Shown here: piece after piece, positions 1 to 64,000 of the stretch
Position numbering within the stretch: the first letter of the stretch is position 1
Layout: every line of letters starts with the position of its first letter
Origin: an uncultured Bacteroidota bacterium
GTDB lineage: Bacteria > Bacteroidota > Bacteroidia > Bacteroidales > GWA2-32-17
Length of the DNA: 64,000 nucleotides
Direction of reading: 5' to 3'
Assembly (NCBI GenBank): GCA_903837285.1
Contig: CAILUD010000100.1
Span: 1 to 64,000 of the forward strand
Notes under the pieces: model-generated
The model's database searches: none
What the model was told of the DNA's origin: nothing
Seen by the model: only the letters and a program-made list of their open reading frames with translations
Translations under genes and position numbers: made by a program

Positions 1-39
1 GGTTCAATTGCAAAGAATAAGGAAAGTTGGTATTCGAAA

Positions 40-429
40 ATGGAACTTGAATATTATTTCAACATAAAGGGATCTGATCTTAACAAATATATAAAGCTAT
101 CTTTTTTAAAGAATCGCATAGTTTATAACAAAGAAGAAAAGATTCACCTTCAACTTTTTCTTATTAAAGACAATGAAGATACACTGCCACCAAAAGAGCT
201 TTTAAAATCAAGAACCATAAAGGTTATACATAATGAAGAAGAATATTTTACCGATGAATATTGGTATGAGTATATTGACAAAAAATTATTTAAACGCTTG
301 GAGAAATATAAAATTCTTGAGTGCCTTAAAGAAACATTTGCAAAGCCAATGCAAACCCGTCGCCTTCTTTATAAAAGTGTAAATCCATTATTTAGCCATA
401 AAACTACTATTCAAAAAAACAGCAAATAG
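40..429 (+). CDS. Hypothetical protein, possibly 5'-truncated by the window edge
   Basis: I do not recognise this protein. From the ATG at 40 it has 129 residues, rich in Lys, Glu, Tyr and Leu, with no visible signal peptide or membrane segment. The frame stays open back to base 1 with no stop, so the real gene may begin to the left of the window and this could be only its C-terminal part. It lies inside the presumed integrated element and runs convergently towards the ORF6N gene, whose stop is four bases away. It is likely element cargo, but that is inferred from position only. Confidence 0.5.
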   Translation: MELEYYFNIKGSDLNKYIKLSFLKNRIVYNKEEKIHLQLFLIKDNEDTLPPKELLKSRTIKVIHNEEEYFTDEYWYEYIDKKLFKRLEKYKILECLKETFAKPMQTRRLLYKSVNPLFSHKTTIQKNSK

Positions 430-433
430 ATTT

Positions 434-985
434 TCACTCTCCTTGTTTTTTAAAACCTATACGTTTACGGTTTGCTTGCTCTAATTGTTGATGCTTGGCT
501 TCTTCGAATTGTTTGAGGTATTCAAAGATCAGCATTATTTTCTGATCCTGCTCTATATCTTTTCTTTCGATTTCATCAAGTTTCTGTAAAATATCTTTAT
601 GTGTCTGAAGCATTTCCCTCATTTTTGTAAATACCCGGATTATTTTGATATTTACCTCAATGGCTCTTTTACTATTTAAAATACAGGACAACATGGTGAC
701 TCCCTGCTCGGTAAAACAAAATGGAGCATAACGTAAACCAATCATGTCGGATTTGGAGGTCACAAATTGTGACCTCCAAATATCGAACTCCTCTTTTGTC
801 ATTTCAAACATAAAATCCTCAGGAAAACGTTCTATATTACGTTTTACAGCTTGTTTTAATACTTTTGTTTCTACCCCATATAATTCCGCCAAATCTCTAT
901 CGATCATTACTTTTTGTTCTCTAACAAGATAAATCTTATTGAGAATTATTTCATCGGGAATACCTGGTAAATTATTCTTTGTCAT
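434..985 (-). CDS. ORF6N-domain (KilA-N/ORF6N type) DNA-binding protein
   Basis: The first ~110 residues match the ORF6N pattern: PDEIILNKIYLVREQKVMID at the start, then LAELYGVETKVLKQAVKRN, RFPEDFMFEMT and FCFTEQGVTMLSCILNS. The C-terminal part (about 115-183) is charged and probably coiled coil. ORF6N domains come from phage anti-repressor proteins and are common in Bacteroidota chromosomes and mobile elements. The cellular role is usually unknown, and DNA binding is inferred from the family. It lies between the left-hand cargo ORF and the integrase. A perfect 31-bp palindrome lies inside the coding sequence at 751-781, and a related one lies upstream at 1018-1056, so autoregulation is possible. 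Confidence 0.9.
   Translation of the reverse strand: MTKNNLPGIPDEIILNKIYLVREQKVMIDRDLAELYGVETKVLKQAVKRNIERFPEDFMFEMTKEEFDIWRSQFVTSKSDMIGLRYAPFCFTEQGVTMLSCILNSKRAIEVNIKIIRVFTKMREMLQTHKDILQKLDEIERKDIEQDQKIMLIFEYLKQFEEAKHQQLEQANRKRIGFKKQGE
751..781. repeat. Perfect palindrome inside the ORF6N coding sequence
   Basis: Two 15-base arms (751-765 and 767-781) are exact reverse complements around a single A at 766. The centre is TCACAAATTGTGA (760-772). The same 13 bases form the centre of the palindrome upstream of the gene at 1018-1056. The encoded residues include WRSQFVTSKS, so the dyad is superimposed on protein coding. Confidence 0.85.
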
Positions 986-1017
986 TTGTCTATTGATTCT
1001 ATGTTACAAAAGTATAA

Positions 1018-1056
1018 TATAAACTTGGTATCACAAATTGTGATACCAGGTTTATA
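1018..1056. repeat. Inverted repeat between ORF6N and integrase genes
   Basis: Arms 1018-1036 and 1038-1056 are 19 bases long with one mismatch, around a central A. The core is TCACAAATTGTGA (1031-1043). It lies 32 bp upstream of the ORF6N start and directly after the integrase stop. It could be an operator for ORF6N or a transcription terminator for the integrase. The following minus-strand bases have only a short T run, so the terminator reading is weak. Confidence 0.75.
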
Positions 1057-1057
1057 A

Positions 1058-2284
1058 TCAAAATTCAGTTAATTTATTAGCCCATTTTTTCTTTTCTTCT
1101 TGAGGAAAACTAGCCAAATAATTTTCAGTAACTGCTAGACTACTATGCCCTAAACTCTCAGAAATAAACTCAGTTGATGCACCTGAAGATTTTAATTGAG
1201 TAGCAAAACTATGACGAGCCGAATATGTTGTAATATCTATTTCTAATTTGAGAGTTTCTGCAATTCTTCTAAGGTATTTATTAGTTGTTTTTATAGTTTG
1301 CCGAACTCTCTCGACTTCTTGTACTATCGACATTCCGGGTTTTAAAATAGGAAAGATATACTGATCTGGTTGTTCAGGTTTATTTCCCCATGTTTTAATA
1401 ATCTTCTTTATTTCTGGAATTATAACTGCCGAAATTTGCTTTTGATTAGCTCTAGATGTTTGAATAGTTTTTTGCCGTAAGAAAAATATTGAATCACCTT
1501 TAACATCTTCATACTTAAGTCTGGCAATATCACGAAGATTAATTCCATTACATAAATAACTAAACACCCAAATATCTTTAGCAAAATGCTCAGCTGATAA
1601 TCGTTGAGCTTTATACTGATATATTTTTTTAATATCCTCTTTTGAAATTGCCTTTTTCACATTGACACTCGCTGGAATTTGATATTTATGCTTGCTAAAT
1701 GGATAATGCTTTTCAGTAATCACATTACGACTTTTTGCAATATTAAATATAGTTCGAAGTGACCTCATATAAATACCTACTGTAGTAATTGATTTATTAT
1801 CTGACAGCCATTTCTTTTCAAAACTCTTAAGCAAATTAGGAGTAACTTCTGAAAAAAGTAATCGTTTTTTGCCGGTAAATTCTTCAAAAGCAACTTTAGT
1901 GCTTCTATAAGTCATGGCAGTATTAATCCTTCCTTCTAAATTTAAAGAATCGATATATTGCTGCAACATTGAAAAAATATCTTTTACATCATTTTTCTTT
2001 GAGAAAAATAATTCTTCGAATTCAGTAAAAGAAAATTCTTCCATTGATTCGATTGTTTTATTTGCTCTTTCAAGAACACTAAAGAGCAACCCTTTAGACT
2101 GTTTTAGCAGATCATCACGCAATTTGGGTTGTTTTATTTTATCCCATTCCTCTTTTGTATATTCAAAATTTATATCATACCTTCGTTTTTGCACCAAATA
2201 GTAAACCGTAAGTTTTACTGGGCATTTACCGTTCTTTTTTGTAACTCTTTTGTCAAACAATAAATTAGCTGTTGCTGTGTTCAT
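1058..2284 (-). CDS. Tyrosine recombinase / phage-type integrase (Bacteroidota family)
   Basis: This is a site-specific tyrosine recombinase of the Bacteroidota mobile-element type. It has an N-terminal arm-binding domain (start TANLLFDKRV), a SAM-like core-binding domain in the middle and a C-terminal catalytic domain. Visible catalytic motifs are NLRDIARLKYEDV (first Arg), TTYSARHSFAT (second Arg, with Tyr in place of the usual His) and LGHSSLAVTENYL (His/Tyr nucleophile region). I chose ATG 2284 (MNTATANLL). The frame opens 13 codons earlier at 2323, but that extension only translates a tandem 12-bp repeat. The gene reads away from the tRNA 3' fragment at 2440-2481, and its start lies about 155 bp from it. 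This is the usual arrangement for an integrase next to its attachment site. Confidence 0.93.
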   Translation of the reverse strand: MNTATANLLFDKRVTKKNGKCPVKLTVYYLVQKRRYDINFEYTKEEWDKIKQPKLRDDLLKQSKGLLFSVLERANKTIESMEEFSFTEFEELFFSKKNDVKDIFSMLQQYIDSLNLEGRINTAMTYRSTKVAFEEFTGKKRLLFSEVTPNLLKSFEKKWLSDNKSITTVGIYMRSLRTIFNIAKSRNVITEKHYPFSKHKYQIPASVNVKKAISKEDIKKIYQYKAQRLSAEHFAKDIWVFSYLCNGINLRDIARLKYEDVKGDSIFFLRQKTIQTSRANQKQISAVIIPEIKKIIKTWGNKPEQPDQYIFPILKPGMSIVQEVERVRQTIKTTNKYLRRIAETLKLEIDITTYSARHSFATQLKSSGASTEFISESLGHSSLAVTENYLASFPQEEKKKWANKLTEF

Positions 2285-2297
2285 AATAACATTAAGT

Positions 2298-2321
2298 AAA
2301 ATTTGCACCAAAATTTGCACC
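2298..2321. repeat. Tandem 12-bp direct repeat upstream of the integrase
   Basis: AAAATTTGCACC occurs twice back to back (2298-2309 and 2310-2321), just before the integrase start. Repeats between an integrase and its attachment site often serve as arm-type binding sites. That role is inference here. Confidence 0.6.
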
Positions 2322-2439
2322 ATAAAGGTAGTTATATTAACTTATTTTTGCAAATCAAAAAAAACAATATTTTTACAACTAATTGATTTTATATACTATT
2401 ACAAAGTTTTGATAAATATCACAAAGTAAATAATAACGA

Positions 2440-2481
2440 TTCATAATCATGAGGTCGACGGTTCAAGCCCGTCTCTCGCTA
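2440..2481 (+). other. tRNA-Met-like 3' half: probable attachment site (right end of integrated element)
   Basis: The sequence reads as the 3' half of a tRNA with a CAT anticodon loop (TTCATAA), a variable region AGGTC, a perfect T arm (GACGG, loop TTCAAGC, CCGTC) and an acceptor strand TCTCGCT plus discriminator A. No matching 5' half (an AGCGAGA acceptor strand and D arm) precedes it, and the 5' side of the anticodon stem does not pair properly. A tRNA 3' fragment beside an integrase is the footprint left when an element integrates into a tRNA gene. The rest of the gene-free stretch 2324-2748 shows nothing beyond this, the terminator that follows and the short repeat before it. Confidence 0.75.
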
Positions 2482-2502
2482 CTGAAAATCAAACATTTAT
2501 AG

Positions 2503-2529
2503 GCCGACTTTTTGTCGGCTTATTTTTTT
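2503..2529 (+). terminator. Intrinsic terminator of the interrupted tRNA gene
   Basis: GCCGAC (2503-2508), loop TTTTT, GTCGGC (2514-2519), then TTATTTTTTT. It follows the tRNA fragment on the same strand, as expected for the original chromosomal tRNA terminator left outside the element. Confidence 0.85.
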
Positions 2530-2748
2530 ATCAAACAATTTGCCCAACATTTGAAGTCGCAATAAATACTTTTAAAGTGCATCCATTGAACTCGTAGAAA
2601 GTTTTTTTAGCTCCGTTAGGGTTATCTTATTAAAATTATCCCAGGTACATTCATTATTATCAAAATCATTTTGAGAAAATCCAGATCCAGGGATGAGAAT
2701 TACCTGTATAATTATTATGTTAATAGTTCTCATTTAATTCGAAAAATA

Positions 2749-3282
2749 TTACAATGCTATTTCATTTCTACACTTCGGACAAAATTTTGACCCTTTTTGA
2801 TCTATGTCTTCAACATAAGTTCCTGATCTCATTACACAATCCGAAGTATGGCAATGAATAAGGCCTAGGCAATGTCCTAGTTCGTGAATAATTTCTTTAC
2901 AGGAACGTTCTAAAAGTAGATTTTCGTCGGAGTCAATTCCATATCTTTCATTACTTAATCTGAAAATTGAAACTATTCCTGTTCTACCTCTTAAATATGC
3001 TTGTCCAAAAATATAGGTAAAAATAGGAATAAATATATCTACATTAAATAAGCCTATAGTTTTTGAAGATTCAACAGCAAAATTATTTTCAATTTGTTTT
3101 AACAATAAGTTTGCATTATACTGGCGGCGGGCAGGATCATAATAATCGCTTAAATCGAGATGCCCTTCTTTAATATGAATTTTTACAAATAACTGCTGTT
3201 GAATTTTCTCTGACACTCTTATAAGAAAATCATTATCAAAGTAACCAAAAGAAATCAAAGTAATATGTTGCAGACTCATCAA
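2749..3282 (-). CDS. amzA: Archaemetzincin family zinc metalloprotease
   Basis: This is a 177-residue putative zinc protease of the archaemetzincin family, the usual size for bacterial and archaeal members. The zinc motif is HELGHCLGLIH (His133, Glu134, His137, His143). It is followed by the family-specific cysteines Cys138, Cys144 and Cys149, the Met-turn-like CVMRSG, and a CPKC pair (Cys168/Cys171) that should bind a second structural zinc. There is no signal peptide, so it should be cytoplasmic. Substrates of prokaryotic archaemetzincins are not known. It stands alone on the minus strand between the attachment site and the two-component genes, with 61 bp to the response-regulator stop. Confidence 0.9.
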   Translation of the reverse strand: MMSLQHITLISFGYFDNDFLIRVSEKIQQQLFVKIHIKEGHLDLSDYYDPARRQYNANLLLKQIENNFAVESSKTIGLFNVDIFIPIFTYIFGQAYLRGRTGIVSIFRLSNERYGIDSDENLLLERSCKEIIHELGHCLGLIHCHTSDCVMRSGTYVEDIDQKGSKFCPKCRNEIAL

Positions 3283-3343
3283 ATTATTTTGAAATAAGAT
3301 AAAAGTACTTTCTTATAAAATTAAATAAATTTTTGCAATTATT

Positions 3344-4687
3344 TTACTTCCCTGGTGATTTAAAACTATATTTTTTAATTTTATTGTATAGTGTTACTCT
3401 GTCAACCTGCAATGCTTTCGCTGATCTTGAGATATTCCAATCATATTTTAAAAGAATCTGGTATATGTGATTTTTTTCCTGTTCGTCGAGACTTTCTAAT
3501 GAAGAATTAATAATATTTTTTTCTAGAGGAAAATCTTTTAAAGTTATTTTCTTTCCATTTCCAATAACGATAGCACGTTCTATCATATTTTCAAGTTCGC
3601 GAATATTACCAGGAAAATCAAATTCTTCCAATCTTTTTAATGCAGATGAATCAATTGGAATAATTTGCTTATTCATTGATGTACAATATTTTTTAATAAA
3701 GTATTCAGTAAGCAACGGTATGTCACCAATTCTTTCTCTTAATGGTGGAACATGAATGTTAACAACGTTCAAGCGGTAATACAAATCTTCGCGGAATGTT
3801 CCATCTTCTACCATTTGTTTTAAATTCCTGTTTGTAGCACAAATGACTCTGAAATCTGAATATATTTCCTTGTTTCCACCAACGCGCATAAATGTTTTTG
3901 ATTCTAAAACTCGAAGTAACTCTACCTGCATTTTAACAGATACAGTAGCAATTTCATCAAGAAATATTGTTCCGCTATCTGCCATTTCAAATCGTCCTTT
4001 TCTGTTATACATGGCACCTGTAAATGCACCTTTTTCGTGACCGAATAACTCGCTTTCCAATAAACTTTCGGTAAGAGCACCACAATGTACACTAACTAAC
4101 GGAAAATATTTTCTTGGAGAATTTGAGTGTATTGCTTTTGCTATTAATTCCTTACCAGTTCCGCTTTCCCCGGTAATAATAACAGATGAATTTGATTGAG
4201 AAACACTTTCAACTTTCTGAAGAACTTTTTTCATTGCTTCGCTGTTGCCAATAATATCTTCAACATTTTCTAATGTTACAACTCTTTCTTTAAGGCTTTC
4301 ATTTTCATGTGCTAATGAAATTTGCTTCGAAGCATTTCTTATTAGATGAGATAAGTCATCGGGATCGAAAGGTTTTGTAACATAATCAAAAGCACCGTCT
4401 TTTAACGCCTGAACAGCAGTGTCTACAGTTGCAAATGCTGTAATAACAATTACAATTGAATCTTTTTTTAATGATTTAATTCTTCTAAGCATTTCCAAAC
4501 CATCCATGCCTGGCATTTTAATATCTGCTAGAATAATATCAAAATTTTGTGATTCAAGTTTTGATAATGCAATTTTCGCATTTTCTGCACATTCAACGCG
4601 ATAGCCGTCTTCTATAAACCAGCTATAAAGAGATTCTCTTACTGATTCTTCATCGTCGACTATTAATATTGAAATTTTTTTACTCAT
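3344..4687 (-). CDS. Sigma-54-dependent NtrC-family response regulator
   Basis: The domain order is complete: a receiver domain at 1-125 with acidic pair Asp11/Asp12, phosphoacceptor Asp55 (ILADIKMPG) and Lys105; an AAA+ domain at about 145-370 with Walker A GESGTGKE (173-180) and the sigma-54 contact loop GAFTGA (220-225); and a Fis-type HTH at about 400-441 (SRSAKALQVDRVTLYNKIKK). It should remodel sigma-54 RNA polymerase when phosphorylated. Its start overlaps the end of the sensor kinase gene by four bases, so the two are co-translated partners. The most likely target is the H-like/HybA/HybB gene set directly upstream, which has a sigma-54-like element at 10311-10325. That target assignment is inferred. 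Confidence 0.95.
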   Translation of the reverse strand: MSKKISILIVDDEESVRESLYSWFIEDGYRVECAENAKIALSKLESQNFDIILADIKMPGMDGLEMLRRIKSLKKDSIVIVITAFATVDTAVQALKDGAFDYVTKPFDPDDLSHLIRNASKQISLAHENESLKERVVTLENVEDIIGNSEAMKKVLQKVESVSQSNSSVIITGESGTGKELIAKAIHSNSPRKYFPLVSVHCGALTESLLESELFGHEKGAFTGAMYNRKGRFEMADSGTIFLDEIATVSVKMQVELLRVLESKTFMRVGGNKEIYSDFRVICATNRNLKQMVEDGTFREDLYYRLNVVNIHVPPLRERIGDIPLLTEYFIKKYCTSMNKQIIPIDSSALKRLEEFDFPGNIRELENMIERAIVIGNGKKITLKDFPLEKNIINSSLESLDEQEKNHIYQILLKYDWNISRSAKALQVDRVTLYNKIKKYSFKSPGK

Positions 4688-6360
4688 TGTTTATTTTCTT
4701 TAATTTCATTTTTAACAGGAAGTGTTATTGATATAGTTGTTCCTTTTCCAATCTCCGATTTTACGCTAATTTTACCTTCATGGCTTTGCACAATTCCATG
4801 AACTATTGCCAACCCTAAACCTGTTCCTCTTGCATTTTGTTTTGTTGAGAAGAATGGCTCAAATATATGTGTAACGTCATCGTCGGCTATGCCTGAACCA
4901 TTATCAATAAAGTCTATTGTTATATGTTTATCATCGGAATTATAAGTTTTAAATATTATCTCACCGTTATCAGTAACAGCCTCTGAAGCATTAACTAAAA
5001 CTGCAATACATACCTGCTTTATTTGATTTGAATTACAATAAACAATATCATTCTTTGCCGAGAAATCGGTTATGAAAATAAGCTTTGCAATTTTCATTGA
5101 ATGATTCATTAGTTCGCTTGTTTCCTGCAAAACATCGTGCAAATGTTTATCTTCAAAAAAGTTTTGATCTTTTCTTGAGAAATCTAATAACCCTTTAACA
5201 ATATCGCCACAGCGTTTAGTTTCATTTTCAATCATTTTTAAATGCTTTAAAATCGACTCCTTTTTAATGGGTTCTAAATCTTGTGTTACTAGCTGTTTGT
5301 GAACTAATTTTGTGTAAATTAATATTCCAGACAGTGGATTATTTATTTCATGAGCAACAGAAAGTGACAGTTTTCCTAACGATGCAATTCTTTCAATATT
5401 TATTAGTTCATTCTGTGCTTGTCCTAATTCCTCGGATTTTTTTCGAACTTTATATTCTAACTGTTGCGACCAGTTTTGCAATTCGTTATTTGCTGCCTGC
5501 AAATTATCTAGCATATCATTAAACGCAACAGAAACCATTCTCATATCATCAAGCTGATCTGGTTTTATTTCTAATCTGGTATTTCTGTCTCCTTTAGAAA
5601 CAGCATCGCTAGCTTTTATTAAATCATTTAAGGGATTCTTAATTCTTTTTGTTGTAAAAAAGATTAAAAATCCTAGTAATAACAGAGTAGTTAAAGTTGC
5701 CAAAATGTAAAAATCCCTTGATGATTCTTCCATCGTTTCATCCAAATCTTTCAAAGGAATTTTAATAACAAGGGAGCCCAGTATTTTTTCGGTTTCTGGA
5801 TGGGCATGACATGTACTTGTATAACATGATTTTTGATTATAGATTGGCGAATTAATTAATAAATGCCTTTCGGCATTGTCATTTTGATTCATTTCGCATT
5901 CGCTATTTACTTCAATAATTTTATAAAAATTATCTTTTTCGGGCAACACTGATTTTATACTTGAATGACAATCCAAACAATTTGGATTGCTATGTCCAAC
6001 AGTGCCTTTAGAAAATGACGAATATGCAAGATTTTCTTTATTATCATACAAATTCACATCATCAATACCCGACATTCGATTAATAACATCTAGCATGTTT
6101 TGTAGAGTACTTTTATTGTTTTCAAGCATTGATTGGTATAAAGCACTTCCAACTAATAAAGCAGCATTTGTACCACGTTGCCGGATAATACTTCTCATGT
6201 ATTCTTCATTAACAGATCTGAAGATTATTCCAAATGAAACAAATAAAAATATTGATAAAATGGTTATAATATATACTACACGAGTGTATATCGAAGATCT
6301 GAATTTTACATATTTTTTGAGTAATGGACTTTGAAAAATATTTTTCATGCTTAAAGCCAT
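4684..6360 (-). CDS. Membrane sensor histidine kinase with two c-type-haem-like motifs
   Basis: 558 residues. TM1 lies at about 28-47 and TM2 at about 217-236, enclosing an extracytoplasmic sensor of ~170 residues. HAMP follows at about 236-290, then HisKA with His337 (SVAHEINNPL), then HATPase_c ending with FEPFFSTKQNARGTGLGLAI. The sensor holds CLDCH (Cys128-His132), a CX2CH haem c motif, and CYTSTCH (Cys179-His185), a CX4CH variant with a further His187. Sensors of this kind are known to bind haem covalently and report redox state or small ligands. Haem attachment here is inference. It is paired with the sigma-54 regulator by a four-base overlap. A 211-bp palindrome-rich gap separates it from the upstream operon, so it probably also has its own promoter. 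Confidence 0.92.
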   Translation of the reverse strand: MALSMKNIFQSPLLKKYVKFRSSIYTRVVYIITILSIFLFVSFGIIFRSVNEEYMRSIIRQRGTNAALLVGSALYQSMLENNKSTLQNMLDVINRMSGIDDVNLYDNKENLAYSSFSKGTVGHSNPNCLDCHSSIKSVLPEKDNFYKIIEVNSECEMNQNDNAERHLLINSPIYNQKSCYTSTCHAHPETEKILGSLVIKIPLKDLDETMEESSRDFYILATLTTLLLLGFLIFFTTKRIKNPLNDLIKASDAVSKGDRNTRLEIKPDQLDDMRMVSVAFNDMLDNLQAANNELQNWSQQLEYKVRKKSEELGQAQNELINIERIASLGKLSLSVAHEINNPLSGILIYTKLVHKQLVTQDLEPIKKESILKHLKMIENETKRCGDIVKGLLDFSRKDQNFFEDKHLHDVLQETSELMNHSMKIAKLIFITDFSAKNDIVYCNSNQIKQVCIAVLVNASEAVTDNGEIIFKTYNSDDKHITIDFIDNGSGIADDDVTHIFEPFFSTKQNARGTGLGLAIVHGIVQSHEGKISVKSEIGKGTTISITLPVKNEIKENKQ

Positions 6361-6380
6361 TATTTTCAGTATAATAAATT

Positions 6381-6472
6381 TATACTAAATTAGTGTCTAA
6401 TTTAGTATAGTGTTGAAAATTTCTACTATTATATAACACTTTGTTATATAATTTTCACTAATTTTTTAGTGT
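6381..6472. promoter_or_regulatory. Cluster of three palindromes upstream of the sensor kinase
   Basis: Three dyads lie in 92 bp. The first has arms 6381-6393/6397-6409 (13 bp, perfect, around TGT). The second has arms 6428-6438/6442-6452 (11 bp, perfect). The third is CACTAA/TTAGTG (6456-6461/6466-6471). TTAGTGT occurs at 6390 and again at 6466, and AGTGTTGAAAAT occurs at 6409-6420. Density and repetition suggest operators for the kinase/regulator genes. The last dyads could also end the upstream operon. Confidence 0.5.
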
Positions 6473-6571
6473 TATAATGAATGTTTAAAACCTTATGAAT
6501 TTCTTTACCTTACTAGCAATAAAGCAGGCTAACACTCAATAATTTGGAATACCATTTAATCTTAAGTCCAT

Positions 6572-7285
6572 TTATATATTCAGAAATTTGTCCTGAAAAT
6601 CATGCCAAACGACATTAGGTTGCTCAGAAAGTGGAAAATCAACTAATTCACCACCGTCCTGAAGTACCACTAAAGATGGGTCATTTGAATATTTCTTTAC
6701 AGTTTGAGCTAAAAAATCTTTAACTCTTTGCAATTCAATTTTTGTCCAGTTTGTAGAATCTTCGGCTATATAACAGGATTGTGTTTCTTCAACCCATTTT
6801 GCCGGTTTAATTTTATATATCCAACCTTTACCATACGGATCATTATTTAATAATTCGGGAGTTTCGTTAAGTTGCATATTTGCCTGTAATACCTTACCAG
6901 AAATAGGTGAAAATATTTTTAATATTTTATCCCCCTTTTGTAATTCTGTTAACAAATCACCTTTACTAATTATTTCTCCAGATTCTTTAAGTTTTGTTAC
7001 ATTCACCTCTCCAATTGTATGAATAAGAAAATCATCTAACCCTATTGAGGCTGTTCCTGATTTTTCCATATGTGCCCATGTATGATTTTTAGAATGAAAA
7101 ACACCTTGCGGAATTTTTAAAATATCAATAGAAAATATATTTAAAACTTTATTTATTTTGTCTTTTATTGCTCCACGCTTGTTTAACATTATCCAAAAAG
7201 GAATAAGAACAATAAAAAAAGTTATGATTGCTATATATTCAATTCCCTTGGTTTCGAAGATATTTGAATAATTAAAACCTTCCAT
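6572..7285 (-). CDS. Membrane-anchored glycine-cleavage-H-like (lipoyl-domain-like) protein 2
   Basis: 237 residues. One membrane segment lies at about 16-35, followed by KRGAIKDK, which predicts a cytoplasmic C-terminal domain. Residues ~60-165 follow the GcvH fold pattern: HTWAHMEKSGTASIGLDDFL, SKGDLLTEL, KIFSPISGKVLQAN and NNDPYGKGWIYKIKP. The lysine nearest the lipoylation position is Lys120, five residues before SPISG, whereas canonical GcvH has six, so lipoylation is uncertain. About 60 further residues carry VVLQDGGELVD and end DFQDKFLN, an extension absent from GcvH but shared with the paralogue at 9430-10161. Canonical GcvH is ~126 residues and soluble, so this is not the glycine-cleavage carrier. 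It lies 51 bp after the NrfD-like gene in the same orientation. Confidence 0.8.
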   Translation of the reverse strand: MEGFNYSNIFETKGIEYIAIITFFIVLIPFWIMLNKRGAIKDKINKVLNIFSIDILKIPQGVFHSKNHTWAHMEKSGTASIGLDDFLIHTIGEVNVTKLKESGEIISKGDLLTELQKGDKILKIFSPISGKVLQANMQLNETPELLNNDPYGKGWIYKIKPAKWVEETQSCYIAEDSTNWTKIELQRVKDFLAQTVKKYSNDPSLVVLQDGGELVDFPLSEQPNVVWHDFQDKFLNI

Positions 7286-7336
7286 ATTTTTATTTTTTAT
7301 TTGATTAAATTACTTTATTAAGAAAGTTGGCTAAAT

Positions 7337-8566
7337 TTATTTTTCATCTTTTACCCATTCTGGTGAGTCGCTAAGCACTGGCATTCTATTTATTACCCAC
7401 CTGAATATCCATATTTCAGTAAAAATAACAGTTAATGTAACCACTATCTCCATCCACGATGGGATATAACTTACAGCTGCATCCCAGCGAAAACCAATAA
7501 CAGTTACATTTAATCTGTTTAAAATAATTCCAAGCATCGTTAAAATAGCTGCAAACTTCACTGTAAAAATGCTGTTTTTCTTGTAGCCATAAACAAATAG
7601 CATCATTGGAAGTAGAACGAATCCGACCATCTCTATTAAATACCAATACCCCATTGGAGTATTTAACAAATCCCATCTTTTGCCATGAATAAATACAAGT
7701 AATTGTAAAAAGAAATACGCAAACATTGCACCCGCACATATTTTAGCTAAACCAATTACAATTCCTTTTTGTGCCCAATGATTTTTTTTACTTATTTGTT
7801 TTGAAAACACTTTATGGCTTATTGACCCCTCGAATATAACCATAGAAAGACCTGCAAAAATGCTGGAAACAAAAAACAAAATAGGAATAAACTCGGAATA
7901 CCATAAAGGATGAATTTTATCTTTTGCCATTAAATATAATGCCCCTAACCCTGATTGATGAAGAGTGGATAATGTTATACCAAAAATTACAGCAGCAATT
8001 GTCATTCCTGAAAGAATTTTTCGTGCACGTTTTGCACCTAGCCATTCTGCAACAGCAGGAGAAAACTCGATTAACTGAGCAATCATATATAATAAGAAAT
8101 GCCATGCAACCAGAAATAAAACAGAACTTGTTCCAAAACTATTTCCAATTATTGGGTTAACAACGTTCCATGGACGGCCTAAATCTAAAAGCAAAGCTCC
8201 TGCATAAAATACATAAGCCAGAAATCCATTTAATACTGTTACTCTTACTATTGAATGATATTTATGCATGTTCAGAATATAAACCATAAACGTTAAAACA
8301 TAAGCACCGCCAGCAAAAGCAACACCTGTTACTACATCAAATCCAATCCATAATCCCCATGGAACTTCCTGTGTTAAATTAGTAACAGCACCAATGCCAT
8401 TAATAAAACGAATAACAATTAATACTACTCCCAATAAAATTACTGGAATAGAAATAATATTAAATGGAGTAAAAAACTTCCCCTTTGGTTTAAGTTCGCT
8501 AAGAATAAACTTAAAAGTTGATTCTTCCTTTTTATCTTTAGATATAGGTATAGCTGGATTATTCAT
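7337..8566 (-). CDS. NrfD/HybB-type integral membrane quinone-interacting subunit
   Basis: A polytopic membrane protein of the NrfD/PsrC family, closest by eye to HybB of hydrogenase-2. It has about ten hydrophobic segments and the family signature around TQEVPWGLWIGFDVVTGVAF, LLLDLGRPWNVVNPI and WYSEFIPILFF. Family members pass electrons between a periplasmic iron-sulphur subunit and the menaquinone pool and may move protons. I chose ATG 8566 (MNNPAIPIS). It overlaps the HybA-like stop by eight bases (ATGAATAA), which fits translational coupling. The frame opens at 8608, but that would overlap by 50 bases. Partners in the operon are the Tat-exported ferredoxin upstream and the H-like proteins on both sides. 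Confidence 0.9.
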   Translation of the reverse strand: MNNPAIPISKDKKEESTFKFILSELKPKGKFFTPFNIISIPVILLGVVLIVIRFINGIGAVTNLTQEVPWGLWIGFDVVTGVAFAGGAYVLTFMVYILNMHKYHSIVRVTVLNGFLAYVFYAGALLLDLGRPWNVVNPIIGNSFGTSSVLFLVAWHFLLYMIAQLIEFSPAVAEWLGAKRARKILSGMTIAAVIFGITLSTLHQSGLGALYLMAKDKIHPLWYSEFIPILFFVSSIFAGLSMVIFEGSISHKVFSKQISKKNHWAQKGIVIGLAKICAGAMFAYFFLQLLVFIHGKRWDLLNTPMGYWYLIEMVGFVLLPMMLFVYGYKKNSIFTVKFAAILTMLGIILNRLNVTVIGFRWDAAVSYIPSWMEIVVTLTVIFTEIWIFRWVINRMPVLSDSPEWVKDEK

Positions 8567-9425
8567 TTTCTTCGGTTTTATCGTTTTTCTTCTTTTTAGT
8601 TGCTTCATAAATTCCTAATAATAGTGGAGGTAACAAAACAAAAACAGAAGGCACACTAAATAAAAATCCTTTAGATAATTCGGGATATGATTCGTTTTGA
8701 AGCTTTGTGTTAAGCCCTAATTCATTAAACGGAACTGATGAAAGATACAGAAAACCTGTACCACCTGCAGTATGTTCTCCATAAATTTCATCAACATAAA
8801 CATCTTTTCCTTCAACAATTCTTTTTCTTGCTTCAGTTATTAATTCGCGACGTGTGCCAAATTTAATAGCTTCTGCGGGACAATTTTCAGCACATGCAGG
8901 AATTCCACCTTTTATGATTTTATCGTAACACATTGTACATTTTTGAATCTTTGGATTTGAACTGTGATATTCAAATTTTGGGACATCGAACGGACATGAA
9001 ACCATGCAGTAGCGACATCCCATACATTTATCGCCATTCCATGTTACAGGACCTTCCTTTGTTTTACACATTGCCTGAGTTAAACAAGCTGCAGCACATG
9101 CCGGTTCGTTGCAATGCATGCATTGTGTTTTAATAAATAACTCTCCTTTTGTTGTTTTGTAACAATTTACAACTGTGCGATGATTTTCATCTGTTTTTCT
9201 TAAAACTCCGGGTTTTAGTTCGCCTATAGGTGCGGGTAATCCATTTGTTTCTGCACAAATGGTTTCGCAGGTCTGACAGCCTACACATAGTGTTGAATCA
9301 TAAAGAATACCCCGAAATTCTACATCACTGTCTTTTTCCTTTTCTGCGCCAAGAGTATCAAGAGCAAGTAAAGTAATTCCAGCAACTCCGGCAGTTCTAA
9401 AAAAGTCTCTACGATTTAAACCCAT
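8559..9425 (-). CDS. HybA-like Tat-exported ferredoxin with four [4Fe-4S] sites
   Basis: The N-terminus is a twin-arginine signal (NRRDFFRTAGVAGITLLAL), so the folded protein is exported. Cysteine groups follow the DmsB/HybA pattern: CVGCQTCETIC; CMHCNEPACAAAC; CMGCRYCMVSC; and CTMC with a later CAENC. That is enough for four [4Fe-4S] clusters. A hydrophobic segment near the C-terminus (SVPSVFVLLPPLLLGIYEA) should anchor it in the membrane, as in HybA. It would relay electrons between a redox partner and the NrfD-like subunit. The usual partners (hydrogenase HybO/HybC, or a molybdopterin subunit) are not encoded nearby. It starts four bases after the H-like gene stop. Confidence 0.92.
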   Translation of the reverse strand: MGLNRRDFFRTAGVAGITLLALDTLGAEKEKDSDVEFRGILYDSTLCVGCQTCETICAETNGLPAPIGELKPGVLRKTDENHRTVVNCYKTTKGELFIKTQCMHCNEPACAAACLTQAMCKTKEGPVTWNGDKCMGCRYCMVSCPFDVPKFEYHSSNPKIQKCTMCYDKIIKGGIPACAENCPAEAIKFGTRRELITEARKRIVEGKDVYVDEIYGEHTAGGTGFLYLSSVPFNELGLNTKLQNESYPELSKGFLFSVPSVFVLLPPLLLGIYEATKKKKNDKTEENE

Positions 9426-9429
9426 AATA

Positions 9430-10161
9430 TTAAATATTTATTATTGTAAATGTAGAGTCGGATTTCCCAAAATCATATTTTGAAGTATTCATAAACTTAA
9501 TCTGAAACTCTTCCCATACTTCTGGGCCTAAATCTTCAAGCAAGTTATCTTTAAGTTCTCCACCATCTTGCAATACAGGCATTAATTCTTCATTTCCTGG
9601 CTGTGAAACAATTGACAAAAAATCCTTTAACCTTGTAAATTCATTTTTTAACCAGTCTTTATATTTATCAGCCATAATTAGAAATTGCGAATCCCTTAAC
9701 CAGTTTGTAGGCTCAATAAGATATACCCATCCATCATTATACGGCGACAGATTGACTGTTGCGGGATTTTTTACAAGTTGAATGTTATGAGAGGTTATAG
9801 TTCCTGAAATAGGAGAATTAATAGTCAATTGTTTTCCAAATCTGATAATAGTTAATATTGGTTCTCCTTTTTGAATTTGTTCACCAATATTCCTCATTTT
9901 AACTCTACTTAAAGCTCCTGTTACATGCAACAAAAAATCATCAATCCCTATTTTTACTTCACCATTTTTTTCCATATAAGCCCAGGTGTGAGTTTTGTCA
10001 AAATAAAGACCTTTAGGAATAGAAATAGAAGCTTCATTTAAAATTTGATTATGAACTTCAGTTGTGGTAGAAGCTTTTGATTTTTCACGCCTGCTGTATC
10101 GAACTATGGCATCTATTGTAAAGCACAACACAACAAATGCTACTAAAATTAAAATTAACAT
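9430..10161 (-). CDS. Membrane-anchored glycine-cleavage-H-like (lipoyl-domain-like) protein 1
   Basis: 243 residues. A membrane segment at 1-18 is followed by RYSRREKSK, predicting a cytoplasmic domain. The H-like domain (about 50-155) shows HTWAYMEKNGEVKIGIDDFL, TINSPISGTITSHN and NLSPYNDGWVYLIEP. Lys110 is the candidate lipoyl lysine and aligns with Lys120 of the paralogue. As there, spacing to SPISG is one residue shorter than in GcvH. The C-terminal extension carries LMPVLQDGGELKD and EEFQIKFMN. The two paralogues flank the HybA/HybB-like pair, which suggests both belong to one membrane complex. A role as a swinging-arm redox or acyl carrier at the inner face is inference. Confidence 0.8.
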   Translation of the reverse strand: MLILILVAFVVLCFTIDAIVRYSRREKSKASTTTEVHNQILNEASISIPKGLYFDKTHTWAYMEKNGEVKIGIDDFLLHVTGALSRVKMRNIGEQIQKGEPILTIIRFGKQLTINSPISGTITSHNIQLVKNPATVNLSPYNDGWVYLIEPTNWLRDSQFLIMADKYKDWLKNEFTRLKDFLSIVSQPGNEELMPVLQDGGELKDNLLEDLGPEVWEEFQIKFMNTSKYDFGKSDSTFTIINI

Positions 10162-10173
10162 GATTTCTGTGTT

Positions 10174-10272
10174 TTAAAATTTATTTAAAATACTTTTATT
10201 TCTACTGTGTTGTCTGATTGCATCTACTACTACAATCATCAAAACAAATGCTATTAACAATAAGATTAACAT
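10174..10272 (-). CDS. 32-residue membrane peptide resembling the H-like protein 1 anchor
   Basis: A short ORF from ATG 10272 to TAA 10174 ends 12 bases before the start of the H-like gene. The peptide begins MLILLLIAFVLMIVVVDAI and ends with a basic tail, RQHSRNKSILNKF. It matches the anchor of the next protein (MLILILVAFVVL...DAIVRYSRREKSK) in length, order of hydrophobic residues and charged tail, and the DNA is also similar. It is therefore either a small single-span subunit or a remnant of a duplicated anchor. The intact frame, the immediate operon position and its place as first gene after the sigma-54-like element favour a real gene. Confidence 0.6.
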   Translation of the reverse strand: MLILLLIAFVLMIVVVDAIRQHSRNKSILNKF

Positions 10273-10310
10273 GGCTTTATGGTTTTAAATTATTTATAGA
10301 TATGGTATAT

Positions 10311-10325
10311 CCAATTATAATACCA
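10311..10325 (-). promoter_or_regulatory. Candidate sigma-54 promoter of the H-like/HybAB-like operon
   Basis: On the minus strand the bases read TGGTATTATAATTGG. This places GG ten bases before a second GG, close to the sigma-54 pattern TGG-N9-TTGC, with G for C in the last position of the -12 element. Transcription would start about 25-30 bases before the ATG at 10272. Support comes from the sigma-54-type activator encoded in the same cluster. Confidence 0.4.
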
Positions 10326-10406
10326 TTTAACAAATTCAATCTTATAATACTGATAGACAGATTATTGCGATGAGCGTTGTAAATAATATTTACATAATAA
10401 ATGTTT

Positions 10407-10508
10407 AATTTTTCAACACTCAGCATTGTGAATCAATCTATGTCGTTATCAATAAGATTGATATATGACATGTTGAATTTGTTTACATATGATGTATTTT
10501 TCAACATT
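10407..10508. promoter_or_regulatory. TTCAACA motifs, possible upstream activator sites
   Basis: TTTTTCAACACT lies at 10409-10420, and ATGTTGAA (10470-10477) and TTCAACAT (10500-10507) form a widely spaced inverted pair. The same motif, in reverse, is AGTGTTGAAAAT at 6409-6420 upstream of the sensor kinase. They sit about 80-200 bp upstream of the sigma-54-like element, the normal distance for NtrC-type sites. No other gene is visible in the gene-free stretch 10273-10645. Confidence 0.4.
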
Positions 10509-10576
10509 TATAAGTTTTTCTAGAAACTTTTAATCAACTCTCAGGTTATTAATAATTATTAAATAATCGCAATTAT

Positions 10577-10608
10577 TTTGTTTGCATAACTGTTATGTGT
10601 TATTTTTG
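10577..10608 (+). promoter_or_regulatory. Bacteroidota-type promoter for the MBL-fold gene
   Basis: TTTG (10577-10580), 20-bp spacer, TATTTTTG (10601-10608), matching TTTG/TAnnTTTG. The predicted start near 10615 leaves a leader of about 30 bases before ATG 10646. Confidence 0.6.
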
Positions 10609-10645
10609 GCAATAACCAAAAGTTACTTCCTATCATAATTTATTT

Positions 10646-11743
10646 ATGCAAATATTATTTATCACTCTATTATTAATAGTTACAATTATTTTAGCATTAA
10701 TTTCTTTTTTAAAATCGCCTCGATTCGGAAAACTACCTTCTGGTGTTAGGCTTGAAAGAATAAAAAAATCACCCAATTATAAGAATGGTGCATTTCAGAA
10801 TTTAAGCCCAACGCCTATAATGGCTGAAGACGTAAAATTTTTAACTGTTTTAAAAGAATTTATTTTTACAAAGAATAAAAAACCAGTTGGAGTTTTACCT
10901 TCGATAAAAACAAACTTATTAAATATAAGTCCAAATGACAATATTTTAGTTTGGTTTGGGCATTCGTCATTTTTTATGCAGATAGATGGTAAGAAAATAT
11001 TATTCGACCCCATTTTTAGTAAAGCGTCATCACCTGTTTCATTTACCACAAAAGCGTTTAAAGGGTCTAATGTTTATACAGCTGATGACATTCCTGAAAT
11101 TGATTATCTTTTTATATCTCACGACCATTGGGATCATCTTGATTATGATACGCTCTTTAAATTAAGACTAAAGATAAAAAAAGTTATTTGTGGACTTGGA
11201 ACTGGCGAACATTTTGAACATTGGAATTACAAAAGTGATATTATACACGAAATGGATTGGAACGAGAAAATAGTATTAGACAATAACTTTATTGTGCATA
11301 CTGTTCCATCAAGGCATTTTTCGGGAAGAACATTTCGTCGTAACAAAACATTATGGACTTCATTTGTTCTTGAAACTAATTCTTCAAAAATATTTATGGG
11401 CTGTGATGGTGGTTACGATACTCACTTTGAAGAAATAGGAAAAAAATTCGGAGGTTTTGATTTTGCAATATTAGAAAATGGTCAATATAACAAAAGCTGG
11501 AAATATATTCACATGATGCCCGATCAGGTTATTAAAGCCGCAAAAGATTTAAATGCAAAAAGAATACTTCCTGTTCATTCATGCAAATTTGCTTTAGCAA
11601 ATCATAGATGGCACGAGCCTTTAAAAACTATAACAGATTTAAATAAAAATGAAAATTTAAATATTATAACACCATTAATAGGCGAAAAAGTAGATTTATT
11701 TGATGACTCACAAAAATTCACTTACTGGTGGGAAAAAGTATAA
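10646..11743 (+). CDS. MBL-fold metal-dependent hydrolase (NAPE-PLD/RomA/UlaG-like)
   Basis: 365 residues with an N-terminal membrane segment (about 1-20) that probably anchors it. The metallo-beta-lactamase motif is SHDHWDHLD, preceded by VWFGHSSFFMQIDGKKILFDP, which is typical of the NAPE-PLD/RomA/UlaG branch. Later metal ligands appear as VPSRHFSGR, MGCDGGYD and LPVHSCKF. Enzymes of this branch cleave phosphodiester or lactone bonds, and the substrate here cannot be told from sequence. It has its own promoter and is divergent from the H-like/HybAB-like operon, so a functional link to that operon is not implied. Confidence 0.85.
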   Translation: MQILFITLLLIVTIILALISFLKSPRFGKLPSGVRLERIKKSPNYKNGAFQNLSPTPIMAEDVKFLTVLKEFIFTKNKKPVGVLPSIKTNLLNISPNDNILVWFGHSSFFMQIDGKKILFDPIFSKASSPVSFTTKAFKGSNVYTADDIPEIDYLFISHDHWDHLDYDTLFKLRLKIKKVICGLGTGEHFEHWNYKSDIIHEMDWNEKIVLDNNFIVHTVPSRHFSGRTFRRNKTLWTSFVLETNSSKIFMGCDGGYDTHFEEIGKKFGGFDFAILENGQYNKSWKYIHMMPDQVIKAAKDLNAKRILPVHSCKFALANHRWHEPLKTITDLNKNENLNIITPLIGEKVDLFDDSQKFTYWWEKV

Positions 11744-11771
11744 TACTTTCTTTTATTAACCTAAGATTCTT

Positions 11772-11803
11772 TTTGTTCTTAAGCATGTTAATGATTATAT
11801 TTG
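11772..11803 (+). promoter_or_regulatory. Bacteroidota-type promoter for the CDF-like gene
   Basis: TTTG (11772-11775), 20-bp spacer, TATATTTG (11796-11803). The predicted start is about 20 bases before ATG 11832. Confidence 0.6.
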
Positions 11804-11831
11804 ACCGCATATAGTTTAAAGTGTATAAATA

Positions 11832-12734
11832 ATGGTTGTTAAAAATAAGGAATCTTTTGCAATTAAATTATCTATTTATGGCTCCATAATAATGGCCATT
11901 ACCGGCATTTTGGCTGCCTTTTTTGGAAACTCTATTTCATTGTTATTTGATGCACTTTACACCTTAATTGCAATGACAATTTCAATTGTAGGATTACGTA
12001 TTTCAAAATTATTGAAAATAAAATACAGTGTAAGGTTTAATTTTGGTTACTATTCATTTGAACCATTATTTGTTTTAATTAATGGGCTATTATTAATGGG
12101 ATTAGCCGTTTCGTTATTTATCTCTTCTATTCAATCAATTTTTAATGGAGGAAGAATTATTGAGTTGGCTGTAGTTACTGAATATCTTATTTTTTCTGTT
12201 ATTGTTTGCAGTATCTTAACATTTACGTTAAAATATTTTGCAAAAAAAACAAAATCTGAAATACTACATACCGAATCTATTAACTGGATGCTCGATGCAC
12301 TTATAAGTGTTGTTGTATTAATAGTTTTTTTAATGTCATTATGGTTAAAACATACTAAATATAGTTACTTTATTCCTTATTTAGACCCCGGTATAACAAT
12401 AATTCTAATTATTTTCTTTGTTTATCAACCTATAAAATTAATTAAATCCGGAGTATTTGATTTGCTTCTTGCTGCACCGCCTAAAACGTTTACTGAAGAA
12501 ATAAAAGAAAAACTTTTAGGTAATAAACCGAAATATGGATTTGAAGAAATTAAAATAAATGCTGCAAAAATTGGTAGAACAACGTGCATTGAAGTAATCT
12601 GTTTTTATGATAAAAATTTTGAAATTAAATCTATTGATACAATAGATAAGTTAAATAATCAAATAAAAACTGAAGTAGAAAGTTATTCCCCAAATCTTGA
12701 TGTCAGAGTTTCGTTTAACAACATTAATACATAA
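11832..12734 (+). CDS. Cation diffusion facilitator (CDF)-like transporter with variant metal site
   Basis: 300 residues with six hydrophobic segments followed by a C-terminal cytoplasmic domain of about 90 residues, the CDF layout. CDF proteins exchange divalent metal for protons. The usual TM2 site is DxxxD, but here LLFDALYTLIA keeps only the first Asp and has Thr in the second place. The usual TM5 HxxxD is NWMLD, with Asn for His. Two of the four transport-site ligands are therefore replaced, so the substrate or mechanism probably differs from the Zn/Fe exporters. It appears monocistronic with its own promoter. Confidence 0.8.
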   Translation: MVVKNKESFAIKLSIYGSIIMAITGILAAFFGNSISLLFDALYTLIAMTISIVGLRISKLLKIKYSVRFNFGYYSFEPLFVLINGLLLMGLAVSLFISSIQSIFNGGRIIELAVVTEYLIFSVIVCSILTFTLKYFAKKTKSEILHTESINWMLDALISVVVLIVFLMSLWLKHTKYSYFIPYLDPGITIILIIFFVYQPIKLIKSGVFDLLLAAPPKTFTEEIKEKLLGNKPKYGFEEIKINAAKIGRTTCIEVICFYDKNFEIKSIDTIDKLNNQIKTEVESYSPNLDVRVSFNNINT

Positions 12735-12764
12735 TAATTACAGCTCATTTATTTCGTGTAAAAT

Positions 12765-12809
12765 AGCAAAATGCTAAGTTATTAATCTCACTCGCAAAAT
12801 GCGAGCGAG
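12765..12809. repeat. Hairpins after the CDF-like gene
   Basis: TAGCAAAATGCTA (12765-12777) is followed by a 10-bp arm pair 12787-12796/12800-12809 with one mismatch (CTCGCA/TGCGAG core). No T run follows, so this is more likely a small repeated element or weak terminator than a standard intrinsic terminator. Confidence 0.45.
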
Positions 12810-12874
12810 AGCCAAGGAGCTTAGATTTAATTAATTCAAAAAGCTTTTTTTATGCAACTATCCCGAAACATCAT

Positions 12875-12882
12875 TATCTTTG
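12875..12882 (+). promoter_or_regulatory. Promoter -7 element upstream of the SDR gene
   Basis: TATCTTTG matches TAnnTTTG, 25 bases before ATG 12908. No clear -33 TTTG is seen. Confidence 0.5.
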
Positions 12883-12907
12883 TATTTTATGAAAGACTGG
12901 ATATTTA

Positions 12908-14461
12908 ATGGATAACACATCACAACAAATAGAAAAATTAACCGAGGAAGAAATAAATAACTGTATTTCAGTATTAGAACATTTACTTCATAACGGCGAT
13001 CAACTTATTCACTTATCAGAAGAACAAATTCTTAAGCTAATGAAAGCAGCAGGTCAAATAACCAGACCTGATAAAGCAGAAATATATAAAAGAAATAAAA
13101 GTGTAAAAGTTGCCCGAAAACAAAAAGAAATTTCTAATAACAAAAAAGCTCGGGCAGCCACTAGCATACGTAGCGCAAGAACATCAAGTATTTTTGAAGC
13201 ACCTGCTCAAATTTCTTTGCCAGAGGCTGAAAAAATGACCGAAAAGAAATTTCTTTTATCTGAACAGAATTGTTACGTGTGCAAAAAACAATATACAGAA
13301 ATTCATCATTTTTACGATTCTATGTGTAAAGAATGTGGGGATTTAAATTATACAAAACGTTTTCAGACTTGCGACATGACCGGTCAGATTGCACTTATAA
13401 CTGGTTCCAGACTTAAGATTGGTTATCATGCTACTTTAATGATGTTACGTTCTGGTGCTACAGTAATTGCTACCACACGATTCCCCGCAGATTCAGCAAT
13501 TCGTTTTGCAAAAGAAAAAGATTTTTCGGAATGGAGTAACAGATTACATATTTACGGCCTTGACTTAAGACATATTCCAAGCGTAGAATTATTTGCCACA
13601 TATGTAGAACAAAAGTACGAAAGGCTTGATATATTAATTAATAACGCAGCACAAACAGTAAGAAGACCTTCAGGATTTTATGCGCATTTAATGGATAACG
13701 AATTGCTGCCATTTCATAAGCATTCTAATGAAGTGAAACAATTGCTCGCCCATCATCAACAATGTTTAAAAGAAATTGAAGGATTTAATATTTCAGGCAA
13801 CGAATCACAAAAAGCATTAGCTGTAAATTGGAACGGACAAGCACCAGGGATTGGTATAAGAGCTTCGGCTCAACTATCACAAGTACCTTATAAATTCGAC
13901 AATTCAATTGAAGCAAGAGAAGTTTTTCCCGAAGGAAAATTAGATGCAGATCTTCAACAGGTTGATTTAAGAACTACAAATAGCTGGCGTTTAAAATTGG
14001 GACAAATACAAACACTTGAAATGGTAGAAGTGCAACTTGTTAATTCCATTGCTCCATTTGTGCTTTGCAACCGACTTACTGCATTAATGAGAAAAGATTA
14101 TACCGGAAAAAAACATATTGTTAATGTTTCGGCAATGGAAGGGAAGTTTCACGGTTTTAAAAAGGCTGATAGACATCCTCACACAAATATGGCAAAAGCA
14201 TCGCTAAACATGCTTACACATACTGCTGCCAGCGATCTTGCAAAAGATGGTATTTTTATGAATGCCGTAGATACAGGATGGGTTACTGACGAAGATCCTG
14301 CAGAACTTGCAAAACATAAACAAAAGGTACATGATTTTCAGCCTCCACTAGATATTGTTGACGGTGCTGCTCGTGTTTGCGATCCATTTATTGATGGCAT
14401 TAACACCGGAAAACATTGGAGTGGAAGATTTTTAAAGGACTATTTCCCTATAAGTTGGTAA
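12908..14461 (+). CDS. SDR-fold protein with N-terminal zinc-ribbon-like region
   Basis: 517 residues, about twice the classical SDR length. Residues 1-115 are charged and mostly helical. Residues 122-143 hold CYVC and CKEC pairs (Cys122, 125, 140, 143) that probably bind zinc. The Rossmann domain starts at about 155 with [12 protein letters not shown] and continues through [10 protein letters not shown]. At the catalytic position the YxxxK motif reads TNMAK, with Thr for Tyr and the Lys kept, followed by ASLNMLT. The Ser-containing strand is VNVSAMEGK. With the catalytic Tyr missing, it may bind nucleotide without classical dehydrogenase activity. It is probably co-transcribed with the small membrane protein 26 bp downstream. 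Confidence 0.8.
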
Positions 14462-14487
14462 TTACATATACTCTAAACTAAAATAGT

Positions 14488-15009
14488 ATGCAGCGCATAA
14501 TAACCCTAATTTACGTAATTATTACAGCCTCAATTGCTGTTTTTTGTACTATTTTTGAAATACAGCCTGCTCTTTTTATTATTGATATATTTGCTCCAAA
14601 TGTAGGTGATAGCTATAGCGTAAACCTTGTGGTACTTCTACTATGGCTGATTCTGCTTTCTCCGCTTTTGATCTTTTTAGCAATTTCAAAACTCATGAGA
14701 AAAAAAGAAGACAAAAACATTTCATCTGAAAGAACAGGAATTTTTGTTACAAGAAAAAAAGCATTTCAAAGCGCAATGGTTGGAATACCAATTTATATTA
14801 ATGACAAAAAAGCCGGAATTATTGATAATGGAAAAACAAAGTTTTTCGATACACCTATTGGCACAGTTACAGTTCATGCAGGCATTGGCAAACAAGTTTC
14901 GGAGAAGGTACAGGTTATAATTACCGAAAAACAACAATTACAGTTTGAACTTAAATTTAAACAATCGGTATTTACTGTTAAAATTATTTTAAATCAAATT
15001 TTAAAATAA
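14488..15009 (+). CDS. Hypothetical membrane protein
   Basis: 173 residues, family not recognised. Two hydrophobic segments (about 3-33 and 45-68) are followed by a soluble C-terminal part of ~100 residues containing GIPIYINDKKAGIIDNGKTK and a valine/glycine-rich stretch. This resembles a small beta domain of the kind found in proteins with a PEGA-like motif, but I would not assign it. It lies 26 bp after the SDR-fold gene on the same strand and converges on the epimerase gene four bases away. Confidence 0.6.
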   Translation: MQRIITLIYVIITASIAVFCTIFEIQPALFIIDIFAPNVGDSYSVNLVVLLLWLILLSPLLIFLAISKLMRKKEDKNISSERTGIFVTRKKAFQSAMVGIPIYINDKKAGIIDNGKTKFFDTPIGTVTVHAGIGKQVSEKVQVIITEKQQLQFELKFKQSVFTVKIILNQILK

Positions 15010-15013
15010 CAAA

Positions 15014-15979
15014 TTACATAAATGTTTCCAGGCCATCTTTAAAAGTTTTATATTTTAAGTCTGGTAATAATTCTTCTTTCATTCGTTTTGTGTCGCCATA
15101 ATATGAAACCATACCTATTTTAATAAAATCTCGGGTTAATAACGAACGGGTTCCAAAAATATAAGAATACTTTTCGCAACAATTAGCAAAAAGCATTATT
15201 AGCCAGACCGGCATATTATGCCATGGCTTTTTGTGCTGCCAATAAGGGCATGCAACTTCAAAATAATCCTGTAAAGTTTGTACTCCATCATCGCCTATAT
15301 GATAAATGCCTTTTATTTTTTGTTTAACAATTGCATTTTCAAATGCTGTAAGAAAATCGGGTGTAGAAATAAAATGAACCCAGGTTGGTTTTTTCCATAT
15401 TCCGAGTATCCAGTATTTTGCTAATATTTTCGCAACATCCATCATTAAAATTCCTTTTCCGTATACCATTCCTAATCGTAACGATACTGCTTCAAACTGA
15501 TTGTTTTCAGCTTTCTTAAATAAATATTTTTCTTCTTCCAAACGTGTACGAGCATGTGCAGAACCTGGGTTTGAATCTAATTTCCCCATTGCTGGTTTAT
15601 CAGGAAATGATTCACCCTCAACATGAGGAAAACTGCAAAGTATAATTTTTTTTACATTTTGTTGTAATGCAGCATCAACTAAATTTTTAAAATATTCGGT
15701 ATTTGTAATTGGCAAAAATTTATCGGGATTTGGTTTAAATAATATTCCTGCAAAATGAACAATTACATCAATGTTTTTAAATGTATCTGTTAAAGTTTCT
15801 TTTTTTGATAAATCTGCTTTTATAACTTTAATATTTTCCGTTTTTAACTCTGGAGCAACATCTTTTTTATGAATCATTAAATGCAGGTTTACCAATAGAT
15901 TTTGCTTTAAATGTTTTGCTAGCATTCCTCCAAGATTACCTGCTGCACCAGTTATTAGAACATTAATTTTATTTTCCAT
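15014..15979 (-). CDS. NAD(P)-dependent epimerase/dehydratase-like (extended SDR) protein
   Basis: 321 residues. The nucleotide-binding motif is VLITGAAGNLGGML (GxxGxxG), followed by DVIVHFAGIL and SLRLGMVYG, which are typical of the extended SDR/NAD-epimerase family. The active-site YxxxK is not recognisable: the region reads HARTRLEEEK, with His and Arg in the Tyr and Lys positions. It may be a non-catalytic NAD(P)-binding relative or use other residues. The substrate is not predictable. It is monocistronic and convergent with the upstream pair. Confidence 0.8.
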   Translation of the reverse strand: MENKINVLITGAAGNLGGMLAKHLKQNLLVNLHLMIHKKDVAPELKTENIKVIKADLSKKETLTDTFKNIDVIVHFAGILFKPNPDKFLPITNTEYFKNLVDAALQQNVKKIILCSFPHVEGESFPDKPAMGKLDSNPGSAHARTRLEEEKYLFKKAENNQFEAVSLRLGMVYGKGILMMDVAKILAKYWILGIWKKPTWVHFISTPDFLTAFENAIVKQKIKGIYHIGDDGVQTLQDYFEVACPYWQHKKPWHNMPVWLIMLFANCCEKYSYIFGTRSLLTRDFIKIGMVSYYGDTKRMKEELLPDLKYKTFKDGLETFM

Positions 15980-16161
15980 TTTATTTGTTTTTAAGCATGG
16001 TGTGTGTCCTCCGCTTCAGCTGGGACGTTACCAATTACAAGTTTTTATAATCCTCATAATTTGTTAACGTTTCTATTTTTAATTTGTAAAAATAATTATT
16101 TGTCTTTTAACTATATTCATTTTATATGAACTTTTAAAAGGCTGATTGACAAAAAGAAAAA

Positions 16162-16364
16162 ATGTCATTCAGAGCTGAGCGAATAATCTAGTTTTTGAAT
16201 CTATTAATTACCAGATCCTTCGTTACGTTACACTACACTCTGGATGACAAAAAGAGCAGAATGTCATTCAGAACGAAGTGAAGAATCTAGTCTTAATTAC
16301 AAGTTTTGCATATCAGATTCTTCGTTTGATTACATCCGTCGTGTCTGAAAATATTCTGGATTAC
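16162..16364. repeat. Two tandem MITE-like interspersed repeats
   Basis: Copy 1 (16162-16249) begins ATGTCATTCAGAGC and ends CTCTGGATGACA. Copy 2 (about 16260-16364) begins AATGTCATTCAGAAC and ends in a decayed CTGGATTACA. Each has imperfect inverted ends and internal GAATCTAG ... CAGAT(C/T)CTTCGTT. This is the layout of short repeats scattered through many Bacteroidota genomes. The gene-free stretch 15980-16527 contains this, the hairpin at 16423 and the gcvP terminator. I see nothing in 15980-16160. Confidence 0.7.
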
Positions 16365-16422
16365 AATATAATAATACTATTTGAAATTATAAAACAGTCC
16401 ATTCTTTTTATTCATCTCCCTA

Positions 16423-16440
16423 CCCTCTTTAAAAAGAGGG
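16423..16440. repeat. Short perfect inverted repeat
   Basis: CCCTCTTT (16423-16430), AA, AAAGAGGG (16433-16440). It probably belongs to the neighbouring repeat cluster. There is no T run in the needed place. Confidence 0.5.
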
Positions 16441-16472
16441 ACAATAGGTTGGACTATTTTTAATTATAAAAC

Positions 16473-16506
16473 AAAAGGACTAAATAATTTAATATTTAGT
16501 CCTTTT
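16473..16506 (-). terminator. Terminator of gcvP
   Basis: A perfect 14-bp stem (16473-16486 with 16493-16506) with a six-base loop lies 22 bases after the gcvP stop. On the minus strand the stem ends in TCCTTTT and continues GTTTTATAA. Confidence 0.8.
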
Positions 16507-16527
16507 ACTTTTTGATATTATAAAAAA

Positions 16528-19428
16528 TTACGCTTCTACAGTTTTTAATTCAAAAACTTCTTTTCTGTAACTTTCCATTGGTGCGCATGTGCAAATAAGG
16601 TTTCTGTCGCCAAAAGCATCATCTATTCTGCTAATTGTTGGGAAGAATTTATTGTCGGCAACCCATTTTAATGGATATGCTGCTTTTTCGCGGGTATATT
16701 TATGATTCCATTCATTTGCTAACAAATCACAAGCAGGATGTGGTGCATTTCTTAAAACATTATCGTTTTCGTCAGCTATGCCATCTTTTACTTCAATAAT
16801 TTCAGAGTAAATACTCTTCATTGCATCAATAAAGCGATCTAATTCCTGTAACGATTCACTTTCGGTAGGTTCAACCATTAATGTGCCATGAACTGGGAAT
16901 GAAAGGGTAGGAGCATGGAAGCCATAATCCATTAATCGTTTTGCAATGTCGGTTTCAATAATATGAGCCATGTCTTTAAATTTTCGACAATCTAAAATCA
17001 TTTCGTGAGCTACAAAACCATTTTCGCCGGTATAAAGAATGTCAAAATAATCTTTTAAAGATGCAGCAATATAATTAGCATTTAAAATGGCATATTTTGT
17101 TGCTTCTGTTAATCCTTTTCCGCCCATCATTGTACAATAAGCATGAGAAATAGTAAGAACACTTGCACTGCCAAATGGTGCAGCAGCAACTGCTTCAACA
17201 CCTTTTAATCCGCCTGTTTTCACTACAGGGTGTTGTGGTAAGAAATCAACCAAATGACTTGCAACGCAAATAGGACCAACTCCAGGGCCGCCACCACCGT
17301 GAGGAATAGCAAAAGTTTTATGAAGATTCAAGTGGCAAACGTCAGCGCCAATATGTGCTGGACTTGTTAAACCAACCTGAGCGTTCATGTTTGCGCCATC
17401 CATATATACTTGTCCGCCATATTGGTGTATAATGTTAGTCATTTCAATAATTGCACTTTCAAAAACACCATGAGTTGATGGATAAGTTACCATAAAGCCG
17501 CTTAAATTGTCTTTATGAAGTTCAGCTTTTGTTTTTAAATCGTTAATGTTAATATTTCCTCGTTCATCGCAATCAACAAGAACTATTTCCATGCCTGCCT
17601 GTGCAGCACTTGCAGGATTTGTTCCATGTGCAGATGTGGGAATGAGCACGATGTTACGGTTTGAATTACCACGGCTTTCATGATATTTTCTGATAACCAT
17701 TAATCCGGCGTATTCGCCTGCCGCACCTGAATTTGGTTGGAAACTTATAGCTGCAAAACCTGTAATTTCGTTTAACATAGCGCCCAATTCTTCCATTAAC
17801 TGGAAGTAGCCTTCTGCTTGATTAGTAGGTGCAAATGGATGCATGTTAGCAAATTCGGGCCAGCTTAAAGGAAGCATTTCTGAAGCAGCATTTAATTTCA
17901 TAGTGCAAGAGCCTAACGAAATCATACTATGAGTTAATGAGAAATCTTTACGTTCAAGTTTTTTAATGTAACGCATCATTTCAGTCTCTGACTGGTAATC
18001 CTGAAATATTGATTGTTTTAATATTTTATCTGAACGTTTAAAGCTATCTTTTAAAGAAATTGTTGTAGGGTATTCGGTAATTTTTATGTGTTGTTTTTCT
18101 GCAGCTTCAGCGAAAATATGGAGTATTTTGTTAAGTCTGCATAATGTAACTGTTTCGTCAATTGAAATACCGATGGTATTTGAATCTATATAATTAAAGT
18201 TTACTTCTTTTTCAACTGCAATTTTTTGTATTCTTTCTGATGTTATATTTGAAGGAAGTTTAATAATTAATGTGTCGAAAAAGTTTGTGTTTTCTTGTTT
18301 GTAGCCAAATTCAGTTAATTTTTGACTAACTAATGTTGCTATTGATTGAACATGATTTGCAATTCTTTTTAAACCCTCTGGTCCGTGATATACTGCATAC
18401 ATTCCAGCCATTGTAGCAAGTAGTGCTTGAGCTGTACAAATATTTGATGTAGCACGTTCGCGTTTTATATGTTGTTCGCGTGTTTGTAAAGCCATTCTTA
18501 AGGCTGTACGACCTTTTGTATCGACAGAAACACCAATAATTCTTCCAGGCATAGTGCGTTTGAATGCTTCGCGAGTTGCAAAATACGCAGCATGCGGACC
18601 ACCAAAACCCATAGGAATACCAAATCTTTGTGTAGATCCGAAAACTATGTCGGCACCCCAATCACCCGGAGGAGTTAATAACACAAGACTTAAAATATCG
18701 GCAGCTACAGCAACCATAACTCCTGAACTGTGACATTTCTCTACAAATGATTTATAATCGTAAATAATTCCGTTTGATGCTGGATATTGAATAATTGCAC
18801 CAAAACATTTTTCGTTAAAAGTAAAGCTTGCAAAATCTCCAGTTACTACTTCTATTCCAAGTGGAGTAGCATGTGTGTGAATAACAGCCAGTGTTTGTGG
18901 AAAAACATTATTGTCGACAAATAAAATATTTGCACCTGATTTTGCTTTTTCACGGCTACGGGTATTGTGCATCATAATCATTGCTTCCGCACCAGCAGTT
19001 GCTTCGTCAAGTAATGAAGCATTTGCAATTTCCATTTTTGTAAGCTCAATAACAACTGTCTGGTAATTCAATAAAGCTTCTAATCTGCCTTGTGAAATTT
19101 CAGCCTGGTAAGGAGTATATGAAGTATACCAACTTGGGTTTTCTAAAATATTTCTAAGTATTACGGATGGTGTTATGGTGCCATAATATCCTTTTCCAAT
19201 ATATGATTTGAAGAGTTTATTTTTAGATGCTGTTTTTCTTAAATCATTTAAATATTCAAATTCACTTTTACCATCTGGTAAATTTAAAGGAGAAGTTAAT
19301 CTGATGTTTGAAGGTACGGTTTTGTCTATTAGTTCGTTAATAGATTTTACTCCAATTTTAGCACACATTTTTTCAATTTCGTGATCTCGAGGTCCATTGT
19401 GTCTAATAATAAAATTTTCAGTTGCCAT
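16528..19428 (-). CDS. gcvP: Glycine dehydrogenase (aminomethyl-transferring), P protein
   Basis: 966 residues, full length for the fused P protein. It decarboxylates glycine with PLP and transfers the aminomethyl group to lipoylated H protein in the cytoplasm. Visible signatures are the N-terminal FIIRHNGPRD, the GSCTMKLNAASEMLP segment, the PLP-lysine segment HLNLHKTFAIPHGGGGPG, and FGSASVLTISHAY. It is monocistronic, and gcvT and canonical gcvH are not in the window. The two H-like proteins at 6572-7285 and 9430-10161 are too long and membrane-anchored to be its normal partner. It ends in a strong terminator. Confidence 0.98.
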   Translation of the reverse strand: MATENFIIRHNGPRDHEIEKMCAKIGVKSINELIDKTVPSNIRLTSPLNLPDGKSEFEYLNDLRKTASKNKLFKSYIGKGYYGTITPSVILRNILENPSWYTSYTPYQAEISQGRLEALLNYQTVVIELTKMEIANASLLDEATAGAEAMIMMHNTRSREKAKSGANILFVDNNVFPQTLAVIHTHATPLGIEVVTGDFASFTFNEKCFGAIIQYPASNGIIYDYKSFVEKCHSSGVMVAVAADILSLVLLTPPGDWGADIVFGSTQRFGIPMGFGGPHAAYFATREAFKRTMPGRIIGVSVDTKGRTALRMALQTREQHIKRERATSNICTAQALLATMAGMYAVYHGPEGLKRIANHVQSIATLVSQKLTEFGYKQENTNFFDTLIIKLPSNITSERIQKIAVEKEVNFNYIDSNTIGISIDETVTLCRLNKILHIFAEAAEKQHIKITEYPTTISLKDSFKRSDKILKQSIFQDYQSETEMMRYIKKLERKDFSLTHSMISLGSCTMKLNAASEMLPLSWPEFANMHPFAPTNQAEGYFQLMEELGAMLNEITGFAAISFQPNSGAAGEYAGLMVIRKYHESRGNSNRNIVLIPTSAHGTNPASAAQAGMEIVLVDCDERGNININDLKTKAELHKDNLSGFMVTYPSTHGVFESAIIEMTNIIHQYGGQVYMDGANMNAQVGLTSPAHIGADVCHLNLHKTFAIPHGGGGPGVGPICVASHLVDFLPQHPVVKTGGLKGVEAVAAAPFGSASVLTISHAYCTMMGGKGLTEATKYAILNANYIAASLKDYFDILYTGENGFVAHEMILDCRKFKDMAHIIETDIAKRLMDYGFHAPTLSFPVHGTLMVEPTESESLQELDRFIDAMKSIYSEIIEVKDGIADENDNVLRNAPHPACDLLANEWNHKYTREKAAYPLKWVADNKFFPTISRIDDAFGDRNLICTCAPMESYRKEVFELKTVEA

Positions 19429-19545
19429 TTTGTTTAATTTATATTAATTTTACAAAATAAAGAATCGATAAAGGTAAAAAGAAGAAATATACTTTTTTGT
19501 AATTAATCTCATGATTTTGATCTTAAATTTAAACAGTTGTTAATA

Positions 19546-20169
19546 GTGAAAATATTTATATCCATATTTATTTTATTCCAGATAGTTACTTGCAATAATA
19601 TTTTTGCTCAGGATACAATCTGGTTTATGAGCGGCGAAAGATTAATAACATCTAATTATACTGTAAAAGTTGAAGATGGAATGCTTACATACTTTAGTAA
19701 AAGAAATAAAGAAAAGAAAGTAGGTTTAGAATATGTTTTTTCAATTCACGAGAAAAATGGTAACGAAAGAGTTTTTTACGAAGCAACATCTATAGATAAT
19801 ACTCCTTTTTCTGTTGAACAAATGAGAAGTTTTATGAAAGGTGAGTTTGAAGCTTCTCAAAATTATCATGCAAATGGTGCTACTATTGTTGGAATTGTGG
19901 CAGGTGCAAGTGGTATTTATTTAATAACTTATGCTATAGGTACTCCATTTTTATCACCAGTAGTTCCTGCAGCAAATAGTGCTGTAACTGGTATGATTAA
20001 TCCAAGTGAAAAAAGAATTTTAAAAAAATATCCACAATATGCAGATGATGAGTATTTTAAAGCAGGGTATATTGAAGTTGGAAAGCAAAAAAGAATTTCA
20101 CATTCTATTGTTGGTGGCATTATTGGGTTAGCTGTTGGCGTTGTCAGTGCATTGATTATACAGCCTTAA
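19546..20169 (+). CDS. Hypothetical secreted or envelope protein
   Basis: Family not recognised. I chose GTG 19546, which gives a normal signal peptide (MKIFISIFILFQIVTCNNIFAQ). A TTG three codons earlier is the other option, and no ATG is available. The mature part begins DTIWFMSGERL, has a beta-rich first half, then two hydrophobic Gly/Ala-rich segments (about 105-150 and 180-205) that may be membrane-spanning. It is divergent from gcvP and followed by a gene-free gap before the M16 genes. Confidence 0.6.
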   Translation: MKIFISIFILFQIVTCNNIFAQDTIWFMSGERLITSNYTVKVEDGMLTYFSKRNKEKKVGLEYVFSIHEKNGNERVFYEATSIDNTPFSVEQMRSFMKGEFEASQNYHANGATIVGIVAGASGIYLITYAIGTPFLSPVVPAANSAVTGMINPSEKRILKKYPQYADDEYFKAGYIEVGKQKRISHSIVGGIIGLAVGVVSALIIQP

Positions 20170-20338
20170 TAAGTTACTTGAGTATATAAGTTGAAAGTGA
20201 AAAGTTTGAAAGTTTAATACAAAAATTGCTTTGATATTAAGTTTGTTGAATAGTTTCCGTTTATATAAAATCAAATTCATTTAGCTAAATTATTATTACG
20301 ATTTTTTTCTCATTATCTTCGCAAAAATCGTAATTACA

Positions 20339-21577
20339 ATGATTAATTTTGATAAGTTTGAGCTTGATAATGGTTTGCGAGTAATTGTTCATGCCGATAA
20401 TACAACTCCTTTAGCCGCTATAAATATTCTATATCAGGTTGGTGCACGAAATGAAAACCCAAACCGTACTGGATTTGCTCATCTTTTTGAACATCTTATG
20501 TTTGGTGGTTCAATTAATGTTCCAAGCTATGATGAGCCTTTGCAATGGGTTGGTGGAGAGAATAATGCTTTTACAACAAATGATATTACCAACTATCATT
20601 TATCATTGCCTGCAGAAAATATCGAAACTGCATTCTGGTTAGAAAGCGACAGAATGTTAAGTCTGGCATTTACTGATAAAAGTCTTGAAGTTCAGAGATC
20701 AGTAGTAATTGAAGAATTCCGACAGAGATATTTAAATCAGCCTTATGGTGATGTCTGGCTACATTTAAGACCATTAGCATACAAAGTTCATCCTTATAAA
20801 TGGGCAACAATAGGTGTTTCTGAAGAACATATTTCTGGAGTAAAAATGCAGGATGTGAAGGATTTCTTTTATTCATGGTATGCTCCAAACAATGCAATAA
20901 TGGTTGTTACAGGAAATGTAAAAACCGAAGAAATAAAACGCTTGGCACAAAAATGGTTTGGCGATATTCCAAGAAGAAATATATCAAAATTAGAAATTCC
21001 TCAGGAGCCGGAACAAATTGAAACGCGTAGATTAGTCCTTGAACGCCCCGTGCCTATGGATGCAATTTATATTGCTTTTAAAATGCCAGGAAGAATGGCT
21101 GCAGATTATAAAACTGTAGATATTATTTCTGATTTGTTAGGAAACGGAAAATCTTCAAGATTATTCAGGACGCTTGTTATGGAAAAGAAGATTTTTGGCG
21201 ATATCGAATCGTATATTACAGGGTGTATTGATACAGGATTATTGATAATTGAAGGAAGAATTAATCCTGATATTAGTTTTGAACAAGCCGAAAGCGAAGT
21301 GTTTAAAATATTAAATGAATTAACAGAAGATTTATCAGAGACCGAACTAGAGAAAGTTAAAAACAAGGCTGAAGCTACACTTGTATTTGGATATATTGAT
21401 ATTTTAAATAAAGCAACCGGACTTGCATTTTTTGAGATGATGGGCGATGCAAATTTAATAAATTCAGAATTAGAAGAATACCAAAGTGTTACAGTAAAGG
21501 ATTTAAAAATTGCAATAAAAAAGTATTTAAAAATTGAGAATGCAAGCATTTTGAATTATAAGTCAATAAAGAATTAA
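20339..21577 (+). CDS. M16 family zinc peptidase, catalytic member
   Basis: 412 residues, pitrilysin/insulinase family. The inverted zinc motif HLFEH (His48, Glu51, His52) is intact in GFAHLFEHLMFGGS, with the third ligand region further on (SLEVQRSVVIEEF). There is no signal peptide, so it is probably cytoplasmic. It is followed one base later by a second M16 gene without the zinc motif. Such pairs form heterodimers in which one chain cuts and the other supplies the R/Y substrate-binding motif. A near-consensus -7 element (TATCTTCG at 20315-20322) lies just upstream. Confidence 0.93.
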   Translation: MINFDKFELDNGLRVIVHADNTTPLAAINILYQVGARNENPNRTGFAHLFEHLMFGGSINVPSYDEPLQWVGGENNAFTTNDITNYHLSLPAENIETAFWLESDRMLSLAFTDKSLEVQRSVVIEEFRQRYLNQPYGDVWLHLRPLAYKVHPYKWATIGVSEEHISGVKMQDVKDFFYSWYAPNNAIMVVTGNVKTEEIKRLAQKWFGDIPRRNISKLEIPQEPEQIETRRLVLERPVPMDAIYIAFKMPGRMAADYKTVDIISDLLGNGKSSRLFRTLVMEKKIFGDIESYITGCIDTGLLIIEGRINPDISFEQAESEVFKILNELTEDLSETELEKVKNKAEATLVFGYIDILNKATGLAFFEMMGDANLINSELEEYQSVTVKDLKIAIKKYLKIENASILNYKSIKN

Positions 21578-21578
21578 A

Positions 21579-22862
21579 ATGGAAATATTAAACAGAAATA
21601 AAGCTCCCGATTTTAGATTAATTGATAAAATAAATATCAATACACCTAAAATTTATAAAATACATGAAACAATTCCGGTTTATGTTTTAAATGCAGGAAC
21701 AGAAGATGTTATTAGGATGGAGGTTGTTTTTAATGCAGGTTCAAAATTTTCAGAGATTCCATTGGTAGCTGCTTTTACAAATATGATGTTAAATGAAGGA
21801 ACACATAGCAGAACTTCAAAACAACTTGCAGAAGAATTTGATTATTACGGATCATATTTGCAGTTAAGTGCCGATCGCGATTTTGCAGAAGCAACTTTAT
21901 ACACACTTGGAAAGCATTTTGATAAAACTTTGGATTTATTAACAGATATTATTTTAAATCCATCTTTCCCGGATGATGAATTATCGGTATTGTTAGACAA
22001 TAAACGTCAAAGATATCAGATTGACGAGCAGAAAGTTAAAACTCTTTCGGCTAAAAAATTTAATGAAGTGATTTTTGGTAAAGAGCATTTTTATGGAAGA
22101 AATGCAGAACTTTCACATTATAATTTAATAGGTTCGCAGCAACTAAAAGACTTTCATAAACGTCTTTATCATAAAAATAATTGTAACGTGATAATTTCGG
22201 GTAAAATAACTGATGATGTTTTGAAAAGATTAGAAAGCAATTTCAAGGTTTGCGATAAAGTAGATTTTGATAATTCTTTTCTTTTACAAACTACTCAGCC
22301 TTCTTCTGATAAAAAGCATTATGTTGAGAAAGCTGATGCTGTTCAGTCTTCGATTAGAATTGGAAAACCGCTAATAAATAAACATCATGAAGATTATGCA
22401 GGTGTACAAATTCTGAATACAATACTTGGTGGATATTTTGGTTCACGTTTAATGTCGAATTTGCGCGAAGATAAAGGTTTTACTTATGGTGTTGGTTCGG
22501 CAATTGCTTCGTTAAAAGATGCTGGTTATTTTACAACCGTTTGTGAAGTGGGAGCGGAGTCAACAAATTTAGCTATTACTGAAATTTACAAAGAATTATC
22601 ACGTTTAATAGATGAAAAAGTTGATAACGAAGAATTGGGAAGAGTAAAGAATTATATGCTGGGCGAATTTGTAAGAATGTTTGATGGACCATTTGCTCAG
22701 TCTGATGCTCTTCGCTCGGTTATAGATTTTGATATGGACGAGAAGTATTTTGAAAATTATTTAACGGTTTTGAAAAATATTACGCCTTCCGATTTACAAA
22801 ATCTGGCAGGTAAATATTTTCAACCTGATACAATGTATGAAGTAGTTGCTGGAAAAATGTAA
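21579..22862 (+). CDS. M16 family peptidase, non-catalytic partner
   Basis: 427 residues. The fold matches M16, but the HxxEH zinc motif is absent: the corresponding segment reads FTNMMLNEGT. The substrate-binding motif is present as SRLMSNLREDKGFTYGVGS, which holds the conserved Arg and Tyr. This is the usual make-up of the B chain in bacterial M16 heterodimers. It starts one base after the catalytic gene stops, so the two are translated together. Confidence 0.92.
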   Translation: MEILNRNKAPDFRLIDKININTPKIYKIHETIPVYVLNAGTEDVIRMEVVFNAGSKFSEIPLVAAFTNMMLNEGTHSRTSKQLAEEFDYYGSYLQLSADRDFAEATLYTLGKHFDKTLDLLTDIILNPSFPDDELSVLLDNKRQRYQIDEQKVKTLSAKKFNEVIFGKEHFYGRNAELSHYNLIGSQQLKDFHKRLYHKNNCNVIISGKITDDVLKRLESNFKVCDKVDFDNSFLLQTTQPSSDKKHYVEKADAVQSSIRIGKPLINKHHEDYAGVQILNTILGGYFGSRLMSNLREDKGFTYGVGSAIASLKDAGYFTTVCEVGAESTNLAITEIYKELSRLIDEKVDNEELGRVKNYMLGEFVRMFDGPFAQSDALRSVIDFDMDEKYFENYLTVLKNITPSDLQNLAGKYFQPDTMYEVVAGKM

Positions 22863-22866
22863 ATAA

Positions 22867-24381
22867 ATGTTTCGTTTTTTATCAATATTATTTTTATTGT
22901 TGTTAGCGAGATCTGCGTCCTCGCAAGATATTACCCCGCCTGATACTCCTGTGCTTGATTCTGTAAGTCTTTTAAATCCCCTAGATTTAAATTCTGGAAA
23001 AGTTATTGTTTCCTGGTTTCCTTGCGATTCTGCTGATGTTGCAAATTATGTTATTTATCGTTCAATAAGTATGGTTTGGCAACAAATTGCAGTTGTTCCT
23101 TCTCCTGCAACTTCATATATTGATGTTACTGCTGCAGGTAATTTTCAGGTCGAAGCATATAGAATTGCTGCTACAGATGAGGTTAATAATATAAGTCCTA
23201 TGACTCTAAATGCGCAATATCATAATACAATTCACCCATTTCCTTATCAGGATAGTGCAAATTGTCAGATGGCTATTAAATTAGAATGGGGTAAATATGT
23301 TTATTGGTCTGAAGGAGTTAATGAATATAATATTTATTTTAGTGAAAATTATGGTCCATGGACTTTACTTTCTACAGTTACTGGTAATACATCTGTTTTT
23401 TATCACCAAACAATTAATGATAATACTTCATATTGTTATATTGTTAGAGCTGTTAGCAATTCAGGTCGAACATCAACATCTAGCCAAACCTGCTTTTTTA
23501 CCAACCTGCCAGATTACCCTCATTTCATTAATGCCGATTATGCTTCTGTTGTAAGCGATAATAGAATTGAAGTTTCTTTTACACTTGATACATTGTTTAA
23601 TGTTAAAAAGAATTATAAACTATTAAGAGCTGAGGGGAGTGATGGGACATTTATTCAAATTGCAAATTACAATAATTATACTTCTTTAAATTTAATTTAT
23701 TACGATAATGTTGATGCTACAAAATCATGGTATTATAAACTAGTAGCTGTAGATTTGTGTGGAAATTTTGTTGTGCAATCTAATATTGCAAGAAATATTA
23801 ATGTTACTGTGACATCAAACGAAGATGCTACAGAAACTGTTATTTGGAATACATATTTTAATTGGCTTGGTGGTATTGAAAAATATAATATTTATAGAGT
23901 AGTAGATAATCAAGCACCTGTTTTAGCAGGAACAACTTTTATTGATACTGTTTTTGTTGATGATATTTCTTTATATTCAATAAATAGAAAAGGTGCTTCT
24001 GGTAAGTTTTGTTATTATATTGAAGCGGTTGAGGGTGATTTTAATCCGCATAATATAAAAGGCGAGAGTAAATCCAATATTTCTTGCGAAACTCAATTTT
24101 CAAGAGTATTTATACCAAATACTTTTACACCTAATGGAGATGTTTTAAATGCGGAATTTTTACCTGTTGTATCTTTTGTTGATGCCTCAAAATATGAATT
24201 TAATATTTTTGATAGATGGGGCAAAAAAATCTTTGAAACAAATGATCCTTTAAAAGGCTGGGATGGTAAAATTAACGGACGTAAAGTTCCAGGCGGTAAT
24301 TATGTTTACACTCTATTTTATACTGATAATTCGGATAATAAGAAAGAAAAAACAGGATATGTATTTCTTTTTTACCCTTGA
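22867..24381 (+). CDS. Secreted fibronectin-III-like protein with T9SS type B (CHU_C) C-terminal domain
   Basis: 504 residues. A signal peptide (about 1-19, ending ARSASSQ) is followed by several fibronectin type III-like beta modules (for example ANYVIYRSISMVWQQIA and YNIYFSENYGPWTLL). The last ~90 residues are a gliding-motility-associated C-terminal domain: FIPNTFTPNGDVLNAEF, FNIFDRWGKKIFET, GWDGKINGRKVPGGNYVY. That domain directs export through T9SS and type B surface release or attachment. No catalytic motif is visible. The start is four bases after the M16 partner stop, so it shares the operon, though a functional link is only inferred. Confidence 0.88.
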   Translation: MFRFLSILFLLLLARSASSQDITPPDTPVLDSVSLLNPLDLNSGKVIVSWFPCDSADVANYVIYRSISMVWQQIAVVPSPATSYIDVTAAGNFQVEAYRIAATDEVNNISPMTLNAQYHNTIHPFPYQDSANCQMAIKLEWGKYVYWSEGVNEYNIYFSENYGPWTLLSTVTGNTSVFYHQTINDNTSYCYIVRAVSNSGRTSTSSQTCFFTNLPDYPHFINADYASVVSDNRIEVSFTLDTLFNVKKNYKLLRAEGSDGTFIQIANYNNYTSLNLIYYDNVDATKSWYYKLVAVDLCGNFVVQSNIARNINVTVTSNEDATETVIWNTYFNWLGGIEKYNIYRVVDNQAPVLAGTTFIDTVFVDDISLYSINRKGASGKFCYYIEAVEGDFNPHNIKGESKSNISCETQFSRVFIPNTFTPNGDVLNAEFLPVVSFVDASKYEFNIFDRWGKKIFETNDPLKGWDGKINGRKVPGGNYVYTLFYTDNSDNKKEKTGYVFLFYP

Positions 24382-24389
24382 TTCTCTTT

Positions 24390-24455
24390 ATGTCAGGTCT
24401 TTCGAACTGACATTGATAATTGAAATAAAAACAGTCAGGTCGAAAGACCTGACTG
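24390..24455. repeat. Nested inverted repeats (hairpin with GAAA loop)
   Basis: CAGTCAGGTC (24432-24441), GAAA, GACCTGACTG (24446-24455) forms a perfect 10-bp stem. ATGTCAG/CTGACAT (24390-24396/24407-24413) forms a second. GTCAGGTCTTTCGA (24392-24405) is the exact reverse complement of 24440-24453, so the two hairpins also pair with each other. It may terminate the upstream operon. Confidence 0.65.
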
Positions 24456-24497
24456 CATAAAAAAATACCTAGTGATTTGCAAGTTGGTCTAAAAGGG

Positions 24498-24564
24498 GTC
24501 ATGTTGAGGCTCTCGAAACATGTGTGAAGGGTGTGTGCACATCCTTCGAGTGCCTCAGGATGAC
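24498..24564. repeat. MITE-like interspersed repeat
   Basis: The ends are imperfect inverted repeats: GTCATGTTGAGGC (24498-24510) and GCCTCAGGATGAC (24552-24564), two mismatches. Between them lie TCTCGAAACATG and CATCCTTCGAG. It lies between convergent genes and resembles the family at 16162-16364. Confidence 0.55.
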
Positions 24565-24619
24565 TGAGAGTTGTTATGCATACAAATGGACTAATTATTA
24601 TTGCTTTGGTATAAAATAA

Positions 24620-26809
24620 TTAATGATTTACTATAAATTTTTTAATTGAAAAACTATTGGCATTCGAGTATTTTAAAAGATATATTCCGTTGCTTAATAG
24701 TTTAGTGTTTATTGTTTCACCATTAAAATTATTATTTTCAAATACAATCTCTCCGGTTGTATTCATAATTTGAATTCTGTTATTTTTATTTTCTTTGGGG
24801 TAGCTAATTGTTAAATAATCAGCAGCTGGATTTGGATAAATATAAATATTATTTGTTTCTGAATTAATTACATTGCTATTTGTTAGCGGTGAATTACTCT
24901 GTTCTATTAAATATGCATGAATTCTTAAAAATGGCTCTGTATGTGAACCATTATTATAGCCAGTATTAAGTAAGTTAGTGTAATTCTGAAGTACATAATC
25001 TATAATTAAATTCTGTCCTGCTGTATATTTACCAGCCAGATTAAATGTATTTGGTTGTACATCTTGTCCTGGACACCAGCCTGCGCGCGAATAAGTATAT
25101 GTTCCACTTTGAGGCGAACAGCTATTAGTAGCACAATCTGTTTTCCATAAAACATGTGCAGCATCTTGTACTCCATCAAGCCATAAATAATTTGTAATGT
25201 TTTTAAATTCTGCAGCATTATCGGTGTTTGCCTGCCCATGCCCAGTTGAAGTAATTCTAACTTTTAAATCTTGCGTAGCTGATGGAATATTTATAGTTTG
25301 AGCAGGAAGGTCATATGAAATTCCAGGATCGCCATAAACCAGATAATTATTATTCCAAAGCGGAATAGCTTGACTATACTGATAAGCCGGAATGCCGGGT
25401 ATTAATTCAAGCTGAACATTAACTAACCAACCCGAAGCTCCCCAAACCTGAACGTATGACTCAAATATTGTGCTCCCTGTTAGCATGCTTTTAAAGTCGG
25501 TTATGTCAAATGTCCAGCCGCCACAAGCTACACCAAAAGGAGTAATATATCTTGCAATCTCATATCTGTTTCCGTTTTTTAAAATATTTATTTGTGCTGC
25601 CTGATCCCATGGATCGCATCCGCCGGCTGGACAAGTAAGGTTTACATGAAGTAATATCTGGCTGTAATTATCAAAACTTTCGGGCATGTAAATAGGGGCA
25701 ATGTGAGTTTGACCTGCAGCACCAAAATTATGCTGCACATGATCAAAAAGTAAAGTAGATTCAACCTGCTGAATTGTTTTTGTAATAGTATCGTTAATAT
25801 TACTGTTGTCGCCTGATTTAGTTGTCCATGCTTTAAATGTGTATGAGCTTAATGATGAAAGATCTTCAGTTCCTGAAAAGGTGTACACATAGGTTTCAAA
25901 GGCATTAATAGTAACATTTGCTGTCTCGGTTTTTACTGTACCTCCGTTTATTTTGTAACTTACATCAAAGTTGCTGATGTTTGAACTAGTATAATTTTTT
26001 ATTTCAATTTTAATTGTTTCTGCATTTGTAAAGCCAGGGCCAATCATACTTGGAGATGCAATTCCAATTACACCAATGTCGTTTACAGGAACAATAAATC
26101 CCTGTACCCAGTCGGTTGCTGCATCCATGTTTAATAATGTTGCATTATTCCCATTAGGTGATATGTCTGTAGCTGTAGTTCCTGTACCTTGGTTGAAGTT
26201 CCAATAAGCAACAAGTCCTGTTTCGCTTCCTGTTAATTCTTGAATGTAATTTGTCAGAATTTCTGCTTGTGTGCGGGCAACATTCCAGATTCTTACTTCA
26301 TCAATCTGCCCATTAATAAGTCTTCCTGTCCATGTTGGATTGTCACCTAGAAACATTGCTGTGCCGGTTGATGTGTTATGTGTGCCAGTTGTTACATTTG
26401 TTGCTTGAAGAATGCCATTAATATAAACTTTTACTGTATTGCCGTCATATACCCCTGCAACATGATACCATTGATTAATGCCCATAACTGATGGAGATGT
26501 TGCTGCAACCCATGCATTATTAATAGATACAGAAAATTCAACTTTGCCACTTTGTCCAACTGTAAACGCATAACCTCTGTCTGGTGAAGTGGCTTGTTTA
26601 CCAATTAAGGTACTTGATGAAACAGAGCTTCCCCAAACATCTATTTTAATCCACATTTCAACAGACAATGCTCCTGTAGGGTTTAGTTCAGGTGCATCAC
26701 TAACACCCAATTTATCATTAACACCATCAAGGTCGAGGGCAAAATTTTGTGCATTTAAAAAATAGTTAAATGCAAAAATGCAGGTTATTAAAACTAAAAA
26801 GTTTTTCAT
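24620..26809 (-). CDS. LamG + PNGase F-like secreted amidase with T9SS type A sorting domain
   Basis: 729 residues. A signal peptide (1-20) is followed by a LamG/concanavalin-like domain (about 22-210) and a linker. A region of ~300 residues then matches peptide-N-glycosidase F: CPAGGCDPWDQAAQ followed by YEIARYITPFGV and DITDFKSMLTG, then ITSTGHGQANTDNAAEF and YSRAGWCPG. The Asp after Cys in CDPWD and the Glu in NAAEF fall where I recall PNGase F keeping catalytic acids. That alignment is from memory. The enzyme would release whole N-glycans by cutting the Asn side-chain amide. The last ~75 residues (IYIYPNPAADYLTI... LLKYSNANSFSIKKFIV) are a type A T9SS signal. It is the last gene of the SusCD operon. 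Confidence 0.85.
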   Translation of the reverse strand: MKNFLVLITCIFAFNYFLNAQNFALDLDGVNDKLGVSDAPELNPTGALSVEMWIKIDVWGSSVSSSTLIGKQATSPDRGYAFTVGQSGKVEFSVSINNAWVAATSPSVMGINQWYHVAGVYDGNTVKVYINGILQATNVTTGTHNTSTGTAMFLGDNPTWTGRLINGQIDEVRIWNVARTQAEILTNYIQELTGSETGLVAYWNFNQGTGTTATDISPNGNNATLLNMDAATDWVQGFIVPVNDIGVIGIASPSMIGPGFTNAETIKIEIKNYTSSNISNFDVSYKINGGTVKTETANVTINAFETYVYTFSGTEDLSSLSSYTFKAWTTKSGDNSNINDTITKTIQQVESTLLFDHVQHNFGAAGQTHIAPIYMPESFDNYSQILLHVNLTCPAGGCDPWDQAAQINILKNGNRYEIARYITPFGVACGGWTFDITDFKSMLTGSTIFESYVQVWGASGWLVNVQLELIPGIPAYQYSQAIPLWNNNYLVYGDPGISYDLPAQTINIPSATQDLKVRITSTGHGQANTDNAAEFKNITNYLWLDGVQDAAHVLWKTDCATNSCSPQSGTYTYSRAGWCPGQDVQPNTFNLAGKYTAGQNLIIDYVLQNYTNLLNTGYNNGSHTEPFLRIHAYLIEQSNSPLTNSNVINSETNNIYIYPNPAADYLTISYPKENKNNRIQIMNTTGEIVFENNNFNGETINTKLLSNGIYLLKYSNANSFSIKKFIVNH

Positions 26810-26818
26810 GATGTTTAT

Positions 26819-28321
26819 TTATTTTATTAGTATTTTTTGAGTTTTTATTGAATCTTTATAAATTACATTAACAATGTGTAATCCTGATCTAAGTTCCATA
26901 ATATCAATAGTTATGTTATTTGAGTTACAATTAGTATTTTTAACTAATTTGCCATAACTATCGTAAATAATTATTTGTGTGTTTTCAGCATTGTCAATGT
27001 TAATATAATTATCTGCCGGTACAGGATAAATTTTAATATTGTTTAATATTTCATTATTTGAAATATCTGAAGTATGTCCCGCTAATCTGGTGCTCCCGTG
27101 TCCCAATGTGTAATAGCCATCAGTTAATTGTATGTTGTTAAAAATAATTGAATTATTATACACTATGCTTGCACAATATATAGGAATGAATTTTTCGGAT
27201 GTATTATCCCATTTTAAAAGTGAATATAATGTGTCAGGTCTGTTTGATGGAATTGCTGTGCCGCCTGCAGCAGCTTCTGTTAAATTAAAAACTAATTGAT
27301 TTAGAACAACGTTACCACCTTGATTTAAATACCAGACTCTGTTCATTCTTTTAAAATCTGAAGGAGCAATTACAGGTATATTTGTTATTGAAGTACCTGC
27401 TGAATCATTATGTCCAAAAATAACATATTTGCTAAATTCCTTGTTCTGAATTTTTGCAATTGCGGATAATCCATTATTTGTAAGTGCATATGAATATTGA
27501 GTTGCACTTTTGCCAAACCATGCTCCGTTTATTTCATGCATATTATACATTAGCGAATCGCCAACAGGTGCTTCAGAATTTTTCCATGAAAAGCATGGGT
27601 GACCATATTGTTTAATAATGCCATTTAAATTGTTTGGCGATTTATCATAAAAAACAGAATCTATTGAATTGTTAAAAGAATAATTTGCAACCAAACCAGG
27701 TTCATTTCCTTTTAATTCTTTATGTAAATATTCTTTTAATTGGGTTTGTGTTTTGGCAACATTCCAAACTCTTATTTCGTCAAGGCTTCCGTAAAATAAG
27801 TAAGCATAGTCCCATGGTGCCCGACCAATAATAAAAGGAGTTGTTCCTTGCGAAATCGGATTTTGTGGGAATATTGTTATTTCGCCTACATTTTCACCAT
27901 TCATGTAATTTATCATTTGGCCAGTAGAAGAATAGGTTGTTGCCAAATGCACCCAAGCAGAATCTAATGGTAGCGGGCCAGTTCCTGATGATGGTATTTG
28001 TTGTGATGTTGGGTTTGAAATTTCGGTATAAATATTTAAATTTTGAAATCCCATAACATAACCATCGTTAAGTGCAGGCGATAATTTTCCCATTATTTTT
28101 CTGTTTTCACCAAATGTGAAAGCCTTTACCCATACTTCTAGTGTGATTTCGTTACCAGTATTAAATAAAGGGTTGTTAGCGCAATCTCCATGCAAGTCAG
28201 GTTGACCGTTAGTGTTCCAAATGTTATAATCGTTGTTGTAACATTTTCCTGAAGAGTTAGTTTGAGCATAACATGAAAATGTTAATACAAAAACAAAATG
28301 TAATAATAAATATTTCTTCAT
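26819..28321 (-). CDS. LamG-domain secreted protein with T9SS type A sorting domain
   Basis: 500 residues. A signal peptide (1-19, ending CYAQ) precedes a LamG/concanavalin-like domain of about 200 residues (NEITLEVWVKAFTF, FYGSLDEIRVWNVAKTQTQL). A middle part of unknown type follows. The C-terminal type A sorting domain reads IKIYPVPADNYINI and ends SIKTQKILIK. LamG domains bind carbohydrate or protein, and no catalytic residues are seen. The N-terminal half is clearly related to that of the next gene, which suggests an old duplication. The position between susD and the PNGase F-like gene, with gaps of 6 and 9 bp, places it in the same glycoconjugate-binding operon. Confidence 0.85.
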   Translation of the reverse strand: MKKYLLLHFVFVLTFSCYAQTNSSGKCYNNDYNIWNTNGQPDLHGDCANNPLFNTGNEITLEVWVKAFTFGENRKIMGKLSPALNDGYVMGFQNLNIYTEISNPTSQQIPSSGTGPLPLDSAWVHLATTYSSTGQMINYMNGENVGEITIFPQNPISQGTTPFIIGRAPWDYAYLFYGSLDEIRVWNVAKTQTQLKEYLHKELKGNEPGLVANYSFNNSIDSVFYDKSPNNLNGIIKQYGHPCFSWKNSEAPVGDSLMYNMHEINGAWFGKSATQYSYALTNNGLSAIAKIQNKEFSKYVIFGHNDSAGTSITNIPVIAPSDFKRMNRVWYLNQGGNVVLNQLVFNLTEAAAGGTAIPSNRPDTLYSLLKWDNTSEKFIPIYCASIVYNNSIIFNNIQLTDGYYTLGHGSTRLAGHTSDISNNEILNNIKIYPVPADNYINIDNAENTQIIIYDSYGKLVKNTNCNSNNITIDIMELRSGLHIVNVIYKDSIKTQKILIK

Positions 28322-28327
28322 GTTTTA

Positions 28328-29827
28328 TTAATTTTTATCCCACCATATTTTAGTTGAACCATTATCTGCTCCTTGATTGGCTATAGCATTCGCTACATTT
28401 TGTCCATTATATGAATATTCAGATGTAGGATAGCTTAATCTTACAGGGAGATTTGAATTATTAATTGGAGATCCATCATAGTTTTTTAATACTGGAAATC
28501 CTGTTCTTCTATATTCGCTATATGCTTCGTAACCATTTTCAAAAGCAAAAAGTATCCATTTTTGAGTGATGATTTCCTCAAGTGAAACCGGTTGTAAATT
28601 GTTAATATAATTATCAATTTCGGTATTAGAAATGTGAGTTGAGGTATCGCCATAAGTAACTTTAAAATCCATGTCTGCACGAACTCCTTCTTCATAAAAA
28701 GATTGAGCATTCCCAGGCCAGTAGCCATCTAATGCAGCTTCTGCTTTTAAAAAACATACTTCAGAATAACTTATAAGAACTCCGGGTGTGTTATTTCTCA
28801 AGAACCAACTTCCTATTGGTGAAATATCACCCCAAGAACCATCATCATAAGGATCAAAACTATCCCATATTGTTGAGTTGTTAGGTACAAGATTGGGAAC
28901 GCCTTTGTATTTGTCAAACCAAGGAAGTGATTGCGAGAGGGGTGAAGTTCTTAAATATACTGATTTCCTAGGATCATTACTATTTAATAACAAATCAACA
29001 AGAAATTTACTTGGGTTGTTTTGTTCAACTGCCTGGGCAATAAAATATGCACCGTATAAATCATTTTTTTTGAATTGATTATATGGAAACAATGCCGAAA
29101 AAGAATTATTAGTTATTAAATCAGCATTTTTAAGTTCGTTAATTTCAGTTTGATATTTTGCATTATCAGCATATTTAATTCTTATTGCAAGCCTTAATCT
29201 TAATGAATTTGCAAATACTTTCCATTTATTAATGTCACCATTGTATATAAGATCTGAATTTGAAGAGAAAAATGGGAGAGAGGCATCAAATTGGTTTGCT
29301 GCTTCTTTTAATTCTTTTAGCATATCGTAATAAATGTCTTTCTGATTGTCGTATTCCGGTGTGAAATTTAGATTATTCATTCCTCCTAAAGCATTTGAAT
29401 AAGGTATGTTTCCCCATAAATCAGTAAGGCGGTGGAATAAAAAGACTTTCCATATACGGGCAGCTGCAATTTTATTTTTCGCGGTTGCATCATTACCAAT
29501 ATTATTAATAAGTTGCTGAATGTTTGCTAAACCTTGTGTATATTGTTCTGTCCAGAATGCATCTTTACCACTTGGCATTATATATTCTTTTCCTGGTTCT
29601 ACACCACCTCTGGTTGCCAGATACATATTCCAGTTCATTATACTCCATTGTTCAAGTGTAACGTCGGAATTGTAATTACTTACACCTTGTTTTAACGAAT
29701 AAATAAATAAATTTTCAGGATTTGTTGAAGTCTGATCGTTTGGATTAACATTTAAATCAGCAAGATCTTTAACGCATGAACTTGTTAGTATTAATGCTGA
29801 AAACAATATGTATATAAAATTTCTCAT
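28328..29827 (-). CDS. SusD/RagB-like outer-membrane lipoprotein
   Basis: 499 residues. A lipoprotein signal with lipobox LTSSC puts the acylated cysteine at residue 18. It is followed by DLADLNVNPNDQTSTNPENL, the typical start of the SusD-like group. Helical TPR-like repeats follow, with conserved patterns such as RIWKVFLFHRLTDLWGNIPYS and SEVCFLKAEAAL. SusD proteins sit on the cell surface, close the top of the SusC barrel and bind the oligomer to be imported. The gene begins 11 bp after susC, as usual. Confidence 0.95.
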   Translation of the reverse strand: MRNFIYILFSALILTSSCVKDLADLNVNPNDQTSTNPENLFIYSLKQGVSNYNSDVTLEQWSIMNWNMYLATRGGVEPGKEYIMPSGKDAFWTEQYTQGLANIQQLINNIGNDATAKNKIAAARIWKVFLFHRLTDLWGNIPYSNALGGMNNLNFTPEYDNQKDIYYDMLKELKEAANQFDASLPFFSSNSDLIYNGDINKWKVFANSLRLRLAIRIKYADNAKYQTEINELKNADLITNNSFSALFPYNQFKKNDLYGAYFIAQAVEQNNPSKFLVDLLLNSNDPRKSVYLRTSPLSQSLPWFDKYKGVPNLVPNNSTIWDSFDPYDDGSWGDISPIGSWFLRNNTPGVLISYSEVCFLKAEAALDGYWPGNAQSFYEEGVRADMDFKVTYGDTSTHISNTEIDNYINNLQPVSLEEIITQKWILFAFENGYEAYSEYRRTGFPVLKNYDGSPINNSNLPVRLSYPTSEYSYNGQNVANAIANQGADNGSTKIWWDKN

Positions 29828-29838
29828 TTTTTTATGTT

Positions 29839-32800
29839 TTAAAATTTTATATTAATATTAATTCCAATACTTCTTCTTCCCGGATAGGAGTATAATTCAT
29901 AGCCTTGTCCGTTGCCATTTGTGAAAAATGATTCGGGATCAATATTCGGAACTTTACTATATATTAACCAAAGATTTCTGCCATATACAGCAACTGTAAA
30001 TTCCTTAATTTTAATTTTGTTAAACCATTTTTCTGGTAATTTATAAGATATTGTGAGTTCTCTTAATTTTACATAACTGGCATCGTAAACAAATGGTTCG
30101 TGAATCTCATTTGTCCAGCTCGAAAACTGATCCCAATAAAGCTGAGGATTAACATATGTGCTATTTGTTTGGCCACTTACATCAACTCCATTAATTATAG
30201 TTCCTGCCTGATAAACACCTTCAGCCAGATAACCACCTGTTGGTGTCCAGTTATTAGGTGATATACCGGCTTCTTCTCTTGCTTTTTCTGATGTATACCA
30301 TTCTTCTCTTCCTTCAAGAGTTTCTTTAAAGTTACCTGAATATCCATATCCATACATGTTTGAGCCAGCAAACATTTCTCCTCCTATTTGAGCATCAACT
30401 AGAAATGAAAAGGTAATATTTTTAATTGTAAAATTATTTAAGAGTGATAATTTAAAATCGGGATTAATGTTACCTAATATTTTAGGTACACTATCCTTTA
30501 TATACATTCCGTTTTCATTTAATAATTTATTTCCATTATTATCTCTTAAAATTGCATTACCTACGATATCTCCGTATGGGTTGCCTGGTCGTGCTTCAAT
30601 ACTTAATCCCCAATGTTCTAACAAAACGTACTTTTCAACTCCATTAGTTAATTTTACTACTAATGAATTATTTTTTGTGTAATTTAATATGCTATTCCAT
30701 GTGAATTTATCTTTTTTAATAATGTCTGCTTTTAATTGTATTTCAATACCTTTATTTTGAATATTTCCTGCATTTATTAAGGCAGCACTATAACCTGAAG
30801 TTGAAGATACAGGTGCTCTGATTATCTGATTAAATGAATTTGTTTTATAGTATGTTAAATCTATTCCAATTCTATTAGAAAATAATCTTATATCTGATCC
30901 AATTTCATTTGATATAAGTTTTTCGGGTAGTAATGATTTTGAAGGTACTACATTAACAATATATGCCCAGGTTCCGTATCCTTCGGTATTGTTAGTGTCT
31001 AATATATATGTAGGTTCCAACTGATATGGGTCAGTATCATTACCAACTCCTGCACGCGATAATCTTATTTTTCCATATGTTATTTTACCTTTTGTTAATT
31101 TATCTAAATTAAATAAATCAGAATAAACAAATCCAATATTTACTGATGGGTAGAAATAAGAGTTGTTTGCTTTCGGTAATGTTGAAGACCAATCGTTTCT
31201 TCCTGTAACTTCAAGAAATAAGTAGTGTTTCATGTCAATTTGTGCCGAACCATATACTGAATTTATAGCTTTTTTGTATAAAGTATTTCTTTGGCTAATT
31301 GGTTGTTTGCTGTTTTCAAGTGAATATACAAAAGGTTCGCTTATTCCTCCATTAGTGTTTGCATCAAAAATTTCTGATTTCTGATACATCGCATTTCCTC
31401 CTATGTTTGCTGTTAATGTGTAATTTTTATTTATTTCTTTTTGATAAGAAAGAAGGGCATCTGAATTAATTTGAAGTTGTTTCTTTTTGCTTTCGCTATA
31501 ACTACCTAAAGAGCTTATTAGCCCATTCAGCGCTTGTCTGTTCCAGAAATTGTGGACAGAATAATCAGGAGCGGTTCTTAATAATAAACTAATGTTTTTA
31601 GATAATTGATAATTTAAAAAGATATTTCCAAATGTACGATCTTTTATGTCCTGATTTAATTCAAATTCTTTATTCCAGTATGGATTTGTTTGCCATTGCC
31701 AGTTCATATACCAGGTTTGTTCTTTACCGTTAGAGTCCATTAAATTATCTTCTAATGACTGATCGCTTATGTTTCTAGGCATCATAATGTAGTTTCTGCT
31801 AACATTAGTATGAGAATCTGAAAGACCTAGACGGTTTTTTGCTTTTTGCCTAACATAAGAAACAAAACCGTTTAATTTTATTTTATCAGAAAGTTTAACT
31901 GTGCTATTTAATCCAACATTTGTTCTAGAAACGGATGTTCCTGGGACAATGTCATTATTTCTTAAATCGGCAAACGTAAAACGGAATGTTCTTTTTTCTT
32001 TACCACCTTCAATAGAAAATGAATTGTTTGATGTTATACCATTTCTGAAAAAATCTCTATAGTTTTTTGGCTGAGGAGAAAAAGTGCTTTCTTTTCCATC
32101 CCAGTCGATAATTTTTTGATCTTCCATTTTTGGTCCCCAACTCCCAAAAGCTGATGAACTTGTAGCATCATATTCATAAATATTATCTGAATTTAATCTC
32201 CAGCAACCTTCAAATTTCCCATTTCTACCTGCACCATAAGTATTTTGAAAATCACTTAAAATATATGGCATATCAATGCTTGTGCTTGTGTTAAAAACAA
32301 TGGCGATATTCTTACTAGCTTTTCCTTTTTTAGTTGTTATAAGTATAACTCCATTTGCTGCTCTAGATCCATACAATGCTGATGCACTTGCTCCCTTTAA
32401 AACAGAGATACTTTCTATATCATCAGGATTTATATCAGAAACTCCGTTGCCATAATCTGTTCCTCCCCATGTATTTTCTGAGCTTGATGTAGTTGAATTA
32501 TTTATTGGCACTCCGTCAACAACAATTAATGCCTGATTATCATTAAAGGAGTTATTTCCTCTTAACACTATTCTACTTGATGAACCAGCCCCTCCATTTG
32601 TTGATGATACATTAAGTCCTGCAACTTTTCCTGATAAACTATTTATTACACTTAATTCTTTAGCTGTTTGTAATTCGTCGCCTTTTACTTCCTGAATTGA
32701 ATAGCCAAGAGATTTTTTTTCTCGCTTAACACCTAAAGCAGTAACTACAACTTCGTTTATTAACTGAACATCTGGTTTTAGTTTAATGTTTATATTATTT

Positions 32801-33075
32801 CTATTATTAATGGGAATAATCTGGCTTTTATAACTTATTAAAGAAAAAACTAATGTGTCTTTCAACGAAACGTTAGTAAGAATATATTTACCATCAATAT
32901 CAGTGTTTGTTCCTTTTTTTGTTCCTTTTACAATTACATTGACTCCAGGAATAGATAAATTATCTTCACTAGAAGTAATAACTCCTGATACAGAAATTGT
33001 TTGCCCAAAAATTTCGTTTATTGTAAATAATAAAACAATTAATAATAAGCTTTTTACAAAAAATATTTTTTGCAT
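29839..33075 (-). CDS. SusC/RagA-family TonB-dependent outer-membrane transporter
   Basis: 1078 residues. A signal peptide (1-24) is followed by a carboxypeptidase-regulatory-like domain (about 25-105: ISVSGVITSSEDNLSIPGVN) and a TonB plug (about 110-245, with VLKGASASALYGSRAANGVI). The rest is a beta barrel ending in GRRSIGININIKF. It imports oligomers captured by SusD using TonB energy. It is first in the operon susC-susD-LamG-PNGase F-like. The downstream enzyme suggests glycopeptides or N-glycans as cargo. No sigma/anti-sigma pair or hybrid regulator is next to it, so control is not evident. Confidence 0.96.
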   Translation of the reverse strand: MQKIFFVKSLLLIVLLFTINEIFGQTISVSGVITSSEDNLSIPGVNVIVKGTKKGTNTDIDGKYILTNVSLKDTLVFSLISYKSQIIPINNRNNINIKLKPDVQLINEVVVTALGVKREKKSLGYSIQEVKGDELQTAKELSVINSLSGKVAGLNVSSTNGGAGSSSRIVLRGNNSFNDNQALIVVDGVPINNSTTSSSENTWGGTDYGNGVSDINPDDIESISVLKGASASALYGSRAANGVILITTKKGKASKNIAIVFNTSTSIDMPYILSDFQNTYGAGRNGKFEGCWRLNSDNIYEYDATSSSAFGSWGPKMEDQKIIDWDGKESTFSPQPKNYRDFFRNGITSNNSFSIEGGKEKRTFRFTFADLRNNDIVPGTSVSRTNVGLNSTVKLSDKIKLNGFVSYVRQKAKNRLGLSDSHTNVSRNYIMMPRNISDQSLEDNLMDSNGKEQTWYMNWQWQTNPYWNKEFELNQDIKDRTFGNIFLNYQLSKNISLLLRTAPDYSVHNFWNRQALNGLISSLGSYSESKKKQLQINSDALLSYQKEINKNYTLTANIGGNAMYQKSEIFDANTNGGISEPFVYSLENSKQPISQRNTLYKKAINSVYGSAQIDMKHYLFLEVTGRNDWSSTLPKANNSYFYPSVNIGFVYSDLFNLDKLTKGKITYGKIRLSRAGVGNDTDPYQLEPTYILDTNNTEGYGTWAYIVNVVPSKSLLPEKLISNEIGSDIRLFSNRIGIDLTYYKTNSFNQIIRAPVSSTSGYSAALINAGNIQNKGIEIQLKADIIKKDKFTWNSILNYTKNNSLVVKLTNGVEKYVLLEHWGLSIEARPGNPYGDIVGNAILRDNNGNKLLNENGMYIKDSVPKILGNINPDFKLSLLNNFTIKNITFSFLVDAQIGGEMFAGSNMYGYGYSGNFKETLEGREEWYTSEKAREEAGISPNNWTPTGGYLAEGVYQAGTIINGVDVSGQTNSTYVNPQLYWDQFSSWTNEIHEPFVYDASYVKLRELTISYKLPEKWFNKIKIKEFTVAVYGRNLWLIYSKVPNIDPESFFTNGNGQGYELYSYPGRRSIGININIKF

Positions 33076-33230
33076 TTATAGTATCAATTTTTAGGTTGTA
33101 AACTCTCCATATTTCAAATTATCACTAAATCGATTTAGTATTTTGATTAAAAAAAACGAATTTGTTTTTGGTTATAGTTATTTAAATCAAATTATTACAC
33201 ATTAGTTTTTGTTATAATTTAACGTATATG

Positions 33231-33238
33231 CAAAAATA
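33231..33238 (-). promoter_or_regulatory. Candidate -7 element for the susC operon
   Basis: The minus strand reads TATTTTTG, matching TAnnTTTG, about 155 bases before the susC start. No good -33 TTTG is visible. Apart from this and the hairpin at 33321-33354, the gene-free stretch 33076-33376 shows nothing. Confidence 0.35.
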
Positions 33239-33320
33239 TAAAATATTTTCACATTAATAGTTTTTAATTTAGAATTTTGAAATAATATATTGTAAAAGAT
33301 TAATTATTAGCAATATAAAA

Positions 33321-33354
33321 TCACCTCTAAATAGTGGTTGATATTTAGAGGTGA
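33321..33354 (-). terminator. Terminator of the adhesin/PorP/PorE-like operon
   Basis: A perfect 12-bp stem (33321-33332 with 33343-33354) with a ten-base loop lies 22 bases after the OmpA gene stop. On the minus strand it is followed by TTTTATATTG. Confidence 0.7.
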
Positions 33355-33376
33355 CAAATTAATAATAACTGTATTT

Positions 33377-35359
33377 TTATTTGTGGATCTTTGTAACAGT
33401 AAATTCTGTTCTTCTGTTTAATTGGTGATCTGCATCTGGACAATCAATCCCATCTGCACATTTATTAAGTAGTTTTGTTTTACCATAACCTTTTGCTTTA
33501 ATTCTATTTTTGTGTATTCCTTTTGAAATAATATAATCAACAGCAGATTCGGCTCTTTTTTGAGATAAATTATTATTGTATTCATTAGTTCCTCTGGTAT
33601 CAGTATGTGATCCAAGTTCTATGTCAATATTGGGATATTCATTTAAAGTCTTAACAAGCTTATCTAATTCTACTGCTGCGTCAGATCTTATATTCCATTT
33701 GTCAAAATCATAATAAATGTTGTCTATTGCGTATGATTTGTTTTCTTCAATTTTGTCAAGAATTAAATCAACGTACATAGTGTCGTTACTTCTGTTTGTT
33801 GTTGTGTAAATTGATTTTGACTGTTGAAAATAACCTGGTTTCGAAGCTGTAATTTCATATACCGCACCGCAATTTTCTTTTTGAATCCATATTCCATTTT
33901 CGTCGGTTACTTTAGTGGTTGAATCTTCTTTAATTAAATCTTCAAATTTTACATTAACATTTCCAAGTGGAATAGTCATTTTGTCTTTTACTCTTTCCAA
34001 TGTTGTAACAAAAATCATAAGTTTTTTTGAGAAATAATAAATGTCATCTTCTCCTTTTCCGCCTTCTCTGTTTGAAGATAAATAGCCCCTAATACCAGTG
34101 ACGGTAAAATAGGGGAGAAAATCATCTTTGGGCGAATTAATAGGGTATTGCATATTTTCAGGAGTAGACCATTTATTTTTATCTCCATGCGTTTCAAAAA
34201 TATCAAGTCCGCCCATTCCTGAATGCCCATCGCTGGAAAAGTAAAGTGTGCCATCTTTATCTAATATTGGAAATACTTCTTTGCCCTCAGTGTTTATTGT
34301 TGCGCCAGCATTTAAAGGATTAGACCATTTCCCGTCTGATTGAAGTAAGGAATAATAAATATCACTGTTTCCATAACCACCGGGCATATTTGAAACAAAA
34401 TACATTATTTTACCATCAATTGAAATGCTTGGATGTCCAATAGAATATTCTTCAGAATTATTATATTCAAATGGTTTTACATCTTCCCATTTATTGTTTA
34501 CAAGTTTCGCCGAATAAATTTCAAGTCTATTAACATAACTTTCAGGAATTGGTATTTCTTCCCAACTTGTTGGGTCGCTATTTGATGGCAATGGTTTTGT
34601 TTTCTGCAATTTTGTTAAGGTATAATAAATCCTTTCAGATGTTTTATCAAAAACCCCAGGGCCATTATGAAAAGTGCTGTTTATTCCTTCTGAAAGAGCA
34701 GATTCATTAGTTGCTTTATCTTCTTCTAATTCTGAAATATTAAACATTTTAAGGTAAGGATTACCTGTCCACCCAAATATTTCTTTTGATTCATATTGTT
34801 TGTTTTCAATAAGTCTATCTGATGAGTAAATAAAGCCATTTTTATAAGGAATTAATCCAAAATCAGAATTTTTAGTATTAAGCCCTTCAACATTTGTAAC
34901 ATCATACGACATAGGATTTGCAATCCAGTATTCTGCCTGTTTACACGATTCAATCCATTCAGGTAATTTTAATGAACGGTCTGGAAATAATTCTGCATAT
35001 CTTTTATATTGTATTATAGCATTTTCATAGTCGCCTGATGATTTTAATACGTTTACATAGTTAATCATTTCAGCTGAATTATAAACAGACATTGAATTTA
35101 TTTTTGAAAGCCATTTTTGAGCTTCACCAATATCATTCATCATTAAATAACAGTGTGCAATATCTCTTATGTCGCCAGATTTTCTTGGTGTACTAGATTT
35201 AAAATGCTCGTTGTATGTTGTTAGTGCATTTGAATATTGATAATTATCTTTTAATTCTCGTGCTTTGATGAGTTTTCTTTGAGCAATTGAAGTGCTAATA
35301 GTTAATATAGATATTAGCATTAAAGCACTTATTTTGAGTAAATATTTATTTGATTTCAT
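33377..35359 (-). CDS. PorE-like OmpA-family protein (TPR, PD40 propeller, CRD, OmpA_C)
   Basis: 660 residues. After the signal peptide (about 1-26) come TPR-like helices (about 30-150), a WD40/PD40-type propeller (about 185-440; GHPSISIDGKIMYFVSNMPG, LYFSSDGHSGMGGLDIFE), a carboxypeptidase-regulatory-like domain (about 450-530) and an OmpA peptidoglycan-binding domain (about 540-655; IELGSHTDTRGTNEYNNNLS, KAKGYGKTKLLN). This is the order found in PorE, the T9SS component that ties the machine to peptidoglycan. PorE itself is a lipoprotein, and no lipobox is visible here. It lies 11 bp after the PorP/SprF gene, so it probably serves the neighbouring adhesin. Confidence 0.88.
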   Translation of the reverse strand: MKSNKYLLKISALMLISILTISTSIAQRKLIKARELKDNYQYSNALTTYNEHFKSSTPRKSGDIRDIAHCYLMMNDIGEAQKWLSKINSMSVYNSAEMINYVNVLKSSGDYENAIIQYKRYAELFPDRSLKLPEWIESCKQAEYWIANPMSYDVTNVEGLNTKNSDFGLIPYKNGFIYSSDRLIENKQYESKEIFGWTGNPYLKMFNISELEEDKATNESALSEGINSTFHNGPGVFDKTSERIYYTLTKLQKTKPLPSNSDPTSWEEIPIPESYVNRLEIYSAKLVNNKWEDVKPFEYNNSEEYSIGHPSISIDGKIMYFVSNMPGGYGNSDIYYSLLQSDGKWSNPLNAGATINTEGKEVFPILDKDGTLYFSSDGHSGMGGLDIFETHGDKNKWSTPENMQYPINSPKDDFLPYFTVTGIRGYLSSNREGGKGEDDIYYFSKKLMIFVTTLERVKDKMTIPLGNVNVKFEDLIKEDSTTKVTDENGIWIQKENCGAVYEITASKPGYFQQSKSIYTTTNRSNDTMYVDLILDKIEENKSYAIDNIYYDFDKWNIRSDAAVELDKLVKTLNEYPNIDIELGSHTDTRGTNEYNNNLSQKRAESAVDYIISKGIHKNRIKAKGYGKTKLLNKCADGIDCPDADHQLNRRTEFTVTKIHK

Positions 35360-35370
35360 GATTAAGTTTT

Positions 35371-36324
35371 TTAGAAATACCTAGGAGTAAACATTTTTGT
35401 TTTAGCCTTTTTGCTTATATAATATCCAAGTAGAACCTCGTGTCCTGGATAATCTTTTAAAGATGAAAGTGTCAAAGTATATGCATATCCGATACGGAAA
35501 TTATCAGTAATGTTAATTTCAGTCATAAATAATAAAGCATCTCTGTTTTTTAAAGAGTTATCGAGTTCTTTTGTGTTAAAGATTCTAGCACCTGTACGTA
35601 CACTAGCGCCAAGCCAGAATCTGTTGTTATATAAAAGAAATCCGCTTAAGTCAATATTTGTAGGAGCTTTAAAGTCTTCTTTTATCATAAAGCTTGGTTT
35701 AAAACGAAGCGAAGGACTTAGTTTAATTATATAGCCTGATGTTATGTAATAATGACTTGCCTGACCTGTTACTAATAAATCCTGGGATGATAAAGTATTC
35801 GCAGTTAAGTCTGAAACAGAAAAACCTGCATAAAACTTTTTGCCATAAAGAAATGCGCCAACTTTTGAGTCGAATCTGTAAGTGTTTACTTGATTAATTG
35901 GAATTGCAGGATCTATTTCATTTTGCATTAATAATTTGCTGCCATCAAGTAGGAAATACGATGCACCTGCAGAAATCCCTAGTGATAATCTAATATTTTG
36001 GCCTAATCTAAGTTTGTATGCATAACTTCCAAATAATGATCTTTGAGCTTGAGCACCAATTTGGTCATTAATCATATGTACTCCTAATCCCATACTGTTA
36101 CTTACAGGGCCTTCAATACTAATTGACTGTGTGGTAGGTGATCCCTCTAATCCTGTCCATTGCGAAGAATAAATTCCTTGAAAATTTATTTCTCCTTTTG
36201 TTCCTGCGTAAGCAGGATTTATGATGAGCTGATTAAAAATATATTGTCCAAACTGTGCATTTTGTTGAGCGATACCAGCAACTGATATTAGCACTAGGGC
36301 TATTATATTTAAAAGTGTTTTCAT
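35371..36324 (-). CDS. PorP/SprF-family type IX secretion outer-membrane protein
   Basis: 317 residues. A signal peptide (1-19, ending AGIAQ) is followed by the family signature FGQYIFNQLIINPAYAG and then an outer-membrane beta-barrel pattern to the C-terminus (EVLLGYYISKKAKTKMFTPRYF). In Flavobacterium, SprF is required for export of the adhesin SprB, and PorP/SprF genes commonly follow their adhesin gene. Here the gene starts 26 bp after the 2468-residue adhesin, so the two probably form a dedicated secretion pair. Confidence 0.94.
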   Translation of the reverse strand: MKTLLNIIALVLISVAGIAQQNAQFGQYIFNQLIINPAYAGTKGEINFQGIYSSQWTGLEGSPTTQSISIEGPVSNSMGLGVHMINDQIGAQAQRSLFGSYAYKLRLGQNIRLSLGISAGASYFLLDGSKLLMQNEIDPAIPINQVNTYRFDSKVGAFLYGKKFYAGFSVSDLTANTLSSQDLLVTGQASHYYITSGYIIKLSPSLRFKPSFMIKEDFKAPTNIDLSGFLLYNNRFWLGASVRTGARIFNTKELDNSLKNRDALLFMTEINITDNFRIGYAYTLTLSSLKDYPGHEVLLGYYISKKAKTKMFTPRYF

Positions 36325-36350
36325 GACTTTTGATTTTTATTTAATTTATA

Positions 36351-39300
36351 TTATCTAAGAATTGTGATGTACCCGTTGAAAACTCTGTCTTCATCACACA
36401 TGTTTACTTTCAAAATATAAAAGTAGGTACCTTCATTTAGTTGACTTCCATTCCAGTCATTAGTATAACCTTTTACAGTTAGTACTTCATTTCCCCAACG
36501 GTTAAATATTGCAAGTTGATTGTCTGGATATAATTCAAGGTTATCAATAGTCCAAAGATCATTTACGCCATCGCCATTAGGAGTGAAAACATTATTTATT
36601 CCAAGCTCCATTTCTGTTTGTCCCGCAAATACCGGACTATTGAAATAAGATTTACATCCAAAAATATCTGTAACGGTAAGGTAATAATCACCAGCATCAA
36701 GACCAGAAATAGATGGAGTAATTTGTCCGTTTGACCAATTGTATTGGTATATACCTTGTCCGCCAGTAGCTTCAATTGTTATTGAACCGTCCTTCTTTCC
36801 TGCGCAATTTGCATCAGTTACCGAAAGTATTTCAACATTAATTGGAGTTTGTGGTATTATATGAAATTCTGTTGAAATGCCACAACCCATAGGATCAATA
36901 ATATCTAAAGTGTGATTTCCTGCAGAAATATTTTCAATAGTGTTATTTGTTAATAACTCGCCATTGTCAAGAATGTATGTAAAAAGAGAAGGGTCTGAGT
37001 TTACAACAACTTGTAATGATGCGTCATTTATTCCATAACATTTATTTCCTGAAATAATTATAAGATTTGCAATAATTTCTGCTGTTTCTGTAGTTTTAAT
37101 TAGATGAGCTTGTGATATGCAATTATTTGCATCCATTACGTATATTGTTAAAATGCCAACACTTAAACTATCAAAACTATTTGAAGATTGATAAGTTACA
37201 CCACCGTCAATTGAATATTGATATGAAGGTGTTCCTCCGGTTGCACTTACTTCTACTATTACTTCGTGAGTTCCGAAGCAAGCTAAATTTGTTTGAATTG
37301 CTGTAATTGTTATAGAATCAGGACTGTCAATCTGAATCTGGTTAGTCATTGTTGTACATCCGAATTCATCTGTAATAATTATTGAATATGAACCAGCAAC
37401 TAATCCTGTAAATATATTATTGGGTTGATAACTGTTTCCATTAAGTGAGTATGAGTAACTACCAGTACCACCTTGTGCAATTACTGTAAGCTCACCATTG
37501 TTTCCATTGTAACATAAAATGGATGATGTTATAACAGCCGATGCGGAAATTATGGTAGGGTTTTCTATCATAATTGTTTCTGAATTTGCAAAGCAATTAT
37601 TTTGATCAAAAACTGTGATAAGATATGAACCACTTGTAAGGCCATTAAATATATTGGAACTTTGAGTCTGGTTTCCATTTAAACTGTAAGAATAATATCC
37701 GGTACCTCCTGTTGCAGTAACTGTAATTGAAGCGTCACTTGCATTATTACATGAAACTTGTGCCGAGCCAACTGCTGATGCAGTAAGTTGAGCTGGATTT
37801 GAAATTAAAATTTCAGAAGTAGATGCAAGGCAATTGTTCTGGTCGAATACATTAATTACATATGAACCACTTGTAAGTCCAGAAAACACATTTGAACTTT
37901 GTGATATTCCTCCATTTAAACTGTAAGAATAATATCCGGTACCTCCTGTTGCAGTAACTGTAATTGAAGCATCACTTGCATTATTACATGAAACTTGTGC
38001 CGAACCAACTGCTGACACAGTTAATTGAATTGGATTTGAAATTAAAATTTCAGAAGTAGATGCAACGCAATTGTTTTCATCATATACTTTAATTGTATAT
38101 GATCCACTTGTTAGTCCAGAAAATATATTTGAACTTTGTGCTTGCCCACTATTTAAAATGTATGAATAGGTTCCTGTTCCTCCTTGGGCAGTTACTGTTA
38201 TTATTCCGTCATTTGCATTGTAACATGAGACTTGCGAAGAGCTAACTGCTGAAATAGAAAGTAAATCTGGATTTGCTATAATAATACTTTGTGTAGAAGC
38301 AAAGCATTCAAATTCGTCATATACTGTAATTATATATGATCCACTTACAAGTCCGGTAAATAAATTAGAACTTTGTACTTGTCCTCCATTTAAACTATAA
38401 GAATAAGATCCTGTTCCGCCGCTTGCAGTTACGGTTATTGAACCGTCACTTTCGTTATAACAGCTAACTTGACTAGAGCCGATAGCTGATGCTGTAATTT
38501 GTTCTGGGTTAGCTATAACAACTGACGAAGTAGTGGCAAAGCATTCAAATTCGTCGTATACTGTAATAATATATGATCCGCTTGCTAGTCCGGTAAATAT
38601 ATTAGAACTTTGTATTTGTCCTCCATTTAAACTATAAGAATAAGATCCTGTTCCGCCAGTTGCAGAAACTGTAATAGAACCATCGTTCTCGTTGTTGCAG
38701 CTAACTTGTGAGGAACCTATAGCTGTTGCTGCAATTTGTTCTGGATTAGCAATAATAATCGACGAAGTAGAAGCAAAGCATTCGTTTTCGTCGGTAACAT
38801 TAATTACATAAGTTCCACTTGTTAGTCCGGTAAAAATATTAGAACTTTGTACTTGTCCTCCGTTTAAGCTATAAGAATAAGTGCCAGTTCCGCCATTTGC
38901 GTTTGCAGTAATCGAACCATCGCTTGAATTATTACATGAAACTTGAGCCGAGCCAATTGCTAAGGCTGAAAGAGGTTCGGGATTTGAAATAAATAATGGC
39001 AAAGAAGGAGAAGAACAATTGTTGCTATCAAATAAAGTAACAATATATGAGCCACTTGAAAGATTGCTGAATATATTTGAACTTTGTGCTATTCCTCCGT
39101 TTAGACTATAAGAATAAACTCCGGTTCCTCCATTAGATAAAGCTGTGATAACACCATCGCTTGAATTGTTGCAACTTACCTGAGATGAACCAGTAATTGA
39201 AACTGAAAGCTGATTTGGATTTGCTATAACAACAGTTGCACTTATACTACATTTTTTTGAATCAATAACATTTATTAAATATGTTCCTGCTGATAAATTT

Positions 39301-42300
39301 GAAAATACATTTGAAGTTTGTGCAAGTGAATTGTTAATACTATATGAATATACACCAGTTCCACCTGTAGTTGTTATTGTTATGACTCCATCGTTGAAAT
39401 TATTACATGAAACTTGAGTCGATGCACTTATATTGATAACTAGAGGAAGAGGATTTGTTATGGTAAATGAAGAACTTGTAGCAAAACAATTATTTTCATC
39501 ATAAACACTTATGTTATATGTTCCACTTGGTAAATCAGTAAAAACATTTGAATTTTGAATTGCTCCGCCATTAAGGCTGTATGAATACGATCCTGTTCCA
39601 CCATTTGCATTAGCTGTTATTGTTCCATCATTTCCATCATGACATGAAACCTGACTAGAACCTTCAATAGTTATTCCTAATGGTAATGGATTAGCAATGT
39701 TTAAAGCTGAAGTAATTGCAGAACAATTATTCTGGTCAAATACTGTAATAATATATGATCCACTTTCTAAACTGCTAAATAAATTAGAGGTTTGAGGTTG
39801 TGCCCCATTTAAACTATAAGAATAAGCTCCAGTTCCTCCAAAAGCAGATACTGTAATTGAACCATCATTGGCATTGTTACATGAAACTTGAGAAGAGCCA
39901 ACTGCAGAAGCAGAAATTGTTGAAGGATTTGATATAACAACAGACTGTGTGTTTGTAAAACAACTATTCTGATCATAAACTGTTATTAAATAAGAGCCGC
40001 TGGGCTGTCCTGAAAACACATTTGAACTTTGAGCTGCACCACCGTTTAAACTATAACTATATGCTCCAGTTCCACCGGCTGCTGTAACAGTTATTGAACC
40101 GTCGTTTGCATTGTTACAAGAAACTTGTAAAGAACCAACTGCCGAAGCAGAAATTAATGTTGGGTTTGCTATAACAACAGATGAAGTAGAAACAAAACAA
40201 TTATTCTGATCAAATACTGTAATAATATAAGAACCACTTGCAAGTCCTGAAAATACATTTGAGTTTTGTGCAGCTCCACTATTAATCGAGTAACTATATG
40301 CACCAGTTCCACCATTTGCAGATACAGTAATTAAACCGTCGCTTGCATTGTTACAAGAAACTTGTAAAGAACCAACTGCCGAAGCAGAAATTAATGTTGG
40401 GTTTGCTATAACAACAGATGAAGTAGAAACAAAACAATTATTTTGATCAAATACTGTAATTATATAAGAACCGCTTGCAAGTCCTGAAAATACATTTGAA
40501 CTTTGAACTTGTCCGCCGTTTAAGCTATATGAATATAGTCCTGTCCCTCCATTAGCTGTAACGGTTATCGCTACATCGCTTGAATTATAACATGAAACCT
40601 GAGAAGATCCAGATGCAGATGCAGAAAGTAAAATTGGATTTGCAATTGTAAAAGTTGAAGTGTTAACTGAGCAAGAATTTGCATCCTTAACTGTTACTAC
40701 ATATGAACCTGATGGTAATTCAGAAAAAATATTTGAACTTTGGAATGCTCCACCGTTTAAGCTATATGTTAAATCTCCTGTTCCTCCAGTTGCTGTAACA
40801 GTGATTAAACCATCGCTCGAATTATGACAAGAAACTTGCGATGAACCAACTGCTGAAGCAGAAAGTAAGGCTGGATTTGAAATAATAAAAGAAGCAGTAT
40901 TAGCAAAGCAGCCTTTTTCATCCTTTACTGTTATAACATAAGATCCAGATGTTAATCCTGTATAATTATTTGATGATTGATATACTCCGCCATTAAGACT
41001 GTATGCGTATGAGCCTGTTCCTCCGGTTGCTGTAACGGTTATTGAACCATCGCTTGCATTGTTACAGGAAACTTGCGATGAACCAACTGCTGAAGCAGAA
41101 AGTAAGACTGGATTTGAAATTGTAATAGTTGAAACGTTAACAGTACAAGAATTTGCATCTTTAACTGTTATTTCATATAAACCAGATGGTAATCCCGAAA
41201 AAATATTTGAACTTTGGAATACTCCACCGTTTAAACTATATGTTAAATCTCCTGTTCCTCCATTTGCCGTAACAGTGATTAAACCATCGCTATAATTATT
41301 ACAAGAAACTTGCGATGAACCAACTGCAGATGCTGCCAGTAATATGGGATTAGCTATTGTTATTGGCGAAGTAGTTGCAGAACAATTATTTTCATCTTTT
41401 ATAGTAATAATGTAATTACCTGCTGAAATTCCAGTAAAGATATTTGAACTTTGGTATGTTCCTCCGTTTAAACTGTAAGAATAAGCACCAGTACCACCAA
41501 TAGCAGTTGCAGTAATTACTGCATCATTAAAGTCATAACAGCTAACTTGTGAAGAACCGTTAATGGTAGTAGTTATATTAGAAACAGAAATAGACTGAGT
41601 TGCTGTCGAACTGTTACCGTGAATATCTGTTGCGGTCCAAGTTAAAATTGTTGTTGCTCCTAAAGGGAATGAGTCAGGTGCATTGTTAGTAATACTTAAT
41701 ATTCCGCAATTATCTGTAGCTGTAGGATTGCTAAGATTAACTATTGAAGTGCAAGATGTTATTTCCTGAGGGACAATAATAACAGGTGGAATAATATCTA
41801 AGACTGTAATTGTCTGCACTTGATTTGCAGCTGAATTGTTACAATTATCAATTAAACTCCAAGTTCTATTTATTATAAGAACTATCTGACCAGTTCCATT
41901 TGAAATTGCATCAGTATATGTTGCTTGTAAATTTGAAGAACAATTATCTGATTCATTAGTAACATCTCCTGTTAATGCAATACTTGCATCATAAATACAG
42001 TTTGTGCCAGCATATATTGTTTTATCTGCTGGTCGTGTAAATGTAGGTGCTGTGTTGTCATTAATTGTATATACATATTTCCAAACAGAACTTAATCCGG
42101 CACAATTTGTATATGTGTAAGTATATGTTTTAGTTCCTGTACAAATAATATTTACTGGATTATTTATAGTTGAAGTTAATACAGGGAGAATATTGGTTCC
42201 GCAAAAATCTGTTACAACTGGTGGAGTAGGGATAGTAGCATCTGCTATGCATTGAACTGAAGATGAGCCGTTGGAAGGAACTATTGGGGCATTTGTTATA

Positions 42301-43757
42301 ATTTTTAAATTTGAATAAGTATATTCACCTAAAAGAAGTGTGCATCCGCTTCCACTATTATAACTTAAAACTCCTTTTATTGAACCGTTGCAATTTGCAG
42401 ATGCAAATTGTGAAGGAATTGTAAAAGTTCCATTAATTCCGGTTGCAAAACCAACTAATATATTGTTCATAGTAAATGCCCATGAATAAAAATGTTGGCC
42501 AATATTACAAGTAGTTTCGTCTGATAAAATTGTGCCACTATATTGTATAATGTTTGTGCAGCCTGATTGACTAATTTCAAGTTGAGCCACTTGAGGGCAA
42601 GGGACACAAACATCTGGGTTTGGAAATTTATTTTTTATAATTGTACATGCAGCATTCTGATAATTAATCCAAGAATTTCCTGCTTTATGTATACCACAAG
42701 AATTTGAGTTTTGTGCAACTATTGAATAATTAAGAGTAACAATTTCATTATTTATAAAAGTAAGCGGCCATGTAATTACCTGACCATTTATAGATGCAGT
42801 TTCTTTAGACACAACAAGAGATCCTGGTATATATGCAAATCCGTTTGCAATAGTGTCCGAAATCATAGGTGAACCAGGAATTGCTTTTGCAGCCCATTGT
42901 AATTGACCAAAAATTTGTGTGTAAATTCCATTTAAATCAGCTGCAGATTCTGTAACAAAATATCCTGAATTCTGTGCAGTATTTAATGTATTTTCTGCTA
43001 CAGTTTGTGTTGCTCCTGAAATTCCTCCAAACAAACCAACAGTATATACTTTATTCGGATAGGTGACTGCTCCTACAGTATAGGATTGTGATTCCTGACC
43101 TCTTAATGATGCTGAATTTGTACAGGCATTTGCCACTGTTGGTGTACTGGTACAACTTCCTTCATATCTATCATTTGTTGCGCTATATGTACTTCCAATA
43201 TTTGCAACACCATCAGTTAAAAGTAAAATTGATCGTAACACATTACAATCTGTTCTTCCTCTTGATTTCATTTCTTTATTTGCCTGATAAAAACCATCAG
43301 CAATATTTGTTGATCCATTAGGAACCATATTATTAATTTTATTAATAATAAGAGTCGAATCACTTGCATAACTCAATTGAATATCCTCTGTTCCATAAGA
43401 TGAAAAGCTTACTATTCCAACTCTGTTTATATTTCCTGCATTATTTGTTGGATTAAATATTTTTCTAACAAAGTTTAATGCAGCTGTTTTTGCATATGAC
43501 ATTGAAGAAGGTGAGCCCGATGACATGCTACCCGAAATGTCAATAATAAGAATAACATCTATCGGAGCTGGCGTTGAGTTGCCTGTTACTTTAAGTTGAA
43601 CATCAAATTGATTACATGTTGTGCTCTGTTGAATTACAGTTTTATCTAATGTTATTTGACCTATCGCTAAATTTGTTGTTAAAACAATAAAAATTGAAGC
43701 AATAATTATTGTTAAATACAATGGAAATAATTTTGAGTTTTGTATGGTGAGTTTCAT
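36351..43757 (-). CDS. Giant SprB-like surface adhesin: VWA, HYR-like and SprB repeats, CHU_C type B signal
   Basis: 2468 residues. The N-terminus (1-33) is a long signal peptide. A von Willebrand A domain at about 65-290 has an intact MIDAS start (DISGSMS, Asp73/Ser75/Ser77) and LLTDGVANIG. The central part holds Ig/HYR-like modules (for example NITTTINGS preceded by TATDIHGNSSTATQS). About 21 repeats of ~79 residues follow, each around SQVSC...DGSITVTA.GGTG.YSYSLNGG, as in SprB. The last ~90 residues are a CHU_C domain (NNVFTPNGDGVNDLW, FNRWGNEVL, GTYFYILKV). It should be exported by T9SS and displayed or released as a filament-like adhesin. A role in gliding is possible but not shown by this window. 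It is co-transcribed with the PorP/SprF and PorE-like genes. Confidence 0.93.
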   Translation of the reverse strand: MKLTIQNSKLFPLYLTIIIASIFIVLTTNLAIGQITLDKTVIQQSTTCNQFDVQLKVTGNSTPAPIDVILIIDISGSMSSGSPSSMSYAKTAALNFVRKIFNPTNNAGNINRVGIVSFSSYGTEDIQLSYASDSTLIINKINNMVPNGSTNIADGFYQANKEMKSRGRTDCNVLRSILLLTDGVANIGSTYSATNDRYEGSCTSTPTVANACTNSASLRGQESQSYTVGAVTYPNKVYTVGLFGGISGATQTVAENTLNTAQNSGYFVTESAADLNGIYTQIFGQLQWAAKAIPGSPMISDTIANGFAYIPGSLVVSKETASINGQVITWPLTFINNEIVTLNYSIVAQNSNSCGIHKAGNSWINYQNAACTIIKNKFPNPDVCVPCPQVAQLEISQSGCTNIIQYSGTILSDETTCNIGQHFYSWAFTMNNILVGFATGINGTFTIPSQFASANCNGSIKGVLSYNSGSGCTLLLGEYTYSNLKIITNAPIVPSNGSSSVQCIADATIPTPPVVTDFCGTNILPVLTSTINNPVNIICTGTKTYTYTYTNCAGLSSVWKYVYTINDNTAPTFTRPADKTIYAGTNCIYDASIALTGDVTNESDNCSSNLQATYTDAISNGTGQIVLIINRTWSLIDNCNNSAANQVQTITVLDIIPPVIIVPQEITSCTSIVNLSNPTATDNCGILSITNNAPDSFPLGATTILTWTATDIHGNSSTATQSISVSNITTTINGSSQVSCYDFNDAVITATAIGGTGAYSYSLNGGTYQSSNIFTGISAGNYIITIKDENNCSATTSPITIANPILLAASAVGSSQVSCNNYSDGLITVTANGGTGDLTYSLNGGVFQSSNIFSGLPSGLYEITVKDANSCTVNVSTITISNPVLLSASAVGSSQVSCNNASDGSITVTATGGTGSYAYSLNGGVYQSSNNYTGLTSGSYVITVKDEKGCFANTASFIISNPALLSASAVGSSQVSCHNSSDGLITVTATGGTGDLTYSLNGGAFQSSNIFSELPSGSYVVTVKDANSCSVNTSTFTIANPILLSASASGSSQVSCYNSSDVAITVTANGGTGLYSYSLNGGQVQSSNVFSGLASGSYIITVFDQNNCFVSTSSVVIANPTLISASAVGSLQVSCNNASDGLITVSANGGTGAYSYSINSGAAQNSNVFSGLASGSYIITVFDQNNCFVSTSSVVIANPTLISASAVGSLQVSCNNANDGSITVTAAGGTGAYSYSLNGGAAQSSNVFSGQPSGSYLITVYDQNSCFTNTQSVVISNPSTISASAVGSSQVSCNNANDGSITVSAFGGTGAYSYSLNGAQPQTSNLFSSLESGSYIITVFDQNNCSAITSALNIANPLPLGITIEGSSQVSCHDGNDGTITANANGGTGSYSYSLNGGAIQNSNVFTDLPSGTYNISVYDENNCFATSSSFTITNPLPLVINISASTQVSCNNFNDGVITITTTGGTGVYSYSINNSLAQTSNVFSNLSAGTYLINVIDSKKCSISATVVIANPNQLSVSITGSSQVSCNNSSDGVITALSNGGTGVYSYSLNGGIAQSSNIFSNLSSGSYIVTLFDSNNCSSPSLPLFISNPEPLSALAIGSAQVSCNNSSDGSITANANGGTGTYSYSLNGGQVQSSNIFTGLTSGTYVINVTDENECFASTSSIIIANPEQIAATAIGSSQVSCNNENDGSITVSATGGTGSYSYSLNGGQIQSSNIFTGLASGSYIITVYDEFECFATTSSVVIANPEQITASAIGSSQVSCYNESDGSITVTASGGTGSYSYSLNGGQVQSSNLFTGLVSGSYIITVYDEFECFASTQSIIIANPDLLSISAVSSSQVSCYNANDGIITVTAQGGTGTYSYILNSGQAQSSNIFSGLTSGSYTIKVYDENNCVASTSEILISNPIQLTVSAVGSAQVSCNNASDASITVTATGGTGYYSYSLNGGISQSSNVFSGLTSGSYVINVFDQNNCLASTSEILISNPAQLTASAVGSAQVSCNNASDASITVTATGGTGYYSYSLNGNQTQSSNIFNGLTSGSYLITVFDQNNCFANSETIMIENPTIISASAVITSSILCYNGNNGELTVIAQGGTGSYSYSLNGNSYQPNNIFTGLVAGSYSIIITDEFGCTTMTNQIQIDSPDSITITAIQTNLACFGTHEVIVEVSATGGTPSYQYSIDGGVTYQSSNSFDSLSVGILTIYVMDANNCISQAHLIKTTETAEIIANLIIISGNKCYGINDASLQVVVNSDPSLFTYILDNGELLTNNTIENISAGNHTLDIIDPMGCGISTEFHIIPQTPINVEILSVTDANCAGKKDGSITIEATGGQGIYQYNWSNGQITPSISGLDAGDYYLTVTDIFGCKSYFNSPVFAGQTEMELGINNVFTPNGDGVNDLWTIDNLELYPDNQLAIFNRWGNEVLTVKGYTNDWNGSQLNEGTYFYILKVNMCDEDRVFNGYITILR
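36620..41570 (-). repeat. SprB-repeat array in the adhesin gene (about 237-bp period)
   Basis: About 21 in-frame units lie in tandem. At least 17 are close copies with 237-bp spacing (for example the ATGAAACTTGTGCCGA segments near 37750 and 37987). The last four units are diverged. Units 16 and 17, and units 5 to 7, share the longest identical stretches, pointing to recent duplication. Array length could change by recombination. Confidence 0.85.
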
Positions 43758-43800
43758 AAGGCAATGTTTTAAGTTTTAACTTTTTTAATAATAAAAAATG

Positions 43801-44325
43801 TTATTGTTCATCTGGGTTTGGAATAAAAGTATAAAGCGTTAATGATGGTGAATAAGTAGGGCATTTATCTGAAATAGCATTAACTAAAAGATTATTCCAT
43901 CTTTCTATTGGTGTTCCTGCTGGAACAGTCACTTTTACTTGAAAATTTAATAGTTCATATGGTTTTAAAACTAATTTACCCTCAATATCATTTCCTGTTT
44001 CGTTTAAAAATGTAGCAGTTAAAAACACATTATTTTTAGTGGCTGTGTTATCAGGATTTTTTTCAGAATTCTTATTAAAAACTGAAAGCTTTACTTCAAT
44101 CTCATCGCTACTATTATTTTGTAATTCCATAAAATAAACTCTACCTTCTTTGTTTACAGATTCAATATTGTTTTTTACACTTATATTATATGTGCATTTT
44201 TGAGCATTTGAACTGAAAGCGGATAAGATGGTTAGAAATACAACCAGAATAACTCCAAAAGCTATATTATTTAATTTAGAGTTTATTGCTTGTGAATTTG
44301 TTGAGATGCTGTTAATATTTTTCAT
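43801..44325 (-). CDS. Small secreted protein heading the adhesin operon
   Basis: 174 residues, family not recognised. The first ~22 residues form a long polar leader before the hydrophobic signal core (IAFGVILVVFLTILSAFSSNAQ), so an internal Met start is not available and the long form is kept. The mature part looks like an immunoglobulin-type beta domain (YNISVKNNIESVNKEGRVYF, LKPYELLNFQVKVTVPAGTP). It lies 43 bp before the giant adhesin, downstream of a good promoter at 44495-44526. It could be a periplasmic chaperone-like partner or a filament component. That is a guess from position. Confidence 0.7.
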   Translation of the reverse strand: MKNINSISTNSQAINSKLNNIAFGVILVVFLTILSAFSSNAQKCTYNISVKNNIESVNKEGRVYFMELQNNSSDEIEVKLSVFNKNSEKNPDNTATKNNVFLTATFLNETGNDIEGKLVLKPYELLNFQVKVTVPAGTPIERWNNLLVNAISDKCPTYSPSLTLYTFIPNPDEQ

Positions 44326-44494
44326 GATTATTGATTTTAATTGTTATTTAGAATGAATCTAAACTGTAAAAAACGGCAAATAATATATGAATTCAAAATG
44401 CTTTATTGAATTCAAAATTAATTGATTATGCTTTAAATTCGAATAATTGTTTAACGCTCATAATGTAAAAGATTGGTCGCTATTCTTATTTAGA

Positions 44495-44526
44495 CAAATT
44501 TAAAATAAGAACCACATTCGTGCAAA
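44495..44526 (-). promoter_or_regulatory. Promoter of the adhesin/T9SS operon
   Basis: On the minus strand TTTG (44526-44523), a 20-bp spacer and TAAATTTG (44502-44495) match the Bacteroidota consensus. The leader before ATG 44325 is about 160 bases. The rest of the divergent gap 44326-44737 shows only the plus-strand -7 element at 44707. Confidence 0.6.
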
Positions 44527-44706
44527 TATTTTAGCATTTACTTTTGAAAAAGTTGACTAAATATTAAAAAATAATGTTAGAATTAGTCTTTTTAATGTTC
44601 AAATTTAAAATTGTTTTTAATTTCCATAATTTTGTGGTAGTAATAAAATTTAAAGAGTCATTTTTAAAGTCGTTAAAAATTTATTCTAATACCTTTTAAC
44701 TTTATT

Positions 44707-44714
44707 TATCTTTG
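44707..44714 (+). promoter_or_regulatory. Promoter -7 element of the (p)ppGpp synthetase gene
   Basis: TATCTTTG matches TAnnTTTG. Transcription would start near 44721, about 26 bases before ATG 44747. Confidence 0.5.
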
Positions 44715-44746
44715 CATAAATAGATAAAATATCTTTTGTGCCAAAA

Positions 44747-47014
44747 ATGAAGTTCCTTACCGAAGAAGAAAAGGCTGCTATAGAAAAAGAATATAGCGCT
44801 ATACTTAAATCATGTCCTCGTTGCAGAACAAAAGAAGACAAGGAACTAATCAGAAAAGCATTTGATTTAGCTAATGAAGCACATCAAGGAATGCGCAGAA
44901 GATCAGGTGAGCCTTATTTTTATCATCCGATTTCAGTTGCAAAAATAGCTGCTCATGAAATAGGACTTGGAGCAACCTCAGTAGTATGTGCTTTATTACA
45001 TGATGTTATTGAAGATACCGATTATACATTAGAAGATCTTCAGGTGCTTTTTGGTGATAAAATAACTAGAATAATTGATGGTTTAACTAAAATTTCTAAT
45101 GTATTTGAGCAAGGGAGTACTTCACTTCAGGCAGAAAATTTCAGAAAAATGTTGCTTACACTTTCAGATGATGTAAGAGTGATTCTGATAAAACTTGCAG
45201 ATAGATTGCACAATATGCGTACTTTAGACTCAATGCCTGAGTACAAGCAGTTAAAGATTGCAGCAGAAACTTTATATCTATATGCTCCACTTGCTCATCG
45301 TTTAGGATTATATGCAATAAAAATTGAGTTAGAAGATTTAAGCTTAAAACATCAGCATCCTGCAGTATTTGATGAAATACAAAAAAAACTAACTGCTAGT
45401 GAGGCTGATAGACAACTGTATATTGATCGCTTTAGTGAACCTATAAAAAGTAAGCTGAAAGAAAACGGCATTCATTATACTATTTCAGGACGACCTAAAT
45501 CTGTATTTTCTATTTGGAATAAAATGCAGGTTAAGGGTGTGGCGTTCGAAGAAATATTTGATCTTTTTGCAATTCGAATAATTTTTGATCCAGATCCATC
45601 ATTGCCTGAAAAAACTCAGTGTTGGAGTTTATATTCTCAAGTTACAGATATTTATCAGCCTAAACCAGATCGTTTGCGCGATTGGGTTAGTACTCCAAAA
45701 GCTAATGGCTACGAAGCATTACATACAACTGTAATGGGGCCTGATGGTAAATGGGTAGAAATTCAAATTCGTTCTAAAAGAATGGATGAAATTGCCGAAA
45801 GGGGATATGCAGCTCATTGGAAATATAAAGGCGAGGGAACTGATGAAACTGAACTCGATAAATGGATTAAAAGAATTCGTGAATTGTTGGAAAGTCCTGA
45901 TGCAAATGCATTAGAATTTTTAGATGAATTTAAAATGAATCTTTTTTCATCCGAGATATTTGTTTTTACTCCAAAAGGGTTGTTAAAAAGACTCCCAAAA
46001 GGAAGTACTGCACTTGATTTTGCTTATGATATTCACTCTCAAATTGGAGATAGGGCAATTGGTGCAAAGGTGAATTATAAGCTTGTTTCATTAAGCCATG
46101 TACTGGCAAGTGGCGATCAAGTTGAGATTTTAACAAGCGACAAAAATGAGCCTCAAAAAGAATGGTTGAATTTTGTTACAACAGCAAAGGCTAAATCCAG
46201 AATTAAAGATAAATTTAAAAGCGAACGAAAAGATTTAATTGAAAAAGGAAAAGCTATTCTTGAAGCAAAATTTGAGGAATTAGAAATTCCTATTACCAGC
46301 ATGCTTTTTAAAAAATTAATGGTTGGTTATGAAGTTTATTCAAAAGAAGATATTTATTATAAAATTGGTGCTGGTGAAATTGATATTGAAAATGTTCAGA
46401 AAGTTATAAATCGTAAAACAAGAAATAAATTTATAAGATACTGGCGTTTGCAGATTACCAAAACAACATCTAAAATTCCTTTATTAAAACGAACAACTGA
46501 ATCTTCATCTTTACTACCAGAATTAAAGCCAGTAAATAGAAAGGTTCCCTTTATTGTTGATGAAGATTCTAATGAGCAGAATTATAGTATTGCAAAATGT
46601 TGTAATCCTATTCCTGGAGATGAGGTTGTAGGGTATCTTATTGACATGTCTAATGTTATAATACACAAAAAGAAATGTCCTAATGCACAAAAACTTATGT
46701 CTAGTTTTGGTGATAAAATTGTTACAGTAAAATGGACAACAAAAAAAGTGCTTTCATTTCTTGTAAGAATAAAGGTAAATGGCTTGGATAATATTGGTGT
46801 AGTAAATAATTTAACTACTCTTATTTCAAAAGAATTAGACGTAAATATGCGGACAATTTATTTTGATGCTGTTGACGGGGTTTTTGAAGGATTTATCGAT
46901 CTGTATATTCACGACACCTATGATTTAGATGCTTTAATTAGGGACTTGAAAAAGATTAAAGGAATTAATTCTGCTAAACGTGTAGAAAAAATCGAGGAAG
47001 AAATTCCTGAATAA
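44747..47014 (+). CDS. relA: Bifunctional (p)ppGpp synthetase/hydrolase (RelA/SpoT family)
   Basis: About 755 residues with the full RSH domain set. The HD hydrolase domain has FYHPISVAKIA and ALLHDVIEDTD intact, so hydrolysis is expected. The synthetase domain has SGRPKSVFSIWNKMQ and FAIRIIF, then YEALHTTVMGPDG. TGS follows (EIFVFTPKGLLKRLPKG), then a helical/zinc-finger-like part (IAKCCNPIPGDEVVGY), and a C-terminal ACT domain. It sets the stringent-response alarmone level in the cytoplasm. I chose ATG 44747 (MKFLTEEE). A GTG three codons earlier is possible. The stop codon region forms part of the 56-bp palindromic terminator. Confidence 0.96.
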   Translation: MKFLTEEEKAAIEKEYSAILKSCPRCRTKEDKELIRKAFDLANEAHQGMRRRSGEPYFYHPISVAKIAAHEIGLGATSVVCALLHDVIEDTDYTLEDLQVLFGDKITRIIDGLTKISNVFEQGSTSLQAENFRKMLLTLSDDVRVILIKLADRLHNMRTLDSMPEYKQLKIAAETLYLYAPLAHRLGLYAIKIELEDLSLKHQHPAVFDEIQKKLTASEADRQLYIDRFSEPIKSKLKENGIHYTISGRPKSVFSIWNKMQVKGVAFEEIFDLFAIRIIFDPDPSLPEKTQCWSLYSQVTDIYQPKPDRLRDWVSTPKANGYEALHTTVMGPDGKWVEIQIRSKRMDEIAERGYAAHWKYKGEGTDETELDKWIKRIRELLESPDANALEFLDEFKMNLFSSEIFVFTPKGLLKRLPKGSTALDFAYDIHSQIGDRAIGAKVNYKLVSLSHVLASGDQVEILTSDKNEPQKEWLNFVTTAKAKSRIKDKFKSERKDLIEKGKAILEAKFEELEIPITSMLFKKLMVGYEVYSKEDIYYKIGAGEIDIENVQKVINRKTRNKFIRYWRLQITKTTSKIPLLKRTTESSSLLPELKPVNRKVPFIVDEDSNEQNYSIAKCCNPIPGDEVVGYLIDMSNVIIHKKKCPNAQKLMSSFGDKIVTVKWTTKKVLSFLVRIKVNGLDNIGVVNNLTTLISKELDVNMRTIYFDAVDGVFEGFIDLYIHDTYDLDALIRDLKKIKGINSAKRVEKIEEEIPE

Positions 47015-47065
47015 TAACAAATTAAAAAAGGCTTCAATTGAAGCCTTTTTTAATTTGTTATTATT
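47010..47065. terminator. Perfect 56-bp palindrome, bidirectional terminator
   Basis: Arms of 28 bases (47010-47037 and 47038-47065) are exact reverse complements with no spacer, centred on CAATTG. The stem core AAAAAAGGCTTC/GAAGCCTTTTTT gives A and T runs on both sides, so it can stop transcription from both convergent genes. It includes the last base of the (p)ppGpp gene's coding frame and its stop region. Confidence 0.9.
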
Positions 47066-47070
47066 TGGTG

Positions 47071-50000
47071 TTATCTAATGATTGAAACAACACCAGTAAC
47101 TGGTTCGTTATCGTCAATAATTACAATATAAATATATCCTCCCATTGGTAAATCTTTACTGTTATGTATTCCGTTCCATCGATTTACTTTATCAAAATAT
47201 CCTAATCCTGTTCCAGAGTATAAGAAAAGCTTATTACCCCAACGATTAAATATTTCAACCGATACTTTAGAATAATATTGAATGTTTTTTATTTCAAAAT
47301 CATCATTATTGCTATCATTGTTAGGGGTAATTACTGTTGGAATTTCAATAGGAAGTTCAGGTATATCAATTGAGATTGTGTCGGATTCCTGACAGGAGTT
47401 TAAGTCTGTAACTGTAACAATATAAATGCCATTTGATAAACCAGTAAGATCTTCGGTATTTGCACTATTAGACCAATTGTATGTGTATGGCAATAAGCCG
47501 CCTGTGACTGTAATGTCAATATTGCCTTGATTGTTAATAGAGGTTGTAGTAATATTTGTAATTGAAATTGCAGTTGGATTTAATAATGAAGAGATAGATG
47601 TCAATGTGCAATTATGAGCATCAGTAATTGTTAGAGTATAAATTCCTGCACTAACATTTGTTAAATTCTGGGTTGAGTAATTTCCTGTCCATGCATAGCT
47701 GTAAGCCGGTGTTCCACCTGAGATTACAACTGAAACTGAACCGTTTGTTCCGCCAAAACAAGTAGGATTTGTAATGGTAGGAATTATTGAAAGAGCATTT
47801 GGCTGAGCAATAGAATTTAAAGAAGTTGAAGTACATCCATTATTATCAGTTGCTATTACAGAATATGTCCCTGGTGCTAGATTGTTTATTGTGGCTCCAT
47901 TTTGAGGAGGTGTTGTATTCCAGATATATGTGTAAGGAGTAGTACCACCTGAAACACTTGCACTCAAAGAGCCATTGTTTAAGCTATTACATGATATATC
48001 CAAAGAAGATATTGATGTACTTAATAAAGTCGGTTGAATAATTGTAAAGGATAAATTAACTGAACAAACACCAGTAATATCTGAAACAGTTACGAAATAA
48101 TTTCCTGCAGGTAAACCATTTGCTGTGTTCGTAGTATTAGTAATATCGTGTAGCCAAATATATGTAAAAGGTGCTGTTCCATTAGTCATAGCAGCTGTTG
48201 CAGATCCATTTGTTTCGCCAAAACAATTAACATCGGTTTGAGTTATTGTTCCGGTTCCGGTTCCTGAAGCTGGACTAACAATTATTGCTGATGAAGTAGT
48301 ACAACTATGACTATCTGTAACAGTTACATTGTACGTTCCAATTGGTAAATTTGAAATAGTAGGTGTGCTGCCTGCAATATCCCAAGTATAAGTATAAGTT
48401 GGTGTGCCTCCTATTGGGATAACAGTTACACTACCTAATACTCCACAGCCTGCATTTACTACAGTTGAATCAAGAAGAAGCTGATTTGGTTGAATAATAG
48501 TAACTGGAACCGTATCAATACAAGCACCTAAAGAATCAGAAATTATTACGGAATAAATGCCTGCAATTAAATTAGTCGCAGTTGCACCTGTTTGAAGGTC
48601 AGACCAAGCAAATGTGTAAGGAGTTGTTCCATTCACCATTGACACTGTTGCAGAACCATTATTACCACCATAGCAAGAAACATCTATTTGGTTATTAATT
48701 AGGCCGGTTCCAACAGTTGGTGTTAATGCTACAACTACAGCAGAAATTTGAGTGCAATTATTAATATCTGTAACAGTTACTTGATAACTGCCAGGATTAA
48801 GATTAGAAATGGTAGAAGTTGTTAATGTGTTTATCCATTCATATCCATATCCAGGAGTGCCACCTGTAGCAGAAATTGATGCAGTTCCTTGAATGTTGCA
48901 AGAGACTGGAGTTGCTGTTGGAGTTAAAACTATTTGAGTTGGTTCAGTAATTGTTGCTTGATCACCCGTTCCACATGTACCTGCATCTTCTACGTGCATG
49001 TTATAGGTTCCAGCTGTTAAACCAATAAAAGTATTACTTGCAACAAGAGGGCCTCCGTTAATAGAATACAATGTAGCTCCCGTTGCATGAACAATTATTT
49101 GTCCTGCTTGTCCGAAGCAAAGTGGGTCAATTACTTCAAGTGAATCAATTGAAGGGCCTGAAGAATTTGTTACTTGAATATTTTGAGAAGCAGTACAACC
49201 TGTATTATTCTTTACAACTACTGTATATGTTGCAGAATTCAATCCTGTAAAATTGGAGGTTGTATAATAAGTGGCTCCTCCATCAATTGAATATTCAAGT
49301 GAAATTCCAGTTGCAGATATTGTAATTGTTCCATTAGGAACAAGACAACTTGTAACTTGAGTTTCAACAATATTTGTAATAACCGGAAGTGGATTAATAG
49401 TTAATATTATATTGTCTATAGCTGCAATACAAGGTCCAGTTGGGTCATTTGATGTTGCTGTTAAAGTTGTAGTTCCTGCTGAAATTTCACTTGCCGAAGG
49501 TGTGTATAAAGTAGAAATTGAAGTAGGATTTGCAAAAGTTCCCCCACCTGTTGATGTCCAGGTTAATGAAGTTGAGCTTCCACCTATGGTTGCAGAAACA
49601 GTTGCGTTTTCGCCCGAACAAATTGCAAAATCACTAATTGCATTTAAAGTAGCAGCAGTATTAATTGAAATGAGAATGTCATCGGTAGAAGAAACACAAG
49701 GGCCGGCTCCATCTGGATCACCGCTTGTTAGTGTCAAAGTTATATTGCCAGCTAAAATATCATTTGAACCAGGTGTATATGCTGAACTAAGTGTAGATGC
49801 AGAACTAAATCCTCCATTTCCAGGTGTTGACCAAGTAACTGGAGTTGAAAAACCTGTTTGAGAACCAGTTAAATTAGCAATATCTGTGGCACAAATTGTT
49901 TGATCACTTCCAGCTAAAATCTGAGTCGCAAGATTTATAGATATTACAATATTATCTGTTACTGATGGACAAGGCCCAGTTGGATCATTTGATGTTGCTG

Positions 50001-52830
50001 TAAGAGTTACATTACCAGCAGCAATATCTCCCGCGCTGGGCTGATAAGTAGGTGATAATGTTAAACCATTTGATAATGCACCACTACCTGGTGTTGACCA
50101 CGAAACGCTTGTTGCACTTCCACCAATATTAGCATCTGTAATCGTGTAATTGTTTCCAGAGCAAATTGTTACGTCGGAACCAGCATTTATTGTTGCTGCT
50201 TGTGATATCTCAATTGAATTGATAAATGTTGCTACTCCACATCCACCTGAAGCTGCAATTGTATTAGTAACAGAATATGTACCCGGAGTTGAAGCAGCAA
50301 TATTAATTTCACCAGTACTTGTACTTACCCATACTAATCCTGTACCAGAAGTTTGAGAATATGTTCCATTGCTTCCAGTTGTATGTATAGGTGTCGGATT
50401 TGAAACTGATTGACAATATGGTCCGCTATAACTGAATTGTGCATCAAAACCAGATGTGATGGTTAAGTTTGCAGAATAAGTGTTAGGACAGGTTCCGCCA
50501 ACTGAGTATGTAATAGAATATGTATTAGGTGTACTTCCGGCAAGATTAATTAATCCAGTACTTGCATTTATGGAAAGACCGCCTAGTGGTGTATATGTAA
50601 ATGCTCCTCCGGCAGTATTGATAGTTGGAGCTGGATTTGTTCCGGATTGACAATAAGTTCCTGAACTATATGTAAAACCTGCATTGGCAAGAGGTGTTAT
50701 AGTTAATGTCATAGAATTGGTGCCTGAAGCACAAGGTCCTGTTGCAGACATTGTAAGTGTTACACTGCCTGCTGAGATATCTCCGGCACTTGGTGTATAT
50801 GTTGGAGTTGTAGTATTTCCGCCAGTAAAACCTCCCGAACCACTTGATGACCAGCTGCAACCAGTTGCACTTCCGCCATAACTAGCACCCGAAATGGTGA
50901 CTGTTTGGTTAGAGCAAATTGAACGTGGACCACCGGCATTTGCGGTAGCTGCTGCGTAAATATTTACTGTAACTGCAGTTCTTGGGCCAGCACATCCTGC
51001 TACTGTTGTTTGCACATAATATGTAGTTGTTGCTCCTAACGCTGGAGTAGTATAACTTGCATTAGTTACTAGAAGATTTCCTCCACTTGCTGCATCATAC
51101 CATTGATATGTTCCTCCAGGTGCAGTTGCTGTTAAAGTTGCTGAGCTTCCTGAGCAAATAGTTGTTCCCAAAGCTGTAGGGGCTACAGGAGTTGGTAAGG
51201 CAGTTATTGCTCCGGTAGCTGATGAAATACAGCCACTTCCATCAGTTACAGTAACTGTATAGTTGCCAACTGGCTGGCTATTGACACAAGCATTTGACCC
51301 TAAACCTCCAGCCCAATTGTATACGTAAGGGGGTAAACCTGCATTAATTACAGCACAAGCTGAACCTGAACTAGCTCCTGAACAAGTACTATTTGTTTGA
51401 ACAGTTACCGATCCAGGAGGCACTCCTAATATTCCTAGGTTTGTCCAATCTATAATAAAGCCAGAACCTCCTGGCGACCAGTTGTTTACCATTATCATAT
51501 AAGTTTGTCCAGCCGTAACAAGTAAATCATTTACCCAGCCATTTCCACAAACATCTTCACTTGCATCTGAACCATTATTTGCTACACCGCATCCAACTAG
51601 CCCATTTTCGAATGTAAGATTTGTTGCACTGCTTAATCCTGTCCATCCGTTACCGTTATCAGGTAATCCATCGCCGCTTAGATCAGAAGCTGCATAACTA
51701 CAGCGAATAGGAGCACCTAAAGCTCCGCAGTTTGGATTAGGTCCATAAATAGCAAAATCATAATCATCAATACTACTTGTTGGTTTTAACGTAAAAGCTA
51801 ATGTTCCGGTTGTTCCAACATAAACGGTATACCAGTTTGAAAAGTTTTCAGCGACAACACAACCCGAGCATTCAGATGTTAATCCAGGACCTGTAGACGA
51901 TCCTGTAACTGGACTGTCTCCGCATACAGCAGCTGCACTTGTGCAGTTGTTATCTTCAGTCACAGTAGGGCCACCAGCACATGGGACGCAAGAAAGTGAA
52001 ATGGTCCATCCGGGTCTGACTACTGAAGCATCTGAATAAAAGCGAAAACCTAGACATCCGCTTCCATCAGTGCTTGTAAATGGATTACCCCATGCTCCTG
52101 CAGTAGTATTAGGTACTGCAAAAGTATTACAACCCTGCCATAAAGTAGTGCTGTTTTGAGTAGGTCCGTTTAATACGCTTAGCCAATCGTAACAAGCAGC
52201 TCCATTCGCTTCAATATCCATTGATGTAACTGTAGCTCTTACGCAATTTCCTGGAAGTCCTGGACAAAAGGTTCTGTAAACCTGAGCTATATTTAGTGCA
52301 TAATTACTTGAAGCACCTCCATTATCGTAATAAGTACCACTACAAGTATTTACCATACAAGTTCCTAGATTTGAGTTTTGTAATCCTAAAGTAGGATGAG
52401 TATAAGTAACACCTGGAGGCGAACAGGTTGCAGAAAGTGTCATACATGTACTAACATTTGTACATGGGTATTGGTCAACAAGAATTCGAACTGTACCTGT
52501 AAAAGTAGCTACCCAGGTAATTGTAGATTGTGGGTTACAACCATCGTCATTGTATGCAATATAAGCACCGGTTCCATTGTTGTAAAGAGATATTTCAGTA
52601 TCAAAGTCAGTATCACCGCATGTTTGAAATGTATATGTATTACCTAAAACAACATTACAAGTACAATACTCACCTCCAAAAATACATGAGGTATACTCAC
52701 TTCCTGGACATGATGGAGGTGTTATATCTATCCAAAGTGTATTATCGTTTGCGCATTGAGAATAAGAGTTTTTTGGAAGAATTAGGCTTAAAAAAGTAAA
52801 AGCTAAAATGCTGAAATATATTTTTTTCAT
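47071..52830 (-). CDS. Giant secreted CUB/PKD-Ig/SprB-repeat protein with T9SS type B (CHU_C) domain
   Basis: 1919 residues. A signal peptide (1-24, ending KNSYSQ) is followed by a Cys-rich N-terminal region (about 25-140), a CUB-like domain (about 145-285: TYTHPTLGLQNSNLGTCMVN, FRFYSDASVVRPGW) and another Cys-rich module with YDFAIYGPNPNCG. Several PKD/Ig-like modules follow with a recurring core TLTATSNDPTGPC, then a series of diverged SprB-type repeats (CFGGTNGSVSVVISGGTPAY). The C-terminus is CHU_C: PTVITPNNDSNNDDF, VEIFNRWGNKLF. It should be a T9SS-exported surface or released protein. Adhesion is a likely role, and no enzyme motif is visible. It follows the 160-residue secreted protein by 40 bp. 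Confidence 0.9.
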   Translation of the reverse strand: MKKIYFSILAFTFLSLILPKNSYSQCANDNTLWIDITPPSCPGSEYTSCIFGGEYCTCNVVLGNTYTFQTCGDTDFDTEISLYNNGTGAYIAYNDDGCNPQSTITWVATFTGTVRILVDQYPCTNVSTCMTLSATCSPPGVTYTHPTLGLQNSNLGTCMVNTCSGTYYDNGGASSNYALNIAQVYRTFCPGLPGNCVRATVTSMDIEANGAACYDWLSVLNGPTQNSTTLWQGCNTFAVPNTTAGAWGNPFTSTDGSGCLGFRFYSDASVVRPGWTISLSCVPCAGGPTVTEDNNCTSAAAVCGDSPVTGSSTGPGLTSECSGCVVAENFSNWYTVYVGTTGTLAFTLKPTSSIDDYDFAIYGPNPNCGALGAPIRCSYAASDLSGDGLPDNGNGWTGLSSATNLTFENGLVGCGVANNGSDASEDVCGNGWVNDLLVTAGQTYMIMVNNWSPGGSGFIIDWTNLGILGVPPGSVTVQTNSTCSGASSGSACAVINAGLPPYVYNWAGGLGSNACVNSQPVGNYTVTVTDGSGCISSATGAITALPTPVAPTALGTTICSGSSATLTATAPGGTYQWYDAASGGNLLVTNASYTTPALGATTTYYVQTTVAGCAGPRTAVTVNIYAAATANAGGPRSICSNQTVTISGASYGGSATGCSWSSSGSGGFTGGNTTTPTYTPSAGDISAGSVTLTMSATGPCASGTNSMTLTITPLANAGFTYSSGTYCQSGTNPAPTINTAGGAFTYTPLGGLSINASTGLINLAGSTPNTYSITYSVGGTCPNTYSANLTITSGFDAQFSYSGPYCQSVSNPTPIHTTGSNGTYSQTSGTGLVWVSTSTGEINIAASTPGTYSVTNTIAASGGCGVATFINSIEISQAATINAGSDVTICSGNNYTITDANIGGSATSVSWSTPGSGALSNGLTLSPTYQPSAGDIAAGNVTLTATSNDPTGPCPSVTDNIVISINLATQILAGSDQTICATDIANLTGSQTGFSTPVTWSTPGNGGFSSASTLSSAYTPGSNDILAGNITLTLTSGDPDGAGPCVSSTDDILISINTAATLNAISDFAICSGENATVSATIGGSSTSLTWTSTGGGTFANPTSISTLYTPSASEISAGTTTLTATSNDPTGPCIAAIDNIILTINPLPVITNIVETQVTSCLVPNGTITISATGISLEYSIDGGATYYTTSNFTGLNSATYTVVVKNNTGCTASQNIQVTNSSGPSIDSLEVIDPLCFGQAGQIIVHATGATLYSINGGPLVASNTFIGLTAGTYNMHVEDAGTCGTGDQATITEPTQIVLTPTATPVSCNIQGTASISATGGTPGYGYEWINTLTTSTISNLNPGSYQVTVTDINNCTQISAVVVALTPTVGTGLINNQIDVSCYGGNNGSATVSMVNGTTPYTFAWSDLQTGATATNLIAGIYSVIISDSLGACIDTVPVTIIQPNQLLLDSTVVNAGCGVLGSVTVIPIGGTPTYTYTWDIAGSTPTISNLPIGTYNVTVTDSHSCTTSSAIIVSPASGTGTGTITQTDVNCFGETNGSATAAMTNGTAPFTYIWLHDITNTTNTANGLPAGNYFVTVSDITGVCSVNLSFTIIQPTLLSTSISSLDISCNSLNNGSLSASVSGGTTPYTYIWNTTPPQNGATINNLAPGTYSVIATDNNGCTSTSLNSIAQPNALSIIPTITNPTCFGGTNGSVSVVISGGTPAYSYAWTGNYSTQNLTNVSAGIYTLTITDAHNCTLTSISSLLNPTAISITNITTTSINNQGNIDITVTGGLLPYTYNWSNSANTEDLTGLSNGIYIVTVTDLNSCQESDTISIDIPELPIEIPTVITPNNDSNNDDFEIKNIQYYSKVSVEIFNRWGNKLFLYSGTGLGYFDKVNRWNGIHNSKDLPMGGYIYIVIIDDNEPVTGVVSIIR

Positions 52831-52870
52831 AACTGTAATTGTTAGTTTTTAGATACTTGATGTTAGTAGA

Positions 52871-53353
52871 TTAATTATCATTTATAGGATTAGTATTCGT
52901 ATCCTCCAAATAATACTTATCAGGATTTGCAAGTATTTGCCTTTGTTTAATTTCTGGCATTTTTTGAAACTCTTCAATTCTTACTCTAATTTTGACATTA
53001 GATGGTTTTGCTCCAAACCATTTGTCATACTCCTGTGGATTATTCTGAAATAAAAGAAGTTTAGCTTGTTTGTAGTTTTTCTCATCCTCTGATTGTATTC
53101 CAGTTGGAGTATATCCGGGAATTTTAAATGTTCCATCTTCATTATACATGGAGTTTTTTTCTTCCTTTGAAATGCTTTCTATTGGAACAGAAAGTTTACT
53201 CGTATTTCCTTCAGGCATATTAGAATTAAGGATATTTCCAGTTTCATTTATAAAAATGGTTTCACCTTCTTTCATTTCATAACCGTTTTGGCTAAATCCT
53301 AATTGGGAAATAAATGAAAAGATCAAAATAAAAATCGGGTAAATTAATTTCAT
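52871..53353 (-). CDS. Hypothetical secreted protein upstream of the 1919-residue adhesin
   Basis: 160 residues, family not recognised. A signal peptide (1-21, ending QLGFSQ) precedes a hydrophilic mature part, rich in Lys, Glu and Asn, with EGETIFINETGNIL, KFPGYTP-like segments and EEFQKMPEIKQRQILANPDK. No Cys or membrane segment is seen in the mature part. It is probably in one operon with the following giant protein. Its small size and polar make-up suggest a periplasmic accessory, but nothing in the sequence shows it. Confidence 0.6.
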   Translation of the reverse strand: MKLIYPIFILIFSFISQLGFSQNGYEMKEGETIFINETGNILNSNMPEGNTSKLSVPIESISKEEKNSMYNEDGTFKIPGYTPTGIQSEDEKNYKQAKLLLFQNNPQEYDKWFGAKPSNVKIRVRIEEFQKMPEIKQRQILANPDKYYLEDTNTNPINDN

Positions 53354-53581
53354 AATTTTAAAATTTTAATTTCAAAAAAAAACTCAAAAACTATGTTTTT
53401 GACGGAATTATTTTTGAAAGGTTGTCTAAATAATTAAATATTTTTAACAAAACTAAGCTTTTTTACCTGAAAATAAAAAGAAATAACAGGTATTTAAACG
53501 TTTACATTAAATGAAAGTTTCAAATTAGAATTTTTAATTTAAAATGCTTAATATTGTAAAACACTAATTTTTATTTTTGCG

Positions 53582-54109
53582 ATGAATTTTTTATTTATAA
53601 TTTTTTTAGTCTTAATAACTGGTGCAGTAGTTTTTTTTACAGCATTTTACGTTCTAAAAATGTTTTTAGATAATGAGAGTAAAAAAAGATCATTGGAGTA
53701 TAACAATCAGAATTTAAAGCTAATAACTCCGGTTAGGCTTCAAGCTTATGAAAGAATAATTCTTTTTCTTGAAAGAATTTCACCAAATTCTTTGATTTTA
53801 AGATTGCAAGTGCCTGGAATGCAGTCTTTGCAGCTTCAAATGGAAATGCTGAGTTTAATACGTGCAGAGTTTGAACATAATCTTTCGCAGCAGATATATA
53901 TGTCAGATAATGCTTGGCAGGTTGCTAATAGTGCAAAAGAAAATGTAATAAAACTGATAAATATTTCTGCTGAAAGTGTTGAAAAAGATGCTCCTGCAAT
54001 GGAATTAAGTAAAAAAATTATGGAGCTATGGGTAAGTACTAATCCAAGTCCGGTAAAAACAGCTATAGTTTTTATTAAAAACGAGATTAGTACTTTGTTT
54101 TATAATTAA
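53582..54109 (+). CDS. Hypothetical protein with one N-terminal membrane anchor
   Basis: 175 residues, not recognised beyond being a likely conserved Bacteroidota protein. One membrane segment (about 2-26) precedes a cytoplasmic, largely helical domain with RLQAYERIILFLERISPNSL and LRLQVPGMQSLQLQMEMLSL. A TATTTTTG element at 53572-53579 sits directly against the ATG, so transcription would start at or after 53582. Either the mRNA is leaderless, the real promoter is elsewhere, or the start is further in. It is convergent with htpG and ends in a strong terminator. Confidence 0.6.
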   Translation: MNFLFIIFLVLITGAVVFFTAFYVLKMFLDNESKKRSLEYNNQNLKLITPVRLQAYERIILFLERISPNSLILRLQVPGMQSLQLQMEMLSLIRAEFEHNLSQQIYMSDNAWQVANSAKENVIKLINISAESVEKDAPAMELSKKIMELWVSTNPSPVKTAIVFIKNEISTLFYN

Positions 54110-54127
54110 AATTTTTTGATATAAAAC

Positions 54128-54160
54128 AAAAGGCAAGCGAAATCGCTTGCCTTTTTGTTT
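54128..54160 (+). terminator. Intrinsic terminator between convergent genes
   Basis: GGCAAGCGA (54132-54140), AA, TCGCTTGCC (54143-54151), then TTTTTGTTT. A-rich bases on the 5' side could let it work in both directions. Confidence 0.85.
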
Positions 54161-54194
54161 AGACCTAACAGGTCTTTGATACTCGTAGGTCTAA
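54159..54194. repeat. Nested inverted repeat
   Basis: TTAGACCTA (54159-54167) pairs with TAGGTCTAA (54186-54194), and AGACCT/AGGTCT (54161-54166/54170-54175) forms an inner hairpin. It is similar in style to the nested repeats at 24390-24455, sharing AGGTCTTT, and again lies at a gene end. Confidence 0.5.
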
Positions 54195-54199
54195 TGTGA

Positions 54200-56249
54200 T
54201 TATTTTATTAAATCAACACTTCTTTTTACAAACCTATTAAGTGCTTCGCCTTTTAATAAATTATGTGATAAAAGTGCTAAGTCGATAAGTTGATTTACAA
54301 TTTTATTATTTTTACCAAATTCTTCCAGCTCTGTACGTTTTTTACCTTCAATTTCATCAATTTGTTTTGAAAGTTCTTCTTTCTTGTCTTTTTCATTTGA
54401 AAGAATTTCTTCTTCTTTTTTGCCTTTTAAAGTCTCGTCTAATTTAATTTTTTCAAGTTTTAATGGATTTAACTCAGAAGTAAATGCTTCAATACTTTCT
54501 TTAAGGTCTTTGTTTTTTTGCTTTGTAAGTTTTGTTACAAGCGAGTGGTTTGCATTAACTATTAGTGAGTAACTGTCGGGTAATGCTCCGTACATTCCAT
54601 TTCCTCCGCCAATTGAAGACATGTCTTTCATTCGTCGCATATATTCTGATCTTGTAATTAAAACAGGAGAATCTTTTTCAGAAAGCGCTTCGAATGAAAC
54701 AAAGAAACGATCGCTTTCAGGTAAAGCTCCTAAAAACATATGACGAAGTTCCATTTGTTCATCATCACTTAATTCAACTTTTTTAATCTCATCTTTTTCG
54801 ATTATCTTTTCAATAGTGTCGGCGTCAACTCTTTTAAACATTGTGTTTTTAAGTTTGCCTTCTAGCTGATTAATAATGTGTGGATCAAGTTGTCCATCCA
54901 TAAACAAAACATCGTAACCTTTATTTTTAGCAGCGTCAATATATGTATATTGTTCTTCTTTATTAGTTGCGTATAGATAAATAGCGTTTTTGTGCTTATC
55001 GGTTTGATTTTCTTTTACAAGTTTTTCGTATTCTTCAAGTGTATAACAATTGCCATCAATATTTTTCAGAAGAACAAATTTCTCAGCTCTTTCGTAAAAT
55101 TTTTCGTCGGAAACCATTCCATACTGAATGAAAATCTTTAAATCGTCCCATTTTTTTTTCAAATTCTGGACGTTGATTTTTAAATAATTCCTGAAGTCTG
55201 TCGGCTACCTTTTTAGTAATATGTGATGATATTTTTTTAACATTTGGATCTCCTTGTAAATAACTTCTTGAGACGTTTAGTGGAATATCTGGAGAATCTA
55301 TAACACCATGAAGTAATGTTAAGTAATCTGGAACTATTCCTTCAACCTGATCGGTAACAAATACCTGATTACAATAAAGCTGTATTTTGTTTTTTTGTAC
55401 TTCGAAGTTGTTTTTTATTTTTGGAAAATATAAAATTCCTGTAAGATTAAATGGGTAATCGATATTCATGTGAATATTGAAAAGTGGTTCGTCAAAAGAA
55501 GCTGGATAAAGTTCTTTGTAAAATCCGTTATAATCTTCTTCTTTTAATTCTGATGGTTTACGAATCCATAAAGGTCTTGTGTTATTTACAATATGATCTT
55601 TGTCTGTTTCTTCATATTTACCATCTTTCCATTCTTTTTCTTTTCCAAATGCTATTTCAACAGGTAAGAATTTACAGTATTTTGTTAGGAGTTCATTTAT
55701 TCTTGTTTCTTCAGCATATTCTTTATTTTCGTCATCAAGAAAAAGAACTATTGTTGTTCCTACAGTCGTTTTTTCGGCATCTTCAAGAGTAAATTCAGGA
55801 GAACCATCGCATGACCATTTTACTGCTTTTGAACCTTCTTTATATGACAAAGTTGTTAATTCAACTTTTTTAGAAACCATAAAAAGCGAATAAAATCCAA
55901 GCCCAAAATGCCCAATAATATTTGCGTTATCTTTATATTTTTCTAAAAATTCTCCAGCTCCTGAAAAAGCTATCTGATTAATGTATTTGTCAACTTCTTC
56001 CTCTGTCATTCCAATACCAGAATCGGAAACTGTAAGAGTGTTATTTTCTTTATCAATACTTAAATTAATTTTTAAATTCTCTACATCGCCTTTGTATTCG
56101 CCATGTGAAGCTAAAGTTTTTAATTTATTTGTTGCATCAATAGCATTTGAAATAAGTTCACGAAGAAATATCTCGTGTTCAGAATAAAGAAATTTCTTTA
56201 TAATCGGAAAAATATTCTCGGTGGATACACCAATTGAACCTTTTTGCAT
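54200..56249 (-). pseudogene. htpG: Hsp90-family chaperone HtpG, split by a +1 frameshift in an A9 run
   Basis: The two halves read as one Hsp90 of about 680 residues, the usual Bacteroidota length. The first ORF (56249 to 55083) has the ATPase domain (FLRELISNAIDATNKL, VSDSGIGMT, IIGHFGLGFYSLFM) and middle domain, then leaves frame after QRPEFEKK. The second (55162 to 54200) resumes at KKWDDLKIFIQYGMVSDEKF and runs to the C-terminal dimerisation end. On the minus strand the junction has nine A (55159-55151), whereas GAA AAA AAA TGG needs eight. Both halves are otherwise intact and undecayed, so a sequencing or assembly error, a very recent mutation, or slippage at the A run are all possible. 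No other stop or shift is seen. Confidence 0.9.
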
Positions 56250-56340
56250 AATTTATTTATTTAATGTTTGGATGGCAATTTTCAAACTATATGCCATGAG
56301 AGAAAATATGACATTACGTCAGTATGAATGTTGAATGCTT

Positions 56341-56880
56341 TTATTTATTGAAGACAAATTCGCTTAGTACAAAGTAAATCCCAAATATTGCTACAATTGC
56401 AGTTAAAATCAGAAAAACAACTCTTGTAGAAAAGCTTTGATTTTTAGTAAGTTTAAGTCGTTTTTCGCTAATAATAAATTTTACGTTATTCTGAATTCTT
56501 AAAAAAGAGTTTTCATTTTTCTTAACAAATGAAACTGCACCGCATTTTATAGCTAGTGTAGCAATATCAATATCATCAATACCAGAAAGCATAATAATTT
56601 CAATATCTGGATTAATTTCTCTAATATTTTTTAATATTTCTATTCCATTTTTTCCATCAGGATTAGAGTTTGATTTGAAAAGATAATCTAATATTGTAAT
56701 ATGAATTTGTCTCTTGTTAAACTGTTTTTTTAATAAGAATTCTAAATAGCTTTCTCCGCTAGAGAAAGAATACATTTTATAATCTCCGGTTTGCTCAAAC
56801 TTCGTTCTAAGAATTTTATTTGACAACTCATCGTCGTCAACGAGATAAATGTTTATATCTGATTCTTTAATGTTTACCAT
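56341..56880 (-). CDS. Response-regulator receiver domain with C-terminal membrane segment
   Basis: 179 residues. A CheY-like receiver covers about 8-130, with acidic cluster DDD (15-17), phosphoacceptor Asp65 (ITILDYLF), a Ser in the switch position (MLSG) and conserved Lys120 (SFVKK). No DNA-binding or enzymatic output domain follows. Instead residues about 151-177 form one strongly hydrophobic helix (VVFLILTAIVAIFGIYFVL) ending near the C-terminus, so the receiver would be tail-anchored on the cytoplasmic face of the membrane. No cognate kinase is adjacent. A role as a phosphate sink or localised signalling partner is inference. Confidence 0.8.
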   Translation of the reverse strand: MVNIKESDINIYLVDDDELSNKILRTKFEQTGDYKMYSFSSGESYLEFLLKKQFNKRQIHITILDYLFKSNSNPDGKNGIEILKNIREINPDIEIIMLSGIDDIDIATLAIKCGAVSFVKKNENSFLRIQNNVKFIISEKRLKLTKNQSFSTRVVFLILTAIVAIFGIYFVLSEFVFNK

Positions 56881-56955
56881 TTCCTGTATTAAAAGTTTTT
56901 AGGGATGGTAAAGTAGTAATATTTTTGATATAAAAAATGAGAAAATTTGTGATTT

Positions 56956-57849
56956 TTAAGGTGTTTTAGTTACTGTTTTTCTTTTTTTTGTATTTGGATT
57001 TGTAACAAAAATTTCAGGAATTAAAACCCACTTTCCTTTAATAAGTTGCAATCCATCAAATGAACCATCGGGGCCGTAAAACTGATATTGTCCTTTTTGT
57101 GAAGATTTTGGTGGACTTAAATGATCAAATACTATTGCTTCAGCAGTTTCATTGTATTTGCAGGTCATGCTGGCTTTTATTGAATGTTCAAATATTACTC
57201 TTTTTTGCATTTTACTGTCCATTTTAAATACAGATTTTCCGAAAATGGGTTTTCCTGAATTATTAAATGTCAGAATTTCAATAATTTTTTTGTTAGTGTA
57301 ATAATTGTTACCATCCCAACCAAATAGAATATAATAATTTTTATTACCAACAGAATAATCATAAATACTATAATATAATGCCCCAAACCAATTATAGTTA
57401 GTTAATACTGCCGATTCGGGATTTATAATTGAATCTGATTTATCAGTTAAAACATAACTGTTTATTTTATTTTTTCTTTCATTTTTATGTTGAATAAAGC
57501 CATAATATTTGAATGATCCATCACTAAATTTAATATTCCATGTAATAGTTCTTACCAGCTTATCTTTTGAATATATTTTTCCAATATGTTTTAGCGAGTC
57601 AAACGTGTAATTGAAAGATTCCTTATTTAAAAGAGTTTCTAAAAATATTTTCTGAATAGTATCATTTATTGACTTTTTTTCAATATCGGTTCTTAAAAAT
57701 CTTGTCTCGTCGCGTTTGAATAAAGAGTCAAATAAAACTTTCAAAGTTTTTTCGTTTTCGCTGAAATAAGATTCTTGAGCAAATAAGTTTTTATTAATAC
57801 TTAATAATGAAAAAAATAAAAGAATAATAAGAAATTTATTTGTCTGCAT
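56956..57849 (-). CDS. Hypothetical secreted protein
   Basis: 297 residues, family not recognised, though the layout looks like a conserved Bacteroidota envelope protein. A signal peptide (1-24, ending NKNLFAQ) is followed by a mixed alpha/beta mature part with YYILFGWDGNNYYTNKKIIE and a C-terminal region FYGPDGSFDGLQLIKGKWVL that ends in a basic tail, TKKRKTVTKTP. No catalytic motif is clear. It stands alone between the receiver-domain gene and the aminotransferase, all on the minus strand. Confidence 0.65.
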   Translation of the reverse strand: MQTNKFLIILLFFSLLSINKNLFAQESYFSENEKTLKVLFDSLFKRDETRFLRTDIEKKSINDTIQKIFLETLLNKESFNYTFDSLKHIGKIYSKDKLVRTITWNIKFSDGSFKYYGFIQHKNERKNKINSYVLTDKSDSIINPESAVLTNYNWFGALYYSIYDYSVGNKNYYILFGWDGNNYYTNKKIIEILTFNNSGKPIFGKSVFKMDSKMQKRVIFEHSIKASMTCKYNETAEAIVFDHLSPPKSSQKGQYQFYGPDGSFDGLQLIKGKWVLIPEIFVTNPNTKKRKTVTKTP

Positions 57850-57948
57850 TTTAAATTGAAAATATGAAATTAATTTATTCTTGAATATAAGTTCTTGATC
57901 ATGTAACGAATTCGTTTAGCAAATTATTTTAAAATTTTAAAAACATAG

Positions 57949-59133
57949 TTAAAGGTTGTTTAGTGCATCAACTAAAGTTTTACAACTAAATTCGATTTGT
58001 GTATTTGATATGATTAGGGGAGGTGATATTCTAATTGCAGAATCGCAGAATAAAAACCAATCGATAATTACACCTTTTTCCAAACAATATGAAATGCATT
58101 TTTTAACAGTATCAAAAGAATCAAGTTGTATTGCCAGCATTAAACCTTTTCCACGAACTTCAATTATTTTTTTATGCTTTAATAAATTTCTAAAAAGTTT
58201 TTCTTTTTCTGCGATCTGAGAAATTAGTTTTTCTTCTTCAATAATCTTTATAGCTTCCATTGATGTAGCGCAGCAAACAGGATGTCCGCCAAAAGTAGTT
58301 ATATGTCCTAATGCTGGGTCTTTGCTAAGGCTATCCATTATTTTTTTTGAAGAAATAAATGCGCCAAGTGGCATTCCACCTCCAAAAGCTTTGGCTAAAA
58401 CTAAAATGTCAGGTATAATCCCAAATGATTGGTATGCAAAAAAACTACCTGTTCTGCCCATTCCGGTCTGGACTTCGTCAAAAATTAAAAGTGACCCGTT
58501 TTTATCACATGCTTCTTTTATTGCTTTTAAAAATTCAAATGTTGCAGGAATGTAACCTGCTTCTCCTTGTATAGGCTCAATTATTACACAAGCCGTTTTA
58601 TTTTTAATAAACACTGCATCTTCAGGATGGTTAAATCTTATAAAACTTATATCAGTTAAAAGTGGTTCGAATTTTTTTGTATATTCTTTATGACTTATCA
58701 AGCTTAAAGCAGCATGAGTACTGCCATGATACGCATTTTCGCAAGCAATAATTTCTTTTTTGCCAGTATATCTTTTTGCTAGTTTTATTGCTGCTTCAAC
58801 AGCTTCGCTACCTGAATTTACAAAATAAGTAGAATCGAGTTTTTGGTTTGTAAGTTCTGCAAGTTTTGTGGCTAACTTAACCTGAGGTTGCTGAATATAC
58901 TCGCCATACACCATTAAGTGCATGTTTTTATTAATTTGTTCGGTTGCAGCTTTAATAATTCTGGGGTGGGAGTGACCTAAACTGTTTACTGAAATTCCAG
59001 AAATTAAATCTAGATATGATTTTCCAGTATTGTCATATAAATAAACACCATCTGCCCGCTCAATTTCAAGTAAAATTGGACTATCTGAAGTTTGAGCAAT
59101 ATGTTTAAAAAATAATTCTTTTAATGCCTGCAT
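57949..59133 (-). CDS. Class III PLP-dependent aminotransferase (acetylornithine-type)
   Basis: 394 residues from ATG 59133 (MQALKELFFKHI). PLP-binding signatures of class III are complete: YFVNSGSEAVEAAIKLAKRY, ENAYHGSTHAAL, IFDEVQTGMGRTG and the lysine segment LAKAFGGGMPLGA, then TTFGGHPVCCA. The family includes acetylornithine and ornithine aminotransferases. With no arg genes nearby, the substrate is open. The frame opens at 59154, but a TATCTTTG promoter element on this strand (59146-59139) puts the transcription start close to 59133, so the shorter protein is preferred. The mRNA would then have almost no leader. Confidence 0.92.
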   Translation of the reverse strand: MQALKELFFKHIAQTSDSPILLEIERADGVYLYDNTGKSYLDLISGISVNSLGHSHPRIIKAATEQINKNMHLMVYGEYIQQPQVKLATKLAELTNQKLDSTYFVNSGSEAVEAAIKLAKRYTGKKEIIACENAYHGSTHAALSLISHKEYTKKFEPLLTDISFIRFNHPEDAVFIKNKTACVIIEPIQGEAGYIPATFEFLKAIKEACDKNGSLLIFDEVQTGMGRTGSFFAYQSFGIIPDILVLAKAFGGGMPLGAFISSKKIMDSLSKDPALGHITTFGGHPVCCATSMEAIKIIEEEKLISQIAEKEKLFRNLLKHKKIIEVRGKGLMLAIQLDSFDTVKKCISYCLEKGVIIDWFLFCDSAIRISPPLIISNTQIEFSCKTLVDALNNL

Positions 59134-59138
59134 AGGCA

Positions 59139-59146
59139 CAAAGATA
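59139..59146 (-). promoter_or_regulatory. Promoter -7 element that decides the aminotransferase start
   Basis: The minus strand reads TATCTTTG (TAnnTTTG). The expected transcription start is about six or seven bases downstream, at the ATG of 59133, which rules against the upstream in-frame start at 59154. Confidence 0.5.
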
Positions 59147-59233
59147 ATTAACAATTTGGAATCAAAGGAGAATAATGAAAGCTATGAATTACTTAACAAT
59201 CACATTTATTTCGCTTAGTAATTTGTCTTTATA

Positions 59234-59920
59234 TTATTTTCCTACGGGTAAAAGTTTAATGCCTTCTTCAAGTTTTATTATAATAGAATTGTCTTCAATT
59301 CCTTTAATTCTATTAATATTTACAATGAATGAACGGTGAACACGTTTGAATTTTTTAACCGGTAATTTATCTTCTATTGATTTCATTGTAAAGTGAATTG
59401 TAAATTTTTCAGTGTACGTATTTACAATCACATAATTTTCAAGAGCTTCAATGTATAAAATATCGTCATATTTTAGACGGACTAAAGTAGAATTCTTTTT
59501 AATAAAAATTTCATCAATGTCTTCTTTTAAATCAGATGGACGTTTAATTGAAATAATGTCATCAATGCGTTTAAAAACTTTGTCAACTGCTTTATAAAAA
59601 CGTGCGTAAGTAATTGGTTTTAGTAAATAATCAGTAACGTCATATTCAAAAGCGGTAATGGCATATTTGTCTTTAGCCGATACTATTATGATCTGAGATG
59701 AAACCTCTTTAAGTGTGTTTAAAAACTCAATGCCGCTCATATCAGGCATTTCAATATCCAGAAAAATAAGATGAATTGGATCAACGCAATTCTTTAAAGA
59801 ATTAATTGCTTCTACAGCATTTGAATAAGTGTTTATAAGGTTCAGCGAATCAGTGCGTTTAACAAATTCTTCAAGAACTTTTCGAGACATTTTGTCGTCA
59901 TCAACAATAATACAATTCAT
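59234..59920 (-). CDS. LytTR-family response regulator
   Basis: 228 residues. The receiver domain (1-115) has IIVDDDKMSRK and phosphoacceptor Asp55 (LIFLDIEMPDMSG). The LytTR DNA-binding domain (about 128-228) has ILYIEALENYVIVNT and KFKRVHRSFIVNINRIKGIE. Regulators of this family bind short direct repeats upstream of target genes. No LytS/HPK10-type histidine kinase gene is next to it, so it is an orphan in this window. The subtilase gene is transcribed divergently from the other side of the 179-bp gap and is a possible target, by position only. Confidence 0.93.
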   Translation of the reverse strand: MNCIIVDDDKMSRKVLEEFVKRTDSLNLINTYSNAVEAINSLKNCVDPIHLIFLDIEMPDMSGIEFLNTLKEVSSQIIIVSAKDKYAITAFEYDVTDYLLKPITYARFYKAVDKVFKRIDDIISIKRPSDLKEDIDEIFIKKNSTLVRLKYDDILYIEALENYVIVNTYTEKFTIHFTMKSIEDKLPVKKFKRVHRSFIVNINRIKGIEDNSIIIKLEEGIKLLPVGK

Positions 59921-60099
59921 ATTCGACTAAATTTACTTTATTAATACAAAAATAAACTTTAATTTTGAATTAGTCAATTTTAAAAATGCTTTAGTCATAA
60001 ATAACAATGTTCTCGTGAACAAAAAAAGCTATTTTGCTAAAATTAAACTTCCTATTTTTACGGAACTTTCGTAAATAGGTTATAAATATTTTTTATATA

Positions 60100-62904
60100 A
60101 TGAAAAAATATATAAGTGTTTGTTTTATAATGGTGTTGTGTCTGGTTGGGATTTCTCAAAACAAACAAATTAATAAAATTGATCCCATCGCAAAAGGAAG
60201 AATTATTCTTAAAATTAACCCAAAGTACAAATCTTCATGTAAATTAAATGAAATTAATATTGCAAAGTATAATGAATTAATAAGTTCTTATGGTTGTAAA
60301 GTAAAAAAATCGTTTCCAAATATTAGCTCTCCTATAACCGAAAAAGATAAAAATGGAAATATATTAGTCGATCTGACTTCAGTTTATGAATTAACTTTTG
60401 ATAGTTCAATTTCTGTTTCAGAATTAGTTAATTCTTTTGGTAGTTTAGCTGAAACAGAATATTGTCAGCCTGTATATCTGCCACAGGTATTTGCAACTAT
60501 TAATGATCCTGGATCAAATGCTCAATATGCTTTAACTAATATAAAAGCATATCAGGCTTGGGATTTATGCAAAGGCGATAGCAATATAATAATTGGTATT
60601 ACCGATACAGGAATTGAAAATGCTCACGAAGATTTGATAGATAATATTTTTTACAATTATGATGATCCAATTAATGGCCAGGACGATGATTTTGATGGAT
60701 ATGTAGATAACTTTAGAGGTTGGGATATTGGAAACAATGATAATAGTCCAGAGTGGGATGAAAATGGAACAGGGTTTAATCCGCATGGAGTTTATGTTTC
60801 TGGATTTGCTGCTGCAAGAACAAATAATGCTATTGGAATAGCCGCTGCGGGATATTTTACTAAATTTTTACCTGTTAAAATTTCAGATTCTACTGGTGCA
60901 TTAATTAGAGCATATGAAGGAATTGTTTATGCTGCCGATCATAATTGTGCTGTAATAAATTGTTCGTGGGGTGGACAAACTCCTCATCCGTATGGGCAGG
61001 ATATAATAAATTATGCAACTTTTAACAGAAATGCACTTGTCGTTGCTGCTGCAGGTAACAATGGTCACACAACAAATGATGTTTTGTATCCTGCATCTTA
61101 TGATAATGTATTATGCGTTGGAGCTTCAAATAATACTGACTTAAAATGGAATCACTCATGTTATGGAACTCAGGTTGATTTATTAGCTCCTGGAGAAAAT
61201 GTTTATACAACAAATTATGATAATGGTTATGTATATGGGTGGGGTACTTCATTCGCTTCTCCAATTGCTGCATCATGTGCTGCTTTGGTAAAAAAATGGT
61301 ATGGCAATAGTATAAATGCAACTCAATTAGGCGAGATTTTAAGAATGACTTGTGATAATATTGATACAGTTCCTGGAAATATTCCATTTGCTGGTTTAAT
61401 GGGTAGAGGAAGAATAAATTTATATCGCGCATTAACTGATTCTTTACCGCCATCAGTAAAGTTCATTAATTTTAATTTGATAAGTAATTCCGGTAATTTT
61501 ATAAAGCCAGGCGATACTGTTCAATTAAAGGGAGATTTTATAAATTATTTATCTACTACTAAAAATTTAAAAGTCAAAATAAGTTCAAATAGTAATAATG
61601 TTCATTTTGTTAATGATTCAAATGTGATAGGTGTTATTAATAAAATGCAAACTATTTCAAATAATTCTTTGCCATTTGTTTTTTATATTGATCAGAATTC
61701 TGGTTATGATGAAGAAGTGACTTTTACGTTGCAGTTCTTGGATTCTTTATATAGCGACAAACAATTATTTAAAGCTGTGATTAATCAGAGTTATGCTGAT
61801 ATAGATACAAATAACATTACACTTACATTAACTTCTAATGGAAAGCTAGGGTATAATAATTATTATCCTGTACAAGGCTCTGGTGTTAGGTTTAATAATG
61901 GTGAAACTCAGTTATTTGAAGGCGGTTTAACAATTGCCCAGAATAGTTCTAAAATGTTAAAATGTTTTAGAAGTGCAGATAACTTTAGTATAAATAAAGG
62001 TTTGCAACCTGTTTCACCAATTGCAAATGCAGCAGAACAATGGTCTTCGGTTTTTTCAGATAATATGGCTGGCTCTGCAAAACTAGGTTTAAATATTAAA
62101 ATGGATGCAATGGAATGGAATTCTGCAGAAAGATTAGATTTTGTTTTTCTTAATTATACAATTTATAATAAAAACAATTATAATCTTGATAGTTTGTTTG
62201 CAGGTATATTTTGTGATTGGGATATTGTTAATCCGGTTAGAAATAAATCATTATTTAATCAATCGCTTCGAATGTCATATTCATGGTATACAGGTCTTAC
62301 AAATTTATATACAGGATTAAAATTACTTTCTAATCAAAATGGTTTTAGTTATGCTTTTGATAATACTTCAACAGGTAGTGGAGGTATAAATATTAGTGAT
62401 GGTTTATCTAATTCGGAATTGTTTCAGGCACTAAGGACTAATCGTGATGCAGCAGGGGTTTCCGCAAATGGTAACGATGTGGCTAATTTAGTAAGCTTTG
62501 GTCCTTTTAATATTGCAGCAAATGATTCAATAACACTTTCATTTGCTTTAATGGTTTCTAATAGCTTATATAACATCGAGCAGACAGCTGCAAATGCTCA
62601 AATTCTATATGATTCGCTTTATCGTAACATTGATGAAAATAAGATAGAAGCCGAATATTTAAAGGTGTTTCCCAATCCTTCAAATGGACATCTAAATGTT
62701 TCTTTTTATTCTAATTCCAAATTTGTAACAACGTTAAGAATATTTGATATTCAAGGAAAGGAAGTGTATGCTTTAAATGAATTAAAAATTAATGAGGGCG
62801 AAAATATTTTTTCGATTAATAGTAAATTGCCAAAAGGAGTATATCTTCTTAAGTTGAATTCTTTGAATGAAATATATTCAAAGTTGATAGTTGTTAAATT
62901 ATAA
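60100..62904 (+). CDS. Subtilisin-like (S8) serine peptidase with T9SS type A sorting domain
   Basis: 934 residues. A signal peptide (1-19) and a propeptide-like region (about 25-130) precede the S8 domain (about 145-445) with the triad Asp169 (IGITDTGIENAHEDL), His229 (NPHGVYVSGFAAA) and Ser384 (WGTSFASPIAAS), and the oxyanion Asn in VVAAAGNNGH. The His motif reads HGVYVSG in place of the usual HGTHVAG. A long beta-rich region (about 450-850) follows. The type A sorting domain (YLKVFPNPSNGHLNVSFY ... YLLKLNSLNEIYSKLIVV) targets it to the cell surface through T9SS. Its stop overlaps the trmH stop on the other strand by six bases. Confidence 0.94.
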   Translation: MKKYISVCFIMVLCLVGISQNKQINKIDPIAKGRIILKINPKYKSSCKLNEINIAKYNELISSYGCKVKKSFPNISSPITEKDKNGNILVDLTSVYELTFDSSISVSELVNSFGSLAETEYCQPVYLPQVFATINDPGSNAQYALTNIKAYQAWDLCKGDSNIIIGITDTGIENAHEDLIDNIFYNYDDPINGQDDDFDGYVDNFRGWDIGNNDNSPEWDENGTGFNPHGVYVSGFAAARTNNAIGIAAAGYFTKFLPVKISDSTGALIRAYEGIVYAADHNCAVINCSWGGQTPHPYGQDIINYATFNRNALVVAAAGNNGHTTNDVLYPASYDNVLCVGASNNTDLKWNHSCYGTQVDLLAPGENVYTTNYDNGYVYGWGTSFASPIAASCAALVKKWYGNSINATQLGEILRMTCDNIDTVPGNIPFAGLMGRGRINLYRALTDSLPPSVKFINFNLISNSGNFIKPGDTVQLKGDFINYLSTTKNLKVKISSNSNNVHFVNDSNVIGVINKMQTISNNSLPFVFYIDQNSGYDEEVTFTLQFLDSLYSDKQLFKAVINQSYADIDTNNITLTLTSNGKLGYNNYYPVQGSGVRFNNGETQLFEGGLTIAQNSSKMLKCFRSADNFSINKGLQPVSPIANAAEQWSSVFSDNMAGSAKLGLNIKMDAMEWNSAERLDFVFLNYTIYNKNNYNLDSLFAGIFCDWDIVNPVRNKSLFNQSLRMSYSWYTGLTNLYTGLKLLSNQNGFSYAFDNTSTGSGGINISDGLSNSELFQALRTNRDAAGVSANGNDVANLVSFGPFNIAANDSITLSFALMVSNSLYNIEQTAANAQILYDSLYRNIDENKIEAEYLKVFPNPSNGHLNVSFYSNSKFVTTLRIFDIQGKEVYALNELKINEGENIFSINSKLPKGVYLLKLNSLNEIYSKLIVVKL

Positions 62905-63567
62905 TTTGTTAAGAGACTTAATTATTAACTCAGATTTTTTTATTGAATACTTTAGCCATTCGAGTAAAATAGTCTCTTTTTCGTTTTCAGAAAGTTTCCA
63001 GTGTATTTCAGTTTTTTTTATTCTTTCAATAATATTTGAAAGAAAAATTGCAGCAGAAACTGAAATATTAAAACTTTCGGTAAATCCATACATTGGAATT
63101 TTTACAAATTCATCAGATAAAGATATTGCTTCATCTGTTAATCCTGTTAATTCTGTACCAAAAAGTAAAGCGAATGGACCTTTATTTATATCTAAATCAT
63201 TTATTGAAATTGCATTATGATGAGGTGTGGTAGCAATAATTCTGTATCCTTTATTTTTAAGATCTTGTATAGTTTCTTTTGTGTTTGCAGCATTTTTATT
63301 CCCTGAATTTATAGTAAGCCAATTTGCTGCACCAAGCGAAATTTCGGGATTTGGCTTAAATTCATTTTTATTCTCTATTACGTGAACATTTTGAACCCCA
63401 AAGCAATCGCATGTTCTAAGAACAGCACTGGCATTATGTGATTGAAAAATATCTTCAAGAACAACTGTAACATAATTTGTGCGGTTTTCTAAAACTTTTT
63501 TAAAAGTGTTTAGTCTTTGTTCGGTAACAAATTCTGTTAAATGCTTAATAATTGAAGAGTTTTCCAT
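62899..63567 (-). CDS. trmH: SpoU-family tRNA/rRNA 2'-O-methyltransferase, TrmH-like
   Basis: 222 residues from ATG 63567, near the 229 of E. coli TrmH. The three SPOUT motifs are present: NASAVLRTCDCFGVQNVHVI (motif 1, Asn and Arg), FALLFGTELTGLTDEAI (motif 2) and IPMYGFTESFNISVSAAIFL (motif 3). TrmH methylates the 2'-OH of G18 in tRNA with SAM, and the precise target here is inferred from family and length. The frame opens at 63600 (MYLYTSFFITF...), but a -7 element on this strand at 63597-63590 lies inside that extension, so the internal Met is the likely start. Confidence 0.9.
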   Translation of the reverse strand: MENSSIIKHLTEFVTEQRLNTFKKVLENRTNYVTVVLEDIFQSHNASAVLRTCDCFGVQNVHVIENKNEFKPNPEISLGAANWLTINSGNKNAANTKETIQDLKNKGYRIIATTPHHNAISINDLDINKGPFALLFGTELTGLTDEAISLSDEFVKIPMYGFTESFNISVSAAIFLSNIIERIKKTEIHWKLSENEKETILLEWLKYSIKKSELIIKSLNKL

Positions 63568-63589
63568 AAAAGTTATAAAAAAGGAAGTA

Positions 63590-63597
63590 TAAAGATA
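63590..63597 (-). promoter_or_regulatory. Candidate -7 element for trmH
   Basis: The minus strand reads TATCTTTA, one mismatch to TAnnTTTG. It sits 22 bases before ATG 63567 and inside the longer possible reading frame, which supports the shorter protein. Confidence 0.4.
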
Positions 63598-63838
63598 CAC
63601 CCTCTTATTAAGACAGCAAAAAATTATTTGATTGTGTAAATTAATTCGCTGCCTGTTTTAAACCGAACAGCTTTTTTGGCAGAAAATTTACAAGAAATTG
63701 TTTTCTGAGATAAATATTTAATAAATAATATGATTTATAATTATCATGAATACAGGTATTAAGCATTTGCTTTGTCTTAAAATCAAATAAAAATAAATTA
63801 TTTTATGAATATATATATGAATATTTAAAGCAGAATAT

Positions 63839-63846
63839 TACTTTTG
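63839..63846 (+). promoter_or_regulatory. Promoter -7 element of tRNA-Ser
   Basis: TACTTTTG matches TAnnTTTG exactly, and transcription would start about 5 bases before the tRNA. No clear -33 TTTG is seen. Apart from this and the trmH element at 63590-63597, the gap 63568-63856 holds nothing I can identify. Confidence 0.5.
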
Positions 63847-63856
63847 CACTCTTATT

Positions 63857-63943
63857 GGAGAGATGGCAGAGTGGTCGAATGCGGCGGTCTTGAAAACCGT
63901 TATTCGAGCGATCGGATCGGGGGTTCGAATCCCTCTCTCTCCG
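63857..63943 (+). tRNA. tRNA-Ser (anticodon UGA)
   Basis: A full cloverleaf can be drawn: acceptor GGAGAGA (63857-63863) with TCTCTCC (63936-63942), anticodon loop CTTGAAA with anticodon TGA, the long variable arm typical of serine tRNAs (TTATTCGAGCGATCGGATC region), T arm GGGGG/CCCTC with loop TTCGAAT, and discriminator G63943. CCA is not encoded. Anticodon stem CGGT/ACCG pairs correctly. Confidence 0.97.
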
Positions 63944-63968
63944 CTGTACAGTGATACAAATTTTTTGA

Positions 63969-64000
63969 AAAGCCTGCAAAGTCGTCCGAATGCAGGCTTT
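63969..64000 (+). terminator. Terminator hairpin after tRNA-Ser, cut by the window edge
   Basis: AAAGCCTGCA (63969-63978) pairs with TGCAGGCTTT (63991-64000). The T run that should follow lies outside the window. Confidence 0.6.

Follow-up and report, generated by a model that had tools for sequence, protein, structure and literature searches.

Genes and features at the locus

The window, by which we mean the whole stretch of 64,000 nucleotides analysed, carries on its minus strand an electron-transfer/sensing operon of an uncultured Bacteroidales bacterium, which opens with a short open reading frame (sORF) and continues with H1, an HmcB/HybA-like gene, an HmcC/NrfD-like gene, H2, a histidine kinase and an NtrC-type regulator. 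The sORF reads without interruption from ATG to TAA (10272..10174, minus strand) and encodes 32 residues, MLILLLIAFVLMIVVVDAIRQHSRNKSILNKF, comprising a single hydrophobic stretch and a basic C-terminal tail. A spacer of 12 bp (10162..10173, minus strand) lies between its stop and the ATG of H1 at 10161; an earlier note on this DNA had described both the intact frame and this distance correctly. H1 (9430..10161, minus strand; 243 residues) is a GcvH-like protein (Pfam GCV_H, 1.8e-21) with an N-terminal membrane anchor. Its AlphaFold2 model, built on a 12-row alignment with a mean pLDDT of 72, has a helix over residues 2-30 followed by the GcvH fold, and comparison of the model with structures matched those of GcvH (best E-value 1.1e-11).

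The next two genes encode an HmcB/HybA-like 4Fe-4S protein (8559..9425, minus strand) and an HmcC/HybB-like membrane protein of the NrfD family (7337..8608, minus strand; Pfam NrfD, 7e-12). Their model scores are high (303.8 bits with NF045715 and 405.2 bits with NF045714), yet both are below the curated cut-offs of 420 and 550. The N-terminus of the HmcB/HybA-like protein is twin-arginine-like by eye, with Pfam TAT_signal scoring under its cut-off. The HmcC-like gene is followed by H2 (6572..7285, minus strand), which is likewise GcvH-like and has a hydrophobic anchor at its N-terminus, then by a histidine kinase that has a HAMP domain and, found by eye, CxxCH and Cx4CH motifs (4684..6360, minus strand), and by a response regulator recognised by eye as NtrC-type (3344..4687, minus strand). 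In both H1 and H2 the position aligned with the canonical lipoyl column of the GcvH of the same genome is Gly or Asp, not Lys, and a Lys follows immediately after it in each. In H1 this is Lys110, which is invariant in 12 of 12 H1 rows and lies where a predicted hairpin has its tip. In one relative, G048 (L080, 3118-6995), two genes sized like the kinase and the regulator come directly after H1, the first of them beginning like the kinase, and there is no room between for HmcB/HmcC-like genes or H2.

Upstream, 53 nt before the sORF ATG, lies a sigma54-type -24/-12 element, TGGTA-N6-TTG (10312..10325, minus strand); the pattern TGGYA-N6-TTG occurs five times in the window, counting both strands together. 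Further upstream are TGTTGAA/TTCAACA repeats (10412..10506, minus strand), where the NtrC-type regulator of the operon may bind. Of 13 genomes checked, 12 have one or more such words in the 500 nt upstream of H1.

The sORF resembles the anchor of the next protein

The sORF peptide aligns with the N-terminus of H1 over residues 1-26, with 13 of 26 positions identical and 21 of 26 positive (BLASTP, E 2e-7 as a single comparison), so that the likeness reported in the earlier note extends over 26 residues and not 29. When the peptide was compared with the proteins of its own genome, the only other match at E<=10 was again the H1 anchor (E 0.0038). The sORF thus shows what marks a small protein derived by anchor duplication, namely a homologous N-terminus in the gene downstream. 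Relative to the GcvH-like proteins (PF01597) at large, the sORF copies the N-terminal helix of the membrane-anchored H1 but is without the entire GcvH domain.

Among the ORFs compared, such an arrangement is peculiar to H1. Of 43 mechanically called large ORFs (at least 120 aa) in the window, H1 alone has an ORF mimicking its N-terminus within 400 nt upstream. The same analysis of 531 ORFs from 87 loci returned only the H1 genes of three congeners; these ORFs are redundant, as the loci overlap, and each frame was simply taken to begin at its first start codon, which means that mimics of genes whose true start lies later would be missed. Among 3000 composition-matched random upstream regions of 373 nt, none contained an ATG-initiated ORF of at least 25 aa as hydrophobic as the sORF. 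The sORF is not a chance ORF.

Distribution among relatives

We searched for H1 in 99 chosen relatives, 393 genomes of the order, 395 genomes of the class, four families and GTDB contigs; the sets of 99, 393 and 395 genomes overlap and each includes the genome of the window. The order yielded 48 positives of 393 at 1e-40, the class 3 of 395 at 1e-60, two of these being additional H1 genomes with long frames of the fused type, and the GTDB contigs gave 15 H1 loci. Of 46 non-identical H1 rows, 13 start with the anchor; in the other 33 the frame continues upstream for another 148-373 codons. In both long-frame rows that were scanned (L036, 5005-6687, and L037, 561-2273; 560 and 570 aa) H1 stands behind a PBP_like_2 (periplasmic-binding-protein) domain, with the anchor in mid-protein. 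The genome of the window has a stand-alone PBP_like_2 protein (L074, C130:26475-27422) that is 28% identical to the first 314 residues of the fused protein, and which may or may not be its split-off partner.

The region upstream of an unfused H1 was examined in 14 genomes (G000, which is that of the window, G001, G002, G004, G177, L034 (=G778), G359, G214, G160, G048, G115, G285, G166 and G780). Three of them, all belonging to the window's genus, have an anchor-like sORF, and 11 are without one. The ortholog in G001 has 33 aa and occupies the same place with the same 12-nt spacing as the 32-aa sORF of G000, and its frame is kept across a 3-nt indel. An ORF of 30-35 residues, for which the earlier note had proposed to look in relatives, is thus found at this position in G001, and no frame disruption was seen in this one close relative available. 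G002 has two 32-aa copies before the gene H1a and a further anchor-only copy, of 67 aa, in front of another H1 gene, H1b; H1a and H1b are a whole-gene tandem duplication (L077, 1150-2795) in which the H1b anchor is lengthened. G004, a fourth congener carrying H1, has no sORF, and in G003, whose assembly is 74% complete, no H1 was found. The searches found no further congeners with the module, and four other families with unfused H1 yielded one new genome, G780.

Origin by duplication of the H1 5' end

The position of the sigma54-type element is informative about how the sORF came to stand where it does. The element is found upstream in all 14 genomes with unfused H1, and in those lacking a sORF it lies 50-68 nt ahead of H1. 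The three genomes with a sORF have it at 164, 168 and 252 nt from the H1 start, and thus at 53, 54 and 52 nt from the start of their first sORF. The distance from the element to the first ATG is therefore kept from the sORF and not from H1, which indicates that the sORF took the place of the first cistron and that a cistron was inserted.

The sequence of G002 points the same way. It contains tandem repeats, one with a 100-bp unit present 2.8 times and one with a 205-bp unit present twice, and each unit contains a Shine-Dalgarno region and an anchor. Because the repeat unit holds the Shine-Dalgarno region, the last codons of each sORF serve as that of the next gene: the AAGGAG of the next gene lies inside the last codons of the sORF, and the distance from stop to H1 start is 1 nt. 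No direct repeats of at least 18 nt (exact-seeded) are left in the window or in G001. Taken together, the sequences give good support to an origin of the sORF by tandem duplication of the H1 5'UTR and anchor, the source being the first 28 codons of H1 (10078..10161, minus strand). Of the proposal in the earlier note that the sORF is a separate small subunit derived by duplication of the anchor, the duplication is borne out by the G002 repeats and by the distance from promoter to first ATG.

On an H1 tree of 21 rows, four of them with a sORF, at least two changes are needed on well-supported branches, which two gains would explain most simply, without being proved by this. In their first 60 nt, the copies of G002 are 75, 80 and 92% identical to their own H1 genes as against 52-62% to the G000 and G001 copies. 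This would be expected if the duplications were separate, and later homogenisation in G002 predicts the same. Most simply, then, the five anchor-only copies in three species would derive from two or three separate duplications.

Two other histories were considered and set aside. Had the sORF and the H1 anchor recently undergone gene conversion, lineage-specific homogenisation would be expected. None is seen, since the G000 copy (S0) is 68% and 68% identical to the two H1 anchors, and the G001 copy (S1) 80% and 80% (60 nt). The sORF might also be the remnant of an N-terminal fusion such as distant relatives have; it begins like an unfused H1, however, and has a similar 5'UTR, which fits 5' duplication better.

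The same repeats make it conceivable that nothing beyond duplication needs explaining: the locus would duplicate easily at its repeated A-rich/Shine-Dalgarno sequence, and the copies would idle and then decay. The patchy distribution (3 of 14) fits such a course, as do dN/dS values near 0.65-1.2 (0.8-1.2 for the G002 copies against their own H1 genes). What counts against idle copies is chiefly the comparison of G000 with G001, where the copies keep frame and hydrophobicity at 72% DNA identity, when the DNA upstream is at 57% and shuffled sequence at 50%. All five copies are also open, including the 67-aa one with its 36 differences from H1b; this is a weak point, as that frame stayed open in 13% of neutral trials when the copy took all 36 changes and in 34% when it took half. 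On balance, we regard the idling of the copies as unlikely.

Conservation and selection

We compared the two orthologous copies, S0 and S1, to examine what has been retained. The sORF is identical at 71 of 99 nucleotides (72%), the H1 anchor at 60 of 84 (71%) and the H1 linker at 38 of 66. The upstream intergenic region matches at 208 of 367 aligned positions (57%) with 137 gap columns, which is little above background, as shuffled controls aligned likewise gave 50% (sd 2, highest 54%) for the intergenic region and 51% (sd 6) for the sORF; the last 100 nt of the intergenic region, promoter included, are 62% identical. In neutral simulations with 28 changes (20,000 trials), an open frame whose hydrophobicity matched or exceeded that of the other copy survived in 0.645% of trials from S0 and 0.025% from S1. 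With 14 changes and a hydrophobicity threshold of 3.0, an open hydrophobic frame was kept in 18%.

By the NG86 method the sORF has a pS of 0.375 (7 of 18.7 sites) and a pN of 0.272 (21 of 77.3 sites). The dN/dS that the earlier note had proposed as a check is thus about 0.65 on few sites and cannot be called clearly lower than 1; within the first 23 codons pN (0.267) is the larger of the two, pS being 0.237. Constraint at the level of the protein is weak. Synonymous sites are more conserved in the sORF than in H1 (pS 0.375 against 0.64, binomial p 0.015), which points to constraint that is at least partly on the DNA or RNA.

The columns of the anchor speak in part for the peptide. Asp17 is present in 13 of 13 H1 anchors and in 4 of 4 short copies, and Phe9 and Leu4 are each present in 12 of 13 anchors and again in all four short copies; against the peptide, Cys13 is found in 9 of 13 anchors and 0 of 4 short copies (the counts out of 13 were made before G780 joined the set). 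S0 and S1 agree at 5 of 6 conserved and 6 of 19 variable anchor columns in a hand-made table (Fisher p 0.039), and second codon positions appear spared, with 1 of 13 changes in codons 1-19, counted by eye (p 0.039), and 5 of 28 over the whole ORF (p 0.057); these p-values are from small samples, uncorrected, and in part from tables built by hand after the sequences had been seen. We conclude that something in the sORF has been retained, peptide and nucleic acid not being cleanly separable by these data.

If it is the nucleic acid that matters, then the sORF could be a translational leader whose peptide is irrelevant, with ribosomes that stop just before H1 keeping its start open and raising its translation. 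The short distances from stop to start (12 nt in G000 and G001, 1 nt in G002, where AAGGAG falls within the sORF end) suit such a role, as do the conserved synonymous sites. There is a precedent in mgtQ, a short ORF that, according to PMC8092293, promotes translation of the next gene in Salmonella by way of stem-loops and ribosome-destabilising acidic residues. Like the sORF, mgtQ lies upstream of a membrane-protein gene; unlike mgtQ with its stem-loops, the sORF resembles the next protein and has no significant RNA structure around it. The 193-nt leader is no more folded than 200 shuffles (z -0.34), leaving little structure to open, although leaders that act by simple coupling need none. A pure leader would also have no need of copies that stay strongly hydrophobic and keep Asp17 in all four short examples. 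We consider a leader function rather unlikely. It would predict much of the same evidence as a separate subunit, and for this reason, with 11 of 14 genomes lacking the ORF and dN/dS not clearly below 1, that second part of the earlier proposal fares less well than the duplication.

Relationship to HmcD

The company of the sORF raises the question of whether it is a divergent HmcD, the small hydrophobic Hmc subunit, relocated to the front of the operon. The sORF is hydrophobic and shares one operon with genes whose best scores are with the HmcB and HmcC models (both under the model cut-offs), and PMC10924467 describes the HmcD of the Desulfovibrio Hmc complex as a hydrophobic peptide. Both are thus small hydrophobic peptide genes beside HmcB- and HmcC-like genes. 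However, hmcD comes after hmcC, according to the gene table of PMC4162548, whereas the sORF leads its operon, derives from the anchor of a GcvH-like gene and is without a match to the HmcD model (NF045712, cut-off 34 bits) at E<=1. Even at E<=10 the model matched no H1 anchor or sORF in the window's genome and 29 relatives, 3 of these 30 genomes having a sORF.

In the window's genome, the only match to the HmcD model at E<=10 was the H2 anchor (7175-7255; 13.2 bits), which directly follows the HmcC-like gene. Weak matches at this place recur in 14 of the 29 relatives, being the best or tied best HmcD match of the genome in 11 of these 14; with E-values from 0.002 to about 1, none at the cut-off, and matches in 10 of 14 control genomes as well, it is the recurrent position alone that is telling, the positions having been paired by eye with those of the H1 searches. 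As the matches recur on the H2 anchor and never on the sORF or H1 anchor, the HmcD-like helix is more likely to be the H2 anchor. We thus reject HmcD as the identity of the sORF, which stands first in the operon and does not match the HmcD model in these searches, the gene after the HmcC-like one being H2; the reading is left with a very low probability.

Discussion

The explanation that we favour over a leader and over idle copies, tentatively and with somewhat less than even confidence, is that the sORF is a translated accessory helix consisting of the anchor only. It would be transcribed as the first cistron behind the conserved sigma54-type element, where it lies, and would probably be translated into a single-span membrane peptide with its N-terminus outside and its basic tail inside. 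Since the sORF keeps the best-conserved positions of the H1 anchor, Asp17, Phe9 and Leu4, the peptide would most likely bind at the site of the H1 anchor, whether on H1 itself, on the NrfD-type subunit or on the histidine kinase. Of these, the kinase is no less plausible than the NrfD-type subunit, given that in G048 no HmcB/HmcC-like genes or H2 stand between H1 and the gene that begins like the kinase. Bound there, the peptide may serve as a companion or spacer made of the anchor alone and so determine how many GcvH-like domains the complex carries. A broader version, in which the genus repeatedly sheds anchor-only copies of H1 that would rival the full-length subunit or act as padding beside it and thereby determine the stoichiometry of carriers, as a convergent dominant-negative or spacer microprotein, seems to us quite doubtful.

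In the open-licence literature searched, we found no description of a GcvH/NrfD/histidine-kinase module or of such an anchor-duplicate peptide. If the sORF is not translated, then it shows with what ease duplications of a 5' end yield convincing small ORFs. If it is translated, then it would be a clear example of how a membrane microprotein can arise when part of a neighbouring gene, its anchor, is duplicated in tandem, and intermediate stages of this can still be seen in the congener G002. It would also suggest that Bacteroidota have a membrane-anchored GcvH/NrfD/histidine-kinase module in which the stoichiometry of helices matters.
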